From assembly GCA_021787845.1 (NCBI GenBank), contig JAJYLH010000024.1, positions 1 through 64,000 of the forward strand: DNA of 64,000 nucleotides. Direction: 5' to 3'. This stretch comes from Myxococcales bacterium. GTDB taxonomy: Bacteria; Myxococcota; Myxococcia; Myxococcales; JAJYLH01. Of this stretch, positions 1 to 64,000 are shown piece after piece. The notes below the pieces were generated by a model. It saw nothing but the letters and a program-made list of their open reading frames with translations, had not been told where the DNA came from and did not search any database. The translations under genes and the position numbers were made by a program. Each line of letters opens with the position of its first letter. Position 1 is the stretch's first letter.

Positions 1-451
1 TGAAGATGTCGAGGATGACGTACAGGTAGAAGTAGCTCCACTTCACCGGGCCGCGCAGCTTGGTGATGTCCCAGCTCCAGACCTGATTGGGCGCCTTCGC
101 GAGCAGCTCCGGTTTCTTGTACTCGGGGTGACGCAGCTGGTTTCGCCGCTCGCGGACCTCACCGGCCTCTTCGAGGAGGCGGTACATCGTGCGTCGGGAG
201 CAGAGGTAGGTGCCCTCGTCGAGGAGCGTCGCCCAGATTTCGGCCGGCGCCTTGTCGACGAAGCGCTCCGAGTGCAGCACGTCGAGGATGGCCTGGCGCT
301 CCTCGGCGCTGAGGGCGCGCGGCGGCGTGGGGCGCTGGGCGACAGGCCGGGGCGGACGCTGGCTGCGGTAGTACGAGGCGCGAGGCATGGCGAGGGCCTC
401 GCAGGCGGGAGCGCAGCCGACCTCTGGGGCGAGCTCGTGGATGGCGTTCAT
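1..451 (-). CDS. IS3-family transposase OrfB, N-terminal part
   Basis: I translated the minus strand from ATG at 451-449 to the window edge, giving 150 residues with no stop. The sequence begins MNAIHELAPEVGC. It has the IS3 OrfB helical N-terminal region (MPRASYYR, then SRRTMYRLLEEAGEVRERR). It reaches the start of the DDE integrase core at NQVWSWDITKLRG, whose Asp in WDIT is the first catalytic acid. The start overlaps the orfA stop in an ATGA arrangement (448-451). The same frame is also open upstream through an A8 run inside orfA, so expression as an OrfAB fusion by -1 frameshifting is possible. The remaining two catalytic acids lie outside the window. Confidence 0.92.
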   Translation of the reverse strand, partial: MNAIHELAPEVGCAPACEALAMPRASYYRSQRPPRPVAQRPTPPRALSAEERQAILDVLHSERFVDKAPAEIWATLLDEGTYLCSRRTMYRLLEEAGEVRERRNQLRHPEYKKPELLAKAPNQVWSWDITKLRGPVKWSYFYLYVILDIF

Positions 452-1008
452 CGCTCGCCGCCTCCCGTCTCCGGGTCCGTCGCCAGCGGGATCCCCAGCA
501 GCTGCGAGACTTTTTTTTGGACGTCGATGATCAGCTCCGCCCTACGAAGGCGCTCCTCGAGCTTGCGCTTGTCGCGCTCGAGCTCGGCGACCTTCACCGC
601 CAGGGCATCGACGACCTTCGCCTTGCGGCCCCGCTGGCGAGGAGCCAGCGCCGCGTCCGCGCCCTCGTTGCGTTGGTGCTTCCACTCGCTGATCAGCGAC
701 GAGTACAGCCCCTCCCGGCGGAGCAGCGCGCCGATCTCGCCGGGCTGCGAGCACGCGTCGTGCTCGGCCAGGATTCTCTTCTTGTACTCGGCGGTGAACC
801 GGCGTCGCTTCGGCCGGTCGGAGGGCACCTCGGGGTCCGGCGGCAGGGGCGCCGACGCGGGCGCGGCCGCCGTGAAGGACGAGCTGCGCTCCGGCTCCCT
901 ACGGTCGCCTTCGCTCCGCTCGTCCTCCACGGCGGAGTCCTTCGGGGCTGGGTGGAGTCTCTTTCCCTTGTGCATGTTTCCCGAAATCTCTCCGCCCTCG
1001 ATCTTCAC
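448..1008 (-). CDS. IS3-family transposase OrfA (helix-turn-helix)
   Basis: This 186-residue ORF contains a typical IS3/IS911 OrfA region from about residue 65: KRRRFTAEYKKRILAEHD, then GEIGALLRREGLYSSLISEW, the DNA-binding helix-turn-helix. A C-terminal leucine-zipper-like coiled coil follows (AVKVAELERDKRKLEERLRRAELI). It would bind the element ends and form the transposase with OrfB. The first 60 residues are not typical of the family, so translation may begin at an internal Met (residue 12) or later; GTG at 1008 gives the longest frame. Its stop overlaps the orfB start by four bases. Confidence 0.85.
   Translation of the reverse strand: MKIEGGEISGNMHKGKRLHPAPKDSAVEDERSEGDRREPERSSSFTAAAPASAPLPPDPEVPSDRPKRRRFTAEYKKRILAEHDACSQPGEIGALLRREGLYSSLISEWKHQRNEGADAALAPRQRGRKAKVVDALAVKVAELERDKRKLEERLRRAELIIDVQKKVSQLLGIPLATDPETGGGER
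508..520 (-). promoter_or_regulatory. A8 slippery run, probable -1 programmed frameshift site
   Basis: On the minus strand the orfA codons read GTC CAA AAA AAA GTC, giving eight consecutive A residues at 518-511. Shifting to the -1 frame here reads AAA AAA AGT CTC and continues without a stop into the orfB ATG at 451, about 20 codons later. IS3 elements commonly make an OrfAB transposase by -1 slippage on an A-rich heptamer. That this run is used, rather than ATGA reinitiation alone, is inference. Confidence 0.6.
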
Positions 1009-1034
1009 TAATTGCGGATGGGGTCACTGTCTCA

Positions 1035-1183
1035 CGCACGTTGGCACAGAGGGCTTCAGGAGGCACCACGCCATCGCGCCAGATTATGCCGCGCGCCAAG
1101 CCGCGTGCGAATAACCGTCTACGTACGCCCGGCGCAATCAGCTCGCGGAGCCGAGCTGCTGTCTCCTCAGCTGTGCGACTCAT
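1035..1183 (-). pseudogene. hamB: hamB 5' fragment (Hachiman helicase) truncated by the IS
   Basis: An ATG at 1183 overlaps the hamA stop (1180-1182) by four bases, the usual coupled arrangement of a two-gene operon. About 45 residues remain: MSRTAEETAARLRELIAPGV, then LFARGLARGIIWRDGVVPP. The second stretch resembles, from memory, the N-terminal segment of HamB-type superfamily 2 helicases. Frame and similarity end at the IS3 element, so all helicase motifs are missing here. The helicase remainder may lie beyond the IS, outside the window. The call rests on position after hamA plus this short segment. Confidence 0.6.
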
Positions 1184-1947
1184 ACGATGTTGTAGGCTTG
1201 CTCAACGAGCCCCTGGTGTCCGTCCACCTCCACCCCGACACACCGCCTCCTGATCGTTGCCGGCGCGCCCCCGATCGAAGCAAGCGCTGGCCCGGGATTA
1301 TTGCCCGCGAACGCAAACACGAGGTGCTCGAAATGCCCGTCCGTCGTCGACGACGTCTGGCAGTCCTCCACGAAGCGGGCGAGGTCGTCCTCTTTGATGG
1401 CCCAGAGGTAGTCGGCGATGAACGACCAGTCGAACGGCGACGGACGTCCCGCGTTCGCGTTGAGCCCATCGACCGCTTTCTGGACGACCGCCGGGGCCAT
1501 CTTGGCCCGGCTCTTCGACTCGCCCTTGAGCACGCGCGGGAGCCTGTTTTCGCGCCGCAGCGCGAAGATGTCTGCTCCACGAAGCGGCTGGTCGCGGCTG
1601 TCCCTGCGCTGGAGCTTAGTGATAGGCAGGAAGTAGTCCGTCTTCTGAGCGACGTATTCGGCCGCGAGGATCTCGCCGAGTTCCCCCGAGCGCGTCTGCT
1701 TCACGGTGGGCATCTTCACTCGCGCTTGCTTCGCAGCCTCTTCAAACCCGAGGCGCGCCACGGCGTCCAAGCCCTTGTAGTGCCTGACCAACGCGGCGCG
1801 AAGGGTTGAGAGGGCGTCAGACCGCGTCCCTACATCCTCCTTGAAGACCTCAACTGCAGTCCCCTTTGACGGAACAGAAGATGCGACAGGGCGAAGCCAA
1901 TCATCATAGAGATCGACCTCTCTCGGGAGTTGGTCGGAACGCGACAT
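1180..1947 (-). CDS. hamA: HamA-like DUF1837 nuclease of a Hachiman-type defence pair
   Basis: The 255-residue product matches the DUF1837/HamA pattern. It has a GELGEILAAEYV helix (E89 or E92), then LPITKLQRRDSR, RGADIF (D126) and LKGESKSR (E143, K145). These form a plausible PD-(D/E)XK-type nuclease core. In Hachiman systems HamA acts with the HamB helicase against phage DNA. The start at 1947 has a clear GGAGG seven bases upstream, and the stop overlaps the hamB start. Because hamB is interrupted, this copy is probably inactive as a pair. The family is assigned from motif order without a search; a related AbpA-type pair is the main alternative. Confidence 0.72.
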   Translation of the reverse strand: MSRSDQLPREVDLYDDWLRPVASSVPSKGTAVEVFKEDVGTRSDALSTLRAALVRHYKGLDAVARLGFEEAAKQARVKMPTVKQTRSGELGEILAAEYVAQKTDYFLPITKLQRRDSRDQPLRGADIFALRRENRLPRVLKGESKSRAKMAPAVVQKAVDGLNANAGRPSPFDWSFIADYLWAIKEDDLARFVEDCQTSSTTDGHFEHLVFAFAGNNPGPALASIGGAPATIRRRCVGVEVDGHQGLVEQAYNIV

Positions 1948-2055
1948 AGCGCCTCCAGTCTATACGCCAAGAGCGAACGTGCAAGTCATTGCGCCGCAGG
2001 AAGCGTGGATATGAGACGGTGAAAACGTCGAAGGCACTCCTTCGTGGTCTGCGCA

Positions 2056-3405
2056 CTACGTGATGGGTACTACGCGCGCCAGACGTCGGTTCTCGACCTG
2101 GTGCCGGACGCACGGTGCCGGCGCGCCGACCTCGACCGCCAACTCGAGCAGGTCGTCCTCGTCGATGACCGTCCGGTTGCGGAGCGCCCTGTGTACCTTG
2201 GCGACCGGTGCCAACCACTCGGCCGCGAAGGCGTTGGCGGCGGAAGCACTGCCCGCCACGTGCGGCGAGTAGAGGGCCGCGTGGTCCGTCCGGACGCCCG
2301 GCCCCCACAGCGGCGCGTAGAGGTCGCGCGCGCGGCGGAAAAGATTCGCCTTGCCCGCGCCAAGTCGGGTCGCGCGGCGGGCGGCCCGCCAGAAGACGAG
2401 CGACTCGCGTTCTCCGACACGGGCGTCCGGTTCGTCGAGAAGCCCGACCTGCTGCTCGACTTCTTCGACCGGAGGAACCTGGTCCGCCGCCGCGTTCAGC
2501 GCCAAGCGAAGACGCTCAGCAGCAGCCCATCCCCTTTCCCAGGGCAGATGATCTCCTGGAGGGGTCCCGGTGGCCTTCAGTCGATCCCACAACGCGCCCC
2601 ACGTCGCAGGGGACGGTGGCGCGTCGCCGGTCTTCCGCCACCGTTCATCCGCCCACGCGAGGTCGTCCTCGAGCGAGAGCGGGGAAAGACGGTCGGCCAT
2701 CGCCCGTGTGACGGGATTCAGGTGCGCTGCCGCCATCCTCAAGCGGTCCTGCTGCTCATCGGTCGCCGCGGTCCAAAGGAGGTCGAGCTTTCCGGAGAGC
2801 GCGACCGCGGCATGGTCGGAGTCGGACGGGTCGGAGGCCGCGTGCCACAAGCACGCAAGGGCCTTCGTCCGCGGGGCGTCCGGGCACCGGGCTTCCAGGC
2901 GGGCGAGCACGCTGTCCACGAAGCCGGCGATCTCCACGCGGACGACGGCGACGGGAAGGTCGGCCTGGCCGGACTCGACGTACCGGACGCGACCGAAATC
3001 GGGAACCGTCTCATCGGCGTACCACGCGACGGTGAGCGTCTCTTGATCTTTCGGCCGAAAGACCACCTGCGGAAGAGCCAAGCCGTCGCCCGCCATCCGC
3101 AAGCTGTGCGTTCGCCTCCACACATAGAGGTGGCGCCGGTCGGGCACGTCGGGCTCGATGCGCCGGGAGCGGATGACGTGCGGCCAGCTTCTCGCGAACC
3201 ACTCCGCGATGCCGACCACGGGGCCGTACACCGCCTTGCCGAGCGTGCGCGCTTCGAGGTCTTCGAGCTGCGTCAGGACACGTCGGGAGACGCCGTTTGC
3301 AACGGCCAGCGAGAAGCGTCCCCACGTCTCGCGCTCGGCAGCGTCGTCCACGACGCCGGACAACGGGGCCATGGGTTCCCACGCGATGTCGAGCGTCAGG
3401 GCCAC
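2056..3405 (-). CDS. Unknown protein with ImmA/IrrE-like C-terminal segment but no HExxH
   Basis: The 449-residue product is not a family I can name. Near residue 70-85 it has KAVYGPVVGIAEWFARSWPHV, a segment I associate with proteins encoded beside XRE/ImmA genes. The C-terminal part (SAANAFAAEWLAP, then DLLELAVEVGAPAPCVRHQVEN) resembles the region after the zinc site in ImmA/IrrE peptidases (NAFAAEFLAP, HQLEN). No HExxH motif is present, so it may be a non-catalytic sensor. I chose GTG at 3405 because GAGGAG lies just upstream and it overlaps the preceding 25-codon ORF. A longer in-frame start at 3531 would overlap the PIN-like gene. Confidence 0.7.
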   Translation of the reverse strand: MALTLDIAWEPMAPLSGVVDDAAERETWGRFSLAVANGVSRRVLTQLEDLEARTLGKAVYGPVVGIAEWFARSWPHVIRSRRIEPDVPDRRHLYVWRRTHSLRMAGDGLALPQVVFRPKDQETLTVAWYADETVPDFGRVRYVESGQADLPVAVVRVEIAGFVDSVLARLEARCPDAPRTKALACLWHAASDPSDSDHAAVALSGKLDLLWTAATDEQQDRLRMAAAHLNPVTRAMADRLSPLSLEDDLAWADERWRKTGDAPPSPATWGALWDRLKATGTPPGDHLPWERGWAAAERLRLALNAAADQVPPVEEVEQQVGLLDEPDARVGERESLVFWRAARRATRLGAGKANLFRRARDLYAPLWGPGVRTDHAALYSPHVAGSASAANAFAAEWLAPVAKVHRALRNRTVIDEDDLLELAVEVGAPAPCVRHQVENRRLARVVPIT

Positions 3406-3473
3406 AGGTACTCCTCGACCTCGGGCGGCGCCGGACGGGCCGCACCGGTGACGCTCATTCGCCCGGCGGTCAT
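3396..3473 (-). CDS. 25-residue small ORF bridging the PIN-like and ImmA-like genes
   Basis: The ORF MTAGRMSVTGAARPAPPEVEEYLWP (written here by parts: MTAGRMSVTG, AARPAPPEVE, EYLWP) starts at ATG 3473, overlapping the PIN-like stop by four bases. It ends at 3396, ten bases inside the next gene, whose GTG start lies at 3405. It exactly fills the gap between the two larger genes and keeps a continuous chain of overlapping cistrons. It may be a real microprotein, for example an antitoxin or leader, or only a coupling device. No homology is claimed. Confidence 0.4.
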   Translation of the reverse strand: MTAGRMSVTGAARPAPPEVEEYLWP

Positions 3474-4021
3474 GGCAACCCCTGCCGTTGTCGAGCTGCC
3501 AGTGACCAGAACCGCAACGGTACACCGGCAAGGCCGCTGTCCCCTTTGGTCGTCAGGTCGCAGAGCCGGTCGAACTCACCAGGAGCGATGCAGCTTTCCG
3601 CACGCAGGTCATCCCACAGGTCGAACGGGGACGCGACGCGGCCGGGGCCAAGCTCGGCCAATGCCTGGTACGTCGCGCCCTTGTCCATCGTGACGAACAC
3701 CGCGTCGGTGAGCTCAAGAGCGAGGAGCGCGATCGACTCGTCCTCTCCAAGGTGTCGATCGGTTCCTGAAAGCGTACGTCGCAGGTGGCCGTAGATCATC
3801 TTCGATACGTCCGAGCCGTCAACGACCGGGTGCACGATCAGCGAAGGCTCGCCAGATGTCGTCACGGCGAGCAATCTCTGCCTCCGCCCGGACTTGTCCG
3901 TACCAGCGCGCGCAGCAACGTATTCGGAAAGGTGCAGGTGCCCTCTTGGGGGACGCCAGGCATGACCAACCACTTGGGCGAGACATCCGAACGGCCCGTC
4001 GTCGAGCACCCAGTGCATCAT
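3470..4021 (-). CDS. PIN-like ribonuclease-fold protein
   Basis: The 183-residue product starts MMHWVLDDGPFG at the ATG overlapping the XRE-ImmA stop (ATGA, 4018-4021). Acidic residues fall in PIN-like positions: LDD near the N-terminus, LGEDESIALLALEL in the middle, and VFVTMDKGA afterwards. PIN-domain proteins are metal-dependent ribonucleases and frequent toxins. Strict coupling to an XRE-ImmA gene suggests regulation or neutralisation by that partner. An earlier in-frame start exists at 4075 but lies inside the upstream gene. The PIN-like fold is inferred from motif spacing, not from a profile search. Confidence 0.62.
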   Translation of the reverse strand: MMHWVLDDGPFGCLAQVVGHAWRPPRGHLHLSEYVAARAGTDKSGRRQRLLAVTTSGEPSLIVHPVVDGSDVSKMIYGHLRRTLSGTDRHLGEDESIALLALELTDAVFVTMDKGATYQALAELGPGRVASPFDLWDDLRAESCIAPGEFDRLCDLTTKGDSGLAGVPLRFWSLAARQRQGLP

Positions 4022-5106
4022 TGCAGCGACAGAACCTCTTCGGCGCGTCCCTTCGATATGGCCCCTTCGATGCACGCCTTCAGCGCGAGCTCCGACAGGA
4101 GACCTGTCGTAAGCGGCGAGAGCTCGACCTCAAGGCCCAGGGTGTCGAGCGACGTGCGCTGGATCGCGGGCTCGAATGTCCCCGCGGCCACGCGCCGGTG
4201 CTGGCGGCTCAGGTACTCAGCCTCGTCGGGCGCGATGAGGCTGAGGTTCTTCGCGTGCCAGGCCGCCCCCTCGAACGTGAGTCCCCACGTGCGGGCGAGC
4301 TCGTGGACGATGCGGTCCGGCTGCCGCTCCGCCACCTCGACCCACTTGCCGGGCGCCAAAAAGCTCGGGGCGAAGCCGTTCGCGCGCTGCTCGACGGGGC
4401 TCGCGTCGTGATCGCGCGAAACGATCGTGAGATCGCGCTCGCCGCCGTCGTGCATGAGGTGGCACAGCTCGTGGCCCAAGATCGCCCGGCGGGACAGCGG
4501 GTTCCTCACCCGCTCAGCACGCTGGTTCAAGAGCACCACCGGCATCGCTCCCGGCTCGAAGATGCTCGCCGCCTCGATGTCGTCCGAGGAGAGGGAGACG
4601 AAGGCGACGTGTACGCCGACCGACTCCATCCAACCTTGGACGGAAAGCAGCGGCCCTCGCTCTGGGCAGAAGCGAAAACGGGCAGCAGCACCGAGGCTGT
4701 ACCCCTGCTTCCAGGCGGACGGTCGCGCGGCGACGCCGCGAACGTTTCGACTCGAGGCGACGGACAGCGGCCGATCAAGGAGGCCTGAGAGGTGTGCACC
4801 GGTGCGCCCGGCCTCTGCGGCAAGCGCAAGCAGGCGCGCGTCGCGACCGGAAAGCTCAGCGACGCCTTGTGGCGCGCGGAACCGGGCGACCGTGCGCTTG
4901 GGATCGCGGACGGTACCCGCGTGCAGGGCCGCCGGATCGATGGCGAGGGCGTTGCCGATCATGGCGAGTTCGTACACGGTCGGTGCGCTCCCGCTCTCGA
5001 TGGCCGTTAAGCGCTCGGGAGGAAGCGCCGCGAGCCGGGCGACCTCGGTGATCGAGAAGTCGTAGCCGTTGCGGAGTGCACGAATGGTCTGGCCCTGCAC
5101 CGACAT
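4018..5106 (-). CDS. XRE-family regulator fused to ImmA/IrrE metallopeptidase
   Basis: The 362-residue protein has an N-terminal XRE helix-turn-helix at residues 5-58 (TIRALRNGYDFSITEVARLA, then LTAIESGSAPTVYELAMIGN). An ImmA/IrrE zinc-peptidase domain has H212-E-L-C-H216 (GHELCHLMHDGGERD), followed by VEQRANGFAPSFLAPG and the usual C-terminal helical part. Such proteins repress a promoter and, on a stress or phage cue, cleave a repressor or antitoxin. A Shine-Dalgarno AAGGTGG precedes ATG 5106. The AbiEi-like gene ends 12 bases upstream and the PIN-like gene overlaps its stop, so all three should be co-transcribed. Confidence 0.88.
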   Translation of the reverse strand: MSVQGQTIRALRNGYDFSITEVARLAALPPERLTAIESGSAPTVYELAMIGNALAIDPAALHAGTVRDPKRTVARFRAPQGVAELSGRDARLLALAAEAGRTGAHLSGLLDRPLSVASSRNVRGVAARPSAWKQGYSLGAAARFRFCPERGPLLSVQGWMESVGVHVAFVSLSSDDIEAASIFEPGAMPVVLLNQRAERVRNPLSRRAILGHELCHLMHDGGERDLTIVSRDHDASPVEQRANGFAPSFLAPGKWVEVAERQPDRIVHELARTWGLTFEGAAWHAKNLSLIAPDEAEYLSRQHRRVAAGTFEPAIQRTSLDTLGLEVELSPLTTGLLSELALKACIEGAISKGRAEEVLSLQ

Positions 5107-5118
5107 GCCGCCACCTTA

Positions 5119-5727
5119 CTACGCGTCCGCGATTCCCGCCGTCCTATCGTTCGCCCTGGCGCCGAGCGCCCGCTCCACGAGCGCCTGCGTGGCTCGGGAG
5201 CCGTACTCCCTGGCCATCGCCGAGAGCCGCGCGGCGTCGAACTGGGCTTCGGCCATGCGGTAGGCGAGAGCCCTCTCGATCTCCTGGACGTCGACGCCGG
5301 CTTCATCCGCGTGTTCGATGAGGTCGATCACGTACCACTCGGGGGTCGGCCGGGGTGGAAAGCGCACCCGACGCAGGCGGTACCGCTGCCGGCCGAACGT
5401 AAAAAGGCCCGACCGCTTCGTGTTGTAGACGAGGGCGGCCGGGAACATCGCGGTCGAGCCGAGCCCGAGCGGGTTCCAGTACTCCGGGCCGGTGAGGATG
5501 AAGGGCGCCCCATCGAGGAACGCCGTCAGCACGGCCTGGTCGGAGGGCGACATCGGGCCGTACGCCGTGGGCGTCGGGGAAGCGAGGAGCCCGTGCGCCA
5601 GACGAACGAGCCGGCCCTCGCGCTCCAGCCGACGGGCCAGGCGCGGCGCGTTCTTTCCCCAGCGCGCGAAGTCGCGCGTCCGGTACACGCGGCCCGGTTC
5701 GAGCTTCGGTTCGGCGGGCGCTCCCAC
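5119..5727 (-). CDS. AbiEi-like winged-helix antitoxin/regulator
   Basis: The 202-residue product fits the AbiEi antitoxin family. An N-terminal winged helix (GRVYRTRDFARWGKNAPRLA, then LEREGRLVRLAHGLLASP) is followed by the AbiEi C-terminal domain (SDQAVLTAFLDGAPFILTGPEYWNPLGLG). AbiEi represses its own operon and antagonises the AbiEii nucleotidyltransferase toxin. No AbiEii gene follows; an XRE-ImmA gene sits 12 bases downstream instead. I chose GTG 5727 because AAAGGAGAG lies immediately upstream, although the frame stays open to 6165. It is probably an exchanged regulator driving this cassette. Confidence 0.8.
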   Translation of the reverse strand: MGAPAEPKLEPGRVYRTRDFARWGKNAPRLARRLEREGRLVRLAHGLLASPTPTAYGPMSPSDQAVLTAFLDGAPFILTGPEYWNPLGLGSTAMFPAALVYNTKRSGLFTFGRQRYRLRRVRFPPRPTPEWYVIDLIEHADEAGVDVQEIERALAYRMAEAQFDAARLSAMAREYGSRATQALVERALGARANDRTAGIADA

Positions 5728-6145
5728 GTCGTCTCTCCTTTCCCGGAGAACAGATACGACCGTCGCCGTCCGGCCGCAAGCGTCGGGCTTGTTCGTTCGG
5801 ACCGTCACGGCTTCGACCTCCAGACCTCCTGACATGGGGTGCAAATCGCCGAGGCTTTTCGCGTTTCTGCTCGCCAGGGCGCGGACCCAAACGTGTCCGC
5901 TGTTTTCCGCACCGGTGGCCAGGATCGGTCCTCGTGGTCTGCGGACCGGTTCCAGGTGCGGCGAAGGGTACGGGGAGCCATCGGAAGCGGTCAGGCAGAC
6001 ACCGACCCATGTCAGGAGTTCTGACCTCCTACCGGTGCAAGATCGGGTGTCGTGTCCGCCATGTTCGCGACACTGCATCGTGCTCGAGTGACGGATGCGC
6101 CGCCGACCACCGACAACGCACCCGCCACCCAACAACGCTCCGGTA
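5728..6145. other. Leader region upstream of the AbiEi-like cassette, no gene seen
   Basis: About 420 bases lie between the AbiEi-like start and the stop of the 56-residue peptide gene. The minus-strand AbiEi frame stays open here but codon content does not look coding. Two copies of a GTCAGGAG-containing motif stand in opposite orientation (5820-5836 and 6004-6020), with an adjacent near-palindrome GTCAGGAGTTCTGAC at 6009-6023. These could be operator sites for the AbiEi or XRE regulator, but that is inference. No convincing -35/-10 pair was identified. Confidence 0.3.
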
Positions 6146-6316
6146 CTACTGATTCGCCGTCGCACCCTTCGGTCGCCGCACCCGGGGAAGCGTGGGCGGC
6201 ACGATGAGCGCCACCGCTCCCGGCAACCAGATGGGCACCGGCTTGGCGGGCGCCTTGCAGCCGCCGTACCCCATCTCGAACTTGACGTGCTTCACGTGAG
6301 CGGTGCTGCTCTTCAT
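6146..6316 (-). CDS. 56-residue hypothetical peptide with one hydrophobic segment
   Basis: ATG 6316 follows AAGGAG at a good distance. The product starts MKSSTAHVKHVKFEMGYGG and has one hydrophobic stretch (VPIWLPGAVALIVPP) of about 15 residues and a basic tail (RVRRPKG). It may be a small membrane-associated peptide. A longer frame starts at 6427 but the ribosome site favours 6316. It lies downstream of the PIN/HTH pair on the same strand with about 100 bases between, so co-transcription is possible. The function is unknown. Confidence 0.5.
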   Translation of the reverse strand: MKSSTAHVKHVKFEMGYGGCKAPAKPVPIWLPGAVALIVPPTLPRVRRPKGATANQ

Positions 6317-6419
6317 GTCGTGCTCCTTGGGTGGTCGGACGGCGGGATGCCACCCGTGTTCCTGGTGTTCCGCCGGGACAGGTACTGGGGCGAGGTCACC
6401 AGCAAGCACAAGATCGTGC

Positions 6420-6992
6420 TCATGCACCCGTGTCGCGGATCAGATCCTGGAGGCGCGTGACCGTGCGGACCAGCCCGCAGCGGCGTAGCGTGCCGAGAAG
6501 CTCTTCGACCGTCTGCGCTGGGCGCTTGAGCGCCGCCGCCTGCTCCTGGACGGCCGTGAGCATCGGTCCCGGCGCGTATTCGACGAGCCCGTTCAGAAAC
6601 TCGTCCGGGTGTCTCGCTTCGACGCGCAGAGGACCGAGCGCGTGCGAAGGAAAGTCCTTCAAGTTGTTCGTGACGATGACGCTGGCCCCCGCCTCGAGCG
6701 CCGCAGCCAAGACGTGCCGGTCGTCGAGATCCGGGAGCGTGAGCTCCGCCTCGCGATGCTCGAACCCGCGGACCAACGCGTCTGGGAAGGCCTCGTTCAT
6801 CACGGAGCGTGTGCGCACGAGCTGTTCGGGCTTCAGGTCCGGGCGCTGTTCCAGGATGCTCCGAAACGTCTCGTCGAGGATGCGCTCCGTCCACCGGGCC
6901 TGCACGAGATGCTTCGCGGCCACGCGCAGCAACGTGTCGCGCAGCGGCGCGGGAAAGAGCACGCAGGCGTCATAGACGACGACCAGACCCAC
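6420..6992 (-). CDS. PIN-domain toxin (VapC-like, PIN_3 type)
   Basis: The 190-residue product has an N-terminal VVVYDACVLFPAPLRD, in which Asp8 is the first PIN metal ligand. A second acidic helix follows (EQLVRTRSVMNEAFPDALVRG). LTLPDLDDRHVLAAALEAGASVIVTNNLKDFP carries the remaining acids and the TNNLKDF signature of this PIN subfamily. It is a likely ribonuclease toxin. The GTG start at 6992 lies 13 bases after the stop of a HTH gene, the usual antitoxin-toxin order for this family. Confidence 0.85.
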   Translation of the reverse strand: MGLVVVYDACVLFPAPLRDTLLRVAAKHLVQARWTERILDETFRSILEQRPDLKPEQLVRTRSVMNEAFPDALVRGFEHREAELTLPDLDDRHVLAAALEAGASVIVTNNLKDFPSHALGPLRVEARHPDEFLNGLVEYAPGPMLTAVQEQAAALKRPAQTVEELLGTLRRCGLVRTVTRLQDLIRDTGA

Positions 6993-7005
6993 GCGGGACG
7001 CCCTT

Positions 7006-7467
7006 TCAGTAGCCGAGCTTCAGTTCCTGGCTTTCGGCCGTGAGCGCGTCGAGGAGCTTCGCGCGGCGGGCGTCGTCCTCCTGCTGGTACGCCACAAGGT
7101 CCGTGTACCTCACGCGACGGTGCGTGCCGACCAACCGGCTCGGGATCTTGCCGGTGTCGAGCAACTCGATGAGGTACGGGCGCGAGACGTTCAGGAGGTC
7201 CGCCGCCTGCTGCGTGGTGAGCTCCGCGTGGATCGGGACGACGGAGACCGCGTTGCCGTCCGCCAGCTGCGCGAGCACCTCGAGGAAGAGATCGAACGCC
7301 TCCCGCGGGACGACAGCAATGTCTTCGGTCGCGGCCCCTTCCGGCTTCACGACGACCTTTGCCGCATCGGTGGCCCGCACACGGGAGAGTCGCTGGACGG
7401 CCTCTGCCGCCTGTGCGGACGCCGAGCTGGTCGGAAGGTTCGGTCGGCGCGCGCGCAAGACTCCCAT
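7006..7467 (-). CDS. Excisionase-type HTH antitoxin paired with the PIN toxin
   Basis: The 153-residue product has a MerR/excisionase-type helix-turn-helix near residues 90-140 (ELTTQQAADLLNVSRPYLIELL, then KIPSRLVGTHRRVRYTDLVAYQ). The C-terminal tail (RRAKLLDALTAESQELKLGY) resembles the toxin-binding tail of antitoxins next to PIN_3 genes. ATG 7467 follows GTGGAGG; a longer in-frame start at 7503 is less likely. It probably autoregulates the operon and neutralises the downstream PIN toxin. Confidence 0.82.
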   Translation of the reverse strand: MGVLRARRPNLPTSSASAQAAEAVQRLSRVRATDAAKVVVKPEGAATEDIAVVPREAFDLFLEVLAQLADGNAVSVVPIHAELTTQQAADLLNVSRPYLIELLDTGKIPSRLVGTHRRVRYTDLVAYQQEDDARRAKLLDALTAESQELKLGY

Positions 7468-7577
7468 GACGACCTCCACGACGTGAACGTAGCCCGCCCC
7501 CACAAACGAAGCAACCGAAGCAGATGCACCTACCGAAACAGGGGACCAGCAAGCGGGCGCTCCACGCCCCCGCGCTA

Positions 7578-7790
7578 CTACCCGCGGTCGTCGCGGGACA
7601 GGTACCGGACGAGATTCTCCGGCCGGATACGGATCGCGTTGCTTACCCGGACGTGGTCGAGCTCCCGGCGCTCGATTAGCGAGTAGACGGTCGCCCGGCT
7701 GACCGACAGGATTTCGGCGATCTCTCGGATCGTCAGAAGCCGTTCCGGGAGGTCCGAGGGGTCGATAGGACCCCGAATCGGGCGCACCAC
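7578..7790 (-). CDS. Small excisionase/AlpA-like HTH protein
   Basis: The core RLLTIREIAEILSVSRATVY then SLIERRELDHVRVSNAIRI is a classic excisionase-type winged helix-turn-helix (about 50 residues) ending LVRYLSRDDRG. It lies beside an integrase remnant and a tRNA-derived attachment sequence, so a recombination directionality role is plausible. The start is uncertain. The frame is open to 7955, but the upstream part is only the antisense of the tRNA fragment, so I place the start at a GTG at 7790 (70 residues). Confidence 0.68.
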   Translation of the reverse strand: MVRPIRGPIDPSDLPERLLTIREIAEILSVSRATVYSLIERRELDHVRVSNAIRIRPENLVRYLSRDDRG

Positions 7791-7836
7791 CGGCGCACCA
7801 TGAAATGGGTGAAGGGGTCCACTCCCTGCCAATCTG

Positions 7837-8330
7837 TCACACGCGACGCGCTGCGTTGGTCCAATGATTTCCGAGGGTTGCGAAGGCGTCGCAGCGTGGC
7901 CTACGCCATGCAGACGCTCGCTCGCCTGCTTCGAACCCGAGGGCTGGGGGTTCAAGTCCCTCCGGGCGCGCCACTCTAAAACCCTGGAAATCTGGAGGTT
8001 TCGTGAGACTCGCGCGGGGGGCGAGGAGCCCTTCCGGCGGGTCGTTCAGCACAGGTTCAGCAAAACCCGTCGCGCCCCCTACTCCCACCGGCCAAACCTC
8101 GCCCTCGCCGGGCACCGCTTCGACGCCGGGCACGGCGCCGAGCCGGAGGCGATCGACGGCCCCGCGCAGGTAGCCGGGCACGAGGTGCCCGTACACCTCG
8201 GTCGTGATCTTCGGATCGCTGTGGCGGAGGGTGGCGTCCCAGTTTGGCTTCGGATGGCCGAGCGCGCTGCGCTCAGTCACGGCCGCCGACCGTCGGTGCC
8301 GAGCACGGCCATGCGCAGCAGGAACATCGG
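7837..8330 (-). pseudogene. Tyrosine recombinase (integrase) C-terminal remnant
   Basis: The minus-strand frame carries LRHSDPKITTEVYGHLVPGY at about 8175-8230, the C-terminal signature of a tyrosine integrase; Y at about 8193 is the nucleophile. No upstream catalytic domain is present, because the sequence before it is unrelated and the next gene ends at 8339. Downstream the frame reads RPEGLEPPALGFEAG, which is simply the antisense of the adjacent tRNA 3' half. The remnant therefore abuts its attachment site, as integrases of tRNA-targeting islands do. Confidence 0.78.
7929..7973 (+). tRNA. tRNA-Arg (TCG) 3' half, probable attachment-site copy (not a functional tRNA)
   Basis: The segment has tRNA geometry from the anticodon loop onward. 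It shows the loop CTTCGAA (anticodon TCG, Arg), a 5-base anticodon-stem strand, a 5-base variable loop and a T stem/loop (GGGGG TTCAAGT CCCTC). The acceptor strand CGGGCGC, discriminator G and CCA follow at 7971-7973. The bases upstream of the loop do not pair as an anticodon stem, and no acceptor or D arm precedes. This is the fragment left by integration into a tRNA 3' end. Confidence 0.82.
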
Positions 8331-8338
8331 CCGAGCCC

Positions 8339-9040
8339 TCATCCTCGGGCCGGAGCCACCGACACCGCAGTCGCCAGGAGTACGTCGGCAAAGACGAATC
8401 CATCGCGCTCGACGACCTCGCCCACGGTCATTGGGATCGCGCGCTCGAACATCGGACCGGCCGACGCAAAGGAGTGGAGCTCGCCGTTCTCACCGCACGG
8501 GTCGACGCCGGGCGGGAGCGACGCGAGCAGCACGTCGTCGAAGGCGCGCCCGGCAAACGAGGGTGCGAGTCGTCGCGGATCGACGCAGGTCAAGGTGGCG
8601 CGCAGTCCTGACGCGACCATGTCGCGGGCGAGCGCCGCGGTGTCGCGCTTCCACAGCGGGTAGACACCGGCCATCCCCACGCTGGCGAGCTTGGCGTCGC
8701 GCCACGCGCGCAGGTCCTCCAGGAAGAGGTCGCCGAAGACGACGTGAGAGATCCCCTGGTCGCAGGCGCGCGCCAGCGCCTCGCCCATCTCGCGCTCGTA
8801 GAGCTCGTCCGGGCAGGGATGCGGGATACCCACCTTCCAGCAGGGTAGCTCGAGCGCCGCTGCCTGCCGATCGAGCAGCTCCTCGCGTACGCCGTGCATC
8901 GACACCCGGCCGAAGTTCGAGGTGATGGTGGTCAGCAGACCAACGACCTCGACCTCGCCGCGCTGCCGCACTTCGTGCAACGCGAAGGCGCCGTCCTTGC
9001 CGGTGCTCCACGACATCAACGCCCTGGGTGGCCGGCTCAT
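8339..9040 (-). CDS. DUF71 / diphthine-ammonia-ligase-like ATP pyrophosphatase
   Basis: The 233-residue product has the DUF71 PP-loop near its start (ALMSWSTGKDGAFALHEVR, motif at residues 10-17). It also has VGLLTTITSNFGRVSMHGV, then GISHVVFGDLFLEDLRAWRD, KLASVGMAGVYPLW, and the FDDVLLASLPPGVDPCGENGE signature. Bacterial members are PP-loop amidating ATPases of uncertain substrate related to Dph6. ATG 9040 is chosen over an ORF start at 9202 because family similarity begins just after it. It stands alone next to island debris. Confidence 0.88.
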   Translation of the reverse strand: MSRPPRALMSWSTGKDGAFALHEVRQRGEVEVVGLLTTITSNFGRVSMHGVREELLDRQAAALELPCWKVGIPHPCPDELYEREMGEALARACDQGISHVVFGDLFLEDLRAWRDAKLASVGMAGVYPLWKRDTAALARDMVASGLRATLTCVDPRRLAPSFAGRAFDDVLLASLPPGVDPCGENGELHSFASAGPMFERAIPMTVGEVVERDGFVFADVLLATAVSVAPARG

Positions 9041-9279
9041 CACGGCATCGTAACGCGGCCCATTCGCCCGGCGCTTCATCTCGGTTTCGTGAGCGCGGCA
9101 CGTTGGGCTGCGTCTCTCGTTGTCATCGCGAGGAGGCTCGCAAACCGGTCCTCGGGACCCGTCCGGCCGCCACGGACGATGTCGAACGCGTCGTGCCTGC
9201 ACCGCACGAGCGTCTCGGCGCTGATGCCGAAACCCTGCGTCCGAAGGCTAAACGAACGTCTTCGGAGGCCCGCCCGGAG

Positions 9280-9308
9280 GAGAAAGTCTCGACTGTCGAG
9301 ACTTTCTC
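9280..9308. repeat. Perfect 14-bp inverted repeat with one-base centre
   Basis: Arms GAGAAAGTCTCGAC (9280-9293) and GTCGAGACTTTCTC (9295-9308) are exact reverse complements around a single T. It lies between the divergent DUF71 gene and the broken serine recombinase. No T-run follows, so it is not a typical terminator. It could be a recombinase crossover/operator site or a mobile hairpin. Confidence 0.85.
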
Positions 9309-9516
9309 GTCGGTCCACTGGAGGGCTGCTGGTTGGTGGCATCTCGCGAACGCTCGCGGGGGTCCCCGACACGGGTCGCGCGTCGTCCGTGGCGCACCCG
9401 ACTCCGTCTCACGCGGTACTGCCGGACCCGGCAGTTACTCAGCAGCAGCGCTCAAGTCAGGCATCCACCTTTCCCCGCCTTGCTACCCGGCCCCGACAGA
9501 GCGATGTGACGTGGTC

Positions 9517-10313
9517 ATGCCGACCCGCGTCATCGTCTACCTCGGCGTTTCCACCGACAAGCAAGCCGACCGCGGCGTCGGCCTCGACGCCCAGCGCGCG
9601 AAGGCCGAGGCCGACGCGGCGCTCTACGACTTGGTGATCGTCGAGGTGATCGTCGACGCCGGCGAGAGCGCGAAGACGCTCGACCGGCTGGGCTTGCAGC
9701 GTGCCCTCGCGATGCTCAAGGAGAAGAAGCGGAAGCCCTCCTGGTAGTCAAGCTCGACCGGCTCACGTGAAGTGTCGTCCGCCTCGGCGAGCTGCTGGAG
9801 CAGTACTTGGACGAGGGCGGTGCCGACCTCCTCACCGTGAGCGAGCAGCTCGATACCCGCAGCGCTGCTGGTAGGCTCGTCCTCAACATCCAGGCGAGCC
9901 AGTGGGAACGGGCAACGATCGGCGAGCGCACCTCGTTGGCGATGCAGCACAAGCAAGCGCAGGGCGAATACACCGGCGGACAGGCAACACGGATCTTTCG
10001 CCTCGCCGCGGATGGTGAGCACGTCGAGCCCGTGCCCGAGGTGCAGGCCGCGATCGAGTTCGCGCGCCAGCTTCGCGCCCAGGGCGCCACGCTTCGCGGC
10101 GTCGCGCGCGAGCTGGAGAGCCGCGGCATCCGGAGCCGGACCGGCCGGCCGTTCGCGCCGGTGCGGAGCAAGCGGATGGTGACCAGAACCGAATCCGGTC
10201 GGCTGGAGAGCGCGGAAGCGACGTCAAGACGGGTAAACTTCGTCCGCGGGTCTCGACACGCGTGGCGCCACCACGACACGCAGCAGGGGCGTACTTCATG
10301 TGCGAATTCGTAG
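9517..10313 (+). pseudogene. Serine recombinase/resolvase, frameshifted with an internal stop
   Basis: The N-terminal resolvase segment starts MPTRVIVYLGVSTDKQADRG; its Ser lies in GVSTDKQ, where the usual Arg of RVST is Gly. The frame is lost near 9735. The next frame reads ALLVVKLDRLT, a TGA at about 9768, then SVVRLGELLEQYLDEGGADL and NIQASQWERATIGERTSLAM, the normal recombinase continuation. LDRLTRSV is expected at the TGA, so CGA to TGA is likely. Similarity fades after RSRTGRPFAPV (about 10170), so the C-terminal domain is also missing. Confidence 0.85.
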
Positions 10314-10810
10314 CGGTTGGCATCTCCAACCAGAGGAGCACGGCTCCCGCCATTTTCCAGCGGTCCGGCCTATCCGCATGGCCAGCGCGGAACCCCTTCC
10401 TGCGCTCCTTCTTCCACGCGACGGACACGATCTTCTGGGTCACGTCCGGCGGATGTTCGTGCGATCTGTACGTCGAGGAGCCGCCTTCAGTCGATGACCG
10501 CGATCTTCGGGCGAAATACCAGAGGAAGGGCTGGTCGCTGGCGAAGACGGAGCGAGCGGTCGAGGCGAAACGAAAACGCTCGCCGCTACCGCGCCCTAAG
10601 CTCGACGCGTTTCGCATGGCGGTCGACGCGCTCGTCCGTGAGGTCGGCGAGATGCGCCTACACGCGCACTTCTACAGCGGCAGCCAGCAGGAGGAGGCCA
10701 TTCCTGAACCGCGTGCCCGCACGATGACGCTGGCCGAATTTCTCGCACGACAGGGCACGTTTCCGCGAGACACCCTGGTTGCCGTCAACCTCGGCGATAG
10801 GCACTCGTAG
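10298..10810 (+). CDS. Conserved-looking hypothetical protein
   Basis: The 170-residue product starts MCEFVAVGISNQRSTAPAIF. An aromatic/cysteine segment (FFHATDTIFWVTSGGCSCDL) is followed by a basic region (RDLRAKYQRKGWSLAKTERA) and an alpha-helical tail (KLDAFRMAVDALVREVGEMR). I do not recognise a family. ATG 10298 is preferred to 10262. It overlaps the trailing frame of the recombinase pseudogene by 16 bases. No signal peptide or membrane segment is seen. Confidence 0.55.
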   Translation: MCEFVAVGISNQRSTAPAIFQRSGLSAWPARNPFLRSFFHATDTIFWVTSGGCSCDLYVEEPPSVDDRDLRAKYQRKGWSLAKTERAVEAKRKRSPLPRPKLDAFRMAVDALVREVGEMRLHAHFYSGSQQEEAIPEPRARTMTLAEFLARQGTFPRDTLVAVNLGDRHS

Positions 10811-11084
10811 GCGATCGGCGAGCGTTGCGCGGCGTTCGCGGCGTCGGGCGCGTCCGTGGCCATCGCGAGACTCTCCGTCGGCGAGCCGCGCGCGGCTCTA
10901 CTCCTTCTTCTTCATGCCTCCCGGTTCTCGAGGATGAACCTGCAGATCTCGTCGGTCATGGCCGCATCACGACGCTTCGCCGCCGTGGTCGCGCCGTGAG
11001 CCGAGAGCGGAAGGAACGCGCATGGTATTCGAGGCGTCGATAGCGTCTCGGGCTCTCGGGGCCCGCGGCGCACACGAGGTGACG
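10811..11084. other. Gap before the VOC gene, no gene seen
   Basis: About 270 bases follow the hypothetical protein. An ORF extending upstream of the VOC start covers part of it but carries no family similarity. No hairpin or promoter stands out. Confidence 0.3.
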
Positions 11085-11489
11085 ATGCCCGCACCGGTGC
11101 GTCACGTTCTGACGATTCTCGCGGTCGAGGACCTCCCTCGCGCCATCGACTTCTATCGCCGCGCCTTCGGATGGGAACAGGTCGTCGACGTGCCCGTCTA
11201 CGCCGAGTTCGCGCTTCCAGGCGGAATGGGCCTCGGTCTCTACGAGCGGCACGGGTTCGGTCGAAACACCGGCCAGGTTCCCTCCCGCGTCGCTCCGGGC
11301 GAAATCGCTCCGGCCGAGATCTACTTCCAAACCGATGAGCTCGCGTCGGCGATTGCTCGCGTCGTCGCCGCTGGAGCGCGAGAGCTCAGCCCACTCGCCG
11401 TCCGCGATTGGGGCGACGAGGCCGCGTACTTCGCCGACCCCGACGGCAACGTCCTCGTCCTCGCGCGACCGGTGAGCGCGTCGACCTGA
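11085..11489 (+). CDS. VOC (glyoxalase/bleomycin-resistance fold) family protein
   Basis: The 134-residue product begins MPAPVRHVLTILAVEDLPRA, with the paired beta-alpha-beta-beta-beta modules of the VOC fold. Motifs include AIDFYRRAFGWEQV, FALPGGMGLGLYER, and the C-terminal WGDEAAYFADPDGNVLVLAR; the final Glu/Asp region usually binds metal. The substrate cannot be deduced. ATG 11085 follows GAGGTGACG; the frame extends upstream to 11022 without similarity. It is a single gene. Confidence 0.85.
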   Translation: MPAPVRHVLTILAVEDLPRAIDFYRRAFGWEQVVDVPVYAEFALPGGMGLGLYERHGFGRNTGQVPSRVAPGEIAPAEIYFQTDELASAIARVVAAGARELSPLAVRDWGDEAAYFADPDGNVLVLARPVSAST

Positions 11490-12519
11490 GCCGTCGAACG
11501 AGACCTGTTCGCATCGAGCAGATTCGTTACCGCGCCAGGCGCGACGTCACCGTGAATCGGCAGAGCAGCCCGCGGTTGACTACGCCCGAGCTCGGCCGCG
11601 CGGCCGGGGGTCGAGCACCGCGGGCACCGTGGCAGGTGCTCAGCGCCAGCGGTACAGTTCTGCTCGAGGTCGTCGTCACCGTCCGCAGCACGCCTGCGCC
11701 TGTCTCAGCGCCTCGCTCGACTCGAGACCGCCTTCGGGCTGCCGCGCGAGCGCCCGGCGTCCGCGTCCAGGCGCTTGGTCACCGAGGAGGAGCGGGCGAT
11801 GGCCGCCGAGCGGGACCGAGCCGCCCTCGCCGTCGAGGTCGCCGATGCGGCTACCAGGCGGCTGGTGCTCAAGTTCGACTGCAGCAACCAGGTCGACCCC
11901 GACGACCAGTCGCTGGAGCTGTGGCGCATCCAGCATGGTCAGCCGCGCGACTCGGAGCGGTCACGCATCCTCCGCGAGGCGCTACGGAGATCTCGGACGA
12001 CGATCTCCCGACCTTGTCCGCCGCGAGCAGATCCAGCGCAACGACCGCGCCTCCCAAGGGAGGGCCCGCGCCTTGCACGAAGGCGCACGCAGCCCGCCGC
12101 CGAAGACGCGAGCACGATTTGTCGCCCCGTTCGTGACCGCTACCCCGCCGGAGGCTAGCGCCCCCTGTGCCGTGAGCTGGCTCGCGACGCAGCTACCGAG
12201 GCCGCCGTTGAGGTTCGCCCACCCGAGGCAGGTGACACCATCGGACGCGCAGCCGCCCGAGCAAAAGACCGGAATGTTCTAGACGACTCGGGCCGAGCCG
12301 GTCGGCCTGAGTCGTCTAGAAGATCCCTGAGCGAAGAGTCCGGCGAGGAACGGCCGCATGGAGCGTCAGGCTACCAGACTCGCACTGCCTGCGGGGCGCT
12401 CACCCAGCCGTCAGGACATCATTTCTGCCGGCACCACACAGCGGCCTCGGCAAGCACGTCAATCGGGCGAGCGCGGTGCGTCGGGTCGCTGAGGCGCGCG
12501 GCGGTGGTAGGCTGCGCGG
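11490..12519. other. About 1 kb without a confident gene
   Basis: No frame here shows recognisable protein similarity. A plus-strand stretch of about 11690-12000 reads somewhat protein-like (LETAFGLPRERPASASRRLV, then MAAERDRAALAVEVADAATR) and could be a decayed alpha-helical gene, but start, end and family are unclear. A strong hairpin lies at 12277-12321. The rest shows nothing I can support. Confidence 0.35.
12277..12321. repeat. 20-bp inverted repeat with 5-base loop
   Basis: The left arm (12277-12296) begins TTCTAGACGACTC and the right arm (12302-12321) ends GAGTCGTCTAGAA. Nineteen of 20 positions pair around the loop GCCGG. No T-run follows on either strand, so factor-independent termination is not obvious. 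It could be a REP-like element, an operator or a structured RNA. Confidence 0.85.
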
Positions 12520-13131
12520 ATGCCCACCATCCGCTGGAGCGTCGATGACCAGGAGCTGGAGCTCACGGACCGGGGTGCACTCGGTGTGAAGCTCGCCGTG
12601 CCCGGCCAGCCGCCGCTGGCGATCCCGCCGATGACCCTGGGCGCCTGGCCGGTGCCGTTCCCGGAGCGCGCGCTGGTGCTGCGGACGGTGCGCAACCTGA
12701 ACGCGGTCCGCTTCCAGCTCCTCAGCGACGGCCACCTGGTCCCGCGCAGCCGCGCGCCGCGGCGCCGCATGCGCGCGATGGACGACGCCCGCTGCGCCGC
12801 ACACCCGGAGCTGGCGGCGTACGCCGTCTGCCTGCGCTGCGGCACGCACGCCTGCAAACCCTGCACGCCCGACGGCGTCCTCTGCGCACCCTGCATGGCG
12901 CGGGCGACCGACGACGAGATCGCGCAGGCGCGGCGGCTCCGCCGCCTCGGGCTCACCACCGCGCTGGCGCTCGGCGCCTCGGTCTTGTTCACGGGCCTGC
13001 TGGTGCATGGTCCGCGACTCGTCGAAACGGGCATCGGAGCGCTGGTCCTCTCCCTGGTCGTCGCAGGGCGTGGGCTACTGGCCGAGCGGCGCGAGCGCGC
13101 CCGGCACTTGCCCACCGCGATGGATCCGTGA
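12520..13131 (+). CDS. B-box-like zinc-finger membrane protein
   Basis: The 203-residue product has an N-terminal region of unknown function (MPTIRWSVDDQELELTDRGA). A B-box-type cluster spans about residues 90-128 (CAAHPELAAYAVCLRCGTHA, then CKPCTPDGVLCAPC), giving eight Cys/His ligands. Two C-terminal membrane segments follow (LTTALALGASVLFTGLLVHG and IGALVLSLVVAGRGLL). Such membrane-anchored zinc-finger proteins are common in Myxococcota and have no assigned role. ATG 12520 lies shortly after a GCGCGGATG context, with no strong Shine-Dalgarno. Confidence 0.7.
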   Translation: MPTIRWSVDDQELELTDRGALGVKLAVPGQPPLAIPPMTLGAWPVPFPERALVLRTVRNLNAVRFQLLSDGHLVPRSRAPRRRMRAMDDARCAAHPELAAYAVCLRCGTHACKPCTPDGVLCAPCMARATDDEIAQARRLRRLGLTTALALGASVLFTGLLVHGPRLVETGIGALVLSLVVAGRGLLAERRERARHLPTAMDP

Positions 13132-13330
13132 CCTGCGATCGCGCTCCTGCGACGCGTCTTCCTTCTCGAGGTGTTCGCCTACGCGTGCGAAGACGAGTGC
13201 CGGGCGGTCACGGTGAGCCAGTCGAATCGAACCACGGCCGTGCTGGTGACCCCGATGACGTCAGCCAGGTCCAGGCTACCGAGCCGGATCGGCCAGACAT
13301 CCGCCGCTCGCCTCGACGCGGCGCCGACGC

Positions 13331-15976
13331 TCACTGACAGACGGAGCCATTGTTGGCGACGCACGTCACGCTCGGGAACACTCCATGCAGATAATATGAA
13401 AGCCTGTCGACCTTCGTCTGGCTTCCAGAGTCGATGTTGACCGCGGGGGAGCCCGTTTCAGTATCTGCGAAGTTCGACTGCAGGTCGGTGTAGGTCGGGT
13501 AGTAGCAGCCGTTGACTGTGATCTTGCTCATGTCTTGGAATTTCGTTCGGGCCTGATTGTTGGTGTCGATGCCAGTGAGCTTCGCGCCAGTGATCGTGGG
13601 CGAGCAGGTGACTTCGAAGTCCGCGTCATCGAGGAGAGCCTGGGAACCCAAGTCTGTCAAGAGCCCAGCGGCCTGGTCGGCTGTCACGAGCAGTTGCAAG
13701 GACTGACCGGGTGGGCGGGTTGGATCTGGATCGGGCTCTACCGCGAGCCCCGAGCTTCCAGTGACGTGGATGGCCGCCGGGCCACCACCGGTAAAGGTGA
13801 CGTTTCCAAAGAGCTGGGCCTGAGCGCTCTGGCCAACCACAAGCGGGACTCCGGTCGCCGAGTATGCGGTCAGAATCTCTCCCCCGGCCACGTTCAACAG
13901 GGACGCCCTTTGCACCAGGACACCGGCCGAGATGCCGTTCACCCGCATCGTTCCGTCGTCAGTCATTTGTGACCCGTCCTGGGCCAGAACAGCAACAGAG
14001 ACCTGAGATGTCGGCTTTGCCAAGAACTTGGCGCCATTGCCGACCACGCATTCGGCGCCGTTGACGCACGCGAGCCCGAGCAGCCCGGCTGGCGAAAGAG
14101 TACCGCTGTCGACCTCGATCGTTCCTTGGAGCGTCAACTGCCCGCCGTTGTCAGCGATGGCGGCCGTCGAAAAACCCTTGAACCACAGGTCTTGCAGCAC
14201 GACTTGAAATCCGGAGCTGTGCACGAGGAGGCCAGCCGCGGCCGGTTGCTGTACCCCAGGCCCAGTCCCGGTCCCGCCTGTCACCACGGCACCGTCCAGG
14301 ATCGTCGTAGGGTCGCCGTTCGAATCAAGCGTCCCCCCCTCGATGGTCAGGGTCGCACCCTGTTTCTGCAACTTGGTCACGTCGATGAGCACCTGGTTCG
14401 CGCTCGTCGCGTTCCAGGTGTCCCCGGACAGCTTGATGGTGACCGGCTGCATCAGGACATCGGGGAGAGCGTCGAGCGCTCCCTGCGGAGTCTTGAAGGC
14501 ACAGGCACCATTGGTTCCCGGGGCGGCGTCCGTCGTCGAACCATTGCAAGCCGTGTCGCTTCCGTCGGGTCGCACGTAAACGATCATCGCCTGGGTCGTC
14601 CGCCGCACGAGCCCGAGGGCCGCGGGGTCGACCGGAGCCCATGCGCCAGCTTGCACGCCCAACAGCGAGCCGTTGGCGCCCGGCTTGATGTCGCCCACCG
14701 AGTCGGTCCCAGCCCCCATCAGCAGCGAGCCCGCATCGAACGTAGTGCTGCCGGTCCCGCCGTGCGACACCACCACCGTTCCCGTCACGTTGGCCGCGTT
14801 GCCGGTGATGTCACCGTTGACGATGCTGCCGTCGATTTCCGTGAGCCAGGTCGGCTTCGGGTAGGTTTGCCCGGTCTGCACGAAGCCCGTCGAGTCGATG
14901 CCGTCGAGCTTGTCCGCGTCGAGGTTCGCGACCTTCGCCGCGCTCGTGCTCGTGACCGTGAACGGCGCTCCCGTCGTCGCCGCGAAGGTCGGCGCGGCCG
15001 AGAACGTCTTCGTTCCCGTGATGGTCTGGGTCCCATCGAGCCGGTCCACGTTCGTGCTCAGCGCGCTGTCGGGAACGCCCGTGAGCCCCGCGCCACTGCC
15101 GTCGAACTCCGAAGCTCTCAGGCTCCCCGTGAAGGCGTTCTGGCTCGCGTCCAGTCGCGGGATGTTCGAAGAGAGCGCCAAGTCCGGAACGCCCGTGAGC
15201 CCCGCGCCGCTACCGTCGAACTCCGAGGCACTCAGGCTTCCGGCAAAGATGTTGGTGACCGCGTTCAGTCGCGGGACGTTCGAGGAGAGCGCCGAATCCG
15301 GAACGCCCGTCAGGCCGGCGCCGCTACCGGCGAAGCCCGAAGCGGTGACCATCTGCGTGAAGGTCTTGGCGCCGTCGATGGTCTGATCTCCGGTCGTCTG
15401 CACGAAGCCCGTCGAGTCGAGGCCGTCGAGCTTGTCCGCGTCGAGGTTCACGACCTTCGCCGCGCTCGCGCTCGAAACCTTGAACGGTGCTCCCGTCGTT
15501 GCCGAGAATACGGGTGCGGTCGAGAACGTCTTGGCTCCGCTGATTGTCTGAGCGCTACTCCGATCGACGAAGTTCTCTGTATCGACAGGAGCTGTCGGAG
15601 GAGTGCAGGTCCACCCCTGGTCCGACATGGTCACGACATCGCCGGTCGGGCACTCGGCGACGGTCGGCGTGTGCGCGGGATCGACCGCCTGGGCGCAGGT
15701 CCACCCTCCACTCGTCTTCTTCACGAATTGGCCCGCCTGACAGCCAGTCACGCTGGGGGTCGCCTCGCACGCCCAGCCGTCGGCAGTCTTCGCGACCGTC
15801 TGGCCCGCGTCGCAGGCCGACACGAACGGCACCTTCGCCTCGTCGACGGAAATCGTCTGCGTCGCCTGGTCCACGAGAATGCCGTTTCCCGCCGCCGGCG
15901 GCGGCCGGGTCCCCGAGGTCTGGACGCTGCACCCCGCTGCGATGATCGCTGCCGCACAAAGCACGCGCCGAATCAT
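13331..15976 (-). CDS. Exported lipoprotein with tail-fibre-like repeats and a beta-helix region
   Basis: The 881-residue product has a lipobox (IIAAGC, Cys16). Three short Cys-containing repeats follow at about 50-130 (ACDAGQTVAKTADGWACEA type). Phage-tail-fibre-like repeats come next (TISGAKTFSTAP, LDADKLDGLDSTGFVQ, and GSGAGLTGVPDSALS three times or more, about 140-440). The C-terminal half resembles right-handed beta-helix surface proteins (IVYVRPDGSDTACNG, TPQGALDALPDVL). It probably sits on the cell surface. It lies three bases after the stop of the next upstream gene, so the two form an operon. No enzymatic motif is seen. Confidence 0.85.
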   Translation of the reverse strand: MIRRVLCAAAIIAAGCSVQTSGTRPPPAAGNGILVDQATQTISVDEAKVPFVSACDAGQTVAKTADGWACEATPSVTGCQAGQFVKKTSGGWTCAQAVDPAHTPTVAECPTGDVVTMSDQGWTCTPPTAPVDTENFVDRSSAQTISGAKTFSTAPVFSATTGAPFKVSSASAAKVVNLDADKLDGLDSTGFVQTTGDQTIDGAKTFTQMVTASGFAGSGAGLTGVPDSALSSNVPRLNAVTNIFAGSLSASEFDGSGAGLTGVPDLALSSNIPRLDASQNAFTGSLRASEFDGSGAGLTGVPDSALSTNVDRLDGTQTITGTKTFSAAPTFAATTGAPFTVTSTSAAKVANLDADKLDGIDSTGFVQTGQTYPKPTWLTEIDGSIVNGDITGNAANVTGTVVVSHGGTGSTTFDAGSLLMGAGTDSVGDIKPGANGSLLGVQAGAWAPVDPAALGLVRRTTQAMIVYVRPDGSDTACNGSTTDAAPGTNGACAFKTPQGALDALPDVLMQPVTIKLSGDTWNATSANQVLIDVTKLQKQGATLTIEGGTLDSNGDPTTILDGAVVTGGTGTGPGVQQPAAAGLLVHSSGFQVVLQDLWFKGFSTAAIADNGGQLTLQGTIEVDSGTLSPAGLLGLACVNGAECVVGNGAKFLAKPTSQVSVAVLAQDGSQMTDDGTMRVNGISAGVLVQRASLLNVAGGEILTAYSATGVPLVVGQSAQAQLFGNVTFTGGGPAAIHVTGSSGLAVEPDPDPTRPPGQSLQLLVTADQAAGLLTDLGSQALLDDADFEVTCSPTITGAKLTGIDTNNQARTKFQDMSKITVNGCYYPTYTDLQSNFADTETGSPAVNIDSGSQTKVDRLSYYLHGVFPSVTCVANNGSVCQ

Positions 15977-15979
15977 GAG

Positions 15980-16951
15980 CTACCTCCGATGGAAGTCGAC
16001 CAGCCAGTACACCGCGGCACCCGTAATGGCGGCCACGGCCGACGCGCCGAAAGCGATGTTCGCGCCGAGCTCATCTCGCCCGGCCGAGGTGACCGCGCGC
16101 GTGTACGCCTCCGACGAAAGCGCCCTATCGCGAGCCGTCGCGTCGTTGAGCGTGGACGCCCCGAGCCAGGCGCCGACCGCCGCCAACGCCACCGCCGCCC
16201 CGCCCCCGACCCACAGCGGCGTCGAGGACCGGCGCGCGGTCGCGGGCTGTCGCCGGAATGCCCGGCGCACGGGAGCCGGCCCGTGCAGCGGCGGCAAGAC
16301 GAATGGCAGCTCGGACGTCGTCGCCGGCTTGACGGTCTTCGCCGTGGCCAAGGGATTCGCAACATGAGGCATCGCGGGCGCGCCCGGACCACCCCGGGCC
16401 GACGAGAGCCCGATGTCGAGCGAAGGCGCCGGCTCCAGTTCCGGTTTCCCGCCCCGCCGCGCGCGCGCGCCGACCGGCGGCCCCGGAAGCTCACCGGCCG
16501 ACGGGTGGCCGAGCCTGAGCCGGCAGGTGCGCAGGCGACTCTTCGCCTCGTCGACCATCGCGCCCACCTTCCCGTGGCGTGCCGACACCGGCACCAGCGC
16601 AAGGTACTTTTCGTAGACTATCTCCGCGTTCTTCAGGTCCCCGGTGCGAAACAGGCAGTCGGCATACAGGCGAGCCGCATAGGCATACCCGGGCGCGTTC
16701 TGATAGGCGATGGCCAGAAACGACAGCGCGCCCAGGCAGGCGAAGGTGCGCGCGTCGCCGGTCTTGTGGTCGAGCAGGTCCTCGGCGCTGGTCAGGGCCT
16801 CGTCGGCAACCGGCGGGAGCTTCGTCGCCACGGGAGCGGCCTGGGCGGGTAGCCAGAGCGCGGCCGCCAGGAAGAGAGCCGTGGCCCTCGGCCGAAGGTA
16901 CGAAGGGCGAACCACGCGCGCGCAGCTCGTTCCGGCAACCAGGAGACGCAT
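15980..16951 (-). CDS. Exported TPR-like envelope protein with C-terminal membrane segments
   Basis: The 323-residue product has a signal peptide-like stretch (ATALFLAAALWLPAQAAPV). A TPR-like helical region follows (LDHKTGDARTFACLGALSFL, AARLYADCLFRTGDLKNAEI, YEKYLALVPVSARHG). A low-complexity Pro/Ala linker and two hydrophobic segments near the C-terminus complete it (LWVGGGAAVALAAVGAWLGA and GASAVAAITGAAVYWLV). It is probably an adapter for the lipoprotein encoded just downstream. The start is uncertain, since the signal peptide begins about 20 residues in. Confidence 0.65.
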   Translation of the reverse strand: MRLLVAGTSCARVVRPSYLRPRATALFLAAALWLPAQAAPVATKLPPVADEALTSAEDLLDHKTGDARTFACLGALSFLAIAYQNAPGYAYAARLYADCLFRTGDLKNAEIVYEKYLALVPVSARHGKVGAMVDEAKSRLRTCRLRLGHPSAGELPGPPVGARARRGGKPELEPAPSLDIGLSSARGGPGAPAMPHVANPLATAKTVKPATTSELPFVLPPLHGPAPVRRAFRRQPATARRSSTPLWVGGGAAVALAAVGAWLGASTLNDATARDRALSSEAYTRAVTSAGRDELGANIAFGASAVAAITGAAVYWLVDFHRR

Positions 16952-17161
16952 CGGCTGAGCGGTCTACTGCGGACCGCACCGAGGGTCAAGGCAGGCGGAC
17001 GGCGTCAAGGACAAGCGTTTTTCGAGCTGTTTCTGGCGGCGGTGGGCGGGCTTCGCCCGAGTTGCCATCGCTTCCGGGGCGCGGGTACGCTTGCCAAGCG
17101 GCGTTCTAGGGCAAGGCGTCGGTCGGCCTCGTGCGGCGAGACTAACGAATCGGAGAGAGCG

Positions 17162-18199
17162 ATGCGCCAGTGGTCGATGGGGATGGTCCTCGTTCTCGTG
17201 CTGGCGTGGCTGCCGGCGAGCGCGGCAGCGGCAGCGAAGCCGGGGAGCGGCTCCGCTCCCGCTCGGACGGGGAAGAAGGCGAGCCTCGCCGTCTTCGATT
17301 TCACGCTCGCGGGCAAGGTGGCACCGCAGAACGCCCGGATGCTCGCCGACATCGCCACCACCGAAGCGACGCGCACCGGGCTCTACCGGGTGATTTCCCA
17401 AGCCGACGTCGCGTCGCTCTTGGGCCTCGAAGGGCAGCGGCAGCTCCTCGGCTGCGACGATGCGAGCTGCGTCGCCCAAATCGCCGGCGCGCTCGACGCC
17501 GACCGGCTCCTCTCGGGGAGCGTCGCGCTCGTCGGCCACACCACCGTCGTCAACGTGCGCCTGGTCGACGTCAAGCGCTCGCTCACCCTCGCCCACGAGA
17601 GCGCCGACTTCGACGCGCCCCAGGAGTCGGACCTCATCGACGCGGTCCGGCGGATGACCTTCCAGGTCCTCACCGGCAAGGCGCTGGACACCACCGGTAC
17701 CGTTCTGCTCGACGTGAGCCAGAAGAGCGCGACGGTCCTCTTCGACGGCCAGGTTTGGGGCTCGACGCCGCTTCGAGGTAGCCGCCGGGCGCGGGCGGGT
17801 CCCCACGAGATCGTGGTGCAGAAGGAAGGTTTCGTCCGCTGGTCGTCGACCGTCGACGTGCCCGCTGGAGGCGAGGTGCCGCTCGAGGTGACGCTGGTGC
17901 CGCTGTCGACGCTCTCGCCGGCCCGGTCGCGTCTGTGGACCTGGGGCTGGATTTCCACCGGGGTGGCGATCGCGGGCTTCGCCGCCACCACCGTTTTCGG
18001 CCTGCGGGCGAACCGCGCCTTCGCGAGCTACCAGGCGGCGACGGACCGCAGCAGCGCTCTCGCCGGCCACAGCGCCACCGCCAGCGCGGCGTTGAACGCG
18101 AACGTCTCCTTCGGCATCGCCGGCGCGGCGACCGTGGGAGCGGGAGCGCTGCTGATCAGCGCACTGATTTCGGACGCCGGCGCGTCCTCGGGCCGCTGA
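17162..18199 (+). CDS. Exported CsgG-like/PEGA-domain protein
   Basis: The 345-residue product has a signal peptide (MRQWSMGMVLVLVLAWLPAS). A domain resembling the N-terminal part of CsgG/TolB-like proteins follows (AVFDFTLAGKVAPQNARMLA, YRVISQADVASLLGLEGQRQ, LLGCDDASCVAQIAGALDAD). A PEGA domain lies at about 180-250 (VLLDVSQKSATVLFDGQVWG, IVVQKEGFVRWSSTVDVPAG), and two hydrophobic segments near 260 and 320. This type is typical of Myxococcota envelope proteins of unknown role. It is divergent from the gene ending at 15980. The next gene begins 17 bases downstream. Confidence 0.8.
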   Translation: MRQWSMGMVLVLVLAWLPASAAAAAKPGSGSAPARTGKKASLAVFDFTLAGKVAPQNARMLADIATTEATRTGLYRVISQADVASLLGLEGQRQLLGCDDASCVAQIAGALDADRLLSGSVALVGHTTVVNVRLVDVKRSLTLAHESADFDAPQESDLIDAVRRMTFQVLTGKALDTTGTVLLDVSQKSATVLFDGQVWGSTPLRGSRRARAGPHEIVVQKEGFVRWSSTVDVPAGGEVPLEVTLVPLSTLSPARSRLWTWGWISTGVAIAGFAATTVFGLRANRAFASYQAATDRSSALAGHSATASAALNANVSFGIAGAATVGAGALLISALISDAGASSGR

Positions 18200-18216
18200 G
18201 TTCCAACGGAGCCTCG

Positions 18217-19500
18217 ATGTCGAAACGGATGCTGATCCTGCTAGCGATTGCAGCAGCGACGTCATTGACCTGCATCTTCAGCTACGACAACCCGGCGGAG
18301 AAGCTGGAGCCGGGCGAGGTGCGCGGGCGAGTGGTGGCGGCGCGCGAAGGGAGCGCGGCCTTGGTGCCGGTGCCCGACGCGGGGATTCGAATCGTCGGGG
18401 TGGGCTACATCTGCCAGTCGAAATCGGATGGTCGCTTCGCCATCTTCGACCTCCCACCGGGCACCTACCAGGTCGGCGTCGAGGACGATTCGAGCTCGAC
18501 GCCGCGCCGGGCGATGGTCTCGGTGACGCTGTCGGACGCGAACGACGCGGTCGACCTGGGCGACCTCGTGGTCGCGTATGGCGCGACGATTCAGGGCAAG
18601 GTCCTCCACCCGGACGGAACCCCGGCGCCGGGGGCGCAGGTCGTGGACCCGGCTGCGAGCGCGCTCGCCTTCACCGATCAGACCGGCACCTACCAGCTTC
18701 CGGCATCGGCCCCCGGGGTCCACGAGCTGAGCGCGAGCACAAAGCTTCCGGTCGAAGGCACCCTGGTCGCGGGACCGGTGAAAGTCGAGGTGAAGGCGCA
18801 AGACGAACGAAAGACCGTCACCGCGGGCCCCATGACGCTGCACGCCTCGACCGGGCTCGGCACGGTGCAAGCACCGGTCAGATTCCTCATCCAAGGGAAG
18901 AAGGCGCCGCCGACTCCCGCCGAGCTGCAGGCGACCCTCTGGGGCCAGGATCAGGCGACGACGACCCTCGCTCGACCGGGATCGGATGACGTGATTCGCG
19001 ACCAGGTTCCAGCGGGTCTGTACTACTCGCTGGACGTCACCGCCAGCGGCTGGTCCGGCGGAACGATGCAGCCCGGCAGCGCCGGACCGATCGTCATCGT
19101 CGACGGGAAGGTGACCGAGGTCGGACCGATCTTCCTGGTCGACCAAGACTGGCTCGACGCCGAGGCGCAGGCGCAGGGCGAATCCCCCGACGGCGGAAGC
19201 GAGGACGCCGGGGTGCCGCCCAGGACCTGCTCCTGCACTTCCGACGGCGGCGTGGTGACCGGCGTGAACATCGAGCGCGACGGCGGCTGCGCAACCTGGG
19301 GAGGCCCGGACTGCGACGCGTTGGACTCGATCTACTGCGAGTCGTATTGCGGTCAACCCGGCAACTCCACCGACGCCGGCTTCGACGGATGCTTCACCGC
19401 TTGCGATAGCACCTTCGAGGGACACCCCTTCACCGCCGGCCAGGACTTCGAGGTCCACGAGGCGGGGTTCGATTGCTCGGCCACCATCGTCTGCCCTTAG
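18217..19500 (+). CDS. Exported carboxypeptidase-regulatory-like protein
   Basis: The 427-residue product starts MSKRMLILLAIAAATSLTC, a signal peptide ending in a possible but non-ideal lipobox. Two carboxypeptidase-regulatory-like (Cna-B fold) segments follow (GEVRGRVVAAREGSAALVPV, DGRFAIFDLPPGTYQVGVED; TIQGKVLHPDGTPAPGAQVV, FTDQTGTYQLPASAPGVHEL). The Cys-rich C-terminus (CSCTSDGGVVTGVNI, CATWGGPDCDALDSIYCESY) probably forms disulfides. It belongs to the same transcription unit as the PEGA protein. No enzymatic motif is seen. Confidence 0.8.
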   Translation: MSKRMLILLAIAAATSLTCIFSYDNPAEKLEPGEVRGRVVAAREGSAALVPVPDAGIRIVGVGYICQSKSDGRFAIFDLPPGTYQVGVEDDSSSTPRRAMVSVTLSDANDAVDLGDLVVAYGATIQGKVLHPDGTPAPGAQVVDPAASALAFTDQTGTYQLPASAPGVHELSASTKLPVEGTLVAGPVKVEVKAQDERKTVTAGPMTLHASTGLGTVQAPVRFLIQGKKAPPTPAELQATLWGQDQATTTLARPGSDDVIRDQVPAGLYYSLDVTASGWSGGTMQPGSAGPIVIVDGKVTEVGPIFLVDQDWLDAEAQAQGESPDGGSEDAGVPPRTCSCTSDGGVVTGVNIERDGGCATWGGPDCDALDSIYCESYCGQPGNSTDAGFDGCFTACDSTFEGHPFTAGQDFEVHEAGFDCSATIVCP

Positions 19501-19689
19501 GCGCGAAGAAGGTCCGTCGGCCGGCGCCACCGAACGCCACCCGCCGCGCGCAAGCGCCTGGAGGCGCTCTGGGCGTCGCGGCTCCGGACCGCGAGGCGCC
19601 CCGGGATGCCAGCGCTCGGTTCAGCTTGCAAGCCACCAAACGCTCGCGTGTACAATCTGGCTCGCGGCGCCCGCCGAGGAGGTAGGAAC

Positions 19690-22467
19690 ATGCGACCTGC
19701 TCTGGGTTCGTGCCTTTCGTCCGGGGTCTTGGCGCTTCTCATCGGGTGCAGCAGCCCGCCTCCGGTGAAGTCGACCGGCACCGCTCCCACTACCCTGACG
19801 GTCACCGCGGCGGCGCCGCAGGTTCCCCTCGGCGGGAGCGTCCGGCTCACCGCGACCGTCAAGCGTGGCGACGGCACCACCGCCGACGTCACCGAAGAGG
19901 CCGTCTGGTCCAGCGAGAATCCGGCGCGCTTCTCGGTCTCCAACGACGCCGGCTCGCGCGGGGTGGCGGTCGCGCTCTCGGTCGGCACGGGCACCGTCGT
20001 CGCCACCTACACGCCGAGCGGCGCGGCGGCCATCACCTCGAAACCGCTCTCGCTGGCCGGCATCGCTGCCGCTCCCAAGGCATTGGCGGTGGTTCCTCTG
20101 ACCCTGGCCGCGGGCACGCGCGCGCTCGCGCACGCGGACGCGACGCTGACCGACGGCACCACCCTCGACGTTTCGTCTTCGGTGACCTGGTCGGTCGCGC
20201 CAGCCGGCCTCGCCACGGTCTCCAACACGGTCGGCCACTGGGGCGAGGTGACCGCCGGCCATCAAGCGGGAAGCGGGACCCTGGCCGCGACCCTGGGCGA
20301 CCTGTCGGCGCAAGGGACATTGAGCGTGACGGCAGCGGTCTTGACCTCCATCGCGGTGACGGCGAGCCCCGCGAGCGCGCCGGCCGGCCATTCGGTGCAG
20401 CTCACCGCGACGGGCACCTTCTCCGACGGCAGCACCCAGGATTTGACGACCCAGGTCGCCTGGTCGAGCCCGGGCGGCGGCCTCGCCATCACCCCGGCCG
20501 GGGAAGCGACACCGCTCGAGGAGGGCCTGTTCAGCGCGGTCGCCACCTTCGACGGCGTCAGCGGCCAAGCCGAGGTCGCCGGGCTCGCGCCGGTAATCGA
20601 TTCGCTCGCCTCGCTTTCGCCAGCGAAGGTAACCCTCGGCGTCGGGCAGACGGCGAGCCTGAAGCTGACGGCGCTCTACTCCGACGAGACCCAGCAGGAC
20701 GACACCGCCGACGCGGCCGTGAAGTGGGCAGCGGCGGATCCGACGCTGGTCGGGTTCGGGAGCCAGCCGGGCACCGTCATCGGCAAGGCCCCGGGGCAGA
20801 CCACGGTCACCGCGACCCTCGCCGATTCGACGGCCACCACGACGGTGATCGTCACCGCTCCCGCTTCCCTGACGCCGGTCGCGCTGGTCGTCTCGCCTCA
20901 GACCTCCACCCTGGAGACCGGCCAGTGCTTCCTGTTCACCGCGACCGTGACCTACTCCGACGGCTCGTCCGGCGACGCGTCGGCCATCGGCGGTTGGACC
21001 AGCTCGGACACGACGGTGCTCGCGCCGGGAAACGCGCCTTCGACCTTCTGCGGCGCGGGCGTGGGCAGCGCGACCCTGACCGCGACCCTCGGCGACGCGA
21101 CCGGCACCGCCCAGGTGGCGGTCGCCCAGCGGCCGCCGCCGTATCAGAAGAAGCCCACCGCCATCGAGCTCGGACCGACCGGCGCGACGATGGTCGCCGG
21201 CGACTGCCTCGGATTCTCCGCCACCATCGACTACGACGACGGGTCCACCTCCGACGGCGCGGGCGTGGTGGCGTTCTCCTCGTCCGATCCGACGGTTCTC
21301 GCCTACGCGAGCGGAGCGGGCGACGACGAATTCTGCGCGGTCGCTCCCGGGACGGCCAACGTCGTCGCCACCCTGGGGTCCCTCCAGGGCCAGGTCTCGG
21401 TGACGGTGACCGCGCGGGCGCCGCCCCCGCCGCCTCCGTCGCAGACGCTGCAGGGGCTGGTGATCGGCCCGGACAACGTGTCGGTGCCCGAGCAGGGCTA
21501 CTACCCGCTCTTCTTCGCGACCTGCCAATGGGAGGACGGTCACACCACCGACTGCACCCAGAACGCGGTCTGGACTTCCGGCGACCCGTCGATTCTGGAT
21601 TTCGGTCTCCTCTGCGGCGGGCACGCGTGCGGTTATGGCGTCCATCCCGGCACGACGACGCTCAGCGCGACCATCGGCAGCGCCACTTCGAACACGCTCT
21701 CGGTCACCGTCACGAGCACCCTGCCGCCGCTGGAAGTCACGAGCCTGTGGCCAACCATCATCGATGCCGGCGGCGGCGTGGCCCTCACGGGACAAGGCTT
21801 TTCGACCACGCTGACGGAAGACCAGGTCACCGACGCTGGCGGGCACGCCGTGACCGTCACCTCCGCCACCTCGACCGGCCTGTCGGTCGCCTTCCCGAGC
21901 GACGGCGTCAGCGGTCCGTTGACGGTCACCGTGCGCGGTCAAACCGTGACCACGACCGACGCGGTGGTCGTGCGCTATCCGCGGTCGTCGATCGCGTCCT
22001 TCACGTTCAGCCCGCTTCCGGCCAACGCTGCTTCCGACGGGACGACCGACCTGCGGCTCGATGACGGCAATCTGGGGTCCGGCTGGTACCTCCCCTACCT
22101 CGATCAATCCATGTTCTATTATTGGAGGCAAAGCGGCGAAATCGACGTGGACCTCGACCTGGGCCGGACCGAGCCGGTGGGCAGCGTCGGGTTCACCATT
22201 CCGGACGGCTCGCACTGCGATGGGAACGTCTGCAGCCTCACGCCGACCGGAGCGACCCTCGCGGTCTCCGACGATGGCACGACCTACACCACCGTCGGCA
22301 CGGCCTCCTACTCGTCCTGGAACCAGTGCAACGTCCGGGGTCTGTACGTGAAGTCGACGACGCCGGGCTCCCAGGGCCGCTACGTCCGGCTGACCATCGA
22401 GGCGAACACCCCTTCCGGGTACGGCTACACCGCCGCGCTGTTCGAGGTCGCGGTCTCGGGCACGTGA
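19690..22467 (+). CDS. Large Ig-like repeat lipoprotein with C-terminal discoidin-like domain
   Basis: The 925-residue product starts MRPALGSCLSSGVLALLIGC, with the lipobox Cys at residue 20. GGAGGTAGGAAC before ATG 19690 fixes the start. Tandem BIG2-type Ig-like repeats fill about 30-720; recurring motifs include LTATVKRGDGTTADVTEEAV, TATGTFSDGSTQDLTTQVAW and TVTYSDGSSGDASAIGGW. An IPT/TIG-like segment is followed by a C-terminal F5/8 type C-like domain (about 770-925, EIDVDLDLGRTEPVGSVGFT). It is a likely surface adhesin or carbohydrate-binding protein and stands alone. Confidence 0.87.
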   Translation: MRPALGSCLSSGVLALLIGCSSPPPVKSTGTAPTTLTVTAAAPQVPLGGSVRLTATVKRGDGTTADVTEEAVWSSENPARFSVSNDAGSRGVAVALSVGTGTVVATYTPSGAAAITSKPLSLAGIAAAPKALAVVPLTLAAGTRALAHADATLTDGTTLDVSSSVTWSVAPAGLATVSNTVGHWGEVTAGHQAGSGTLAATLGDLSAQGTLSVTAAVLTSIAVTASPASAPAGHSVQLTATGTFSDGSTQDLTTQVAWSSPGGGLAITPAGEATPLEEGLFSAVATFDGVSGQAEVAGLAPVIDSLASLSPAKVTLGVGQTASLKLTALYSDETQQDDTADAAVKWAAADPTLVGFGSQPGTVIGKAPGQTTVTATLADSTATTTVIVTAPASLTPVALVVSPQTSTLETGQCFLFTATVTYSDGSSGDASAIGGWTSSDTTVLAPGNAPSTFCGAGVGSATLTATLGDATGTAQVAVAQRPPPYQKKPTAIELGPTGATMVAGDCLGFSATIDYDDGSTSDGAGVVAFSSSDPTVLAYASGAGDDEFCAVAPGTANVVATLGSLQGQVSVTVTARAPPPPPPSQTLQGLVIGPDNVSVPEQGYYPLFFATCQWEDGHTTDCTQNAVWTSGDPSILDFGLLCGGHACGYGVHPGTTTLSATIGSATSNTLSVTVTSTLPPLEVTSLWPTIIDAGGGVALTGQGFSTTLTEDQVTDAGGHAVTVTSATSTGLSVAFPSDGVSGPLTVTVRGQTVTTTDAVVVRYPRSSIASFTFSPLPANAASDGTTDLRLDDGNLGSGWYLPYLDQSMFYYWRQSGEIDVDLDLGRTEPVGSVGFTIPDGSHCDGNVCSLTPTGATLAVSDDGTTYTTVGTASYSSWNQCNVRGLYVKSTTPGSQGRYVRLTIEANTPSGYGYTAALFEVAVSGT

Positions 22468-22522
22468 CGCCCCAAGGTCGGGCCTTCCCGGCGTCGATCG
22501 GGCCGTGCTAGAAAGTCGACGC

Positions 22523-23659
22523 ATGCCTGTCCCCGCGACCACCGAGACCCGCCCGGCCCAGAAGACCTGCGCCTCCTGCGGCGCGCCCGTCGCCTTCGAC
22601 CCAGGCTCCGGCGCGCTCAAGTGCGCCTACTGCAGCACCACCCAGGCCATCGACGCGACGGTCGGCGTGCCGCGCCACGGCCTGACGGAACCGCCGCCGG
22701 TCGGCGTCGGCGCTGCCGGCACCCGCACGATGCGCTGCACCCACTGCGGCGCCACCGCCGAGCTCGACGCGCAGGCCGTCGCGACCAAGTGCGCCTTCTG
22801 CGCCTCGCCCCTCGTCGAGGCCGACCAGGCGGCGACCCCGGCCGAGGGCGTGGTGCCCTTCGCGGTCACCCGCGAGGACGCGGGCAAGCGTTTTTCCGCG
22901 TGGCTCAAGGGCCTGTGGTTCCGGCCGAGCGACCTGAAGCGGCTCGCCGACCTGAAGGAGATGCGCGGCATCTACGTTCCGAGCTGGATCTTCGACGCCA
23001 ACGCGCAGAGCTCCTGGACCGCCGAGGCCGGCTACACCTATTACGAGACCGAGACCACCACCGACCAGGACGGCAACACCACCGAGCAGCAGGTCGAACG
23101 CATCCGCTGGGAGCCGGTCAGCGGCGAGCACTCCGGCAGCTACTCGGACCTCATCGTCTCCGGCTCCAAGGGCCTGGGCGCGGAGGAGCTGGAGAACATC
23201 GGCCCCTTCACCTTGGAAGAGGCGCTCTTCGGGTTCAACCGCGACTTCCTCGCGGGGTTCGAGGCGGAGGCGCCCGCGGTCCAGCCGGCCGAGGCCTGGG
23301 TCACCGCGAACAAGTGGATCGACCGGTTCGAGTACCAGGCCTGCGACGCCGAGGTGCCGGGCGACACCCACCGCTTCTTGAACGTCTCCACCCGCACCAC
23401 CGACGAGGTGTACAGGAGCGCTCTTCTTCCCCTGTTCATCGGGGCCTACGCCTACGCCGGCAAGATCTTTCGGGTGCTGGTCAACGGCCGCACCGGGGAG
23501 ACCAAGGGGCAGGCCCCCTGGAGCTTCTGGAAGATCGCCGGGTTCACCCTGTTCCTGCTCGCGATCGTCGCGGCGGTGTACCTCTTCCTCATCAACCCGC
23601 AGCTCGGGCACCACCTCCTGCACCACGCCCGCCCGACGCCACCCAAATTCTCGCACTAG
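22523..23659 (+). CDS. Double zinc-ribbon membrane protein
   Basis: The 378-residue product carries two zinc ribbons (CASCGAPVAFDPGSGALKCA and CTHCGATAELDAQAVATKCA, each with two CxxC pairs) in the first 100 residues. A soluble domain has FRPSDLKRLADLKEMRGIYV and PSWIFDANAQSSWTAEAGYT motifs. A C-terminal membrane helix (ITGFTLFLLAIVAAVYLFL-like) and a His-rich end follow. This family is often misannotated as PriA helicase because of the ribbons. Role unknown. ATG 22523 is preferred to 22505. Confidence 0.82.
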   Translation: MPVPATTETRPAQKTCASCGAPVAFDPGSGALKCAYCSTTQAIDATVGVPRHGLTEPPPVGVGAAGTRTMRCTHCGATAELDAQAVATKCAFCASPLVEADQAATPAEGVVPFAVTREDAGKRFSAWLKGLWFRPSDLKRLADLKEMRGIYVPSWIFDANAQSSWTAEAGYTYYETETTTDQDGNTTEQQVERIRWEPVSGEHSGSYSDLIVSGSKGLGAEELENIGPFTLEEALFGFNRDFLAGFEAEAPAVQPAEAWVTANKWIDRFEYQACDAEVPGDTHRFLNVSTRTTDEVYRSALLPLFIGAYAYAGKIFRVLVNGRTGETKGQAPWSFWKIAGFTLFLLAIVAAVYLFLINPQLGHHLLHHARPTPPKFSH

Positions 23660-23713
23660 GACTCTTCGGTCGGCTCGACCGCCGGGTGTCCGGACGTTCC
23701 GACCGATCGGACT

Positions 23714-23736
23714 GATCCGACCGATCGGTCCGATCG
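23714..23736. repeat. 23-bp dispersed repeat, first copy
   Basis: The 23 bases begin GATCCGACCGATCGG and are identical to 28500-28522. The core is a self-complementary CCGATCGG series, and flanking sequence adds further CCGATCGG units. Both copies lie in intergenic DNA after a convergence of genes. Confidence 0.85.
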
Positions 23737-23859
23737 GTCCCAGCGCGTCCTTCGGCCCCGCGAGCCCTCCGCCGCCCGCCGAGCGTCCGGGCGAGAACGC
23801 TCGGAGCCGCTCCGCTGCGTTGCCCCGAACCAGGCTCACCGGTAGTCTCGCGCGCGCAG

Positions 23860-24774
23860 ATGGCCGGAACCGAGCCCGCGACGCTGAACCTGCTCGACCA
23901 TGTGGTCCGGACGCCGCTCGTCCGCCTGAGGGCACTGGAGCGCTCCCGAGGACCGAGGCTCTTCGCGAAGTGCGAGTTCTGGGGTCCGGGCCGCTCCATC
24001 TTCGACCGGGCCGCGGCCGCGGAAATCGCCCGGGCCGACCGCGGCGGGCACCTCTCCCAGGGTCGCCGCCTCCTGGCCGCCGGCGGCGGCGACGCGTCGA
24101 TTTCCCTCGCGATGGCCGCGAGCGCTCGCGGCTCGCCGCTGACCGTCCTGGTCCCCGAGTCGGTCGGGCTCGAGCGGCGCAAGGTGCTCGCGGGGTACGG
24201 CGCGACCCTGGAATTCGTCGACGAGGAGCTGGACTGGACGGCCCAGAACGCCCGGGCGCTCGAGCGCGCGACCGAGAGCCGCGGCGTCTTCCTCGACCTC
24301 TTCGAGGGCGAGGCGGTGGTCCAGGCGTACGAGGCCATCGGGACCGAGCTGGTCGCTTCCTTGGGGGAAGCGCCGTCGCTGACCGTCTGCGGTCTCGACC
24401 TGGGCGCGATTCCGACCGGCGTTGCGCGAGGGCTTTGGGAGGCGCGGGTGGTCGCGGTCGAGCCGCTCCAGGCGCGCATCGCCTCGGCGGGCACCTGGGC
24501 GAAACACCTCCTCCTCGGCCTCGCGCCCGCGCCGCGCGCGCTCGCGCTCGACCGCGCGCGGGTCCAGGACTTCGAGGCGGTCGACGAACGCGCCGCCTGG
24601 GAGGCGGCCGAGGAGCTGGGACGTCGGGCCGGTGTCTTCGCAGGCATCGTCTCGGGAGCGCTCCTGGTCGCCGCGCGCCGGCGGATGGAGTCGATGGGCC
24701 CGGACGACACCGTGGCGCTGGTGCTTCCGGATTCTGGTGAGCGACGTCTGTGGCTCGCCCGCGCCTTCTCGTGA
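23860..24774 (+). CDS. Cysteine-synthase-fold protein lacking the PLP lysine
   Basis: The 304-residue product follows the CysK/CysM layout: TPLVRLRALE near residue 18, FAKCEFWGPGRSIFDRAAA (normally NPGGSVKDR), and GGGDASISLAMAA (normally SGNTGIALA). It continues with LDLGAIPTGVARGL and GIVSGALLVAARR (the SSGA-like end). The Schiff-base Lys of SVKDR is Phe and the Asn-loop is altered, so it should not form the usual PLP aldimine. It overlaps the ThiF-like gene by four bases (GTGA), so it probably acts with that E1. A regulatory or scaffold role is inference. Confidence 0.82.
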   Translation: MAGTEPATLNLLDHVVRTPLVRLRALERSRGPRLFAKCEFWGPGRSIFDRAAAAEIARADRGGHLSQGRRLLAAGGGDASISLAMAASARGSPLTVLVPESVGLERRKVLAGYGATLEFVDEELDWTAQNARALERATESRGVFLDLFEGEAVVQAYEAIGTELVASLGEAPSLTVCGLDLGAIPTGVARGLWEARVVAVEPLQARIASAGTWAKHLLLGLAPAPRALALDRARVQDFEAVDERAAWEAAEELGRRAGVFAGIVSGALLVAARRRMESMGPDDTVALVLPDSGERRLWLARAFS

Positions 24775-25475
24775 AAGCGCTCCTGCTCGGCGCCGGCGGT
24801 CTCGGGGGGCCTGCGGCCCTGAGCCTCGTCGCCGCGGGCGTCGAGGTCACGATCGCCGATCCCGATCGCGTCGATCCGACGAACCTCTCGCGCCAGATCT
24901 TCTTCGGCGACGCCGACGTCGGCGCGCCCAAGGCGGACACCCTCGCTCACGCCCTGCGGGAGCGGTTCCCATTAGCCAGAGCGCAGGCGATCGACGTGCG
25001 GTTTTCCCGCGACAACGCCGCCGCCCTCGCCCGCGGCTTCGACCTGGTGCTCGACGCGACGGACAACTTCCCGACCCGGTTTCTCGCGAACGACGTCTGC
25101 GCCCGGCTCGGCCTCCCGCTCATCCACGGCGCGGCGCTCGGCTGGCTCGGGCAGGTGCTCGCCATCGCCCCCGGACGGACGCCGTGCCTGCGCTGCGTCT
25201 TCGAGGGCGAGCCCCCCGTGGGCGAGGTGCCGGCCTGCGCGCAGGCGGGCGTCATTTCACCGCTGGTCGGCGTCGTCGGCGGATGGATGGCCCAAGCGGC
25301 GCTGGCGATCGTTCGGGACCGGGCGCTCGGGCGCTGGGCGAACGCGATGCGCACGCTCGACGGGTGGTCGGGCGTCGAGCGGTGGGTGCCGGTCGGCCGC
25401 GATCCGCTCTGCCCGGCCTGCGGGCTGGCGCGGGAGGGGAATCGGGCGCTCGACCGGGAGGGCGCCGAGTGCTGA
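24771..25475 (+). CDS. ThiF/MoeB/HesA-type E1 adenylating enzyme lacking the N-terminal Arg segment
   Basis: The 234-residue product starts directly at the Rossmann motif (VKALLLGAGGLGGPAALSLV). It has the ATP/Mg site (DPDRVDPTNLSRQIFF, LVLDATDNFPTRFLANDVC) and the two zinc Cys pairs (CLRCVFEGEP, CPACGLARE). E1 enzymes of this class adenylate the C-terminal Gly-Gly of a ThiS/MoaD/ubiquitin-like carrier. The usual N-terminal RYSRQ helix, whose Arg reaches the partner active site, is absent. It is supplied by the next gene. The GTG 24771 start overlaps the CysK-like stop by four bases; ATG 24750 is an alternative. Confidence 0.88.
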   Translation: MKALLLGAGGLGGPAALSLVAAGVEVTIADPDRVDPTNLSRQIFFGDADVGAPKADTLAHALRERFPLARAQAIDVRFSRDNAAALARGFDLVLDATDNFPTRFLANDVCARLGLPLIHGAALGWLGQVLAIAPGRTPCLRCVFEGEPPVGEVPACAQAGVISPLVGVVGGWMAQAALAIVRDRALGRWANAMRTLDGWSGVERWVPVGRDPLCPACGLAREGNRALDREGAEC

Positions 25476-25855
25476 CCGACGGGCAGGTCGACCGGTTTTC
25501 GCGGCAGATCCTCCTGCGCGAGGTGGGCGGGAGCGGTCAAGAAGAGCTCCTGGCCGCGTGCGTGCGCGTCGAGCGGCTGGACGAGGCGGGGCGCGCGCTG
25601 GCGCTGTGGCTCGCGCGGTCGGGCATCGGCGCGCTCTCGCTGCCGCCCGACCGGTCGCCGGCGCCGGCGCGAGATGCGGCAGGGCTCCTGCTCGCCTCGG
25701 ATGCCGGCCGGCCGCTCGTCGACGCGGTGCGGGAGCGCCTCTCGTTCCACGCGCCGGACCTCGCCTTCCGCTCCGCCTGGACGGTCGAGTCGGACGGGAT
25801 TCCGGGCGGCCCCGAAGGGGCGCTCGCGCTCGTTCGCCGCATCCTTCGCGCGTGA
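25469..25855 (+). CDS. Degenerate E1 N-terminal half (Arg-finger subunit candidate)
   Basis: The 128-residue product begins LTDGQVDRFSRQILLREVGG, the typical N-terminal helix of MoeB/ThiF with its conserved Arg. It continues as a Rossmann-like strand-helix (ACVRVERLDEAGRALALWLA, RSGIGALSLPP) in which GxGGLG is lost. The ATP loop, Asp and zinc Cys are missing. It therefore resembles the inactive partner subunit of a heterodimeric E1. GTG 25469 overlaps the ThiF-like stop by seven bases. Split or partner function is inferred from complementarity. Confidence 0.72.
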   Translation: MLTDGQVDRFSRQILLREVGGSGQEELLAACVRVERLDEAGRALALWLARSGIGALSLPPDRSPAPARDAAGLLLASDAGRPLVDAVRERLSFHAPDLAFRSAWTVESDGIPGGPEGALALVRRILRA

Positions 25856-26202
25856 CGGCCCGCCTGCCCCACCGCCGGGTCCGCTGACGGTCGGCGTCGT
25901 CGGCGTTCACATCGACCCCCGGGTGGAGCGATGGGCGTCGCCATCACCCGGGCGGGGCGGAATGTCCTCTGGCGGACATCTGGTCGGCTTCGGCGCCGTC
26001 GGCGTGTTTTCCCCCCGAATGGGCTTGCCAAACGCCGCGTTCGTCGGGTAGCATGCCGCCGCATGAGGAGGCGTCCCCCAGCTATTGGGGGGCGGGCTCA
26101 CGGGACCACAACCTGTCGATTGAGCCGAGGGCGCGTCGGCTTAGCAGGCGGGCAACCGGCGCGCTGGCACGGCGCGGCCTTCGTTGCCTTGGCGGAGGAT
26201 CG
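25856..26202. other. Gap of about 350 bases, no gene seen
   Basis: Intergenic DNA between the E1-like unit and the CysC-like gene. An upstream extension of the CysC-like frame begins at 26053 but lacks family similarity. No clear hairpin or riboswitch was recognised. Confidence 0.3.
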
Positions 26203-27429
26203 ATGTTCGGACAGGAAACAGGCAGCGGCTTCACGATTTGGCTGACCGGGATGCAGCTCGCGGGGAAGAAGACCCTCGCCCGCGAGATTGCCGGGTGGCT
26301 CAAACGGCTGGAGAAGCCGGTGGAGTCGCTCGAAGGTGCGGAGTGGGAGCAGTTCATCGGACGCGATCCGGGCGATTCGACCGAGGAACGCAACGCCATC
26401 GTCCGTCGCACCGGCTTCGTCGCTCGGGCCATCACCCGCGCGGGAGGCTTCGCGGTCACCAGCCTGGTGTCGCCCTACCGCGACGTGCGCGAGCAGCTCC
26501 GCAGGGAAATCGGCCGGTTTCTCGAGGTCTTCGTCGATTGCCCGATCGAGGCGCTGCTCGATCGCGACACCAAGGGCGAATACCAGAAGGCGATGCGGGG
26601 CGAAATCAAGAACTTCATTGGCATCACCGACCCGTACGAGCCGCCGACGGCGCCGGAGGTCCGATACGATTCGTCCGCGCAGACGGCGGAAGAGGGCGCG
26701 GCGCTCGTGATCGAGGCGCTGGTGCGGGAGGGCGTGCTGACGGAAGCCGAAGCCGGCCTCGCGCACGCGCCCGCGAAGCTGGAGAAGCACCGGCCTCGCC
26801 GGCCGCCGCCGTCGGTTCTGTTCACCCCGGAGATGCTGCGGCTCGCGAAGGAATCCAAGGCGCACGCCCGGAAGCCTCTGGCCAAGGAGGTGAAGACCGA
26901 ACCGGCGCCCAAGGCCGAGCCCGTGCCAGCGGTAGCGAAGGTCGACCTCGGAGGGAAGAAGAAGCCGGCCGCGGGCGACTCCAAGAAGGGGGAGGCTGCA
27001 TCGCCCAGTCCAGCGAAGACACAGGCTTCCGCGAAGGCCTCCGCCCTCGCTGGGCCGAAGGAGGCGGCCAAGGGCAAAGGGGAATCGCGCGGGGCCGCGG
27101 CGAGCAAGAAGACGGCGGCGAAGCCTCCCAAGAAGGCGGCCATCGCGGCCCGAGCGGTGCCCCAGGCGAAGGTCGAGGCACGCGCCGCCAAGCCCTTGCC
27201 GAAGACCAAGGCCAAGCCGGCGGGCAAACCCGCGGCCAAGAACCGGCCGGCGAAGGCCGCGAAGAAACCGGTCCCGGGCTCCGGGAAGGCGCCGGCGAAG
27301 AAACCGGGTTCGAAGTTCGTTTCGAAGCGGCTGCCCTCGAAACCCGCGAAGGCGCCGGTCAAGAGCACGCCCGCGCAGGTCGCGGCGCGCACCGCTCGAT
27401 TCGCTCCCCAGAAGAAGGGAAAGAAGTAG
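26203..27429 (+). CDS. CysC (APS kinase)-like domain fused to a histone-H1-like Lys/Ala tail
   Basis: The 408-residue product has an APS-kinase-like domain at 1-190. It contains GFTIWLTGMQLAGKKTLARE (the P-loop is GMQLAGKKT; APS kinases have GLSGAGKST, so S/T after GK is Lys), IVRRTGFVARAITRAGGFAV, SPYRDVREQLRREIGRFLEV and FVDCPIEALLDRDTKGEY. From about 230 the chain is Lys/Ala/Pro-rich (KAAKKPVPGSGKAPAKKPGS type), like H1-type DNA-binding tails. GGAGGATCG precedes ATG 26203. larE follows after 10 bases. Kinase activity is uncertain; nucleic-acid association is inferred from the tail. Confidence 0.75.
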   Translation: MFGQETGSGFTIWLTGMQLAGKKTLAREIAGWLKRLEKPVESLEGAEWEQFIGRDPGDSTEERNAIVRRTGFVARAITRAGGFAVTSLVSPYRDVREQLRREIGRFLEVFVDCPIEALLDRDTKGEYQKAMRGEIKNFIGITDPYEPPTAPEVRYDSSAQTAEEGAALVIEALVREGVLTEAEAGLAHAPAKLEKHRPRRPPPSVLFTPEMLRLAKESKAHARKPLAKEVKTEPAPKAEPVPAVAKVDLGGKKKPAAGDSKKGEAASPSPAKTQASAKASALAGPKEAAKGKGESRGAAASKKTAAKPPKKAAIAARAVPQAKVEARAAKPLPKTKAKPAGKPAAKNRPAKAAKKPVPGSGKAPAKKPGSKFVSKRLPSKPAKAPVKSTPAQVAARTARFAPQKKGKK

Positions 27430-27439
27430 CCTAAAGCCC

Positions 27440-28279
27440 GTGTCCATCTTCGACTCCTCGCGCCCGAAGATCGACCGGCTCCGGGCGATTCTCCGGGAGA
27501 TGTCGCGGGTCGTCGTCGCGTACTCCGGCGGTTGCGACTCGGCTTACCTCTTGCGGATGGCGACCGACGAGCTCGGTCCGGCGGCGATCGGACTGACCGC
27601 AGTCGGCGCCGCGCTCGCCTCCGACGAACGCGAGGCCGCTCGCCGCGTCGCCCGCGAGATGGGAGCGGTCCAGGTCGAAATCGACAGCCATGAAATCGAT
27701 AATCCCGACTACGTCGCGAACGCGCCGGATCGCTGCTACCATTGCAAGACCGAGCTGTACGATCTCGCGCTCGCCTACGCCCAGGAACATGGCATCTCCT
27801 TTGTCGCGAGCGGCACCAACGCGGACGAGATCGGGGAGTACCGCCCGGGCCTGAAGGCCGCATCGGAACATCGGGTGCGCCACCCGCTCGCCGAAGCCGG
27901 GCTGAGCAAAGAGGAAATCCGGGCCTGGTCCCGCGAGATTGGACTCTCGACTTGGAATAAACCGCAGACGCCCTGCCTGGCGAGCCGGCTTCCCTATGGC
28001 ACTACGGTCACCCGCGAGACCCTCGAACGGGTCGAGCGCGCCGAACGGGCGCTGCGGGCGGCGGGCTTTCGGGTCTTTCGCGTCCGCCACCACGACGCCA
28101 TCGCGCGGCTGGAAGTCAGCGCGGAGGAGCTGCCCCGGCTGCTCGACCCCACGACGCGAGCGGAGGTTCAACGCGGCATCGTCGGCGCGGGCTACACGTT
28201 CGCGGTGCTCGACCTCGAGCCCTTCCGCTCCGGCCGGCTCAATGAAGCCGCCGGGCTCGTGCCTTTGAAACGGGGTTAG
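27440..28279 (+). CDS. larE: ATP-dependent sacrificial sulfur transferase LarE
   Basis: The 279-residue product is a clear LarE: PP-loop SGGCDS at residues 29-34, APDRCYHCKTELYD, GTNADEIGEYRPG, HPLAEAGLSKEEIRAW and TPCLASRLPYGTTVT. Cys179 is probably the sacrificial sulfur donor. LarE thiolates a pyridinium dicarboxylate to build the nickel-pincer cofactor of lactate racemase-type enzymes. No larB, larC or larA is seen in the window. GTG 27440 is the only start close to the family N-terminus. The CysC-like gene ends 10 bases upstream, so co-transcription is likely. Confidence 0.9.
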   Translation: MSIFDSSRPKIDRLRAILREMSRVVVAYSGGCDSAYLLRMATDELGPAAIGLTAVGAALASDEREAARRVAREMGAVQVEIDSHEIDNPDYVANAPDRCYHCKTELYDLALAYAQEHGISFVASGTNADEIGEYRPGLKAASEHRVRHPLAEAGLSKEEIRAWSREIGLSTWNKPQTPCLASRLPYGTTVTRETLERVERAERALRAAGFRVFRVRHHDAIARLEVSAEELPRLLDPTTRAEVQRGIVGAGYTFAVLDLEPFRSGRLNEAAGLVPLKRG

Positions 28280-28344
28280 GTCGTCGCGCAACCACATCCT
28301 CGTCCCGGCAATCGGACCGATCCGTGCCTAGCCGGTTGACGCAC

Positions 28345-28421
28345 TTGGAGCCGGACACGTCATTGTCCGGGTCAGGCACGGCATCCTGGGTACACCCGGA
28401 CGCTGACGTGTCCGGCTCCAA
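28345..28421. repeat. 18-bp perfect inverted repeat, 41-base spacer
   Basis: TTGGAGCCGGACACGTCA at 28345-28362 is the exact reverse complement of 28404-28421. The spacer carries another CCGG/GTCC-rich motif. It adjoins the next inverted repeat and may form one large cruciform or hairpin. Confidence 0.85.
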
Positions 28422-28425
28422 CGAA

Positions 28426-28496
28426 CCATGCCTGTCCGGTTCACACACCTGTGATGGTCATTGGGCCCCGCAAGTGTGTCAACCGGATAGGCATGG
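28426..28496. repeat. 23-bp imperfect inverted repeat, 25-base spacer
   Basis: The left arm (28426-28448) begins CCATGCCTGTCCGG and the right arm (28474-28496) ends CCGGATAGGCATGG. Twenty-one of 23 positions pair. Confidence 0.8.
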
Positions 28497-28499
28497 TCC

Positions 28500-28522
28500 G
28501 ATCCGACCGATCGGTCCGATCG
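28500..28522. repeat. 23-bp dispersed repeat, second copy
   Basis: Identical over 23 bases to 23714-23736; the core contains self-complementary CCGATCGG units. It directly follows the inverted repeats. Confidence 0.85.
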
Positions 28523-28637
28523 CCTGCAAGCAAGGGACGAGCCTGCGCGTCTCCACGCCGCGGGCGCGAGGCAACGACGACCGGGTGAAACGCGGCCCGC
28601 GTCGGGTCGAGCGACCGGCCACCTTCGCCGCCGGCCG

Positions 28638-31600
28638 CTACCCGACGAACCGGCCGGACGACGCCGGGGCTGCCGGCTCCACGACGAGCGCGCAGGCGCT
28701 GTCGAGGACGAGCTTGGTCGCGACCAGCGCCGATCGAACCTGGTCGGCGAAGCCCTGCTCCTCGACCATCTCGGCCGCGCGCAGGACCCGCTCCTCCGCC
28801 TCGCCTCGCTCCGCGTCCAGGGCGAGCCGGTCCAGCCGCCGTTCGAGCTCCGCTTGCAGCCGTGCGAGAGCGCTCTCGACCAGCGCATGATGCCGCTTCT
28901 TCGCCTCGGCTTGCGCGACCCGCTCGAGTGCGCGAATCGCCTGCTCCCAGCGGGGCGCCGAGAGCGGCTGCTCCCCGGGGCGCACGGTCGAGGCCCGGTC
29001 GGCGCCATCCAACAGCTCGACCAGCCCGTCCCGCGGATGCACCGCCCCGTCCGACCCCAGCTCCAGCCCCACCCGGAGCATCGTGCTCTCCAAGAGCCGT
29101 TCCGCCTGGCGGCTGGGCACGTGCGATCCTTGAGCGATGTCCTCCGGCTCGGGGAGTTGCACCTGGAACGAGAAGCACCCGCCGAGCAGGCTCTGCCGGC
29201 CTCTGAGCTTGACGACGCTCGCTCGGCCGAGGTCGCCGTCCCGCACGAAGTTGACCAGCGCCTCGACCACCGGATGGCCGGTCGCGAGGTACTCGATCTC
29301 CTCCCGCTCGACCGCGGTGTCCCGCCAGAAGGTGCCGCCGACCACCAGCTCCCTCGACAGGTCGAGACCCGCGAGCGCGTCCACCACCAGCCTCGAGCCC
29401 AGCACCATCCGGCACTGGAACGCTTCCACGTGCTCGTCGGTGTCCACCTCGACCCCGATGCGCCGCGCGATCTGCAGGACGGTCTCCTCCAGCCGCTCGT
29501 CGAGGTCGCGCGCCACCTGCTGCAACCCCGCCTCGAGATCGCCCGCCTCGTCGCCCTCCGCCGCCTCGATGCCCGCCCGCTCGTTGGCGCGGGCCAGGAG
29601 CGCTTCCACCCTCTCCCGGTCGAACGAACGCCGGTCGAGCAGCGGGTCGTACTCCTTCGCAATCGCCTGCCGCGCGCGCCGCACCGCCTTCGACAGCCGC
29701 TCGGCGTACTCCTTCCACGCCCGCTCGCCGCCGACCGACGCGAGCCGCACGATTTCGCCCTCGACCTCCTCCAGCACCGCGTCGAGCCCGCCGACGGTCT
29801 CGGTGAAGACCTCCACGTCGTCCGCGAAGAGGTCGACCACCCGCGCCGCGAGGGTGCCCAAAGGACGCAGCACCACGATCTCCACCGGCCTCGTCTGCCC
29901 CACCCGGTCCAGGCGGCCGATGCGCTGCTCGATAGCAGAAGGGCTCCAGGGGAGGTCGTAGTGGACGAGAGCATGACAGAACTGGAAGTTTCGCCCCTCG
30001 CCCCCCGCCTCGGTCGACACGAGCACCCGCGGCCCGTCCGGATCGCGAAACCGCGCGACCATCCGGTCCCGCTCCAAGGTCGGCAGGTCGCCGTGGTACC
30101 AGAGCGGGTTGAACCCCTCACGGGACAGCTCGGTGACCAGGTACTCCAAGGTCTCCCGGCTCTCGGTGAAGATGAGCGCTTTCGCCCCCCGGTCGACCCG
30201 GTCGAGCTCCTTGAGCCGGTCGCGCAGGGCCCGCAGCTTGGCGTCCCGGGCGAACCCGCACAAGGCGAGCGCGCGCTTCGCCAAGAGCTGGAAGGCGGGC
30301 TCGGGCCGCGCCTCCAGGGCTTTCGCCAACGCCGCCGGCGACGAGTCGAGCCGCTTGAGCAAGAGCGCCAGCGGCGCGCCCTGCGGGAGCGCTCCTGCCT
30401 TGAGCGCGTCGTGGAGCGCCGCGTGGACGTCGCGGTTGAGCTCCAAGGCGTCCTTGTCGAGCTTCACGTCCACCCGGTGCAGCCGCCGCTCGGTGAAGCC
30501 GCCCACGACCGACCGCCGGTTTCGCACCAGGCGCGAGGAGAGCGAGTAGACCTCGGCCACGTGGTCGAGCAGCTCCTCGCGAGCGCCGTCGCCCTCCTCG
30601 AGCCGCTCGACGATGGCCGCGAGAAGCCGGTCCTTCGGGAACAGGCGCGCCACCGCCTGCGCCTTCTTCGTCAGCTCCCCCTTCGGCGCCTCTTCGATGG
30701 CGCGCAGGAGCGCGGTCAGCTCCTTCTGTCGCGCCAGGCGCCGCTCGAACTCCTCCACGCTCTGGGCGGGAGCGCTCTCGACCAGCTTGAGGAGCCGGAA
30801 GTATTCCTCGGGGTCGAGCTTGAGCGGCGTCGCGGTCAAGAGCAAGAGGCCCCAACTGTTCCCAGCGAGCCCGGTCGCCAGCTCGAACGCCCGGTCGCCG
30901 CGCAGGTGGTGCGCCTCGTCGATGATCACGAGGTCCCAGCGGTTGTCCGGGTCGGTCGCGCTCTCGCGCGCGACGGCGTTACGCACGAGGAGCTCGAGCG
31001 AGGTGACGACCAGGTCGTGCGCCGCCCACACATCCTCGTCGGGCGCGACCTTCGCCTCCTCCTCCAGCCGCTCCGCGTCCAACAGCGAGAAGCGCAGGTT
31101 GAACTTGTGCCACAGCTCCTGGAGCCACTGCACCGACAGGTGGCTCGGGCTCACCACCAGGACCCGCCGGGCGAGCCGCGCGTGCAAGAGCGCCGAGAGG
31201 ATCATCCCGGCCTCGATGGTCTTGCCCAAGCCCACTTCGTCGGCGAGCACGTACCGGGGCGTCCGGTCGGAGAGCACCCGCTGCGCGACCGCCACCTGAT
31301 ACGGCCGCACCATCACCCGGCTCGCGAAGAGCGCTCCCAGCCCGTCGCACCGCCGCTCGACGTCCAGCCGCAACGTCGCCTGGCGCAAGAGGTAGTTGCG
31401 GGCATCGCCCCACTCGCCCCTCACCAGCGCTTCCACGATCCCGCTCGCCGGCGGGAGCGCCACCACATTCTTCTCCGGCACCTCCTTCGTGCCCTCGCCC
31501 TCGATCTCCACCGACAAGGCGTCCATCTCGCCGCGGGCGAACGCCCGGACCGTGCCGACCGCCACCTGCTCCTTCGCCCCCCGCAAGCGCACCTGGTCTC

Positions 31601-31784
31601 CTGGCTGCCAGCGGTAGCGGACGAGGTTCGGGTCGCGCGTCGCGACCTGCAGCTCCTCCCGCGGCCGCCCGGAAAAACGCACGACCAGCCGCAAGCCGTC
31701 CTGGCTCGCCTGCACCACCCGACCAATCCCCCAGGACGGCTGCTCGCGATGGAGGACGTGGTTGCCCACCTGGATGCTGCTCAT
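28638..31784 (-). CDS. rapA: RapA/HepA-type SNF2 helicase
   Basis: The 1048-residue product has an N-terminal Tudor-like part (SSIQVGNHVLHREQPSWGIG, VVRFSGRPREELQV). A SNF2 core follows, with Q/P region RPYQVAVAQRVL, Walker A LADEVGLGKTIEAGMI, DEAHHL, LLLLTATPLKLDPEEYFRLL, and C-terminal helicase motifs (GAKALIFTESRETLEYLVTE, VLVSTEAGGEGRNFQFCHAL, IEQRIGRLDRVGQTRPV). RapA family members recycle RNA polymerase. The C-terminal third is charged and coiled. ATG 31784 follows GAGGCGGC; the reading frame is open to 32690 but that part lacks similarity. It stands alone, without defence partners. Confidence 0.87.
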   Translation of the reverse strand: MSSIQVGNHVLHREQPSWGIGRVVQASQDGLRLVVRFSGRPREELQVATRDPNLVRYRWQPGDQVRLRGAKEQVAVGTVRAFARGEMDALSVEIEGEGTKEVPEKNVVALPPASGIVEALVRGEWGDARNYLLRQATLRLDVERRCDGLGALFASRVMVRPYQVAVAQRVLSDRTPRYVLADEVGLGKTIEAGMILSALLHARLARRVLVVSPSHLSVQWLQELWHKFNLRFSLLDAERLEEEAKVAPDEDVWAAHDLVVTSLELLVRNAVARESATDPDNRWDLVIIDEAHHLRGDRAFELATGLAGNSWGLLLLTATPLKLDPEEYFRLLKLVESAPAQSVEEFERRLARQKELTALLRAIEEAPKGELTKKAQAVARLFPKDRLLAAIVERLEEGDGAREELLDHVAEVYSLSSRLVRNRRSVVGGFTERRLHRVDVKLDKDALELNRDVHAALHDALKAGALPQGAPLALLLKRLDSSPAALAKALEARPEPAFQLLAKRALALCGFARDAKLRALRDRLKELDRVDRGAKALIFTESRETLEYLVTELSREGFNPLWYHGDLPTLERDRMVARFRDPDGPRVLVSTEAGGEGRNFQFCHALVHYDLPWSPSAIEQRIGRLDRVGQTRPVEIVVLRPLGTLAARVVDLFADDVEVFTETVGGLDAVLEEVEGEIVRLASVGGERAWKEYAERLSKAVRRARQAIAKEYDPLLDRRSFDRERVEALLARANERAGIEAAEGDEAGDLEAGLQQVARDLDERLEETVLQIARRIGVEVDTDEHVEAFQCRMVLGSRLVVDALAGLDLSRELVVGGTFWRDTAVEREEIEYLATGHPVVEALVNFVRDGDLGRASVVKLRGRQSLLGGCFSFQVQLPEPEDIAQGSHVPSRQAERLLESTMLRVGLELGSDGAVHPRDGLVELLDGADRASTVRPGEQPLSAPRWEQAIRALERVAQAEAKKRHHALVESALARLQAELERRLDRLALDAERGEAEERVLRAAEMVEEQGFADQVRSALVATKLVLDSACALVVEPAAPASSGRFVG

Positions 31785-32075
31785 GCCGCCTCGTCGCGCC
31801 GCCGAAAGAGACAGCGCGCGGTTGTCAGAAACCGCGCCCCGCTTCCGTCTCGTCCCGAAGAAAGCCCGCCTTCCATCGAAAGGCCGGGGGCACTCAGGGC
31901 CGCCGCCTTGCCGCCGGCCTTGAAGCCGCGAACGCCGCCGAAGCCCGACCGACCAGGATAGCGGGCGCGCGCGGATGGAGCGAGAGCCTGTCCGTTCGGC
32001 CGGCACGCCATCCCCTTGCCGCCGTCGTGACCGCGCCGTCAGCTTAATTCGAAAGCCGGCGAAGGGGGTCTGCCC

Positions 32076-32693
32076 GTGGCGACGATCCTCGACAGCGTTC
32101 CCCCTCGGCTGGTGTGGCCGCACCTCGCGTGGGGCGCGGTGGCGACCGGAGTGCTGGTGGCGCTCGCGCTGGAGACGATGCTGGGCCTCTTCGGCTCCGC
32201 CATCGGTATCGCGGCGGTGACCGGAAACTCCGCCGGGGTCGGCTTCGCCGCGTCGATCTGGGCGCTCGCGATGCCGTTCGTCGCCGCCTTCCTCGGCGCT
32301 TACGTCGCGGTGCGGATGGGCAACGACCGCGACCCGCGCGCGGCCTACCTGAACGGCATCCTGGTGTGGTGCGTGGCGCTCCTCGTTGGCGCTCTGGCGC
32401 TCGTCACCACCTTCGCCGGGCTCGTCGGGCTCGCGATGACGCCGGGCCGGACCGGGCTCGTGGAAGCGGTGGGGCCGACGCTGGTGATGCTCGGCGGCGC
32501 CGCTGCCCTGGGGCTTCTCGGTGCGCTGGTCGGGACCGGTGCCGCTCGCCGGCGGATGGGAGCGAGGGAAATCCGGCCGCCCTACGAGCGCGGCCACGAG
32601 CGACCGGGGCCGCTCCCGCCCCCTCCGGCGGAGGGCCCTCCGCCTCCGCCGCCCGAGGAACCAGCCGCCCCGCCGCCCGGAACCTGGCACTAG
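32076..32693 (+). CDS. Multi-pass membrane protein with Pro-rich tail
   Basis: The 205-residue product has four or five hydrophobic segments (HLAWGAVATGVLVALALETM, AASIWALAMPFVAAFLGAYV, VWCVALLVGALALVTTFAGL, GPTLVMLGGAAALGLLGALV). A Pro-rich cytosolic C-terminus follows (GPLPPPPAEGPPPPPPEEPA). The Gly-rich GLFGSAIGIAA repeat resembles small permease-like membrane proteins, but I cannot name the family. It lies divergent from the RapA-like gene across 290 bases that probably hold both promoters. The ATG at 32076 follows CTGCCCGTGGCG with no strong Shine-Dalgarno. Confidence 0.7.
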   Translation: MATILDSVPPRLVWPHLAWGAVATGVLVALALETMLGLFGSAIGIAAVTGNSAGVGFAASIWALAMPFVAAFLGAYVAVRMGNDRDPRAAYLNGILVWCVALLVGALALVTTFAGLVGLAMTPGRTGLVEAVGPTLVMLGGAAALGLLGALVGTGAARRRMGAREIRPPYERGHERPGPLPPPPAEGPPPPPPEEPAAPPPGTWH

Positions 32694-32714
32694 AAGGATC
32701 GCCGGCCCAATCGC

Positions 32715-33200
32715 TCACCGGGAGCGCTTGCGCGCGCCTCGCAGGGCCCGGTCGATCTCCCGGCGGCTCTCGCGCTCGGCGATCGCCTCCCGCCGGTCGC
32801 CGAAGGTCTTGCCCTTGCACAACCCGATCTCCGCCTTCGCCCGCCCCTCCTTCCAATAGAGTGAAAGCGGCACCAGGGTCAGCCCCTTCTCCCGCACCTC
32901 GCGGCCAAGCTCATCGATTTCCCTCCTGTGGAGCAGGAGCCGTCTCGGCCTCAAGGGGGCGTGCTGCAAAGCGGGACCGCTGGCCTGGTACGGCGCGATG
33001 TTGCAGTGGAGGAGGAAGAGCTCGCCATTCTCCACCTGGGCGTAGCTGTCCGAGAGGCTCACCTGGCCGGCGCGCAGGCTCTTCACCTCGGTGCCGGTGA
33101 GCTCAAGCCCTGCCTCATACCGTCGGAGCACGTGATAGTCGAACGAGGCGCGGCGGTTCTTCACAATCAGCTTCGCGGCCTCGCCGTCCCTCTTCGCCAT
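32715..33200 (-). CDS. smpB: SmpB, tmRNA-binding protein
   Basis: The 161-residue product matches SmpB throughout. It has KLIVKNRRASFDYHVLRRYE, AGLELTGTEVKSLRAGQVSL, LHCNIAPYQASGPALQHAPL, RPRRLLLHRREIDELGREV and the basic C-terminal tail DRREAIAERESRREIDRALR. It delivers tmRNA to stalled ribosomes in trans-translation. ATG 33200 (MAKRDGEAAKLIV) is chosen; an earlier in-frame start at 33239 is atypical. No ssrA gene is seen in the window. Confidence 0.95.
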   Translation of the reverse strand: MAKRDGEAAKLIVKNRRASFDYHVLRRYEAGLELTGTEVKSLRAGQVSLSDSYAQVENGELFLLHCNIAPYQASGPALQHAPLRPRRLLLHRREIDELGREVREKGLTLVPLSLYWKEGRAKAEIGLCKGKTFGDRREAIAERESRREIDRALRGARKRSR

Positions 33201-33331
33201 CGCGGCGGCAACATAGGGGCGCCGCGCGCGCACGGTCAACGCTCCCGGCGCTTGGACATTTCTCGCCGGGCTGCTAAGAGCGCTCCCTTGCGCGCGGGCT
33301 TGGGGTCCGGCGCTCCTAGGGAGAAGCAGCG

Positions 33332-34078
<747 letters not shown>

Positions 34079-34176
34079 CCGCGGCAACCCCGGCGCTCGA
34101 CGACCATCCCTGCGCCATGCGGCAGCGCCGCAGGTTAGCTGCTGCCCTTCGGCTCGATGGGAGCGGTTCGCCGTGG

Positions 34177-36879
34177 CTACTGCGGCGCCGGGCCCTGCGT
34201 CACCTGGGCCAGACGGCTCGGGTCGAGCCAGTGGGCGAACGCCGCCTGCACCGCCTTCGCGTCCAGGGCGAGGTAGTGCTTCGCCGCGCGCGTCGGCTCG
34301 TCGAGCGGCAGGTTCTGATCGATGCGGTCGAGCAGGCCGGAGGCGATGGCCTGCTCGCTGGATTCCCGCAGCGGAATATTTCGCAGGAGGATGCCCTTGG
34401 CCTGGGCGAGAGCGGCTCCGCCGACCGGCGTCTTCGTCATCTCGGTCAAGTCGCGCACCGCGATCGCCCGGGCCTTGGAGACGTTCGGTGGATCGCAGGC
34501 GTAGCTGAGCAGGTAGAACGATCGCCTCTTGCCGATTTGGAAGGTCGAGCCGACGAAATAGACGAGCCCGGTCGTTTCCCTGAGGTCGTGATAGAGCCGC
34601 GTCGCGTAGAAGCCGCCGCCGAGAACGTGGTTTCCGAGCTCGAGGGCGTACCGGTCGGGATTTGAATTCACGAGCCCCAAGGACTCCGCCAGCGTCACCC
34701 GGTCCTGGGCACGCGACTGGTCCGGCACCACCGTCCGCGAGGGCGCGCTCAGGGGAATCGCCGGCAGGTCCGTCGGGGGCCGCGGCCCTTGCGCTTTCCA
34801 TCCGCCGAAGTATTTCGCAACCACCCGCGTCGCCGTGGCCGGATCGATCTTCCCGATGACGACGATGGTCGTCAGGTCCGGACGAAAGACCGTCCGGTAG
34901 TAGCCCTCCAGGTCGGCATAGCTCACCGACGACACGGAGGCCTGGGTCGCCTGGCGCGTCATCGGGTCGGTCGAGGGCACGAGCGAGATTTCCAACGCGC
35001 GCTGTTGGAGGTAGGTCGGGCTCCGATTGCGCCCGGCGATTTCGTCGGCCACCTGCCCGCGCATCACCTGAAACGCTGGCGCGGGCAGCGCCGGGTGCAG
35101 CTCGTTGTCCGCCAGCAACTGCACGGCGCGGTCGAAGTGCGCCGACAGCGACTGGACGGAGAAATCGACGCCGGCATTCTCCTGCGCGCCGATGTCGTCG
35201 AGAGCCTTCTGGAACGCCACCCGGTCGAGGGAGGTGGTGCCGAACTCGAAGAGCCGGCCGAGCACCCGCGCCACGCCATCCTGCCCCTTCGGCGTCTCGA
35301 GCTTCGCCTGGCTCTTCACCCGCCCGAAGACGCTGACCGTGTCGCTCGCGCTCTCCGGCTGCACGATGAGGCGCAGGCCGTTCGGCAGCCTCGAGACCAC
35401 CGGGCGCACCGACGATTTCGGCACTTCGAGCCGCGAGAGCGCTTTCGCCGCCCAGGAGGGAAGCTGCACCGCTTCCGTCTTCGTGGGGGCGAAGCTCTCC
35501 GCTCCGCCGAACCCCTTGGCGGTCACCGGCGCGCCCGACGGCTGCGGCGTCAGCACCGCCTCCACCGCGTGGCCGAGGTCGATCACCCGGCGCCCAACGG
35601 CGTCGACCTCGGCCGCGGTGACCGCCTCCATCGCCTGCACGTCGTCCTCCGGCGAGGCGCGGCCCTCCACCGCCACCGCCTGCGACCACGCCTGCGCGAG
35701 GCCGTCGACCGAAGTCTTCTGTAGCTCGGCCTGGGTCGCCTCCTGGCGCGCCATCGAGCGCACCATCTCCTCCGAGAAGCCCTCCTGCACCGCTTTCGCT
35801 AGGGCCTGTTTGAGGTCGGCAGCGAGCGCTTTCGTGTCGGCGCCCTTGGGGAAGACGGCATAGGCGAAGCCGAGCCCGGTGTCGGGGAAGAGCTGCGCGT
35901 CGAAACCGGCCCAAAGCGCCTTGCCTTCCGGCACCAGGGCGTAGAGCGGCCCGCGGTGGCTGTCGAGGACGTCCGCGAGAATCTGCGTCGCCGCAAAATC
36001 GGGGCTGTCGTAGCCGGGGAGGCGGAAGGCGAGCGCGACGTAGCCGGTCGGTTGATCGGTGTTCATCGCGAGGGTGTGTGGCACCACGGGCTGGAGCTTG
36101 ATCGGCGGGCGGGAGGGGAGCCGCTTTGCTTGAAAGCTCCCGTAGAGCTTCTCGACCGAATCGATCACCTTGCCGGGGTCGACGTCGCCCGCGACGATCA
36201 TCACGGCGTTGTTCGGCGCGTACCAGGCGTCGTGGAAATTCTTGAGCATCGCGCCGGTGGTCTGGTCGAACGACGGCCGGGTGCCGAGCGCGTCGTGGGC
36301 GTAGGGCGTGCCGGCGAAGAGCTCCTCCAACAGCTTGGTGTAGAGCACGTAGCCGGGGTTCGACAGGTCGGCCGCGACCTCCTGCTCGATAGCACCCCTC
36401 TCCTGGCCCCAGAGCGCTTCCGTATCCAGAACGCCGCGCATCCGTTCCGCGCCGACGTGCAGCGCCACGTCCAGGTCCTCGGCGGGGGCGGTGATGAAGT
36501 ACTGCGTCACCGTCTGCTGGGTATCGGCATCCATGTCGCCGCCCAAGAGCGCCATGATGTCCGCGAGCTGGCCGGCGGAGAGGCCCGGGCTGCCGCGGAA
36601 CATCATGTGCTCCTGCGCGTGCGCGGTCCCGGGGAACCCCGCAGGGGCCTCGTTCGACCCGACCAGATAGTTGATTTCCATCGTCGCGACCGGCGCCAGC
36701 GTATTCGGCACCACGACCAGGCGCAGGCCGTTCTTCAAGGTGGCGCGAACGACATGCGAAGGTCCAAGAGCTGTCTCGGAGGGCTTCGCGGGCGCGTGCG
36801 CGCACCCGCCGGCGAGGACGACGCCTACCAAGGTGGGCAGCAGCGCTTTCGAGGAGGTCGAAGGGAAGGCTCGGGGCAT
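34177..36879 (-). CDS. M16 zinc metallopeptidase lipoprotein, two modules
   Basis: The 900-residue product has a lipobox (VVLAGGC, Cys26). The N-terminal M16 module carries the inverted zinc motif H87-A-Q-E90-H91 (GTAHAQEHMMFRGSP) and the downstream QERGAIEQEVAADLSNPGY with the third ligand. The second, C-terminal module (from about 460, SVRPVVSRLPNGLRLIVQPE) lacks a complete HxxEH, as in fused M16 pairs (pitrilysin-like). It probably degrades or processes peptides in the periplasm. It stands alone and opposite to the SDR gene. Confidence 0.92.
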   Translation of the reverse strand: MPRAFPSTSSKALLPTLVGVVLAGGCAHAPAKPSETALGPSHVVRATLKNGLRLVVVPNTLAPVATMEINYLVGSNEAPAGFPGTAHAQEHMMFRGSPGLSAGQLADIMALLGGDMDADTQQTVTQYFITAPAEDLDVALHVGAERMRGVLDTEALWGQERGAIEQEVAADLSNPGYVLYTKLLEELFAGTPYAHDALGTRPSFDQTTGAMLKNFHDAWYAPNNAVMIVAGDVDPGKVIDSVEKLYGSFQAKRLPSRPPIKLQPVVPHTLAMNTDQPTGYVALAFRLPGYDSPDFAATQILADVLDSHRGPLYALVPEGKALWAGFDAQLFPDTGLGFAYAVFPKGADTKALAADLKQALAKAVQEGFSEEMVRSMARQEATQAELQKTSVDGLAQAWSQAVAVEGRASPEDDVQAMEAVTAAEVDAVGRRVIDLGHAVEAVLTPQPSGAPVTAKGFGGAESFAPTKTEAVQLPSWAAKALSRLEVPKSSVRPVVSRLPNGLRLIVQPESASDTVSVFGRVKSQAKLETPKGQDGVARVLGRLFEFGTTSLDRVAFQKALDDIGAQENAGVDFSVQSLSAHFDRAVQLLADNELHPALPAPAFQVMRGQVADEIAGRNRSPTYLQQRALEISLVPSTDPMTRQATQASVSSVSYADLEGYYRTVFRPDLTTIVVIGKIDPATATRVVAKYFGGWKAQGPRPPTDLPAIPLSAPSRTVVPDQSRAQDRVTLAESLGLVNSNPDRYALELGNHVLGGGFYATRLYHDLRETTGLVYFVGSTFQIGKRRSFYLLSYACDPPNVSKARAIAVRDLTEMTKTPVGGAALAQAKGILLRNIPLRESSEQAIASGLLDRIDQNLPLDEPTRAAKHYLALDAKAVQAAFAHWLDPSRLAQVTQGPAPQ

Positions 36880-37022
36880 CGGTCAATCCTCGGTTCGGGC
36901 GCTCGGCGAAGAGCGACCGCCGGCCTAGCAGAGCGGAGAGCAACCGGCCAGCGGGAGCTTTTCTTCCGCCGGCAAGTGTTCGGGACGCGGCGTCGGCGAG
37001 GTCGTAGGCCCGTCAGTCTCGC

Positions 37023-39230
37023 CTATCGCGCCAGCGGCGGTCCACCCGCGAACGGTGGCACGCCGAGCCGCCAGAGCAGAAAGGAGAAGATGTCGGCGAG
37101 CTGCGAGTCCATCTGCTTGCGGGTCGAGCCGATGCCATGGCCGGCGTCGTAGCTGACGCGCAAGAGCACCGGCTTGCCGCTCGAAGTCGCGGCCTGCAAG
37201 CGCGCCGCCATCTTGGCCACGATCCACGGCGCGACCCGCGGGTCGTTGGCGCCGGTGATCAAGAGCACGGCCGGATAGGGCACGCCGTCCCGGACGTGGG
37301 CGTAGGCGCTCATCGCGTAGAGGCCGTGGAAGCCGGCCGGGGTGCTGACCGAGCCGATTTCCACCACGTTCGGCGGGCCGTTGGGCGTCGTCTCGAACCG
37401 GAGGGTGTCGGTCATCCCGACGTCGTCGATCGCCGCGGCGAAGAGGCGCGGCCGCCAGGTAATGGCGCCGCCGATGGTGATCCCTCCGGCACTGGTTCCC
37501 CAGCCCGAGAGCCGTTTAGGCGAGGTGTAGCGGTGCTGGACCAGGTACTGGCCGCAGTAGATGAAGTCGAAGACCGTGTTCAGCTTCTTCAGCTTCATCC
37601 CAGCCTCGTGCCAGCCCTCGCCGTACTCGCCGCCGCCGCGGATGTGCGCGAAGGCGAGGATGCCGCCCCGCTGAAGCCACGGCAGGTAAGCCGCCAGGAA
37701 GTACGGGTCGAAGTCGATGCCGTAGGCGCCGTAGCCGATGAGGAGCGTCGGGTTCTCGCCGTCGAGCTTGGTGCCTTTCTTCAGCACGATGGAGAGCGGC
37801 ACCAGCGTGCCGTCGTAGCTCGTCGCGTTCACCTCGATCGATTCGATGTTCGAGAAGTCGAGCGGCGAGGGCGGAACGAGGCCCAACCTGGTGAGCTTTT
37901 GCGCTGCCGGAGAGTAGGCGAGCCAGCGCGGCGACCGGGTCCAGGACTCGAGCCCGAAGACGACGCCCGGCCGGGTGGCGTCGCCCGTCAGCCCCATCGC
38001 CGTGCCCTCGAACGGCAGCTTCACGATGGACGGCGCCGCTCCCGCATAGAGCATGCGCTCCACCCGACCCATTCCGCCGTCGAGGAGCCTCACGTAGAGC
38101 CCGTCCTTGGCTGCCACCAGGTCCTTGATCACCATCGCGGAATCGGGGACCACCACCTTCGCCCGCGCGAAATCCGGATGCCGGAGACTCGTCGAGACGA
38201 TCTTCAGCCGCGGCGCGTTCTCGTGCGAGAGGAGGAAGAGCGTGCTCCCGCAGACGTCGAAACCCTGAATGCCGTCGTGCGGTCCGGTCACCCGCTTCCA
38301 CGGGTGCGGGAGGCGGCCGACCTCCTTGAGCCGCGCGACGTAGAGCCCGGTGATGACGGTCTGGTCCTCATTCTTGGTCTGCAGGCCGAAGGCGTAGGCC
38401 GACCCGGGCCGGGTGACGACGAGCGCGTCCTGGTCTTTGCTGAAGGGCACCCGGGGGTCGAGACCGAAGCCGAACACCGCCTGGTCGCCATCGCCGGTCG
38501 GACGGCGGCCGAGGAAGTGGAGGTAGGCGCGGCTCTTCAAGAACTTCGCGCTCGGCGGGTCCTGGGGCCCGAGCTTCCGCTGCCGGTAGTAGAAGAACGA
38601 ACGCCCGTCGGGGCGCCAGGCGACCGGGTCGAAGCCGGAATCGCCGTCGACTCGCGTGATGGCTTCCGGGAGCGGTTTTGCCGTCCTCACGTCGAGCACG
38701 TGCAGCGTGTCCTCCTCGGAGCCGCCCGAGGCGAGCGAATAGGCGACGAAGCGGCCGTCGAACGAGGGCGCGAAGTAGCCGATGGCGTAATGGGTGCCAT
38801 CCTGGGACATCCGGTTCGGATCGACCAGCACCCGCTCGACGCCGCCGGCGCGCTCGTCGAGAGCGTAGAGGCTCTGGCCGGGCGCGCGCTTCAGATAGAA
38901 CCAGCCGTCGCCGGCCCGGACCACCCCGCCGACGCGCGTTCGCGCCGAATCGTCCTTCGCCACCTCTTTCTGGAGCGCGGCGCGGCCGGGGATGTCCGCC
39001 AGCACCGCTCGCGTGCGCGCGTTCTGGGCCTTCATCCACGCGGCGAGCTCGGGGCTGTCCGGGGTCTCCATCCACCGATACGGATCGACCACCCGGGTGC
39101 CGAAGTAGTCGTTCACCACCGGCCGCACCGGCGCTTTCGGAGCCGGGGGGATCGGAATCGGCGTCGCCGCGAGGGCGGTGGCGCCGAGCGCGAGCCCGAG
39201 GGAAAGCGCGGCGGTTCGGCAAAGCGGCAT
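37023..39230 (-). CDS. Prolyl oligopeptidase-family serine peptidase, exported
   Basis: The 735-residue product has a signal peptide (MPLCRTAALSLGLALGATAL). A beta-propeller domain follows (VVDPYRWMETPDSPELAAWM, GKDDSARTRVGGVV region). The catalytic alpha/beta domain carries the nucleophile GWGTSAGGITIGG (S580), the acid region (LLITGANDPRVAPW) and the His in SYDAGHGIGSTRKQ. It cleaves after proline in short peptides. The start ATG 39230 is consistent with the family length (about 700). An adjacent M16 peptidase ends 144 bases downstream, suggesting shared peptide turnover. Confidence 0.93.
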   Translation of the reverse strand: MPLCRTAALSLGLALGATALAATPIPIPPAPKAPVRPVVNDYFGTRVVDPYRWMETPDSPELAAWMKAQNARTRAVLADIPGRAALQKEVAKDDSARTRVGGVVRAGDGWFYLKRAPGQSLYALDERAGGVERVLVDPNRMSQDGTHYAIGYFAPSFDGRFVAYSLASGGSEEDTLHVLDVRTAKPLPEAITRVDGDSGFDPVAWRPDGRSFFYYRQRKLGPQDPPSAKFLKSRAYLHFLGRRPTGDGDQAVFGFGLDPRVPFSKDQDALVVTRPGSAYAFGLQTKNEDQTVITGLYVARLKEVGRLPHPWKRVTGPHDGIQGFDVCGSTLFLLSHENAPRLKIVSTSLRHPDFARAKVVVPDSAMVIKDLVAAKDGLYVRLLDGGMGRVERMLYAGAAPSIVKLPFEGTAMGLTGDATRPGVVFGLESWTRSPRWLAYSPAAQKLTRLGLVPPSPLDFSNIESIEVNATSYDGTLVPLSIVLKKGTKLDGENPTLLIGYGAYGIDFDPYFLAAYLPWLQRGGILAFAHIRGGGEYGEGWHEAGMKLKKLNTVFDFIYCGQYLVQHRYTSPKRLSGWGTSAGGITIGGAITWRPRLFAAAIDDVGMTDTLRFETTPNGPPNVVEIGSVSTPAGFHGLYAMSAYAHVRDGVPYPAVLLITGANDPRVAPWIVAKMAARLQAATSSGKPVLLRVSYDAGHGIGSTRKQMDSQLADIFSFLLWRLGVPPFAGGPPLAR

Positions 39231-39409
39231 CGGAAGGTTCCTCCAGGACGGGTTCGGCCGATCGGCTCCCCTAAAGGACCCCGGCAGCCCTCATGTCGGC
39301 CGACAAGCGCGCGGCGAGGCGAGCGACGCCGCGGTCGGGGCCGTGTGGCTAGCGGATGCGTGCGGTCGCCGCAAGCGGTTTTCGTGACAGGGTGCCGCGG
39401 GGGTGCCGT

Positions 39410-40447
39410 CTAGACGTTGAACCGGAAGTGCACGACGTCGCCGTCCTGGACGAGGTATTCCTTGCCTTCCAGGCGCATCTTCCCGACCTCGCGACAACGT
39501 CCCTCGCTCTTCAAGGCGAGCAGGTCCTCGATGCGGATGACCTCGGCCCGGATGAACCCGCGTTCGATGTCCGAGTGGATGACGCCCGCCGCCTTGTGGG
39601 CGGTGGTCCCCCGGCGGATGGGCCACGCCCGGCACTCGTCGGGGCCGGCGGTCAGAAAGCTCACGAGGTCCAGCAACGCGTAGGCCGCGTGCAGGAAGCG
39701 GTCTTTCGCCGGCTCGGAAAGGCCCAACGAGCTCACGAACTCCTTCTGGTCGCCGGCGCTCATCCGCGCGATGTCCTGCTCCACGAGGGCGCTCAGTTGC
39801 ACCACCCCCACCTGGCTCTCGGCGGCGCGCGCCGTCACGGAGGCCGGCACCGGTGCCGCCACCTCGGCCTCATCGACGTTGAGCACCAGGAGCAGCGGCT
39901 TCTGGCTGACGAAGCGCAAGCTCAGGAAGAGCGCCCAATCGTCGGCCGGCAGCTCGAGGAGCCGGAGCGGCCGGCCCGCGTCGAGATGCGCGTGGATGCG
40001 CTCCAGGAGCGCCACCTCGCGCGGGTTCGCCTTCTCCTTGCGAATGCGGTTGAGGCGCGTCTCCACGAGCTCGAGGTCCGCGAGCACGAGCTCGCTCTCC
40101 AGGTCCTGGATTTCACGCCCCGGGTCGACCGGCTGGGACGCCGCCGGATCCGCGAACGCGCGCACCACCTGCACGAGCGCGTCCATCGGTCGCATCTCGT
40201 CCAGGACCTTGCGATCGAAGCCGCGCGCGCCCCCCGCCACGTCGCTGAAGGTGACCTCCGCGTAGGTCTTCTTCTTGGGCGAGTAGATCTCGGCGAGCTG
40301 GTCCACCCGCGCGTCGGGCACCTTCACCGTTCCCAGGTTCGTGCGCCCGCGCGTGGCGGCGGTCCCCGTCTGCGCGTCCAGCCCGGTCAGGGCGTTGAAC
40401 ACGGTGGTCTTGCCGCACCCGGAGAACCCGACGAGTCCCGTTTTCAT
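39410..40447 (-). CDS. ychF: YchF/EngD family ATP/GTP-binding P-loop protein
   Basis: The 345-residue product starts MKTGLVGFSGCGKTTVFNAL (G1 P-loop), with GTVKVPDARVDQLAEIYSPK, TFSDVAGGARGFDRKVLDEM and LLLVLNVDEAEV. A TGS-domain C-terminus follows (GVIHSDIERGFIRAEVIRIE, and YLVQDGDVVHFRFNV). YchF hydrolyses ATP and associates with ribosomes. ATG 40447 is chosen; the frame extends to 40552 without similarity. Bacterial YchF is usually about 360 residues, so this is complete. Confidence 0.93.
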   Translation of the reverse strand: MKTGLVGFSGCGKTTVFNALTGLDAQTGTAATRGRTNLGTVKVPDARVDQLAEIYSPKKKTYAEVTFSDVAGGARGFDRKVLDEMRPMDALVQVVRAFADPAASQPVDPGREIQDLESELVLADLELVETRLNRIRKEKANPREVALLERIHAHLDAGRPLRLLELPADDWALFLSLRFVSQKPLLLVLNVDEAEVAAPVPASVTARAAESQVGVVQLSALVEQDIARMSAGDQKEFVSSLGLSEPAKDRFLHAAYALLDLVSFLTAGPDECRAWPIRRGTTAHKAAGVIHSDIERGFIRAEVIRIEDLLALKSEGRCREVGKMRLEGKEYLVQDGDVVHFRFNV

Positions 40448-41065
40448 GGCCGCGCACAGTAAGGGAGCCGCCAGCGACGCGGCAACTGCCATCCGAGCTT
40501 CCGGCGGTGCGGCCTGGCGCGACCCTCGCCGAAAAGCGTTTGGAACCGCCAAGACGCCATGAACGCCGACCTTGCTGACCGTGATTCTTGGCGCTCTTGG
40601 CGGTTCATCCGAGACGGCTTTTCGGCGAGGCTCGACCTTTCGGAGCCGACCTCCTGCAGCCTATCCGCTTGGCAGCACCTGACCCGGCCGAACCCTTGGC
40701 GGCGCGCTGACGGTCGCGCTATCGACCTGTGCTCGAAGGCCGGAGCGATCCGTGTCGCGAACATCCGGAAGCGACGCACTGCCGATCCGATCCAACCGGC
40801 GGTCGAGGGCGACCCCGGCGCTCCCAGACGCAAGCCGAGTCCCCTTGCGCTACACTGGAGCGCCGCTAGTGAGCGTTTCCCCCGGGAGAAACACCGGAGC
40901 CCCGAACCCGAAAGTCCGGGGCCCCGCATCCTCGCCTGAACCTGGGGGGGGAGAGGTCTTCAGCAAGGACGGCAGCCAGAATCGCTCACCCGATCGCCGC
41001 CTGTCAAGAAGCGCCCGAGCGGAGCGCTCTCTCCCTTTTCTCGCCCAACCCCTCGAGGCCCCTCG
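40448..41065. other. About 620 bases without a gene; carries a large imperfect stem
   Basis: No frame shows family similarity. A dyad (40526-40628) is the only clear structure. A G-run is present at 40945-40951. It separates ychF from the VWA-FHA gene. Confidence 0.4.
40526..40628. repeat. Imperfect inverted repeat with CGCCAAGA-type arms
   Basis: The outer arms CTCGCCGAAAAGC (40526-40538) and GCTTTTCGGCGAG (40616-40628) are exact complements. Inner arms GAACCGCCAAGA-CGCCA (about 40543-40559) and TGGCGCTCTTGGCGGTTC (40589-40606) pair with one bulge. Together they can form a stem of about 30 bp with a 30-base loop. Such CGCCAAGA elements occur in many bacteria as repeats, but copy number here is unknown. 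Confidence 0.75.
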
Positions 41066-42514
41066 TCAGGCTTCCTCGCTCGTGTAATCGCCGATTTCCT
41101 GGTCGACCACCTTCGACTCGAACTTGAGCTCGCTTTGCCCCAGCGACAGGATATCGCCGTTGCGCAGGAAGCGGCGGGTGACCCGCTTGCCGTTGACGAA
41201 GGTGCCATTCTTCGAGCCCAGGTCGATGATCTCGAATTTGGTGCCGTCGACCTGGACGCCGCAATGGTTGCTTCCGACGGCAGGGTCCGGCAGCTTGATC
41301 GCGTTCTCCTGGCCGCGGCCGATCTTCACGGTCTTGCCGACCAACGGGTAGACCTTCCCGGCGGTCGCGCCCTTGGTGCTCTTGAGCGTCGCCTTCGCCA
41401 CCTTCAAGCAGAACAGGCACACGTCCCAGTCGGGCATCTGGACCTGACTGCAGACCGGACAGCGGACCTCGGGCACCGGCTCCGGCCGGGTCCACCACCA
41501 GATGAAGACGCCGGCCGCGATCAGGACGATGAGGACGATCCCGAGGACGATGAAGAGCGTGTAGCTCTTCACCTTCGGCATCTTGATCTCGCCGCCCCCG
41601 CGGAGGGTGGTGTCGCCCACCGAAATCGCCACGTCGATGGGGTGCACCTTGCCGTCGCCGCTCAGGTCGTCGGCCTTCCACTGCACCACGTATTCTTTCG
41701 TCAGGAATTGGAGGACCTGGTTGAAGGCGCGGTTCAGGTCCTGGCCGCTCGACGCCTGGAGGTAGGCGAAGGCGCCGGCCGTGCCGGTCGCGAGTTGCTG
41801 CAGCGATTGCAGCGAGTCCCCGTCGGGAAAGCCGCTGGAGCTGAGCTCCGAATGGCCGACCACGAAAATCGGAAGGTGCTTGGAACGGGCGTCGGAGACC
41901 AGCCGGCCGGGGTCGGCGCTCGACCCGTCGTCCCGCCCGTCGCTGAACACCACCACCGCCCGGGCCTTGGGGAGCGCGGCCCCGGTGAACTGCTGGAGCG
42001 CTGCCGCTACCCCGTCGAACAGGAGCGCCTGCTGGCCGGGGTTCGCCATCTGCCCGACCACCCCCGCCGCCTGCGAGGCCGGCCCCATCGGCGCGAGCAC
42101 GGTGGGCGTTCCCGAGTAGGCGATCACCGCCACCTGGGCCTTGTCCCCGAGGGAGCTGATGAACCCCGCCGCCGCCTTCTTGATGTCGTCCATCACCGGG
42201 GTCATCGAGCCCGAGTTCTGCAGGACCAGCGCGATCGCCATCCCCTCGCCGGAGGCGTCGAGCGACTTGACGCTCTTGGGCGCGACCTCGTTGGTCTTCA
42301 GCTCGTAGACCTGGAACTGGTCCTTGGTGAGGCCGGTGAAGGGGGCGCCGGCGACGTTGACCACGCTCACGTAGGCTTTCAAGAGCGGGTACTTCGAGGC
42401 GTCGGTCTGCTCGACCTTCAGCATCGGCGCGCCGGACGCCGGGAGCGCCGCGAGAGAGAGCAGCACCCCCGCCGCGAGGCACGAGCGCTTCAGGTGAGTT
42501 GAAAGCTGGCCCAT
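41066..42514 (-). CDS. Exported VWA-domain protein with zinc ribbon and FHA domain
   Basis: The 482-residue product has a signal peptide (HLKRSCLAAGVLLSLAALPA). A VWA domain has MAIALVLQNSGSMTPVMDD; the MIDAS DxSxS here reads QNSGSM, with Asn for Asp. A transmembrane helix lies near residue 316 (SYTLFIVLGIVLIVLIAAGV). A zinc ribbon follows (CPVCSQVQMPDWDVCLFC), then a C-terminal FHA domain (KIGRGQENAIKLPDPAVGSN, GSKNGTFVNGKRV). FHA binds phosphothreonine, so the product may be a target or partner of the kinase encoded at 53-55.6 kb. The start was set to the second Met; 42568 is possible. Confidence 0.88.
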   Translation of the reverse strand: MGQLSTHLKRSCLAAGVLLSLAALPASGAPMLKVEQTDASKYPLLKAYVSVVNVAGAPFTGLTKDQFQVYELKTNEVAPKSVKSLDASGEGMAIALVLQNSGSMTPVMDDIKKAAAGFISSLGDKAQVAVIAYSGTPTVLAPMGPASQAAGVVGQMANPGQQALLFDGVAAALQQFTGAALPKARAVVVFSDGRDDGSSADPGRLVSDARSKHLPIFVVGHSELSSSGFPDGDSLQSLQQLATGTAGAFAYLQASSGQDLNRAFNQVLQFLTKEYVVQWKADDLSGDGKVHPIDVAISVGDTTLRGGGEIKMPKVKSYTLFIVLGIVLIVLIAAGVFIWWWTRPEPVPEVRCPVCSQVQMPDWDVCLFCLKVAKATLKSTKGATAGKVYPLVGKTVKIGRGQENAIKLPDPAVGSNHCGVQVDGTKFEIIDLGSKNGTFVNGKRVTRRFLRNGDILSLGQSELKFESKVVDQEIGDYTSEEA

Positions 42515-42568
42515 CCTGGTCCGCCGTAGAAGAGACCGCGAGCCGCCGCTCGAACCGGGGACCCGCAC

Positions 42569-43081
42569 CTAGTTGACGCTCTTGAACTTGAACTGGATGT
42601 CACCCAGGCGGAGCAGATCGTTGTCGATGAGATCGTGCTTCTGGGTGCGCTCCTCGTTGACGAAGGTCCCGTTCGAGGAGTCGAGGTCGGCGATCTGGAA
42701 CTCGCCGCCCTCGTAGCGGATGGTGCAGTGCTTGCGGGACACCTTCTTGTCGGTCAGCACGATGTCCGCGTCGGCCGCGGTGCCGATGACGTTCTTGCCC
42801 GCCTTGAGCCGGAAGTCCTCCCCCTTGTGCTGGCCGTTGAGCGCGACGATCCACCCGACCGTCGGCCCGGCGCGGCGCTTCTCCCCGGCGCCGCCGCTCG
42901 GCATCTCGATGTCGGACAGGTTCAGCATCTGGGTCGCCCCGCCGGGGGGAGCGGCACCGCTCGAGCTCGGCTTGGCGGCCGGCGACAGGGTGTCCGAGCA
43001 GTAGGGGCAGGTCTCCCAGCTCGCGGCCATCACGTGCCCGTTGGCACAGACCTTCTGCGCGGTCTTCTTCTTCCCGAACAT
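42569..43081 (-). CDS. Zinc-ribbon FHA-domain protein
   Basis: The 170-residue product has an N-terminal zinc ribbon (CANGHVMAASWETCPYC) and a C-terminal FHA domain at about 75-165 (VIGTAADADIVLTDKKVSRK, HCTIRYEGGEFQIADLDSSN, GTFVNEERT). The core Arg-loop reads GTAADAD, and the SxxH and NGT positions are present. It is cytosolic. It lies 55 bases upstream of the VWA-FHA gene on the same strand and 42 bases after the fibre-like gene, so the three are probably one transcript. The likely role is binding a phosphorylated partner. Confidence 0.87.
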   Translation of the reverse strand: MFGKKKTAQKVCANGHVMAASWETCPYCSDTLSPAAKPSSSGAAPPGGATQMLNLSDIEMPSGGAGEKRRAGPTVGWIVALNGQHKGEDFRLKAGKNVIGTAADADIVLTDKKVSRKHCTIRYEGGEFQIADLDSSNGTFVNEERTQKHDLIDNDLLRLGDIQFKFKSVN

Positions 43082-43122
43082 CTGCTCCTGGCCTCCGCTC
43101 TCCTGCGCCGCTGCCGCCCCTC

Positions 43123-44643
43123 TCAGGCCGGCTGGTAGAACCAGAGCTGGAACATATTGATATCACGCTCGGCGCTCGTGGCCTTCTTCACGATCTCGAT
43201 CGCGTCGTTGGTGACGAAGGTGCCGGGGACCAGGAAGTAGTGGTTGCGCCACCGGTGCTTGCGGTCGATTTCCGTCGACTTCCAGGTCCCCACCTTCTTC
43301 CCGTCCGCCAGGATCTCGCAGGCCTGCTCGCCCAGGATGGCGTCGTAGCGCTTGATGATGATGAGGTCCTTCCCCGGCTTCAGGTTCATCACGTTGAATT
43401 TCGACTGCCCGCCGATGTAGGCGACCCCCGCGTCGGAGACCTCCTGCTTGTCCGGGTAGGAGAAGTTCTGCCGGCTCTTCCACATGTCTTTCTGGCCTTC
43501 GATCACGAACTTGTGGACCTTCTGCGACTCGTCGTCGACGAGCTGGAGGTGGTCGACCTGGACGAAGTTCGACCCGTCGATGTTGAGCGCCGCCGGGAAC
43601 GGCTTCGAGTAGAAGATGACGTCCTTCCAGGTGATCTTCTCGCCCATCGCTTCCGGCCCCTTCGCCACCGGACCCGTCTTCTCCCGGGTCACCGCCTGCA
43701 GCGACTGGTTCGCCGAGTTCAAGAAGCGCACGATGCCCGCGCAGCCCTCGTTGTCCCGCGGCCGGTCGCGCACCAGCTTCCCCAGCGCCTCCAGCGTCTT
43801 CTTGAAGTCGTTGAAGCCCTTGCGGGCGCCGATGTTCGGGTGGTTCTTCTCGATCTCCTCCACCATGTCCCGCTCGATCTCGACCACCCCGGTCAGCACC
43901 TCGGCCAGGTTCGCCGGCCCCACCGCGTTCGCGGTGTTGAGCATCTCCGCCGCCAGCGCCTGGTGCCGGACGTAGTTCGCGGCCAGCACCCCGACCTTGG
44001 CGAGGAGCGCGACGTGGCCCGACAGCTCGTTCAAGCCGGTCGACAGCTCCACCCGCATCGACGGCTCGGCGTGCTGGCCCGCGATGCCCGCCACCGGCGC
44101 GAACCTCAGGTCGAGCTCCCCCGGCCCCGGCAGCCGCGCGTCCACCGCCTCGCGGATTTCGCGCACGCCCTCCTCCAAGCGCAGGCGCGCCAGCTCGATC
44201 ACCTCGTCGTTGTCCGGCGGCCGCGCCAGCACCTCCACCTTGCACTTCTCCTCGATGCGCCGGTGGCCCTTGAAGCGCGGGTTCTCCTTGTAGGCGATGA
44301 AGTCGGTCGGCTCCTCGAAGTAGCGGATGCCGACGTAGACGGTCTGCGGGAGCTTGAGCTTCTCCGCCTCGACCACCTTCACCGCCGGGTCGCGCAGGAC
44401 GATTTCGTTCCCGCGGCCATCGATGGCGTAGCCCGGCGCGACCTCGAAGGAGAGGTCGCCCTTGCCGCGGCTCGTCACCTTCAAGCCCCCCGCGGCGATG
44501 GGCACGATGCCCGGCTGGTGGAAGATCCGGTTGTGGAGCCGGCGCTTCTCCAGGTGGTACCCTTCCGAGGCGTTCCAGTCCTCATCGGTGGTGAAGAAGC
44601 CCTCGAAGAAGTTGAGGCGCTTGAAGTTCTGTCCTTCCGGCAT
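43123..44643 (-). CDS. Fibre-like protein associated with contractile-type genes
   Basis: The 506-residue product starts MPEGQNFKRLNFFEGFFTTD, then EDWNASEGYHLEKRRLHNRI, and reads SFEVAPGYAIDGRGNEIVL. This resembles the N-terminal layout of a family seen with phage-tail-like systems, in which FLQ.QDF.DEQ.YH.DRRRRHNR is followed by AIDGQGREI. The middle is helical and the C-terminal 150 residues look like a carbohydrate-binding or lectin-like fold (KFNVMNLKPGKDLIIIKRYD). No signal peptide. Association with the baseplate genes at 48-52.6 kb is inference from layout and family. Confidence 0.6.
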   Translation of the reverse strand: MPEGQNFKRLNFFEGFFTTDEDWNASEGYHLEKRRLHNRIFHQPGIVPIAAGGLKVTSRGKGDLSFEVAPGYAIDGRGNEIVLRDPAVKVVEAEKLKLPQTVYVGIRYFEEPTDFIAYKENPRFKGHRRIEEKCKVEVLARPPDNDEVIELARLRLEEGVREIREAVDARLPGPGELDLRFAPVAGIAGQHAEPSMRVELSTGLNELSGHVALLAKVGVLAANYVRHQALAAEMLNTANAVGPANLAEVLTGVVEIERDMVEEIEKNHPNIGARKGFNDFKKTLEALGKLVRDRPRDNEGCAGIVRFLNSANQSLQAVTREKTGPVAKGPEAMGEKITWKDVIFYSKPFPAALNIDGSNFVQVDHLQLVDDESQKVHKFVIEGQKDMWKSRQNFSYPDKQEVSDAGVAYIGGQSKFNVMNLKPGKDLIIIKRYDAILGEQACEILADGKKVGTWKSTEIDRKHRWRNHYFLVPGTFVTNDAIEIVKKATSAERDINMFQLWFYQPA

Positions 44644-45148
44644 CGCGACCCCTCTCGACCACTTGGGTTGTGGCGCTTGGCAAAGCCCGCGCTCATACCC
44701 CGCCGCATGCGGCCTCGTCAAGACGGCCAGCAGGTCCGGCAGTCCGGCGAGCGCTGGCGGCGCTTCAGCCGGCAGGCCGACGGGCGCTGGGGCGCGGGTC
44801 GAAGATGCCGCGGGCATGCGCCCGTCCGCCGTTGCGTCTGGGCTGGCGACGTCGGACAGCCGGCAAGTACGCCGGACTGCCCGACCTGCTGGCACTCGTC
44901 GAGGCGTCGTTTCAGCCGGTCCGCGCACGCAAAGACCGTCGCCGTTCGAGCGCGCGCTCGCCCGGGGCGTGGTGCTCGTCGAGGAGGCCGCCCCTGCCGC
45001 TTTGCCTCCTGGGCGGGAGCGCTGCCGGACTCCTTCGCAAGCCGCACGACCGCCTCTTCGAGGCTCCCCCTCCGCGCATGGCAGTACCGCAAGCGCCAAG
45101 CCGGAGGGGAGCCGATCGCCCTGTCGCACTTACCGGGACCGGTACCGC
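44644..45148. other. About 500 bases without a gene; contains a long inverted repeat
   Basis: No family similarity in any frame. Direct reading shows a 24-bp inverted repeat (44726-44749 and 44870-44893). It separates the fibre-like gene from DUF190. Confidence 0.5.
44726..44893. repeat. 24-bp inverted repeat arms separated by 120 bases
   Basis: The left arm (44726-44749) is complementary to 44870-44893 at 23 of 24 positions. A further TTCAGCCGG motif occurs directly repeated nearby (about 44764 and 44911). It could be decayed mobile DNA or a structured RNA. Confidence 0.75.
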
Positions 45149-45499
45149 TCACCGCTTCGGCGGCGCTTGCGGCGCGTAGCGGATGACGCGGACCTTCTCC
45201 ATCGTGACGAGGCCGTCGGACACCATCTCGTCCAGGATCGCCGGCAGCCGGTCGATGTGCTCCTGGGTGTCCACGACCTCGACGATGACCGGCAGGTCCT
45301 GGGAGAGGCGCAGCACCTGCGTCGTGTGGACGATGCTGTGAGCGCCGAAGCCGCCGACGCCGTGATAGACTGTCGCCCCGGCGAAGCCCTCCTGGCGCAA
45401 GCGTTCCAACAACGCGACGTGAAGCGGCTGATGGTGCCAGCGGTCCGACTCGCCGATGAAGATTCGGACCAGAACCTGTTCGCCGCTCAAGACGCGCAT
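45149..45499 (-). CDS. DUF190 (PII-like fold) protein
   Basis: The 116-residue product starts MRVLSGEQVLVRIFIGESDR and has the DUF190 pattern: LHVALLERLRQEGFAGATVY, HGVGGFGAHS, LPVIVEVVDTQEHIDRLPAI. DUF190 genes are often next to crcB in bacteria and the protein is thought to modulate fluoride export. GTG 45502 and ATG 45499 are both usable; AGGAG upstream favours ATG. It follows crcB by about 65 bases on the same strand. Confidence 0.93.
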   Translation of the reverse strand: MRVLSGEQVLVRIFIGESDRWHHQPLHVALLERLRQEGFAGATVYHGVGGFGAHSIVHTTQVLRLSQDLPVIVEVVDTQEHIDRLPAILDEMVSDGLVTMEKVRVIRYAPQAPPKR

Positions 45500-45563
45500 C
45501 ACGCTCTCCTTGGCGGCGGGCCGAGCGTAGCGTGTTGGCTCGCGACCCGCCGGCGAGCCGCCT

Positions 45564-45944
45564 CTAGGCCCCGGCGAGCGTACGCGACAGCCACCAGCCG
45601 AGCACTCCCGCAGCGAAGCAGGTCAGCACCGTGGCGATGACGTTCGCGGCCGCGAGCCCCCACGCGCTCTCCTGGACCAGCCGGAACGTCTCGTAGTCGA
45701 AGGTGGAATAGGTGGTGAAGCCGCCCAAGAGGCCGCTGGTCAAGAGCAGGCGGGTCTCCGCCGAGATGCCGGTGGCGGTCGACCAGTGCATCACGCCGCA
45801 GATCAGGAACGAGCCGACCGCGTTCACCGCCAGGGTGCCGGACGGGAAGGCAGGACCGGTCCAGCTCTGCACCCAACCCGCGGTGAGGTAGCGCGCGCCG
45901 CCGCCGACCGCGCTGCCCAACATCACGAGGAGAAGTCGCGCCAC
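45564..45944 (-). CDS. crcB: Fluoride channel CrcB/Fluc
   Basis: The 126-residue product starts VARLLLVMLGSAVGGGARYL and contains the family motifs: NAVGSFLICGVMHW and LLTSGLLGGFTTYSTFDYET. It has four hydrophobic helices. Fluc proteins form dual-topology dimeric fluoride channels, so one gene can suffice. GTG 45944 fits the family length (about 125); an ORF start at 46094 would run through the riboswitch. A fluoride riboswitch precedes it directly. Confidence 0.95.
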   Translation of the reverse strand: MARLLLVMLGSAVGGGARYLTAGWVQSWTGPAFPSGTLAVNAVGSFLICGVMHWSTATGISAETRLLLTSGLLGGFTTYSTFDYETFRLVQESAWGLAAANVIATVLTCFAAGVLGWWLSRTLAGA

Positions 45945-45995
45945 CGAAGGCTCCGTGCACCGAGAAATCGACGGCGACTCGCGCGCTCGTCGAGC

Positions 45996-46050
45996 GGCAG
46001 GAGTCATTGTCCATCGGTGCGATGGCGGTTCGGGGTGGACTCCTCCACCG
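45996..46050 (-). promoter_or_regulatory. Fluoride riboswitch (crcB motif)
   Basis: On the minus strand, from 46049: hairpin GGTGG-AGGAGT-CCACC, then CGAACCGCCATCGCACCGATGG (stem CCATCG/CGATGG), then ACAATGACTCCTGCC. The hairpin loop AGGAGT is the exact complement of ACTCCT, giving the pseudoknot of the fluoride aptamer. The AACCGCC and ATGACTCCT segments are hallmark conserved sequences. It lies about 50 bases upstream of the crcB start. The switch mode (probably fluoride-induced expression) is known for the class; the expression platform is not identified here. Confidence 0.92.
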
Positions 46051-46144
46051 AGGCGCCGGAGCATAGGCTCGCGTCGATTCGCCCGCAAGCGCACCGGGAC
46101 GCCGCTTCACGCGTGGGCCAGATTGCGCGGCTTGGCCGTCTGCT

Positions 46145-47614
<1,470 letters not shown>

Positions 47615-48127
47615 TCAGCGCGCCGGTCGCGACTCCGACGGCGGGCGGGAGTCGACCTGCACGAGCAACTCGTTCCACGCCGGAATCTCGCGACAGGTCC
47701 GCGCGCCCGGCGGCAAGGTCACCACCAGGCGCGGCTCGGCGTCGGCGTCCAGCGCCCCCTGCCAGTGCCGCTGGATCAACCAGGTGCGGGCCTCGGCCGC
47801 GTGACCCGTGCTCTCGACGCAGACGTCGAACGCCCACTGCGGGACCCCGTGCATCATCAGCGGCAGCACCCACTCGCGCGAGGTGAGGGCGGTGAACGCG
47901 GCGCGGCCCTGGAGGTCGGTACGAGCGAGGTAACGACGATCCTCGGTGGCGGGCGGCGGACCGAGGTTGAACCGCCGCACGGTGACCTTGGCGCCAGGCA
48001 GCGGCGCTCCCGTAGTGCCGTCGCGCACCACGACCACGCCCGCCGGCCTGAGGAGGGCCGAGCGCGGCCACGGCAAGAGGCAGCAGCCCGCCGAGAAGAG
48101 GAGCGCCGGGAAGAGCGCCGCGCGCAT
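47615..48127 (-). CDS. Small lipoprotein with carboxypeptidase-regulatory-like fold
   Basis: The 170-residue product starts MRAALFPALLFSAGC (lipobox Cys15). It continues with a Cna-B/CarboxypepD-reg type segment (VVVVRDGTTGAPLPGAKVTV, YLARTDLQGRAAFTALTSRE) and then VCVESTGHAAEARTWLIQRH, with a Cys pair. It lies between the enolase and the tail gene. Function unknown; it may be a periplasmic or surface component of the contractile-type cluster. Confidence 0.72.
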   Translation of the reverse strand: MRAALFPALLFSAGCCLLPWPRSALLRPAGVVVVRDGTTGAPLPGAKVTVRRFNLGPPPATEDRRYLARTDLQGRAAFTALTSREWVLPLMMHGVPQWAFDVCVESTGHAAEARTWLIQRHWQGALDADAEPRLVVTLPPGARTCREIPAWNELLVQVDSRPPSESRPAR

Positions 48128-48238
48128 GAGCTTCTCCGCTCGGCCGAGTTCACGGGCAAGCCCGCGGTCGCATCCCGGAGGAGCCGCTTCGCCGAACGGT
48201 CGGGGCGCCGCCGTGTGCTCTCCGAAAGCGCTTCCGCT

Positions 48239-49168
48239 TTACGCCGCCGGCTCCATCCCCTCGGGGCCCGCCCCTTCGAGGAGCTCGGGCACGTCGCTCG
48301 CGCCGCCGATGCGGGCGTCGACGCCGATGCGCCCGACCGAGCGCATCTTGAGGAACGGCACCTCTTCGAATTTCTCCACGTCGGCGAGAAACTCGAGCGC
48401 GTAGTAGGCGTGGGCCGGCTTCTCCGACTCGACCACCGCGTGCAGGGTCCTCAGCTTCTCCCGGCCGACTTCGCTCTTGGGCAGCGGCAGGTGGACGACG
48501 AAGCACTGGGTGACGAACACCGGCCGCGCCAGGGTCGACTGGTGCCCGATGACCGCGTGGCGGCCGATGACGAACCCCGGATAGGGCCAGCGAAACTCCT
48601 CGATGTCGGCGTCGATTTCCGCGAAGAGCTTCAGCGCGAGCTTCAGCCCCGCTGCCGTTCCCCGGATGCGGTACAGCTCGACGGCGCGGACGATGATTTC
48701 CCGGCGGCGGTGCTCGCTCCAGCCCTCGTGCAGCCCCATCGCGAGCCAGGAGCCGAGCCAGGGGAGGAACCCTTCCGGCGTCTCGCGCGGGTCGAAGAAG
48801 GTGTGGATGCTCTCCAGCTTCTCCTCGGTCTGGAGCAGGACGTGTTGTTGCACGGCGAGGAAGCGCTTGAGGAAATCGGCGTGCTCCTCGTCGGTGTCCT
48901 GGTAGATGCCGGGGAGGCTGCGCAGCCACGAGGGCTGGGCGACCTCGACCCGGATCACCCGTTTGGGGCCGAGCTTCGCGCCCGGCGGCGGGTTCTGGCT
49001 GACGACGGTCTTCGCGCGGTCGCGGGTCTCGACCACCACCACTTCGAGGGTGGCGTCGGCCCGCGCCTTCGCCAGCCGGCGCGCGTCCCACAAGAGCTCG
49101 CCGACGAGGTCCGGCGCCACGTCCTTCACCGCCGGGTTCTTCGAGCTCTTCAAGTCGGTCTCGGCCAC
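48239..49168 (-). CDS. PASTA-domain fused phage tail protein I (baseplate-type)
   Basis: The 309-residue product has an N-terminal PASTA domain (12-77: VKDVAPDLVGELLWDARRLA, VSQNPPPGAKLGPKRVIRVE). The tail-protein-I domain (TIGR02242-like) follows at 78-309: PSWLRSLPGIYQDTDEEHAD, LDFLKRFLAVQQ-type helix, ETPEGFLPWLGSWLAMGLHE, VELYRIRGTAAGLKLAL, GFVIGRHAVIGHQSTL. These proteins build wedge/baseplate parts of contractile injection systems. GTG 49168 follows GGGAGC and the baseplate J-like gene ends 13 bases upstream. The PASTA fusion is unusual. Confidence 0.85.
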   Translation of the reverse strand: MAETDLKSSKNPAVKDVAPDLVGELLWDARRLAKARADATLEVVVVETRDRAKTVVSQNPPPGAKLGPKRVIRVEVAQPSWLRSLPGIYQDTDEEHADFLKRFLAVQQHVLLQTEEKLESIHTFFDPRETPEGFLPWLGSWLAMGLHEGWSEHRRREIIVRAVELYRIRGTAAGLKLALKLFAEIDADIEEFRWPYPGFVIGRHAVIGHQSTLARPVFVTQCFVVHLPLPKSEVGREKLRTLHAVVESEKPAHAYYALEFLADVEKFEEVPFLKMRSVGRIGVDARIGGASDVPELLEGAGPEGMEPAA

Positions 49169-49181
49169 GTGTCGCTCCCGC

Positions 49182-52127
49182 TCACCCGCGATCGATGACG
49201 TCGATTTCGACCACGTGCGGCAGCTCGTCTTCGCCCAGCTTCAACGTCTCCACCGCCAGGTGCCTCGCCTCGTCGACGATGGCGAGCTCCTGGACCCGGT
49301 CGACGCCGTCGACGCCCTCGACCAGCGGGTAGATGTCCGCCTTGCCCACCGCGCGCCCGAACGGCCAGCCGGTGCCCTTCTGCCCTCCTTTGAGCGGGTG
49401 GAGGAGCTTCTTCACCTTCTCGCGGATGTCGCTCTTCGCCCGGTCGACGGTGGCGCCCGGCTTGAGCGAGATGGTCAGCCGGATGGAGCAGTCGATGTAG
49501 CGGGGCTTTCCCACCTGGACCTTGGCGGTGATGAGCCGCCGCTTCTCGATGAAGGCGCCGACCTGGTCGATGAGGTCGCGGCTCGGGACCACGTGGCCTT
49601 CGTCCTGGCGGTCGGCCTTGGGGACGAGCAGGAGGACGACGCTGCCGTCCTTCGGGCTCTGGACGCACTTCGCCCGCGCCACCCGGCGGCTCGCCGCCAT
49701 CGCGAGCTGCTCGTAGTCCTCGCCGGTGATGGCCCGGTCGCGGTTCTTGATCGCGTACGTCCCGCGCTTCTTCGCCTCCTCGACCGACTCGGCGTCGGCG
49801 CCGCCCTGCGCGGGGAACGGGTTGTCCACCGTCTGCACGAACGCGATGGCCTGCTTCAAGACCGTGAGGGTGTGCGCGCCGACGTTGCCGGCGCCGCCGC
49901 CGCCGATGCGGTAGGTCGCCTTGACGTTGTCCCGCCCGGCCGGCGGCGGCAGCCCGTTGCGACCGTCGCCGAAGAAGAGCTCGCCCTTGATCGGGTCGAG
50001 CACGTAGTGGCGCGAGGTCGGCCCCGACTCGAAGAAGTGGTCCACCCGGTGGTAGCGCACCCAGGACCCGGCACCGCCCTCGTCCGGCAGGAGCGCTTCC
50101 TCTCCCTCCTCGGCCAGAATCGCCGGACGATCCTCCGCGCTCGGCGGGTCGGGCTCCAACACCCAGAGCTGCAGGCCCGCGAGGACCGGCGCGTTCGAGA
50201 GCTGCATCTCTTGGAGGGCGTTGCCGTCCGCGCTGCCGACCACCTCTTCGAGGCTCTCCCCGTGAATCGCGTCCACCGCGTTCAAGAGAATCGCCCGCAA
50301 GACCGGCGCCTGGTCGTAGGCGCCCGACTCGAGCCGCGCCCGGAACCAGAACGCCTCGGTGTCGAACTCCACCCGGGGCGCCATCTCCCGCGGGCCTTCG
50401 AACTCCAGGTAGCCCGAGCGGGTGAAGCCGTGGGTGCCATCCTGCGGCAACAGGTCGACCCAGCGGGCGCCGTCCCACGACTCCCAGACCACCCGCGGTC
50501 CCTTGCCGGTGTAGTCCTGGTCGGCGCCACCCGGCTCCGACTCCTCGTCCAGCTTGAAGTAGAGGGCGCAGGTCTTGCGCGGGAAGGGCTCGGTGAACGC
50601 GAGGTAGACGGCAGGGCTCTCGTCCTGGTTCGGGAGGAAGGGCTGGAAGTAGACGTAGGGGGTGGCCGCGTCCTCGCTGTGGTTGCGGTAGGAGAAGTCG
50701 TTGTAGGTGAGGACGTGCGTCGCGCCCTTCGGCTCGCGCACGTACTTGAAGACCACGTTCTTCAGGAGCGGGGGCCGGAGCGGGCGGTCGTCCTTGAACT
50801 GCCAGTCGTTGCCCACCAGCTCGTAGGAGCCGGGCTGGCCGTAGTTGCCCGCGTTGATGCGCGCCCGGATCCAGAAGCTCTTCTGCCCACCGACCTCGGC
50901 CTCCTTCAGGTCGAACGGGCGGTCGAAGGTGATGCTCCCGTTGCGGGCGAAGGCGTTGGTCGAATCGAGGAACTTGTACTCGCCCTGCTCGCCGGAGACG
51001 CCCATCGCGCCCGTGCGCCCGAGCTCCGCCCACTTGCGGCCGTTCCAATACTCGTAGAGCACGACGAGGTCCGGCGACGGTTCTGGAGGGTTCGCCACCT
51101 GCACGTCGGCCAGCTCGACCTCGACCCTCACCCGCGCGTCCGGCTGGCCCAGCACCTCGCCGTGCGCGAGGTAGAGCGAGTAGTCGTAGGCCGGCTCCTC
51201 GCCGAAGGGATGGAAGCTCTTGCCCTGCTCGATGGGGAGGAAGATGAAGTTGCCGATGTTCGCGAAGCCGTGCTCGGGCGGGATGCCTTCGCCCAGGATC
51301 TCCACCCGGAAGAGGACGTTGTCGAGCTGCACCGCTTTGGGCTCGGGCAAGGGCTCCACCAGCTTGCCGCGGATCCAGCAGGTCGAGATGCCGTTGACCT
51401 CGGTCTTCTCGATGCCCGGGTGCGAGTTGAAGGCGAGGTGGCCGGGGCCGCGGCTCTCGGCGCGGTTTTGCGCCATCTCCCGCCAGCGCTTGCCGTCCCA
51501 GTACTGCCACTCGGTGATCTGCGGCACCTGGGGCCCGGTCGAGCCCGGCATCCGCTCGAAGAGCACGTCGACCGCGCACTCCTCGTTGAGCGCCGCCAGC
51601 CGGTCGTCCCCGAGATAGAGGAAACGCTCGACCTCGGTCGCCCCGGCGAAGAGGCTCTCCTTCGCCTCGTCGGTCGCCAGCGCCTCGGTGTGGTCGGTGA
51701 CCTGGCCCCGATGGGAGCTGACCGCCCGCGTCACCTTCACCGGCAACAGCGGCAGGTCCTTCGCGGTCTCGAAGGTGACCGGCTCGCCGCCCCCCGCTTG
51801 CAGCGTCGCGACCTGGGTGCGCTTGGGCAGGACGAGGTCGGTCAAACCCTCCGCCGGCTCGAACTGGAGCACCACCTTCGCCGGCTCCGGCGGCAACAGC
51901 CGCACGCCGATGAGGTCCAGGAAGGTGAGGAAGTTCTTTTCCGGCACCTTGTTCAGCCGGTAGAGGGTCATCTCCGTCATCCAGGCGTACAGCTCGAGCA
52001 GCGTCACGCCCGGGTCCGACGGGTTGTGGTTCGTCCACTCCGGACAGTAGCGGGGAATCAGGCGAACCGACTCGTCGACGATCTGCTTCCAGGTCCGGTC
52101 GTCGAGGTTCGGGATGGGCAGCGTCAT
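49182..52127 (-). CDS. Baseplate J-like protein (TIGR02243-type)
   Basis: The 981-residue product begins MTLPIPNLDDRTWKQIVDES, VRLIPRYCPEWTNHNPSDPG, VTLLELYAWMTEMTLYRLNK, the signature start of putative baseplate assembly proteins. The C-terminal part has baseplate-J motifs (GELFFGDGRNGLPPPAGRDN, VKATYRIGGGGAGNVGAHTL, AITGEDYEQLAMAASRRVAR). The middle is a long beta-rich region with Trp-containing repeats (EYWNGRKWAELGR). It would form the wedge of a contractile baseplate. ATG 52127 is chosen; the frame is open further upstream to 52691, into the gp25 gene. Confidence 0.9.
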   Translation of the reverse strand: MTLPIPNLDDRTWKQIVDESVRLIPRYCPEWTNHNPSDPGVTLLELYAWMTEMTLYRLNKVPEKNFLTFLDLIGVRLLPPEPAKVVLQFEPAEGLTDLVLPKRTQVATLQAGGGEPVTFETAKDLPLLPVKVTRAVSSHRGQVTDHTEALATDEAKESLFAGATEVERFLYLGDDRLAALNEECAVDVLFERMPGSTGPQVPQITEWQYWDGKRWREMAQNRAESRGPGHLAFNSHPGIEKTEVNGISTCWIRGKLVEPLPEPKAVQLDNVLFRVEILGEGIPPEHGFANIGNFIFLPIEQGKSFHPFGEEPAYDYSLYLAHGEVLGQPDARVRVEVELADVQVANPPEPSPDLVVLYEYWNGRKWAELGRTGAMGVSGEQGEYKFLDSTNAFARNGSITFDRPFDLKEAEVGGQKSFWIRARINAGNYGQPGSYELVGNDWQFKDDRPLRPPLLKNVVFKYVREPKGATHVLTYNDFSYRNHSEDAATPYVYFQPFLPNQDESPAVYLAFTEPFPRKTCALYFKLDEESEPGGADQDYTGKGPRVVWESWDGARWVDLLPQDGTHGFTRSGYLEFEGPREMAPRVEFDTEAFWFRARLESGAYDQAPVLRAILLNAVDAIHGESLEEVVGSADGNALQEMQLSNAPVLAGLQLWVLEPDPPSAEDRPAILAEEGEEALLPDEGGAGSWVRYHRVDHFFESGPTSRHYVLDPIKGELFFGDGRNGLPPPAGRDNVKATYRIGGGGAGNVGAHTLTVLKQAIAFVQTVDNPFPAQGGADAESVEEAKKRGTYAIKNRDRAITGEDYEQLAMAASRRVARAKCVQSPKDGSVVLLLVPKADRQDEGHVVPSRDLIDQVGAFIEKRRLITAKVQVGKPRYIDCSIRLTISLKPGATVDRAKSDIREKVKKLLHPLKGGQKGTGWPFGRAVGKADIYPLVEGVDGVDRVQELAIVDEARHLAVETLKLGEDELPHVVEIDVIDRG

Positions 52128-52198
52128 CGCTTCAAAGCCTCGAGAAAGCGGTGCCGCTCGCCTCACGCGCGTCGCGCGAGGAGGGCACCTTCTGCCGG

Positions 52199-52588
52199 TC
52201 AGCTTCCGGTCAGGTAGAAGGGGAACACCAGGTTGTGGATGGAATTGGTCGCCCGGATCTCGTAGCGCAGCTCGACCAGGATCCGCTCGGCCTGGTCCGG
52301 GTCGGCCCGCACCTCCACCTCGACGTTGCGGATGCGCGGTTCCCACTTGGCGAGCGCCTCTTCCACGTGGTGCGCCACCAGGGTGTGGGTCCCCACGTTG
52401 TTCGGCGCGAAGACCAGGTCGTGGATGCCGCAGCCGAAGTCGGGCCGCATCGCCCGCTCGCCCTTGGCGGTGCCGAGGACGATGCGCACGCCCTCCTCGA
52501 CGTTGTCCTCGTAGCGGCTCGTCGCGACGCCCCCCGAGGGGTCGGTGGAGAAACCGAACTTGAACCCGACGCCGAGAAAGTTGCCCAT
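52199..52588 (-). CDS. gp25/GPW-family baseplate wedge protein
   Basis: The 129-residue product fits the gpW/gp25 family: MGNFLGVGFKFGFSTDPSGG, DNVEEGVRIVLGTAKGERAM, RPDFGCGIHDLVFAPNNVGT, HHVEEALAKWEPRIRNVEVE. This lysozyme-like wedge subunit links baseplate and tail. It lies 71 bases upstream of the baseplate J-like gene, on the same strand. Length is typical. Confidence 0.9.
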   Translation of the reverse strand: MGNFLGVGFKFGFSTDPSGGVATSRYEDNVEEGVRIVLGTAKGERAMRPDFGCGIHDLVFAPNNVGTHTLVAHHVEEALAKWEPRIRNVEVEVRADPDQAERILVELRYEIRATNSIHNLVFPFYLTGS

Positions 52589-52693
52589 CGCCCCTCACCT
52601 GGACCGCCGCCGACAAGCGGCACCGCCACCGGCCACCGCCAGCGCCGCCGCTCTGCGCGGGTCGGGGAGTCGCCGAACGCTCGCGGCCCAAGG

Positions 52694-52897
52694 TCAGGCC
52701 GAGGTGTTCTGAAACTCCACCGACCGCCCGCAGGTCGGGCAGGTCACGGTGATCCGGTCACCCTGCTCTTCCACCCGCAGGCCGTCCGCCTGGCACTCGG
52801 GACAGGGCACCTGCGCGCCGCGACCCGACATCACCGCGTCGATGACTTCGTACCAGACGCTTTCCAGCGCCGCGAGTTGGTCCTCGTCTCGTTCCAC
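52694..52897 (-). CDS. Small zinc-ribbon protein
   Basis: The 67-residue product has two CxxC pairs (CPECQADG and CPTCGRSV) and an N-terminal helix (RDEDQLAALESVWYEVIDAV). It probably binds one zinc. It sits between the FHA and gp25 genes, about 105 bases from the next. Small zinc ribbons recur in this cluster (also in 42569-43081 and 41066-42514). GTG 52897 is the start. Confidence 0.7.
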   Translation of the reverse strand: MERDEDQLAALESVWYEVIDAVMSGRGAQVPCPECQADGLRVEEQGDRITVTCPTCGRSVEFQNTSA

Positions 52898-53071
52898 GGG
52901 GCGGTGTCATACCACACTGGGCTTCCGCCGCAAGCGGGGTCTTGCGCGCGCGTTCGCCGGAGCGGTGCAGGGGCAGCTTCTCGACGCGACGCGGCGGGGC
53001 CGGACGGCGAACGCAGGCCCTGGGCGCTCGTCCTCGCCGAGAAGCTCCTGCGCTTCCCCCGCGCTGGCGAG

Positions 53072-53437
53072 CTAGGGGCCCCGGCTCGCCGTCGGCGTGA
53101 GGACGAAGACGAACGCGATCTGGCCGATGGCGATTTCGTCGCCGTCTCTGAGCAGCACCGGTCCCGCCACCCGTTGGCCGTTCAAGACCGTTCCCGCCAC
53201 CGAGCTCAGGTCGGAGAGGTAGAAGCCGTCGGTCCGCCGTTCGATGCGCGCGTGCACCCGGGAAACCGCCGGGTCGTCCAGCTCCAGGTGGCTCGAGTCC
53301 GCCCGGCCGATCAACGTCTCGTCGAGCACCAGCGGGAAGATGGTCCCCCGCTCGGGCCCGCGAACGATCGCCAGGGACGGGCCCCGAATCCCGTCGCTCA
53401 CCACCTTGCCGGGCGGCACCATCGGCGGCTCTCGCAA
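53072..53437 (-). CDS. FHA-domain protein
   Basis: The 121-residue product is mainly one FHA domain: SLAIVRGPERGTIFPLVLDE, TLIGRADSSHLELDDPAVSR, VHARIERRTDGFYLSDLSSV, AGTVLNGQRV. The Gly-Arg, SRxH and NGQ positions are present. It lies 19 bases from the kinase gene (53457), strongly suggesting a phosphothreonine readout of that kinase. The start is likely 53437 or a few codons later. Confidence 0.9.
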   Translation of the reverse strand: MREPPMVPPGKVVSDGIRGPSLAIVRGPERGTIFPLVLDETLIGRADSSHLELDDPAVSRVHARIERRTDGFYLSDLSSVAGTVLNGQRVAGPVLLRDGDEIAIGQIAFVFVLTPTASRGP

Positions 53438-53456
53438 CGAAGACGCGCCAAGAGCG

Positions 53457-55577
53457 CTATTGCGGCGGGAGGAACTTCACCATCAGCCGCGGCGGGAAGG
53501 CCTGCTGGGGACGCTTGAACTCGATCTTGATCAGCCCTTTCGACAGGTCCATCGCCTGCGGCGTCTTCCCCACCGTGCCGTCGTCGACCGCGATGATCGA
53601 CCACGGGTCGGTGCTGACCACCGCCGTCATGCGCTTCCCGGAAACCTTGTAGCGGATGGTGATTCGCATCGGGCTCGAGGCATCCCCGATGCGGAAGGTG
53701 CCCGTCTGGTCCTTCAGCACGATCTTCGGCGGAGCCGCGCCCAGGCTCTTGCCGTCCAACCGGGTCGGCATCTCCGGCATCGCCCGCAAGAGGAGCGCGC
53801 CGACCGGCTTCACCTCCGCCACCTCCGCCGGAGCCTTCTTCTTCTCCGCGCGCTTCTCCTCCTGACGCCGGTGCTCGTCCTTGCGCGTCTCTTCCTGCCG
53901 CTGCTGCTCGTCGTGCTTCGCCTCGTGCTGCTGGTCCGTCGCGGCGTGGTTCTCGGCGAGCGTGCCGTTGCCCCCCGGCGGCGTGACCGGCTTTCCCGCC
54001 TCGCCCGGCTTCGCCACCGGGGCCGCCGGGTTCGCCGCTGGCGCCGGAGGATGCGCGACCGTCGCCGCCGGGGCCTTCACCGTCTGGGCGGAAGCGGTCA
54101 TGGACGGCGGCACCGCTGCTGGCTTCTTGACCGGCGTCGCGGCGATCGGCACCGCTACCGCCGGGCTCGCGCCCTTCCGGTTCATCGTCAAGAGGAACGC
54201 CACGACCGCGATGCTGCCCAGCAGCACCCCCACCCCGATGCCGACCACGAGCCCGGTCTTCGAGCTCTTGCGCGGCGGAGCCTGGAGGTCGGCGGCGCCG
54301 ATGAACATCGTGCGCTGGACCGGCTCCTCCTCCGGCGGGGGCGGCGGCGCCCGCCGGGGTGAGGCGTGCGCCTGCTGCTGGGCGATGAGCTTCTGCCGCG
54401 CGGCGTCCATCTGCCGGCGCAGCTCCTCGCTGTCGGCGCCCTGGCCCATCACCAGGGTGCCGCCCGGCTCCTCGTCGCCCGACCTGCCCGCCACGGAGGG
54501 CACCCGGACGCCGGGGCTGGAGACCCGGGCGCTCGGGCTACTCGGCAGCCGTGCCCCTGGGCTGGAGGGCAGCCGGGCATTTTCGGAGGGGAGGCGGGCG
54601 CCGGGCCGGCTCGGCAGCTTGGCGCCGCCGGTCTCCTGCATCAGCTTCTGCTCTTCGTCCAGGGAGGAGCGGAACAGGCGGCCGACGAACTGACCCAGCC
54701 GCTCGCCCGCCGGGGGCACGAGGACGTTCTTCAGGTCCTCGGCCATGTCGCCGCAGTCCTGGTAGCGCTTCTCCCGGTCCTTCGCGAGGGCGCGGGCGAC
54801 GATCGGGTCGAAGCCGGCGAGGGACGGGTCGAACTCGCTGGGCGGCGGCGGGTCGAGCCGCTGAATCGCTTCCAGGGACAACACCACGTTCGGCTTGTGG
54901 AACGGGTTCTCCCCGCAGAGCATCTCGTAGAGCGTGATGCCGGCGGCGAAGATGTCGGAGCGCTTGTCCAGCTTCTTCGCCATCGATTGTTCGGGCGACA
55001 TGTAGACGAACTTGCCCTTGATCATCCCGGCTTCGGTCTTGACCTGGCTCATCTCGCTCTTGGCGATGCCCCAGTCGATGATCTTCACGTCGCCGTTGTA
55101 GGAGAGCAGCAGGTTCGACGGGTTCAGGTCGCGGTGGACCAGGTTCAGCGGCTGGCCCAGGTCGTCGGTCAGGTTGTGGGCGTAGCTCATCCCTTCGCAC
55201 ATCTGGACCGCGACGTCCTTGATCAGGCCCAGCGGCATCCGCTCCTTGCGCTTGCCGCACTCTTCGAGAATCTGGTTCAGGGCCTTGCCCGACACGTATT
55301 CCATCGTCAGGAAGTACGACTGCGATTCCTCGTCCAGTCCGAAGTCGAAGACGCTGACGATGTTGCGGTGGGTCATCTTCGCGGCGAGCGCGGCCTCGCC
55401 CAGGAAGCCCTGGATGAACTCCTTGTTGTCGGTCAGGTGGGGCAGCACCTTCTTGAGCGCCACGGTCTTCGAGAACCCGCCCGGCCCCGACTGGCGCGCG
55501 ATGTAGATTTCGCCCATCCCGCCCTGGGCGATGCGCTTGATCAGGAAGTACTTGCCGAAATAGGTCCCCGCGGACAT
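53457..55577 (-). CDS. Transmembrane serine/threonine protein kinase
   Basis: The 706-residue product has a kinase domain at 1-290: AQGGMGEIYIARQ (P-loop), VALKKVLPHL (Lys42), HRDLNPSNLLLSYNG near 146, IIDWGIAKS (DWG for DFG), PEQSMAKKLDKRSDIFAAG. A Pro/Ser linker follows, then one membrane helix near 442 (GLVVGIGVGVLLGSIAVVAF). The extracytosolic part is Ala/Pro-rich, and the C-terminal domain is PEGA-like (LLRAMPEMPTRLDGKSLGAA). It probably phosphorylates FHA partners next door. ATG 55577 is chosen; the kinase fold begins immediately. Confidence 0.92.
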   Translation of the reverse strand: MSAGTYFGKYFLIKRIAQGGMGEIYIARQSGPGGFSKTVALKKVLPHLTDNKEFIQGFLGEAALAAKMTHRNIVSVFDFGLDEESQSYFLTMEYVSGKALNQILEECGKRKERMPLGLIKDVAVQMCEGMSYAHNLTDDLGQPLNLVHRDLNPSNLLLSYNGDVKIIDWGIAKSEMSQVKTEAGMIKGKFVYMSPEQSMAKKLDKRSDIFAAGITLYEMLCGENPFHKPNVVLSLEAIQRLDPPPPSEFDPSLAGFDPIVARALAKDREKRYQDCGDMAEDLKNVLVPPAGERLGQFVGRLFRSSLDEEQKLMQETGGAKLPSRPGARLPSENARLPSSPGARLPSSPSARVSSPGVRVPSVAGRSGDEEPGGTLVMGQGADSEELRRQMDAARQKLIAQQQAHASPRRAPPPPPEEEPVQRTMFIGAADLQAPPRKSSKTGLVVGIGVGVLLGSIAVVAFLLTMNRKGASPAVAVPIAATPVKKPAAVPPSMTASAQTVKAPAATVAHPPAPAANPAAPVAKPGEAGKPVTPPGGNGTLAENHAATDQQHEAKHDEQQRQEETRKDEHRRQEEKRAEKKKAPAEVAEVKPVGALLLRAMPEMPTRLDGKSLGAAPPKIVLKDQTGTFRIGDASSPMRITIRYKVSGKRMTAVVSTDPWSIIAVDDGTVGKTPQAMDLSKGLIKIEFKRPQQAFPPRLMVKFLPPQ

Positions 55578-55768
55578 TTTCGACCCCTTCGCTCGCCGGC
55601 GCGCAGGCGAGAGCCGCCCACCGTATCGCCTCGCCGGCCCGGAGATCAAGCGATACCCCCAGGGCGCCAAGGCGCGTCGGCTCGACGGCGCCAGGCTCCG
55701 GGCTCCAGCGACGAAACAACGTCCCGCCCGGTCGATCGATCTGTCGCCTGGCCGATTCTGTCAGGGCT

Positions 55769-56503
55769 TCAGAACCGCTTCAGGAAGGCGGCGAGCGCGG
55801 CGGCGAACGCCTCCGGTTTCTCCAGCGCCGGCAGATGACCGGCGCCCGCGATTCCGACGTACCTCGCGTCCTTCAGCCGGGAAGCGAGGTCCTGCATCGG
55901 TCCCGGCGAGGTCAGCACGTCGGCCTCGCCGCAGACGACCAGCGCCGGCACCTCCATGCCAGGCAGGAGCGCTACCGAGTTGGGGCGGTCGCGCAAGGCC
56001 CGGGCGCCGGCGGCCACCGCCTTCGGCGACTGCGCTTCGATGAGCCGGCGAGCGCAGGCGACCACCTCTGGGGGCGCTCCCGGCGCGAGCAAGCTGGGCA
56101 ACGCCCGGGTCGCGTAGGGCGCGAGCGACTTCTCCTCGAGCACGGTCCTCGCCACCTCGTCGCGGGCGCGCTTCTGCTCCGGCCCGTCGGCCTCGGCCCG
56201 GGTGTCGGCGAAGACGAGCCCTGCCGGCCGCCTCTCCCGCGCGTGGCGGCGCCAGTAGGCGAAAGCGACGTAGCCGCCCATCGAGAGGCCGCCGAGGACG
56301 AAGCGCGTCAGCCCGCGCGCCTCGACGTACCGGCGCAGGTGGTCCGCCATCGTGTCGATCGAATCGACCGGCTGCTCGGGAGAAGCGCCGTAGCCGGGCA
56401 GGTCCGGGGTGTGGACCCGGGCGGCGCCGGCGAGGCCCGGGACCGCCTCGGCGAAGAGGCGGGAGTCGAACGGGAAGGCATGGACCAGGACCAGGTCGAT
56501 CAT
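55769..56503 (-). CDS. Alpha/beta hydrolase (esterase-like)
   Basis: The 244-residue product has LVLVHAFPFDSRLFAEAVPG (oxyanion region), RVHTPDLPGYGASPEQPVDS, and the nucleophile elbow FVLGGLSMGGYVAFAYWRRH. The Asp in ALVVCGEADVLTSPG and the His in GIAGAGHLPALEKPEAF complete the triad. Substrate unknown. ATG 56503 (MIDLVLVHAFPFD) is preferred to 56530. It converges neither with nor belongs to the kinase unit upstream. Confidence 0.9.
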   Translation of the reverse strand: MIDLVLVHAFPFDSRLFAEAVPGLAGAARVHTPDLPGYGASPEQPVDSIDTMADHLRRYVEARGLTRFVLGGLSMGGYVAFAYWRRHARERRPAGLVFADTRAEADGPEQKRARDEVARTVLEEKSLAPYATRALPSLLAPGAPPEVVACARRLIEAQSPKAVAAGARALRDRPNSVALLPGMEVPALVVCGEADVLTSPGPMQDLASRLKDARYVGIAGAGHLPALEKPEAFAAALAAFLKRF

Positions 56504-56644
56504 CGAGGCGCTCCTGACGGTGCGCGGCATGATGCGCCGGGCAGCGCGCGAAAGTCACGGCGAAAGCGTGCCCGCGGGAGGCGCCGCCGCTCGGGCGCGG
56601 GACGGCGCTAGGATGAGCGGGCGGCTTCTCGAAAGGAGGCGACC

Positions 56645-57301
56645 ATGTGCGGCGGATTCAGCGGTTGGGGCGGCCCACCCTGGCCCGGCGGCGGCGGATT
56701 CGGCTGGCCGCAGGGGTTCTGCCCCCATTGCGGTCACCCGTGGCCGAGCACGGTCGCGTACGGTCCGCCTTTCGGCCACCCGCCGCCCGGCTATGGCCCG
56801 GCGCCCCTGCCCTGGCATTTCCACGCGATGGGCCCGGGACGGCACGGCGGGTACGGTCCTCCCCCGCCACCCTGGGGAGGACCTCCGACCGGCGGCGCGC
56901 CGCCCTGCTGCTGGGGTTTCGCTGGGGGCGTGCGCTGCTGGCCCACGCCACGCTGCCACGACTGCCACAACCATCACCATCACGACGATGGTGGTGAGGA
57001 GCGCTCCTGCGATCCGGGAGGGCCACCCTGGGGCGGTCCGCCGGGCAGTACCGGACCGGGTCCCTGGGGCCCGCCAGGCCACTGGGACCATCGCCCTCCT
57101 CACCGCGAGGCTCCTCCGCCGCCCCCGCACCGCGCTCCGCCACCTCGGCCGCCCGAGCGCGAGGCACCTGCGACGAGCGCCGCCGAGCAGCCCGCGCCCC
57201 CTCCGGCTCCGCCGAGCGCGCCGGCCGCTCCGCCCGAGACCGAGCACGAGCCGGCTCGTACCGGGCCCGACGAAGGCAAGGACGCCCCAGCGCGCGAGTA
57301 G
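56645..57301 (+). CDS. Gly/Pro/His/Cys-rich low-complexity protein
   Basis: The 218-residue product starts MCGGFSGWGGPPWPGGGGFG and runs through Pro/Gly/Trp-rich repeats, with clustered metal-type residues (CHDCHNHHHHDDGGEERSCD near 105-122). An Ala/Pro/Glu-rich end follows. AAAGGAGGCGACC before ATG 56645 is a strong ribosome site, supporting a real gene despite low complexity. It ends just before a convergent radical SAM gene. It could be a metal-binding structural protein or a substrate of the neighbouring enzymes. No homology is claimed. Confidence 0.65.
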   Translation: MCGGFSGWGGPPWPGGGGFGWPQGFCPHCGHPWPSTVAYGPPFGHPPPGYGPAPLPWHFHAMGPGRHGGYGPPPPPWGGPPTGGAPPCCWGFAGGVRCWPTPRCHDCHNHHHHDDGGEERSCDPGGPPWGGPPGSTGPGPWGPPGHWDHRPPHREAPPPPPHRAPPPRPPEREAPATSAAEQPAPPPAPPSAPAAPPETEHEPARTGPDEGKDAPARE

Positions 57302-57340
57302 CTTTCGCCCGCCCTCTGCGAAAACCGATTCGTCGCGGCT

Positions 57341-59194
57341 TCAAGCCGCAGTCGGCCGGGTGCCTTCAGGGCCGCCGGTGACCGGGAGCGCTGCCGTTTC
57401 CCCGATCGGCTGCATGATGCCGTACCCGTGCGCGCGCACGTAGTTGACGTGCATTCCGTCGCAAGCGACGTCGTGCGCGCAGGTCTTGCATCGAAGCGCC
57501 TTCGACTGGTAACGGTCCTGGATGTAGCGTTTCGCGTAGCGGAAGATCTCGAGCCGCCCGTCCGGCGCCAGCATCGCGGTGTCGAGCGTCTTCGGCGGCG
57601 GCCGCTCGGGCCGGCCGGTGACGCAGGCGGGCACCCCTTCCACCAGCACCGGCTCGCGAAAATCGCGGAAGAAGGCCCGCAGGTCGAGGTCCATCTCCGC
57701 GTTCCCGCTCATCAGCTCGTACTTCGGCTGCCGCAGGGATAGCCGCGGCGGTACTGGTGAGAGGGAGCGCAAGTACCCCTCGGTGGCGCGGGTCAAGAGC
57801 ACCGTCACTTCGAACGTGCCGGGCAGCCGGAAGAGCCGCCGCGCCTGCTCCGGGTCCTTCGCCACCGCCCGGACGAGCTTGCGCCCGGCGAAAGCGCCGC
57901 TCTCATCCAGGCGCGCTTCCAGCCCCTCGTACGAGCCGAGCTCGAGCTCGACTTCCGCGATCCCGGGGTGCCGCACCAAAGCCTGGGCCGCGCTCGGCAC
58001 GTCCGGCGCCACCAGCTCCATCCGCCGCGCGCCGCAGCTATCCATGAGCGCTTCCGCTGAGGGATACCGCTTCAGGGGTGGATGCTTCCGTTCCGCTCCG
58101 AGCACCGGCAGCGCAGCGCGCCCCTCTGGGTCCTCCCCGAGCCGCGCCCGCTTCGCGCTCGCCGGGTCGCCGCCCAAGGCCGGCTCCTGCTTCCCCTCCG
58201 CCGTGCACAGCCGCACCCGCTCGAACCGCTCGGAAGCGAGGTCGGCGCGGATGCCGTAGAGCGTGTCGCACAGCCGCTCGAGGTAGCAGTGGCCGCACCG
58301 GAACGGGTCGCGGCAGTCGAGGTCGATGCCCTCGTCGATCAAGCGCGCGAATTCCTCCTGGCGCCCCCGGACCTCGTCGTTGAGCTTGTACGGATCCTGA
58401 ATCAGGTGCTCGTAGCCCTCCAGGTGCGGTGGCGGGAAGCGGTTGAGCCAGAGGTGGACGTCGGGCCTCTTGGCCCACTCGAACGCTTCCAACAGGTAGG
58501 AGCGCATCTGCCCCAGGTCGTAGAAGAGGATGTCCTTCCCCTCGCGAAAGGCGTTGCCGAAGGGAATCACCTGCAGGAGGTCGAATTCCCTGACGCCCCA
58601 GGAATAGAACAACGTGAGCATCGCGTGCAGGTGCCTCACGTTCCCGCGGTTGATGACGATGTCGACGTTGACGATCGGCCGGCCGTCGGCGAGCGCGTTC
58701 TTCAGGCCCTGCGATTCCTGCTCGAACGCGCCCTTCACGCCCACGAGCGCGTCGTGGATTTTCGCGTTCGGCCCGTGCAGGGAGAAGGTGATTTCGTCGA
58801 GACCGGCGTCGAGGCAGCGGGAGAGGAAGCCGGGATACATGAACCGGCGGCCGTTGGTGACGGTCTGGATCTTCCGGTAGCCGGCCTGTCGGCCGAGGCG
58901 GATGAAATCGACGAACGACGGGTGCATCGTCGGCTCGCCGCCGGAGAGGATGAGCCGCTGCGCTCCTGCTTTCCTTCCGTCGAGAATCTGCGTCTTCACC
59001 TCGTCCCGGTCGCGCATCACCCCGTCGTGGGTGAGCGTGTCGAGGCAGAAGACGCAATGGTTGTTGCAGTCGAAGGTCAGCCGGACCCAGTTGCGTTTCT
59101 CGTGCGCGGCCTCTTCGTGCGCCGCTACCTTCGCGGCCTGTCCGGCCCGCTCGGCGGGCGCGTCGGGCGGTCGGTCGCTCGGCGAGACGGACAT
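57341..59194 (-). CDS. Radical SAM enzyme with SPASM/twitch-like C-terminal cysteines
   Basis: The 617-residue product has the radical SAM cluster motif CNNHCVFC (C43, C47, C50). GGEPTMHPSFVDFI and VTNGRRFMYPGFLSRCLDAG follow, with a full TIM-barrel. The middle carries CRDPFRCGHCYLERLCDTLY. The C-terminal region ends with CKTCAHDVACDGMHVNYVRA and GYGIMQPIG. Extra Cys clusters suggest auxiliary iron-sulfur clusters, as in SPASM/twitch peptide-modifying enzymes. A 67-base divergent gap separates its start from the tandem radical SAM gene. Substrate unknown. Confidence 0.88.
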   Translation of the reverse strand: MSVSPSDRPPDAPAERAGQAAKVAAHEEAAHEKRNWVRLTFDCNNHCVFCLDTLTHDGVMRDRDEVKTQILDGRKAGAQRLILSGGEPTMHPSFVDFIRLGRQAGYRKIQTVTNGRRFMYPGFLSRCLDAGLDEITFSLHGPNAKIHDALVGVKGAFEQESQGLKNALADGRPIVNVDIVINRGNVRHLHAMLTLFYSWGVREFDLLQVIPFGNAFREGKDILFYDLGQMRSYLLEAFEWAKRPDVHLWLNRFPPPHLEGYEHLIQDPYKLNDEVRGRQEEFARLIDEGIDLDCRDPFRCGHCYLERLCDTLYGIRADLASERFERVRLCTAEGKQEPALGGDPASAKRARLGEDPEGRAALPVLGAERKHPPLKRYPSAEALMDSCGARRMELVAPDVPSAAQALVRHPGIAEVELELGSYEGLEARLDESGAFAGRKLVRAVAKDPEQARRLFRLPGTFEVTVLLTRATEGYLRSLSPVPPRLSLRQPKYELMSGNAEMDLDLRAFFRDFREPVLVEGVPACVTGRPERPPPKTLDTAMLAPDGRLEIFRYAKRYIQDRYQSKALRCKTCAHDVACDGMHVNYVRAHGYGIMQPIGETAALPVTGGPEGTRPTAA

Positions 59195-59261
59195 CGGGCC
59201 GATGATAGGGAAGCGCTGCGAGCCGCGCTACACTCGCGCCTTGCGAGGGAACCCGCAAAAA

Positions 59262-61598
59262 ATGCCGCGCCGACCGCGCCTCGTCGTCATCCACCCGCCC
59301 GTCTCCCTCGCGCGCGATTTCATCGACTATCCGTACTTCGCCGACCTCGGCGCGGTGCAGGCAGCGAGCGTTCTCGCGCAAGCGCTCGGCGCCGAAGTCG
59401 ACCTGGTCGACGCGTACGCGCTGCCCACTTCCACGCTCGCCTGGCGACCGGATGGGCGAGCGCACCTCGGCGCGCCGGTGGCGGACGTGCTCGCGCGGGC
59501 GCCGGTCGAGGGGGCCGACGCGGTCGTCGTCGCCTACACGCCTTTTCACCGCCCGCCGCGGCGCGACGACGTCCTCGCCGAGCTGCTCGGGGGCCTGCGC
59601 GCCCGCACGGACCGGCCGATCGTCCTCGCCGACTGCTACCAGTCCGGGCAGCACTACATCGATGCCGGAGAGCAGGTGCTCTCCCGCTACCCGGAGTGCG
59701 ACGCGCACGTGAAGTACGAGGCGGAGGTGACCCTGCCGGCGCTCTTGCGCGCGTGGACCGACCGCGCGGTCAGGCCGGCGGGCACCGTGCTCGGCGAATC
59801 ACCGCCGAGCCTCGACGACTTGCCGTTCCCCGCGTGGGGCAGCATCGCTCTCGAGGAGTACTTCCGCTTCCAGAACCGGGTGATGGCGCTCGCCGGCCGC
59901 GGCGTCTGGGCGTTTCCCATCGACGGGCGCACGCTGCCCATCGTCACCAGTCGCGGCTGCCCCTTCGCCTGCGTCCATTGCAGCTCGAACCCCGGCCGGC
60001 GTCCCGGCGAGAAGAAGACCCAGCGCCGCCTCTCGCCCGAACGGATGCGCGCTCATCTTCGCGAGCTGTCGACGACCGCCCGGGCGACGCGGCTCGCAGT
60101 CCTCGACGAGCTCGCCAACGTGAGCGAGCGGCACTTCGACGCCCTGCTCGACCAGGTGGAGGAGCTCGACGTCCTCTTCGACTGCCCGAACGGCCTGCGC
60201 GCCGACTACCTCTTGCCGCGCCACCTCGCGCGCATGCGCGGGCGCGTTTCGACGGTGTCGGTCTCGGCCGAGAGCGGCAACCAGCGCGTCGTCACCGAGG
60301 TGGTGCACAAGAGGCTCGACCTTCGCGCCATCGAGGAGGCCGCGAGGAACGCGCGCGAGGCCGAGGTGCCTCTCCTCGTCCATTTCATCATCGGGCTGCC
60401 GGGCGAGTCGGCGGGGGAGATCAACGACACCCTCGCCTTCGCGATGGACCTGTGGGACCGCTACCGGGCGCGGCCGGCGGTCCAGTTCGCGACACCGCTC
60501 CCCGGCACCGCTCTCGCCGAGGGGAGAACGCTCCCGGCGGTCGACGACTGGGGCCCGGCTTTCCAGACCGCTCCCGCCCAGCCCGACGCCGCCGTCGACG
60601 CCCGGACCCTGCGCCGTTTCAAGTGGACCTTCGACCAGCGGCTCGCCCACTCCGCCGGCCCGAAGAAGGTCGTCCTCAACGTCACCTATGTCTGCAACAA
60701 CCACTGCACCTTCTGCGCGGTCGGCACCCGCACCCAGGTCCACGGGAACACCGCCCGCCAGCGCGAGCACCTGGAGCGCTTCCGCTCAGAGGGAGTGGAG
60801 CTGGTCGACTTCGACGGCGGCGAGCCGACGCTCCACCCCGACCTCCTCGACCTCATCCGCCATGCCCGGTCGATCGGCTATTCGCGGGTCAGCGTCACCA
60901 CCAACGGCCGGCTGTGCGCCTACGAGGACTTCGCCCGCCGGCTGGTCCATTCGGGGCTGACGACGCTGCTCTTCAGCGTGCACGGTTCCGACGCGAAGAC
61001 CCACGCCCAGGCGGTCGGCGTCGCCGAAGCGTTCGACCAGACCGTCCGGGGCATCGAGAACGCGCGCCGCCACGCGCCCCGAGCGGTCGAGCTGGGGATG
61101 AACATCACCCTGACCAAGGGCAACTTCGAGAGGCTGGGCGAGGTGGCCGACCTCGCGTGGAGCCTCGGCCTCCCCTGGCTCAACATCCAGTTCCTCACCC
61201 CCTTCGGCCGCGCGACGAGCTGGGTCGCGCCGGACACCGGGAGCGCCGCCGCCGAGACCCGGCGGGTCATCGACCGGTGGAAGGAGCGGATGAAGCTGCA
61301 GGTGGTGAACCTGCCGTTCTGTTTCCTGCCCGGATACGAGGAGTTCGTGCTGGGCGACCTCGCGAAGCTCGAGCGCCAGATGATCTTCGTCAACAACGAG
61401 CAGGTGAACCTGGCCGCCTACCTGGCCGAACGGCGCGTCTATCGGCCCGAGTGCTCTCCCTGCCCGCACCGGGTCTTCTGCGGCGGCTTCTACGAGCTCG
61501 ACCAGGCGCCGGAGCCCCCCTGGGTCGTCGGCCCGGCCGACCTCGACCGGCCCCTGGCGGCGCGGGAGCCCGCCTCGCTCGGCCGCCGGTCCCGGTGA
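59262..61598 (+). CDS. Tandem radical SAM protein: B12-binding-type plus second SAM module
   Basis: The 778-residue product has an N-terminal B12-binding-like region (VVIHPPVSLARDFIDYPYFA, LADCYQSGQHYIDAGEQVL). A radical SAM module follows with C233-PFA-C237-VH-C240 (RGCPFACVHCSS). A linker precedes a complete second radical SAM module with C478-NNH-C482-TF-C485 (VCNNHCTFCAV), DGGEPTLHPDLLDLIRHA and VTTNGRLCAYEDFARRL. It ends in a SPASM-like CSPCPHRVFCGGF segment. Two full cores in one chain are unusual. ATG 59262 follows GCGAGGGA. The next gene, encoding a Tat-exported protein, follows about 195 bases downstream. Confidence 0.86.
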   Translation: MPRRPRLVVIHPPVSLARDFIDYPYFADLGAVQAASVLAQALGAEVDLVDAYALPTSTLAWRPDGRAHLGAPVADVLARAPVEGADAVVVAYTPFHRPPRRDDVLAELLGGLRARTDRPIVLADCYQSGQHYIDAGEQVLSRYPECDAHVKYEAEVTLPALLRAWTDRAVRPAGTVLGESPPSLDDLPFPAWGSIALEEYFRFQNRVMALAGRGVWAFPIDGRTLPIVTSRGCPFACVHCSSNPGRRPGEKKTQRRLSPERMRAHLRELSTTARATRLAVLDELANVSERHFDALLDQVEELDVLFDCPNGLRADYLLPRHLARMRGRVSTVSVSAESGNQRVVTEVVHKRLDLRAIEEAARNAREAEVPLLVHFIIGLPGESAGEINDTLAFAMDLWDRYRARPAVQFATPLPGTALAEGRTLPAVDDWGPAFQTAPAQPDAAVDARTLRRFKWTFDQRLAHSAGPKKVVLNVTYVCNNHCTFCAVGTRTQVHGNTARQREHLERFRSEGVELVDFDGGEPTLHPDLLDLIRHARSIGYSRVSVTTNGRLCAYEDFARRLVHSGLTTLLFSVHGSDAKTHAQAVGVAEAFDQTVRGIENARRHAPRAVELGMNITLTKGNFERLGEVADLAWSLGLPWLNIQFLTPFGRATSWVAPDTGSAAAETRRVIDRWKERMKLQVVNLPFCFLPGYEEFVLGDLAKLERQMIFVNNEQVNLAAYLAERRVYRPECSPCPHRVFCGGFYELDQAPEPPWVVGPADLDRPLAAREPASLGRRSR

Positions 61599-61791
61599 GC
61601 GCAGCGCGCTCTCGGCGTGGCCTCACCGGGAGCGCGCCGGGCCATTTCGCCCGCCGCCAGGGCGTCGTCAAGGCGGCCCTGTTCCATCCCGCCTCTGGCC
61701 CGCGTCCGGGAAGCGCTTGACGCTCCATCCGTCACCTGTGTAAGCTTCGAGCTTGTTTTCCAGCGCTCGTCAGAGCATGCCGGAGAGTCCG

Positions 61792-62550
61792 ATGCCCGAA
61801 GGCCCCAAGCTCCTCACCAGACGCCACCTGCTCGCCCTCGCGGGGGGAGCCGCTGGCGTCGCCGTCGCGGGGAAGGCCGTGGCGGGCACCTGGAGTCGCC
61901 TGCCGGCGTCCCCTCGGAACGGCCGCCCGAGGCCCGCGGGCGCCCCGCCGAGCCAGGCAGCAGCGGACAAGCTCACCGCCACGCGTTCGAGCGTCGGTCC
62001 GCCGGCGCCGGCCGAGACTGCTTCCGCCTCCCGTGTCCCGGCGGCGGCTCCCAACGCCGTCAGCCGGGTCGCCGACTTCGGCCTCGAGCGCCATTTCACC
62101 GTGAAGAAGGCGGACCCGAGCCCTCGCGGCCCGGTGATGCGCCCGCTCGAGGTCCCCCCCGCGAGCGAGGCGGTGGCGGAGCTGTTCGGCGACGTCGGGG
62201 CGGGCACCCGGCTCGGCTCCTGCCGCGTGGTGCGGGTGCATGACATCTACATGGGCGCGGTGCCGGTGCTGTTGGAGACGGCGGACGGCGGACGCTTCCA
62301 GCTCGACGTGCTCAAGCGCGGCCCCGGGGTCCACGGCGTCGCTCACGCCGGCCAGCTCAGCATCTACGTGTCGAACCACGGCCATGGCTGGTCCCCGACC
62401 AACGAGCGGCAGGGCCAGGCGGCGCTCGCGCTCGCTCGGGCGCTGCGCGGCTCCGCGACCGCGCTCGTGCCGCGCGGGCTCTTGACGCTGCGCCAGCGGC
62501 TGCGGCGCTTCCCCCGAGGCGGCTTCTCGATTCCCTTGAAGGACGCGTGA
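61792..62550 (+). CDS. Tat-signal protein of unknown function
   Basis: The 252-residue product begins MPEGPKLLTRRHLLALAGGA, with twin arginines at 10-11 and a hydrophobic stretch, so it is probably Tat-exported. A Pro/Ala/Ser-rich linker is followed by a compact domain (RVADFGLERHFTVKKADPSP, GSCRVVRVHDIYMGAVPVLL, DVLKRGPGVHGVAHAGQLSI, YVSNHGHGWSPTNERQGQAA). His and Asn residues (SNHGHGW) could bind metal. GGAGAGTCCG precedes ATG 61792; 61777 is an earlier option. The last four bases overlap the next radical SAM gene. It may be that enzyme's product or partner. Confidence 0.7.
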   Translation: MPEGPKLLTRRHLLALAGGAAGVAVAGKAVAGTWSRLPASPRNGRPRPAGAPPSQAAADKLTATRSSVGPPAPAETASASRVPAAAPNAVSRVADFGLERHFTVKKADPSPRGPVMRPLEVPPASEAVAELFGDVGAGTRLGSCRVVRVHDIYMGAVPVLLETADGGRFQLDVLKRGPGVHGVAHAGQLSIYVSNHGHGWSPTNERQGQAALALARALRGSATALVPRGLLTLRQRLRRFPRGGFSIPLKDA

Positions 62551-63512
62551 AGCGCGGTCTCTTTCGGGTCGACCGGCGCTGCGACAATGCCTGCGTGTTC
62601 TGCGCCCAGGCGGGGTCGACTGTGCCGGCGCCATCGCCGGAGAGGGACCAACTCGCCAAGCTGCGAGCCGAGGTCGACGAGATCGCGTTCGTCGGCGGCG
62701 AGCCGACGCTCGACGCGGGCCTGGTCGATTGGGTGCGGGCGGCGAAGGAGGCCCGGTTCAGCCGGATCGGGTTGCAGACCCACGGGCGGCATCTCGCGGG
62801 CGACGACCTCGTCGCGCAGCTCGCGGCGGCCGGGCTGACCGACGTCCACTTCTCCCTCCACGGCGCGACGGCGCTTCTCCACGACCACGAGGTCCAAGTC
62901 CCCGGCGCCTTCGGGCAGGTGCTGCACGGGCTCGAGGCGGCGCGCTCGCTGGGCCTCGTGACGGTGGTGACGAGCGTCGTCACCCGCTCGAGCTTCCGCC
63001 ACCTGGGAGCGCTTCCAAAGCTCTTGAGCGCTGCCGGAGCTTCCGCCTGGTCGATGCGGATCGCGCAGGCGGCGGGGCGAGCGGCGACGTCGTTCGACCG
63101 GGTGGTGCCGCGGTTGGGGCTGGCGATGCCGTTTGTCCTCCATGCGCTGGACGACGCCGAGCGCCGCGGGCTCCCCACGTTTCTCGCGGGCGTTCCCGCG
63201 TGCCTCGCGGGGCCCTTCGCCGCGCGCCTGTTGCCGGAGCCGGGACGCGCTTTCGCGGCGGTGTGCGACCGGTGCCCGGCGCGGCCGAGCTGTCCGGGAG
63301 TGGAGCCGCTCTACTTGCGGCGGTTTTCGGGCGACGAGCTGCGCGCGCGCGGGTCCTGGCGCCCGGCGCGCGACCTCGAGCGGGACCTGCTGGGGCGGAT
63401 GTTCACCGGCGTCGGCGAGACCGCGCCGGGGTCGCCGCCCGCGCACCTTGGCGGCAGCCTGGACACCGCCGGTCCCGTCCCGCTGGCGACTGGGAACCGG
63501 CTTGCTCCTTGA
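62547..63512 (+). CDS. Short radical SAM protein
   Basis: The 321-residue product starts KRGLFRVDRRCDNACVFCAQ with C12, C16 and C19. AFVGGEPTLDAGLVDWVRAA, IGLQTHGRHLAGDDLVAQLA and VHFSLHGATALLHDHEVQVP follow. A C-terminal CDRCPARPSCPGVEPLYL could hold an auxiliary cluster. GTG 62547 overlaps the Tat protein stop (GTGA), so the two are co-translated. It is related to the other two radical SAM genes by layout. Substrate unknown. Confidence 0.87.
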   Translation: MKRGLFRVDRRCDNACVFCAQAGSTVPAPSPERDQLAKLRAEVDEIAFVGGEPTLDAGLVDWVRAAKEARFSRIGLQTHGRHLAGDDLVAQLAAAGLTDVHFSLHGATALLHDHEVQVPGAFGQVLHGLEAARSLGLVTVVTSVVTRSSFRHLGALPKLLSAAGASAWSMRIAQAAGRAATSFDRVVPRLGLAMPFVLHALDDAERRGLPTFLAGVPACLAGPFAARLLPEPGRAFAAVCDRCPARPSCPGVEPLYLRRFSGDELRARGSWRPARDLERDLLGRMFTGVGETAPGSPPAHLGGSLDTAGPVPLATGNRLAP

Positions 63513-63593
63513 CGTTCGAGGTCGAGCGGCCGCGAGGCTCGACTCCGCGGCCGGACCGCCTCGCCGCGACGATTCCTTCCCGGCGCGTCTGGC

Positions 63594-64000
63594 TCAAGCT
63601 CGCTGGGTAACGGTCGCCGCGACTGCGCCCTCGAGCTGCGCCTGGTCGACGAAACGGTCGTCGTAGACGATCACCAGGGCGAGCCCGCTTCCCCCGGGCG
63701 CGCGGCGCTGGTACGCGAAGACCAGGGTCAGCGGCTCGTTGGCGAGCACGGTCGCCCGCCGCAGGAAAGCGAGAGTGGTACCGCCTTGCGGGAGGGAAGC
63801 CGTTTCCAGCTCGCCCATCCACCGCTCGGCAGGGCCGTCGAAGGGTCCTTGGAGACCAAGCGCGGACGCAGCCAGAAGACGCACCTGGACCGGGCGCGCG
63901 CCGTTCTTGCGCAGCCGGTCCGCCATCTCCTTGGCGCCGCGGTCGCCCAGGAGGGTGTGCGCGCGCTCTTCGGGCGCGCTCACCTCGCGGGCGAGGCGGG
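63594..64000 (-). CDS. Hypothetical protein, 5' end outside the window
   Basis: The minus-strand frame is open to the window edge. The visible part reads EERAHTLLGDRGAKEMADRL, GARPVQVRLLAASALGLQGP, AERWMGELETASLPQGGTTL and ALVIVYDDRFVDQAQLEGAV. It looks like a compact alpha/beta domain with no signal peptide visible. I cannot name the family. A GTG at 63983 may be the start, but codons upstream also read through. It converges with the short radical SAM gene. Confidence 0.55.
   Translation of the reverse strand, partial: RLAREVSAPEERAHTLLGDRGAKEMADRLRKNGARPVQVRLLAASALGLQGPFDGPAERWMGELETASLPQGGTTLAFLRRATVLANEPLTLVFAYQRRAPGGSGLALVIVYDDRFVDQAQLEGAVAATVTQRA

Follow-up and report, generated by a model that had tools for sequence, protein, structure and literature searches.

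Radical SAM genes at a myxobacterial locus as probable accessory genes of a His-Xaa-Ser repeat peptide system

According to PMC9062424, which mentions the HXS motif, the His-Xaa-Ser (HXS) system of HxsA, HxsB, HxsC and HxsD goes back to an in silico description by Haft and Basu. It is represented by the NCBIfam models TIGR03976-TIGR03978 and relatives, and HxsA4 and HxsC4 already exist as named models (NF038313 and NF038332), which define single proteins only. A literature search found no paper on HxsA4, HxsC4 or any HXS product, and no HXS-system enzyme with a demonstrated reaction, so that the chemistry of the system is without a characterised relative. What we add here is a wider set of enzymes around HxsA4 (a tandem radical SAM protein with a B12-type module, R2; a pseudo-tandem, R1; and R3 and R5), a dependence of this set on the peptide at the level of whole genomes, and a link to Tat export.

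The window analysed, a stretch of 64,000 nucleotides, shares its coordinates with contig C104 of the source genome, which is 73,392 bases long and continues for 9.4 kb past the window end. In this region the first-pass annotation had described three proteins with four radical SAM (rSAM) modules between them, together with a Tat-exported protein. All of these genes were found in place (Table 1), including the divergent pair R1 and R2, which lie 67 bases apart, and the count of modules was borne out by Pfam Radical_SAM, which matches once in R1 (2.9e-17), twice in R2 (4.8e-37) and once in R3 (2.8e-15). The high GC3 of R1, R2, TAT and R3 (0.89-0.93) supports them as genes. A fifth rSAM gene on the minus strand, R4, has its 3' end in the window and its remainder past the window end, and a 129-aa open reading frame at 63594-63983 (minus strand) corresponds to its C-terminal part.

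Table 1. Features of the locus and of the HXS set in the source genome (contig coordinates refer to C104 unless another contig is named).
Feature	Coordinates	Strand	Description	Evidence
Gly/Pro/His/Cys-rich ORF	56645-57301		218 aa	
R1	57341-59194	-	rSAM protein, 617 aa	Pfam, alignment A3, hhalign, co-occurrence
R2	59262-61598	+	tandem rSAM, 778 aa	Pfam, AlphaFold model, structural matches
TAT	61753-62550	+	Tat-signal protein, conserved C-terminal domain of ~100 aa	family alignment, co-occurrence
R3	62547-63512	+	rSAM protein, 321 aa, HxsC-like	Pfam, NCBIfam, orthologue clade
R4, 3' part	63594-64000 (window); full gene contig 63594-65237	-	rSAM protein, 547 aa	
Repeat proteins (HxsA4), two	contig 65350-66066 and 66196-66684	-		NCBIfam HxsA4
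HxsD-like	contig 66999-67216	-		NCBIfam, 72 bits, cut-off 41
HxsD (TIGR03976)	contig 67213-67824	-		NCBIfam, 64.5 bits, cut-off 50
R5	contig ~67951-69828	-	sixth rSAM gene, fused C-terminal methyltransferase domain	
HxsB (TIGR03978)	C58:12840-14243		separate contig	548 bits, cut-off 370
HxsC4	contig C128			540 bits, cut-off 500

The window ends 1.4 kb before two genes for repeat peptides, which lie 1.4-2.7 kb past its end. Both match the HxsA4 model (E 1.8e-68 and 3.1e-43; 227 and 147 bits, cut-off 55). Elsewhere in the genome, the HxsB gene directly follows an HxsC4-like rSAM gene, and a search with HxsC itself (TIGR03977) gave no match at E 1e-25, a threshold at which the positive control was silent too. 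An H-x-S precursor, HxsB, an HxsC variant (HxsC4) and HxsD thus all score above their curated cut-offs, as expected of an HXS system, and since HxsB lies on C58, HxsC4 on C128 and the rest on C104, the HXS set of the source genome is complete but scattered. The locus differs from the described system in several respects: the peptide has an extended, almost pure (HGS)n array with a final Trp, the HxsC present is HxsC4, the genes are spread over several contigs, and there are the additional rSAM proteins R1, R2, R3 and R5 and a Tat partner.

Further rSAM genes of the source genome, on C35, C52, C56 and C108, group in an rSAM-domain tree built by a quick method with rSAM genes from the HXS neighbourhoods of relatives. 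R4 adjoins the HXS peptides, and it was rejected as a conserved member of the set because the relatives examined hold no orthologue of it, its nearest relative being a paralogue on contig C88 of the same genome. Across its 6.2 Mb the source genome has 69 matches to the rSAM domain. Tandem rSAM genes occur at three more places, on C108 (48.7-50.1 kb), where the gene groups with one adjoining R2 in locus L011, on C88 (75.4-76.7 kb), the contig that carries the nearest R4 relative, and on C142 (18.8-20.6 kb). On C58, at 18697-20034, there is also an open reading frame with many seven-residue GLVGEPG repeats, which may merely reflect the frame in which a DNA repeat is read.

In each of the two precursors a leader with the motif ELPxFxRDxGGxL...QRxIS is followed by H-x-S triplets, 35 in one and 59 in the other, and the C-terminal residue is Trp. 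We compared 32 distinct peptides comprising 630 triplets. His occupies the first position and Ser the third in every one of them (630/630 each), while the middle position holds Gly in 587, Cys in 24, Ala in 18 and Val in one. All 24 Cys residues lie in the first unit, which is HCS in 24 of the 32 peptides. Arrays range from 10 to 59 units and every array counted runs into HxSW-stop, an end that this census demanded, so that arrays ending otherwise would be missed; the Trp-stop end also held for complete HGS arrays in a search without the HxSW rule. At the DNA level the units differ by 672 silent and 16 replacing changes, where 23% silent would be expected by chance; the pattern behind this count requires His and Ser, while the looser census of 630 triplets leaves both free. 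As His and Ser are invariant and most DNA differences between units are silent, both residues are under selection, with Gly at the freer position.

It could be argued that the enzymes have nothing to do with these proteins, which would then be either structural and collagen-like (Gly-X-Y) or the result of repeat slippage. Indeed, both peptides give matches to Pfam Collagen (E 8.6e-28 and 1.7e-16) and Gly recurs at every third residue. However, Gly is not fixed at that position: it is replaced by Cys, Ala or Val in 43 of the 630 triplets, whereas His and Ser never are, the reverse of what characterises collagen, and the collagen reading was rejected on this ground. Repetition by slippage alone was rejected as well, for the units vary mostly at silent sites. 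Moreover, the leader, the first HCS unit and the terminal Trp are conserved across families. We hence regard a structural or slippage origin as highly improbable; despite the Pfam match, the constrained pattern is H-x-S and not Gly-X-Y.

The rSAM proteins of the window are related to the maturases of such peptides without belonging to their families. For R1, the second module of R2 and R3, the best profile is HxsC4, at 103, 116 and 113 bits, respectively, against a cut-off of 500; HxsC gives 88, 83 and 75 bits against 268. By these scores they are best described as relatives of HxsC/HxsC4 and not as members. R3 has a C-terminal CX2CX5C motif and, in the rSAM-domain tree, forms an orthologue clade of its own with genes from seven related loci. 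R1 carries an N-terminal rSAM/twitch module (C43, C47, C50; C294, C300, C303, C309) that is predicted to be active, followed by a decayed rSAM-like half that lacks CX3CX2C, keeps only C524, C569, C572 and C578, and aligns with the second module of R2 (hhalign, E 1.5e-5). In an alignment of 25 R1 orthologues with 52-65% identity (A3), all of these Cys columns are invariant. Because the C-terminal half is rSAM-like and retains the terminal cluster motif, R1 reads as a former tandem and looks like an enzyme that has lost one of its two active sites.

R2 is a true tandem, and its AlphaFold model is of high quality (pLDDT 90.7, pTM 0.88). Residues 3-465 are predicted to form a B12-type rSAM module (C233, C237, C240) in which a B12-binding-type domain stands N-terminal to the rSAM core, the arrangement that defines the cobalamin type. 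The closest structures to the first 465 residues are AprD4 (Z 26.3), MgmA (24.9), OxsB (22.6) and TsrM (22.0), with CysS also found. The fold and weak Pfam matches to PF02310 (B12-binding) in 6 of 35 R2 orthologues suggest that cobalamin is bound, and methyl transfer is a putative function. In its predicted architecture the module resembles the cobalamin rSAM enzymes MgmA, TsrM, OxsB, CysS and TokK (Z 20-25), but it is fused to a SPASM-type rSAM module, and AprD4, an aminoglycoside dehydratase, scores as well as they do. Residues 466-760 hold this second, SPASM/twitch-type rSAM module (C478, C482, C485; C687, C731, C734, C740). Modelled residues 466-777 match SkfB, SuiB, BlsE and anSME, and share the fold and the C-terminal Cys cluster with the maturases SkfB and SuiB and with anSME. 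Unlike these, the module has no sequence family membership, follows a B12-type module in the same protein and is tied to HXS repeats. A distant relative of R2 (31-33% identity) is found in L081:1-12019, on a contig labelled Nanoarchaeota archaeon, within a row of about nine rSAM modules; this contig could be mis-binned or could reflect a transfer.

To assign the window genes, we relied on their distribution and linkage. In a sample of 179 genomes of the phylum, with related genomes counted as independent, R1 is present in all 14 genomes with HxsA4 and in only 2 of the 165 without (Fisher p 5e-19), one of these two having a sub-cut-off HxsA4 match. On the same counting, R2 is found in 10 of the 14 against 1 of the 165 (p 1.5e-12), and members of the Tat family occur in 6 of the 14 against none of the 165 (p 7e-8). 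The co-occurrence spans several families. With four of the 14 HxsA4 genomes lacking R2 and eight lacking the Tat family, neither is essential everywhere. Conversely, all 15 further genomes reached via R2 carry HxsA4 above cut-off, unlinked cases included. In a linkage set of 79 relatives of R2 and further loci from whole genomes, those with enough flanking DNA often have HxsA4, HxsB, HxsC4, HxsD, R5, TAT, R3 and R1 near R2. Co-conservation, which had been set beforehand as the test of the idea that these genes form a peptide-modifying set, was thus observed both in shared neighbourhoods and across the 179 genomes, and with the HXS peptides and their partners nearby the idea is strongly supported.

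A different explanation is that R2 and R1 serve a pathway of their own, for a small molecule or a cofactor, which happens to be common in the same bacteria. The two halves of R2 are, by sequence, nearest to AprD4 and BlsE, respectively. Furthermore, R2 and the peptide lie more than 1 Mb apart on some closed or near-closed chromosomes; in Nannocystis poenicansa R2 is near 6.97 Mb and the peptide at 5.41 Mb, which places R1-R2 about 1.5 Mb from it. Yet the related loci show no further family of biosynthetic genes conserved beside R1-R2, and the dependence on HxsA4 holds at the genome level over several families, while the close linkage seen elsewhere fits a shared pathway. A separate pathway is in our view quite unlikely. 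From the linkage, the co-occurrence in 179 genomes and the 15 R2 genomes with HxsA4, we conclude with good confidence that the window genes are accessory genes for maturation and export in an HXS RiPP system of the Myxococcota type. The earlier statement that the genes fall in no recognised family therefore stands for R1, R2, R3 and the Tat protein taken singly, as none of them passes a named-family cut-off below superfamily level and none of R1 to R5 nor the Tat protein reaches an NCBIfam named family at cut-off; it does not stand for the set, which corresponds to the HXS system.

The Tat protein, whose export had been proposed from the sequence, does carry a predicted Tat-type signal, LLTRRHLLALAGGAAG, and its true start is likely to be the ATG at 61777 or 61792. 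The twin Arg is invariant in an alignment of 14 sequences (of 16 homologues found), and the family sits beside HXS genes. Its C-terminal domain is conserved and confidently modelled (pLDDT >90), and its fold has no convincing match in the PDB (Foldseek best E 0.037; VIA-align best Z 5.3, rmsd 4.3, 99 aligned). The gene overlaps the start of R3 by 4 bases, suggesting translational coupling, and the pair recurs in relatives. In locus L052 and in the f11 genomes (L150, L151, L154, L155) it is the HxsA4 peptide itself that bears a Tat signal. Since a lineage without the Tat protein has a Tat-signal peptide, both seem to belong to a single pathway, and the Tat family together with this fusion in a sister lineage suggests that the periplasm, or a place outside it, is where the product acts. 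In seven loci the aKG-HExxH peptide beta-hydroxylase family is represented by a nearby gene, in some of them close to R3 and the Tat gene; the one member tested (L146:15371-16552) scores above the TIGR04267 cut-off. Such a neighbour again points to peptide side-chain chemistry.

The enzymes could also act on something else, either the Tat protein or the protein rich in Gly, Pro, His and Cys that is encoded beside R1, and merely share the region with the HXS system. The pairing of the Tat gene with R3 would fit this, as would the adjacent open reading frame for the Gly-rich protein, which is open throughout and has a strong ribosome-binding site, AAAGGAGG. The first-pass annotation was right that this frame lies there, but its suggestion that the protein is a substrate was rejected, as the frame has no relative among 79 related loci; it is perhaps a real orphan gene and probably not part of the system. 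As for the Tat protein, R1 and R2 track HxsA4 in the f11 genomes, where the Tat family was not found, and also where the loci are unlinked, and the peptide carries a Tat signal of its own in a lineage without the Tat protein. We therefore consider a different target unlikely; the two HGS-repeat peptides are far likelier substrates than the Gly-rich protein.

Taken together, gene content makes it most likely that this larger myxobacterial system modifies small proteins of nearly pure His-Gly-Ser repeats. In the mechanism that we propose, HxsD and the HxsD-like protein would hold and present the leader, while HxsB, HxsC4, R1, the second module of R2, R3 and R5 would abstract hydrogens from His or Ser, proposed as targets because they are the invariant residues of the triplets, and thereby furnish the array with crosslinks or other modifications at carbon centres. 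As a cobalamin-type rSAM, the first R2 module would most likely C-methylate the peptide, and the fused methyltransferase of R5 would add a further group. The finished poly-His peptide would then serve in the periplasm alongside the Tat-exported partner. Its dense, regular imidazoles lead us to guess at metal or cofactor binding as its purpose. We tentatively put forward, as a possibility and not as the expected outcome, a genetically encoded polymer of up to 59 near-identical H-x-S units, modified repeatedly by at least eight rSAM modules, one of them B12-type, and serving with its Tat-exported partner as a periplasmic metal-binding, redox or cofactor polymer. To our knowledge, no RiPP has been described in which as many rSAM enzymes serve a single kind of repeat.

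Judging by the literature that can be searched, HXS systems have carried their in silico names for more than a decade without a known product. The substrate of the myxobacterial version, 10-59 copies of one triplet, is about as simple as a substrate can be, and it comes with a conserved enzyme set; any modification should therefore appear as a regular mass step per repeat. If the assignment is true, this would be a rare case of a B12-type and several SPASM-type rSAM enzymes acting on one repeat, and the link to Tat export indicates where its product should be sought.
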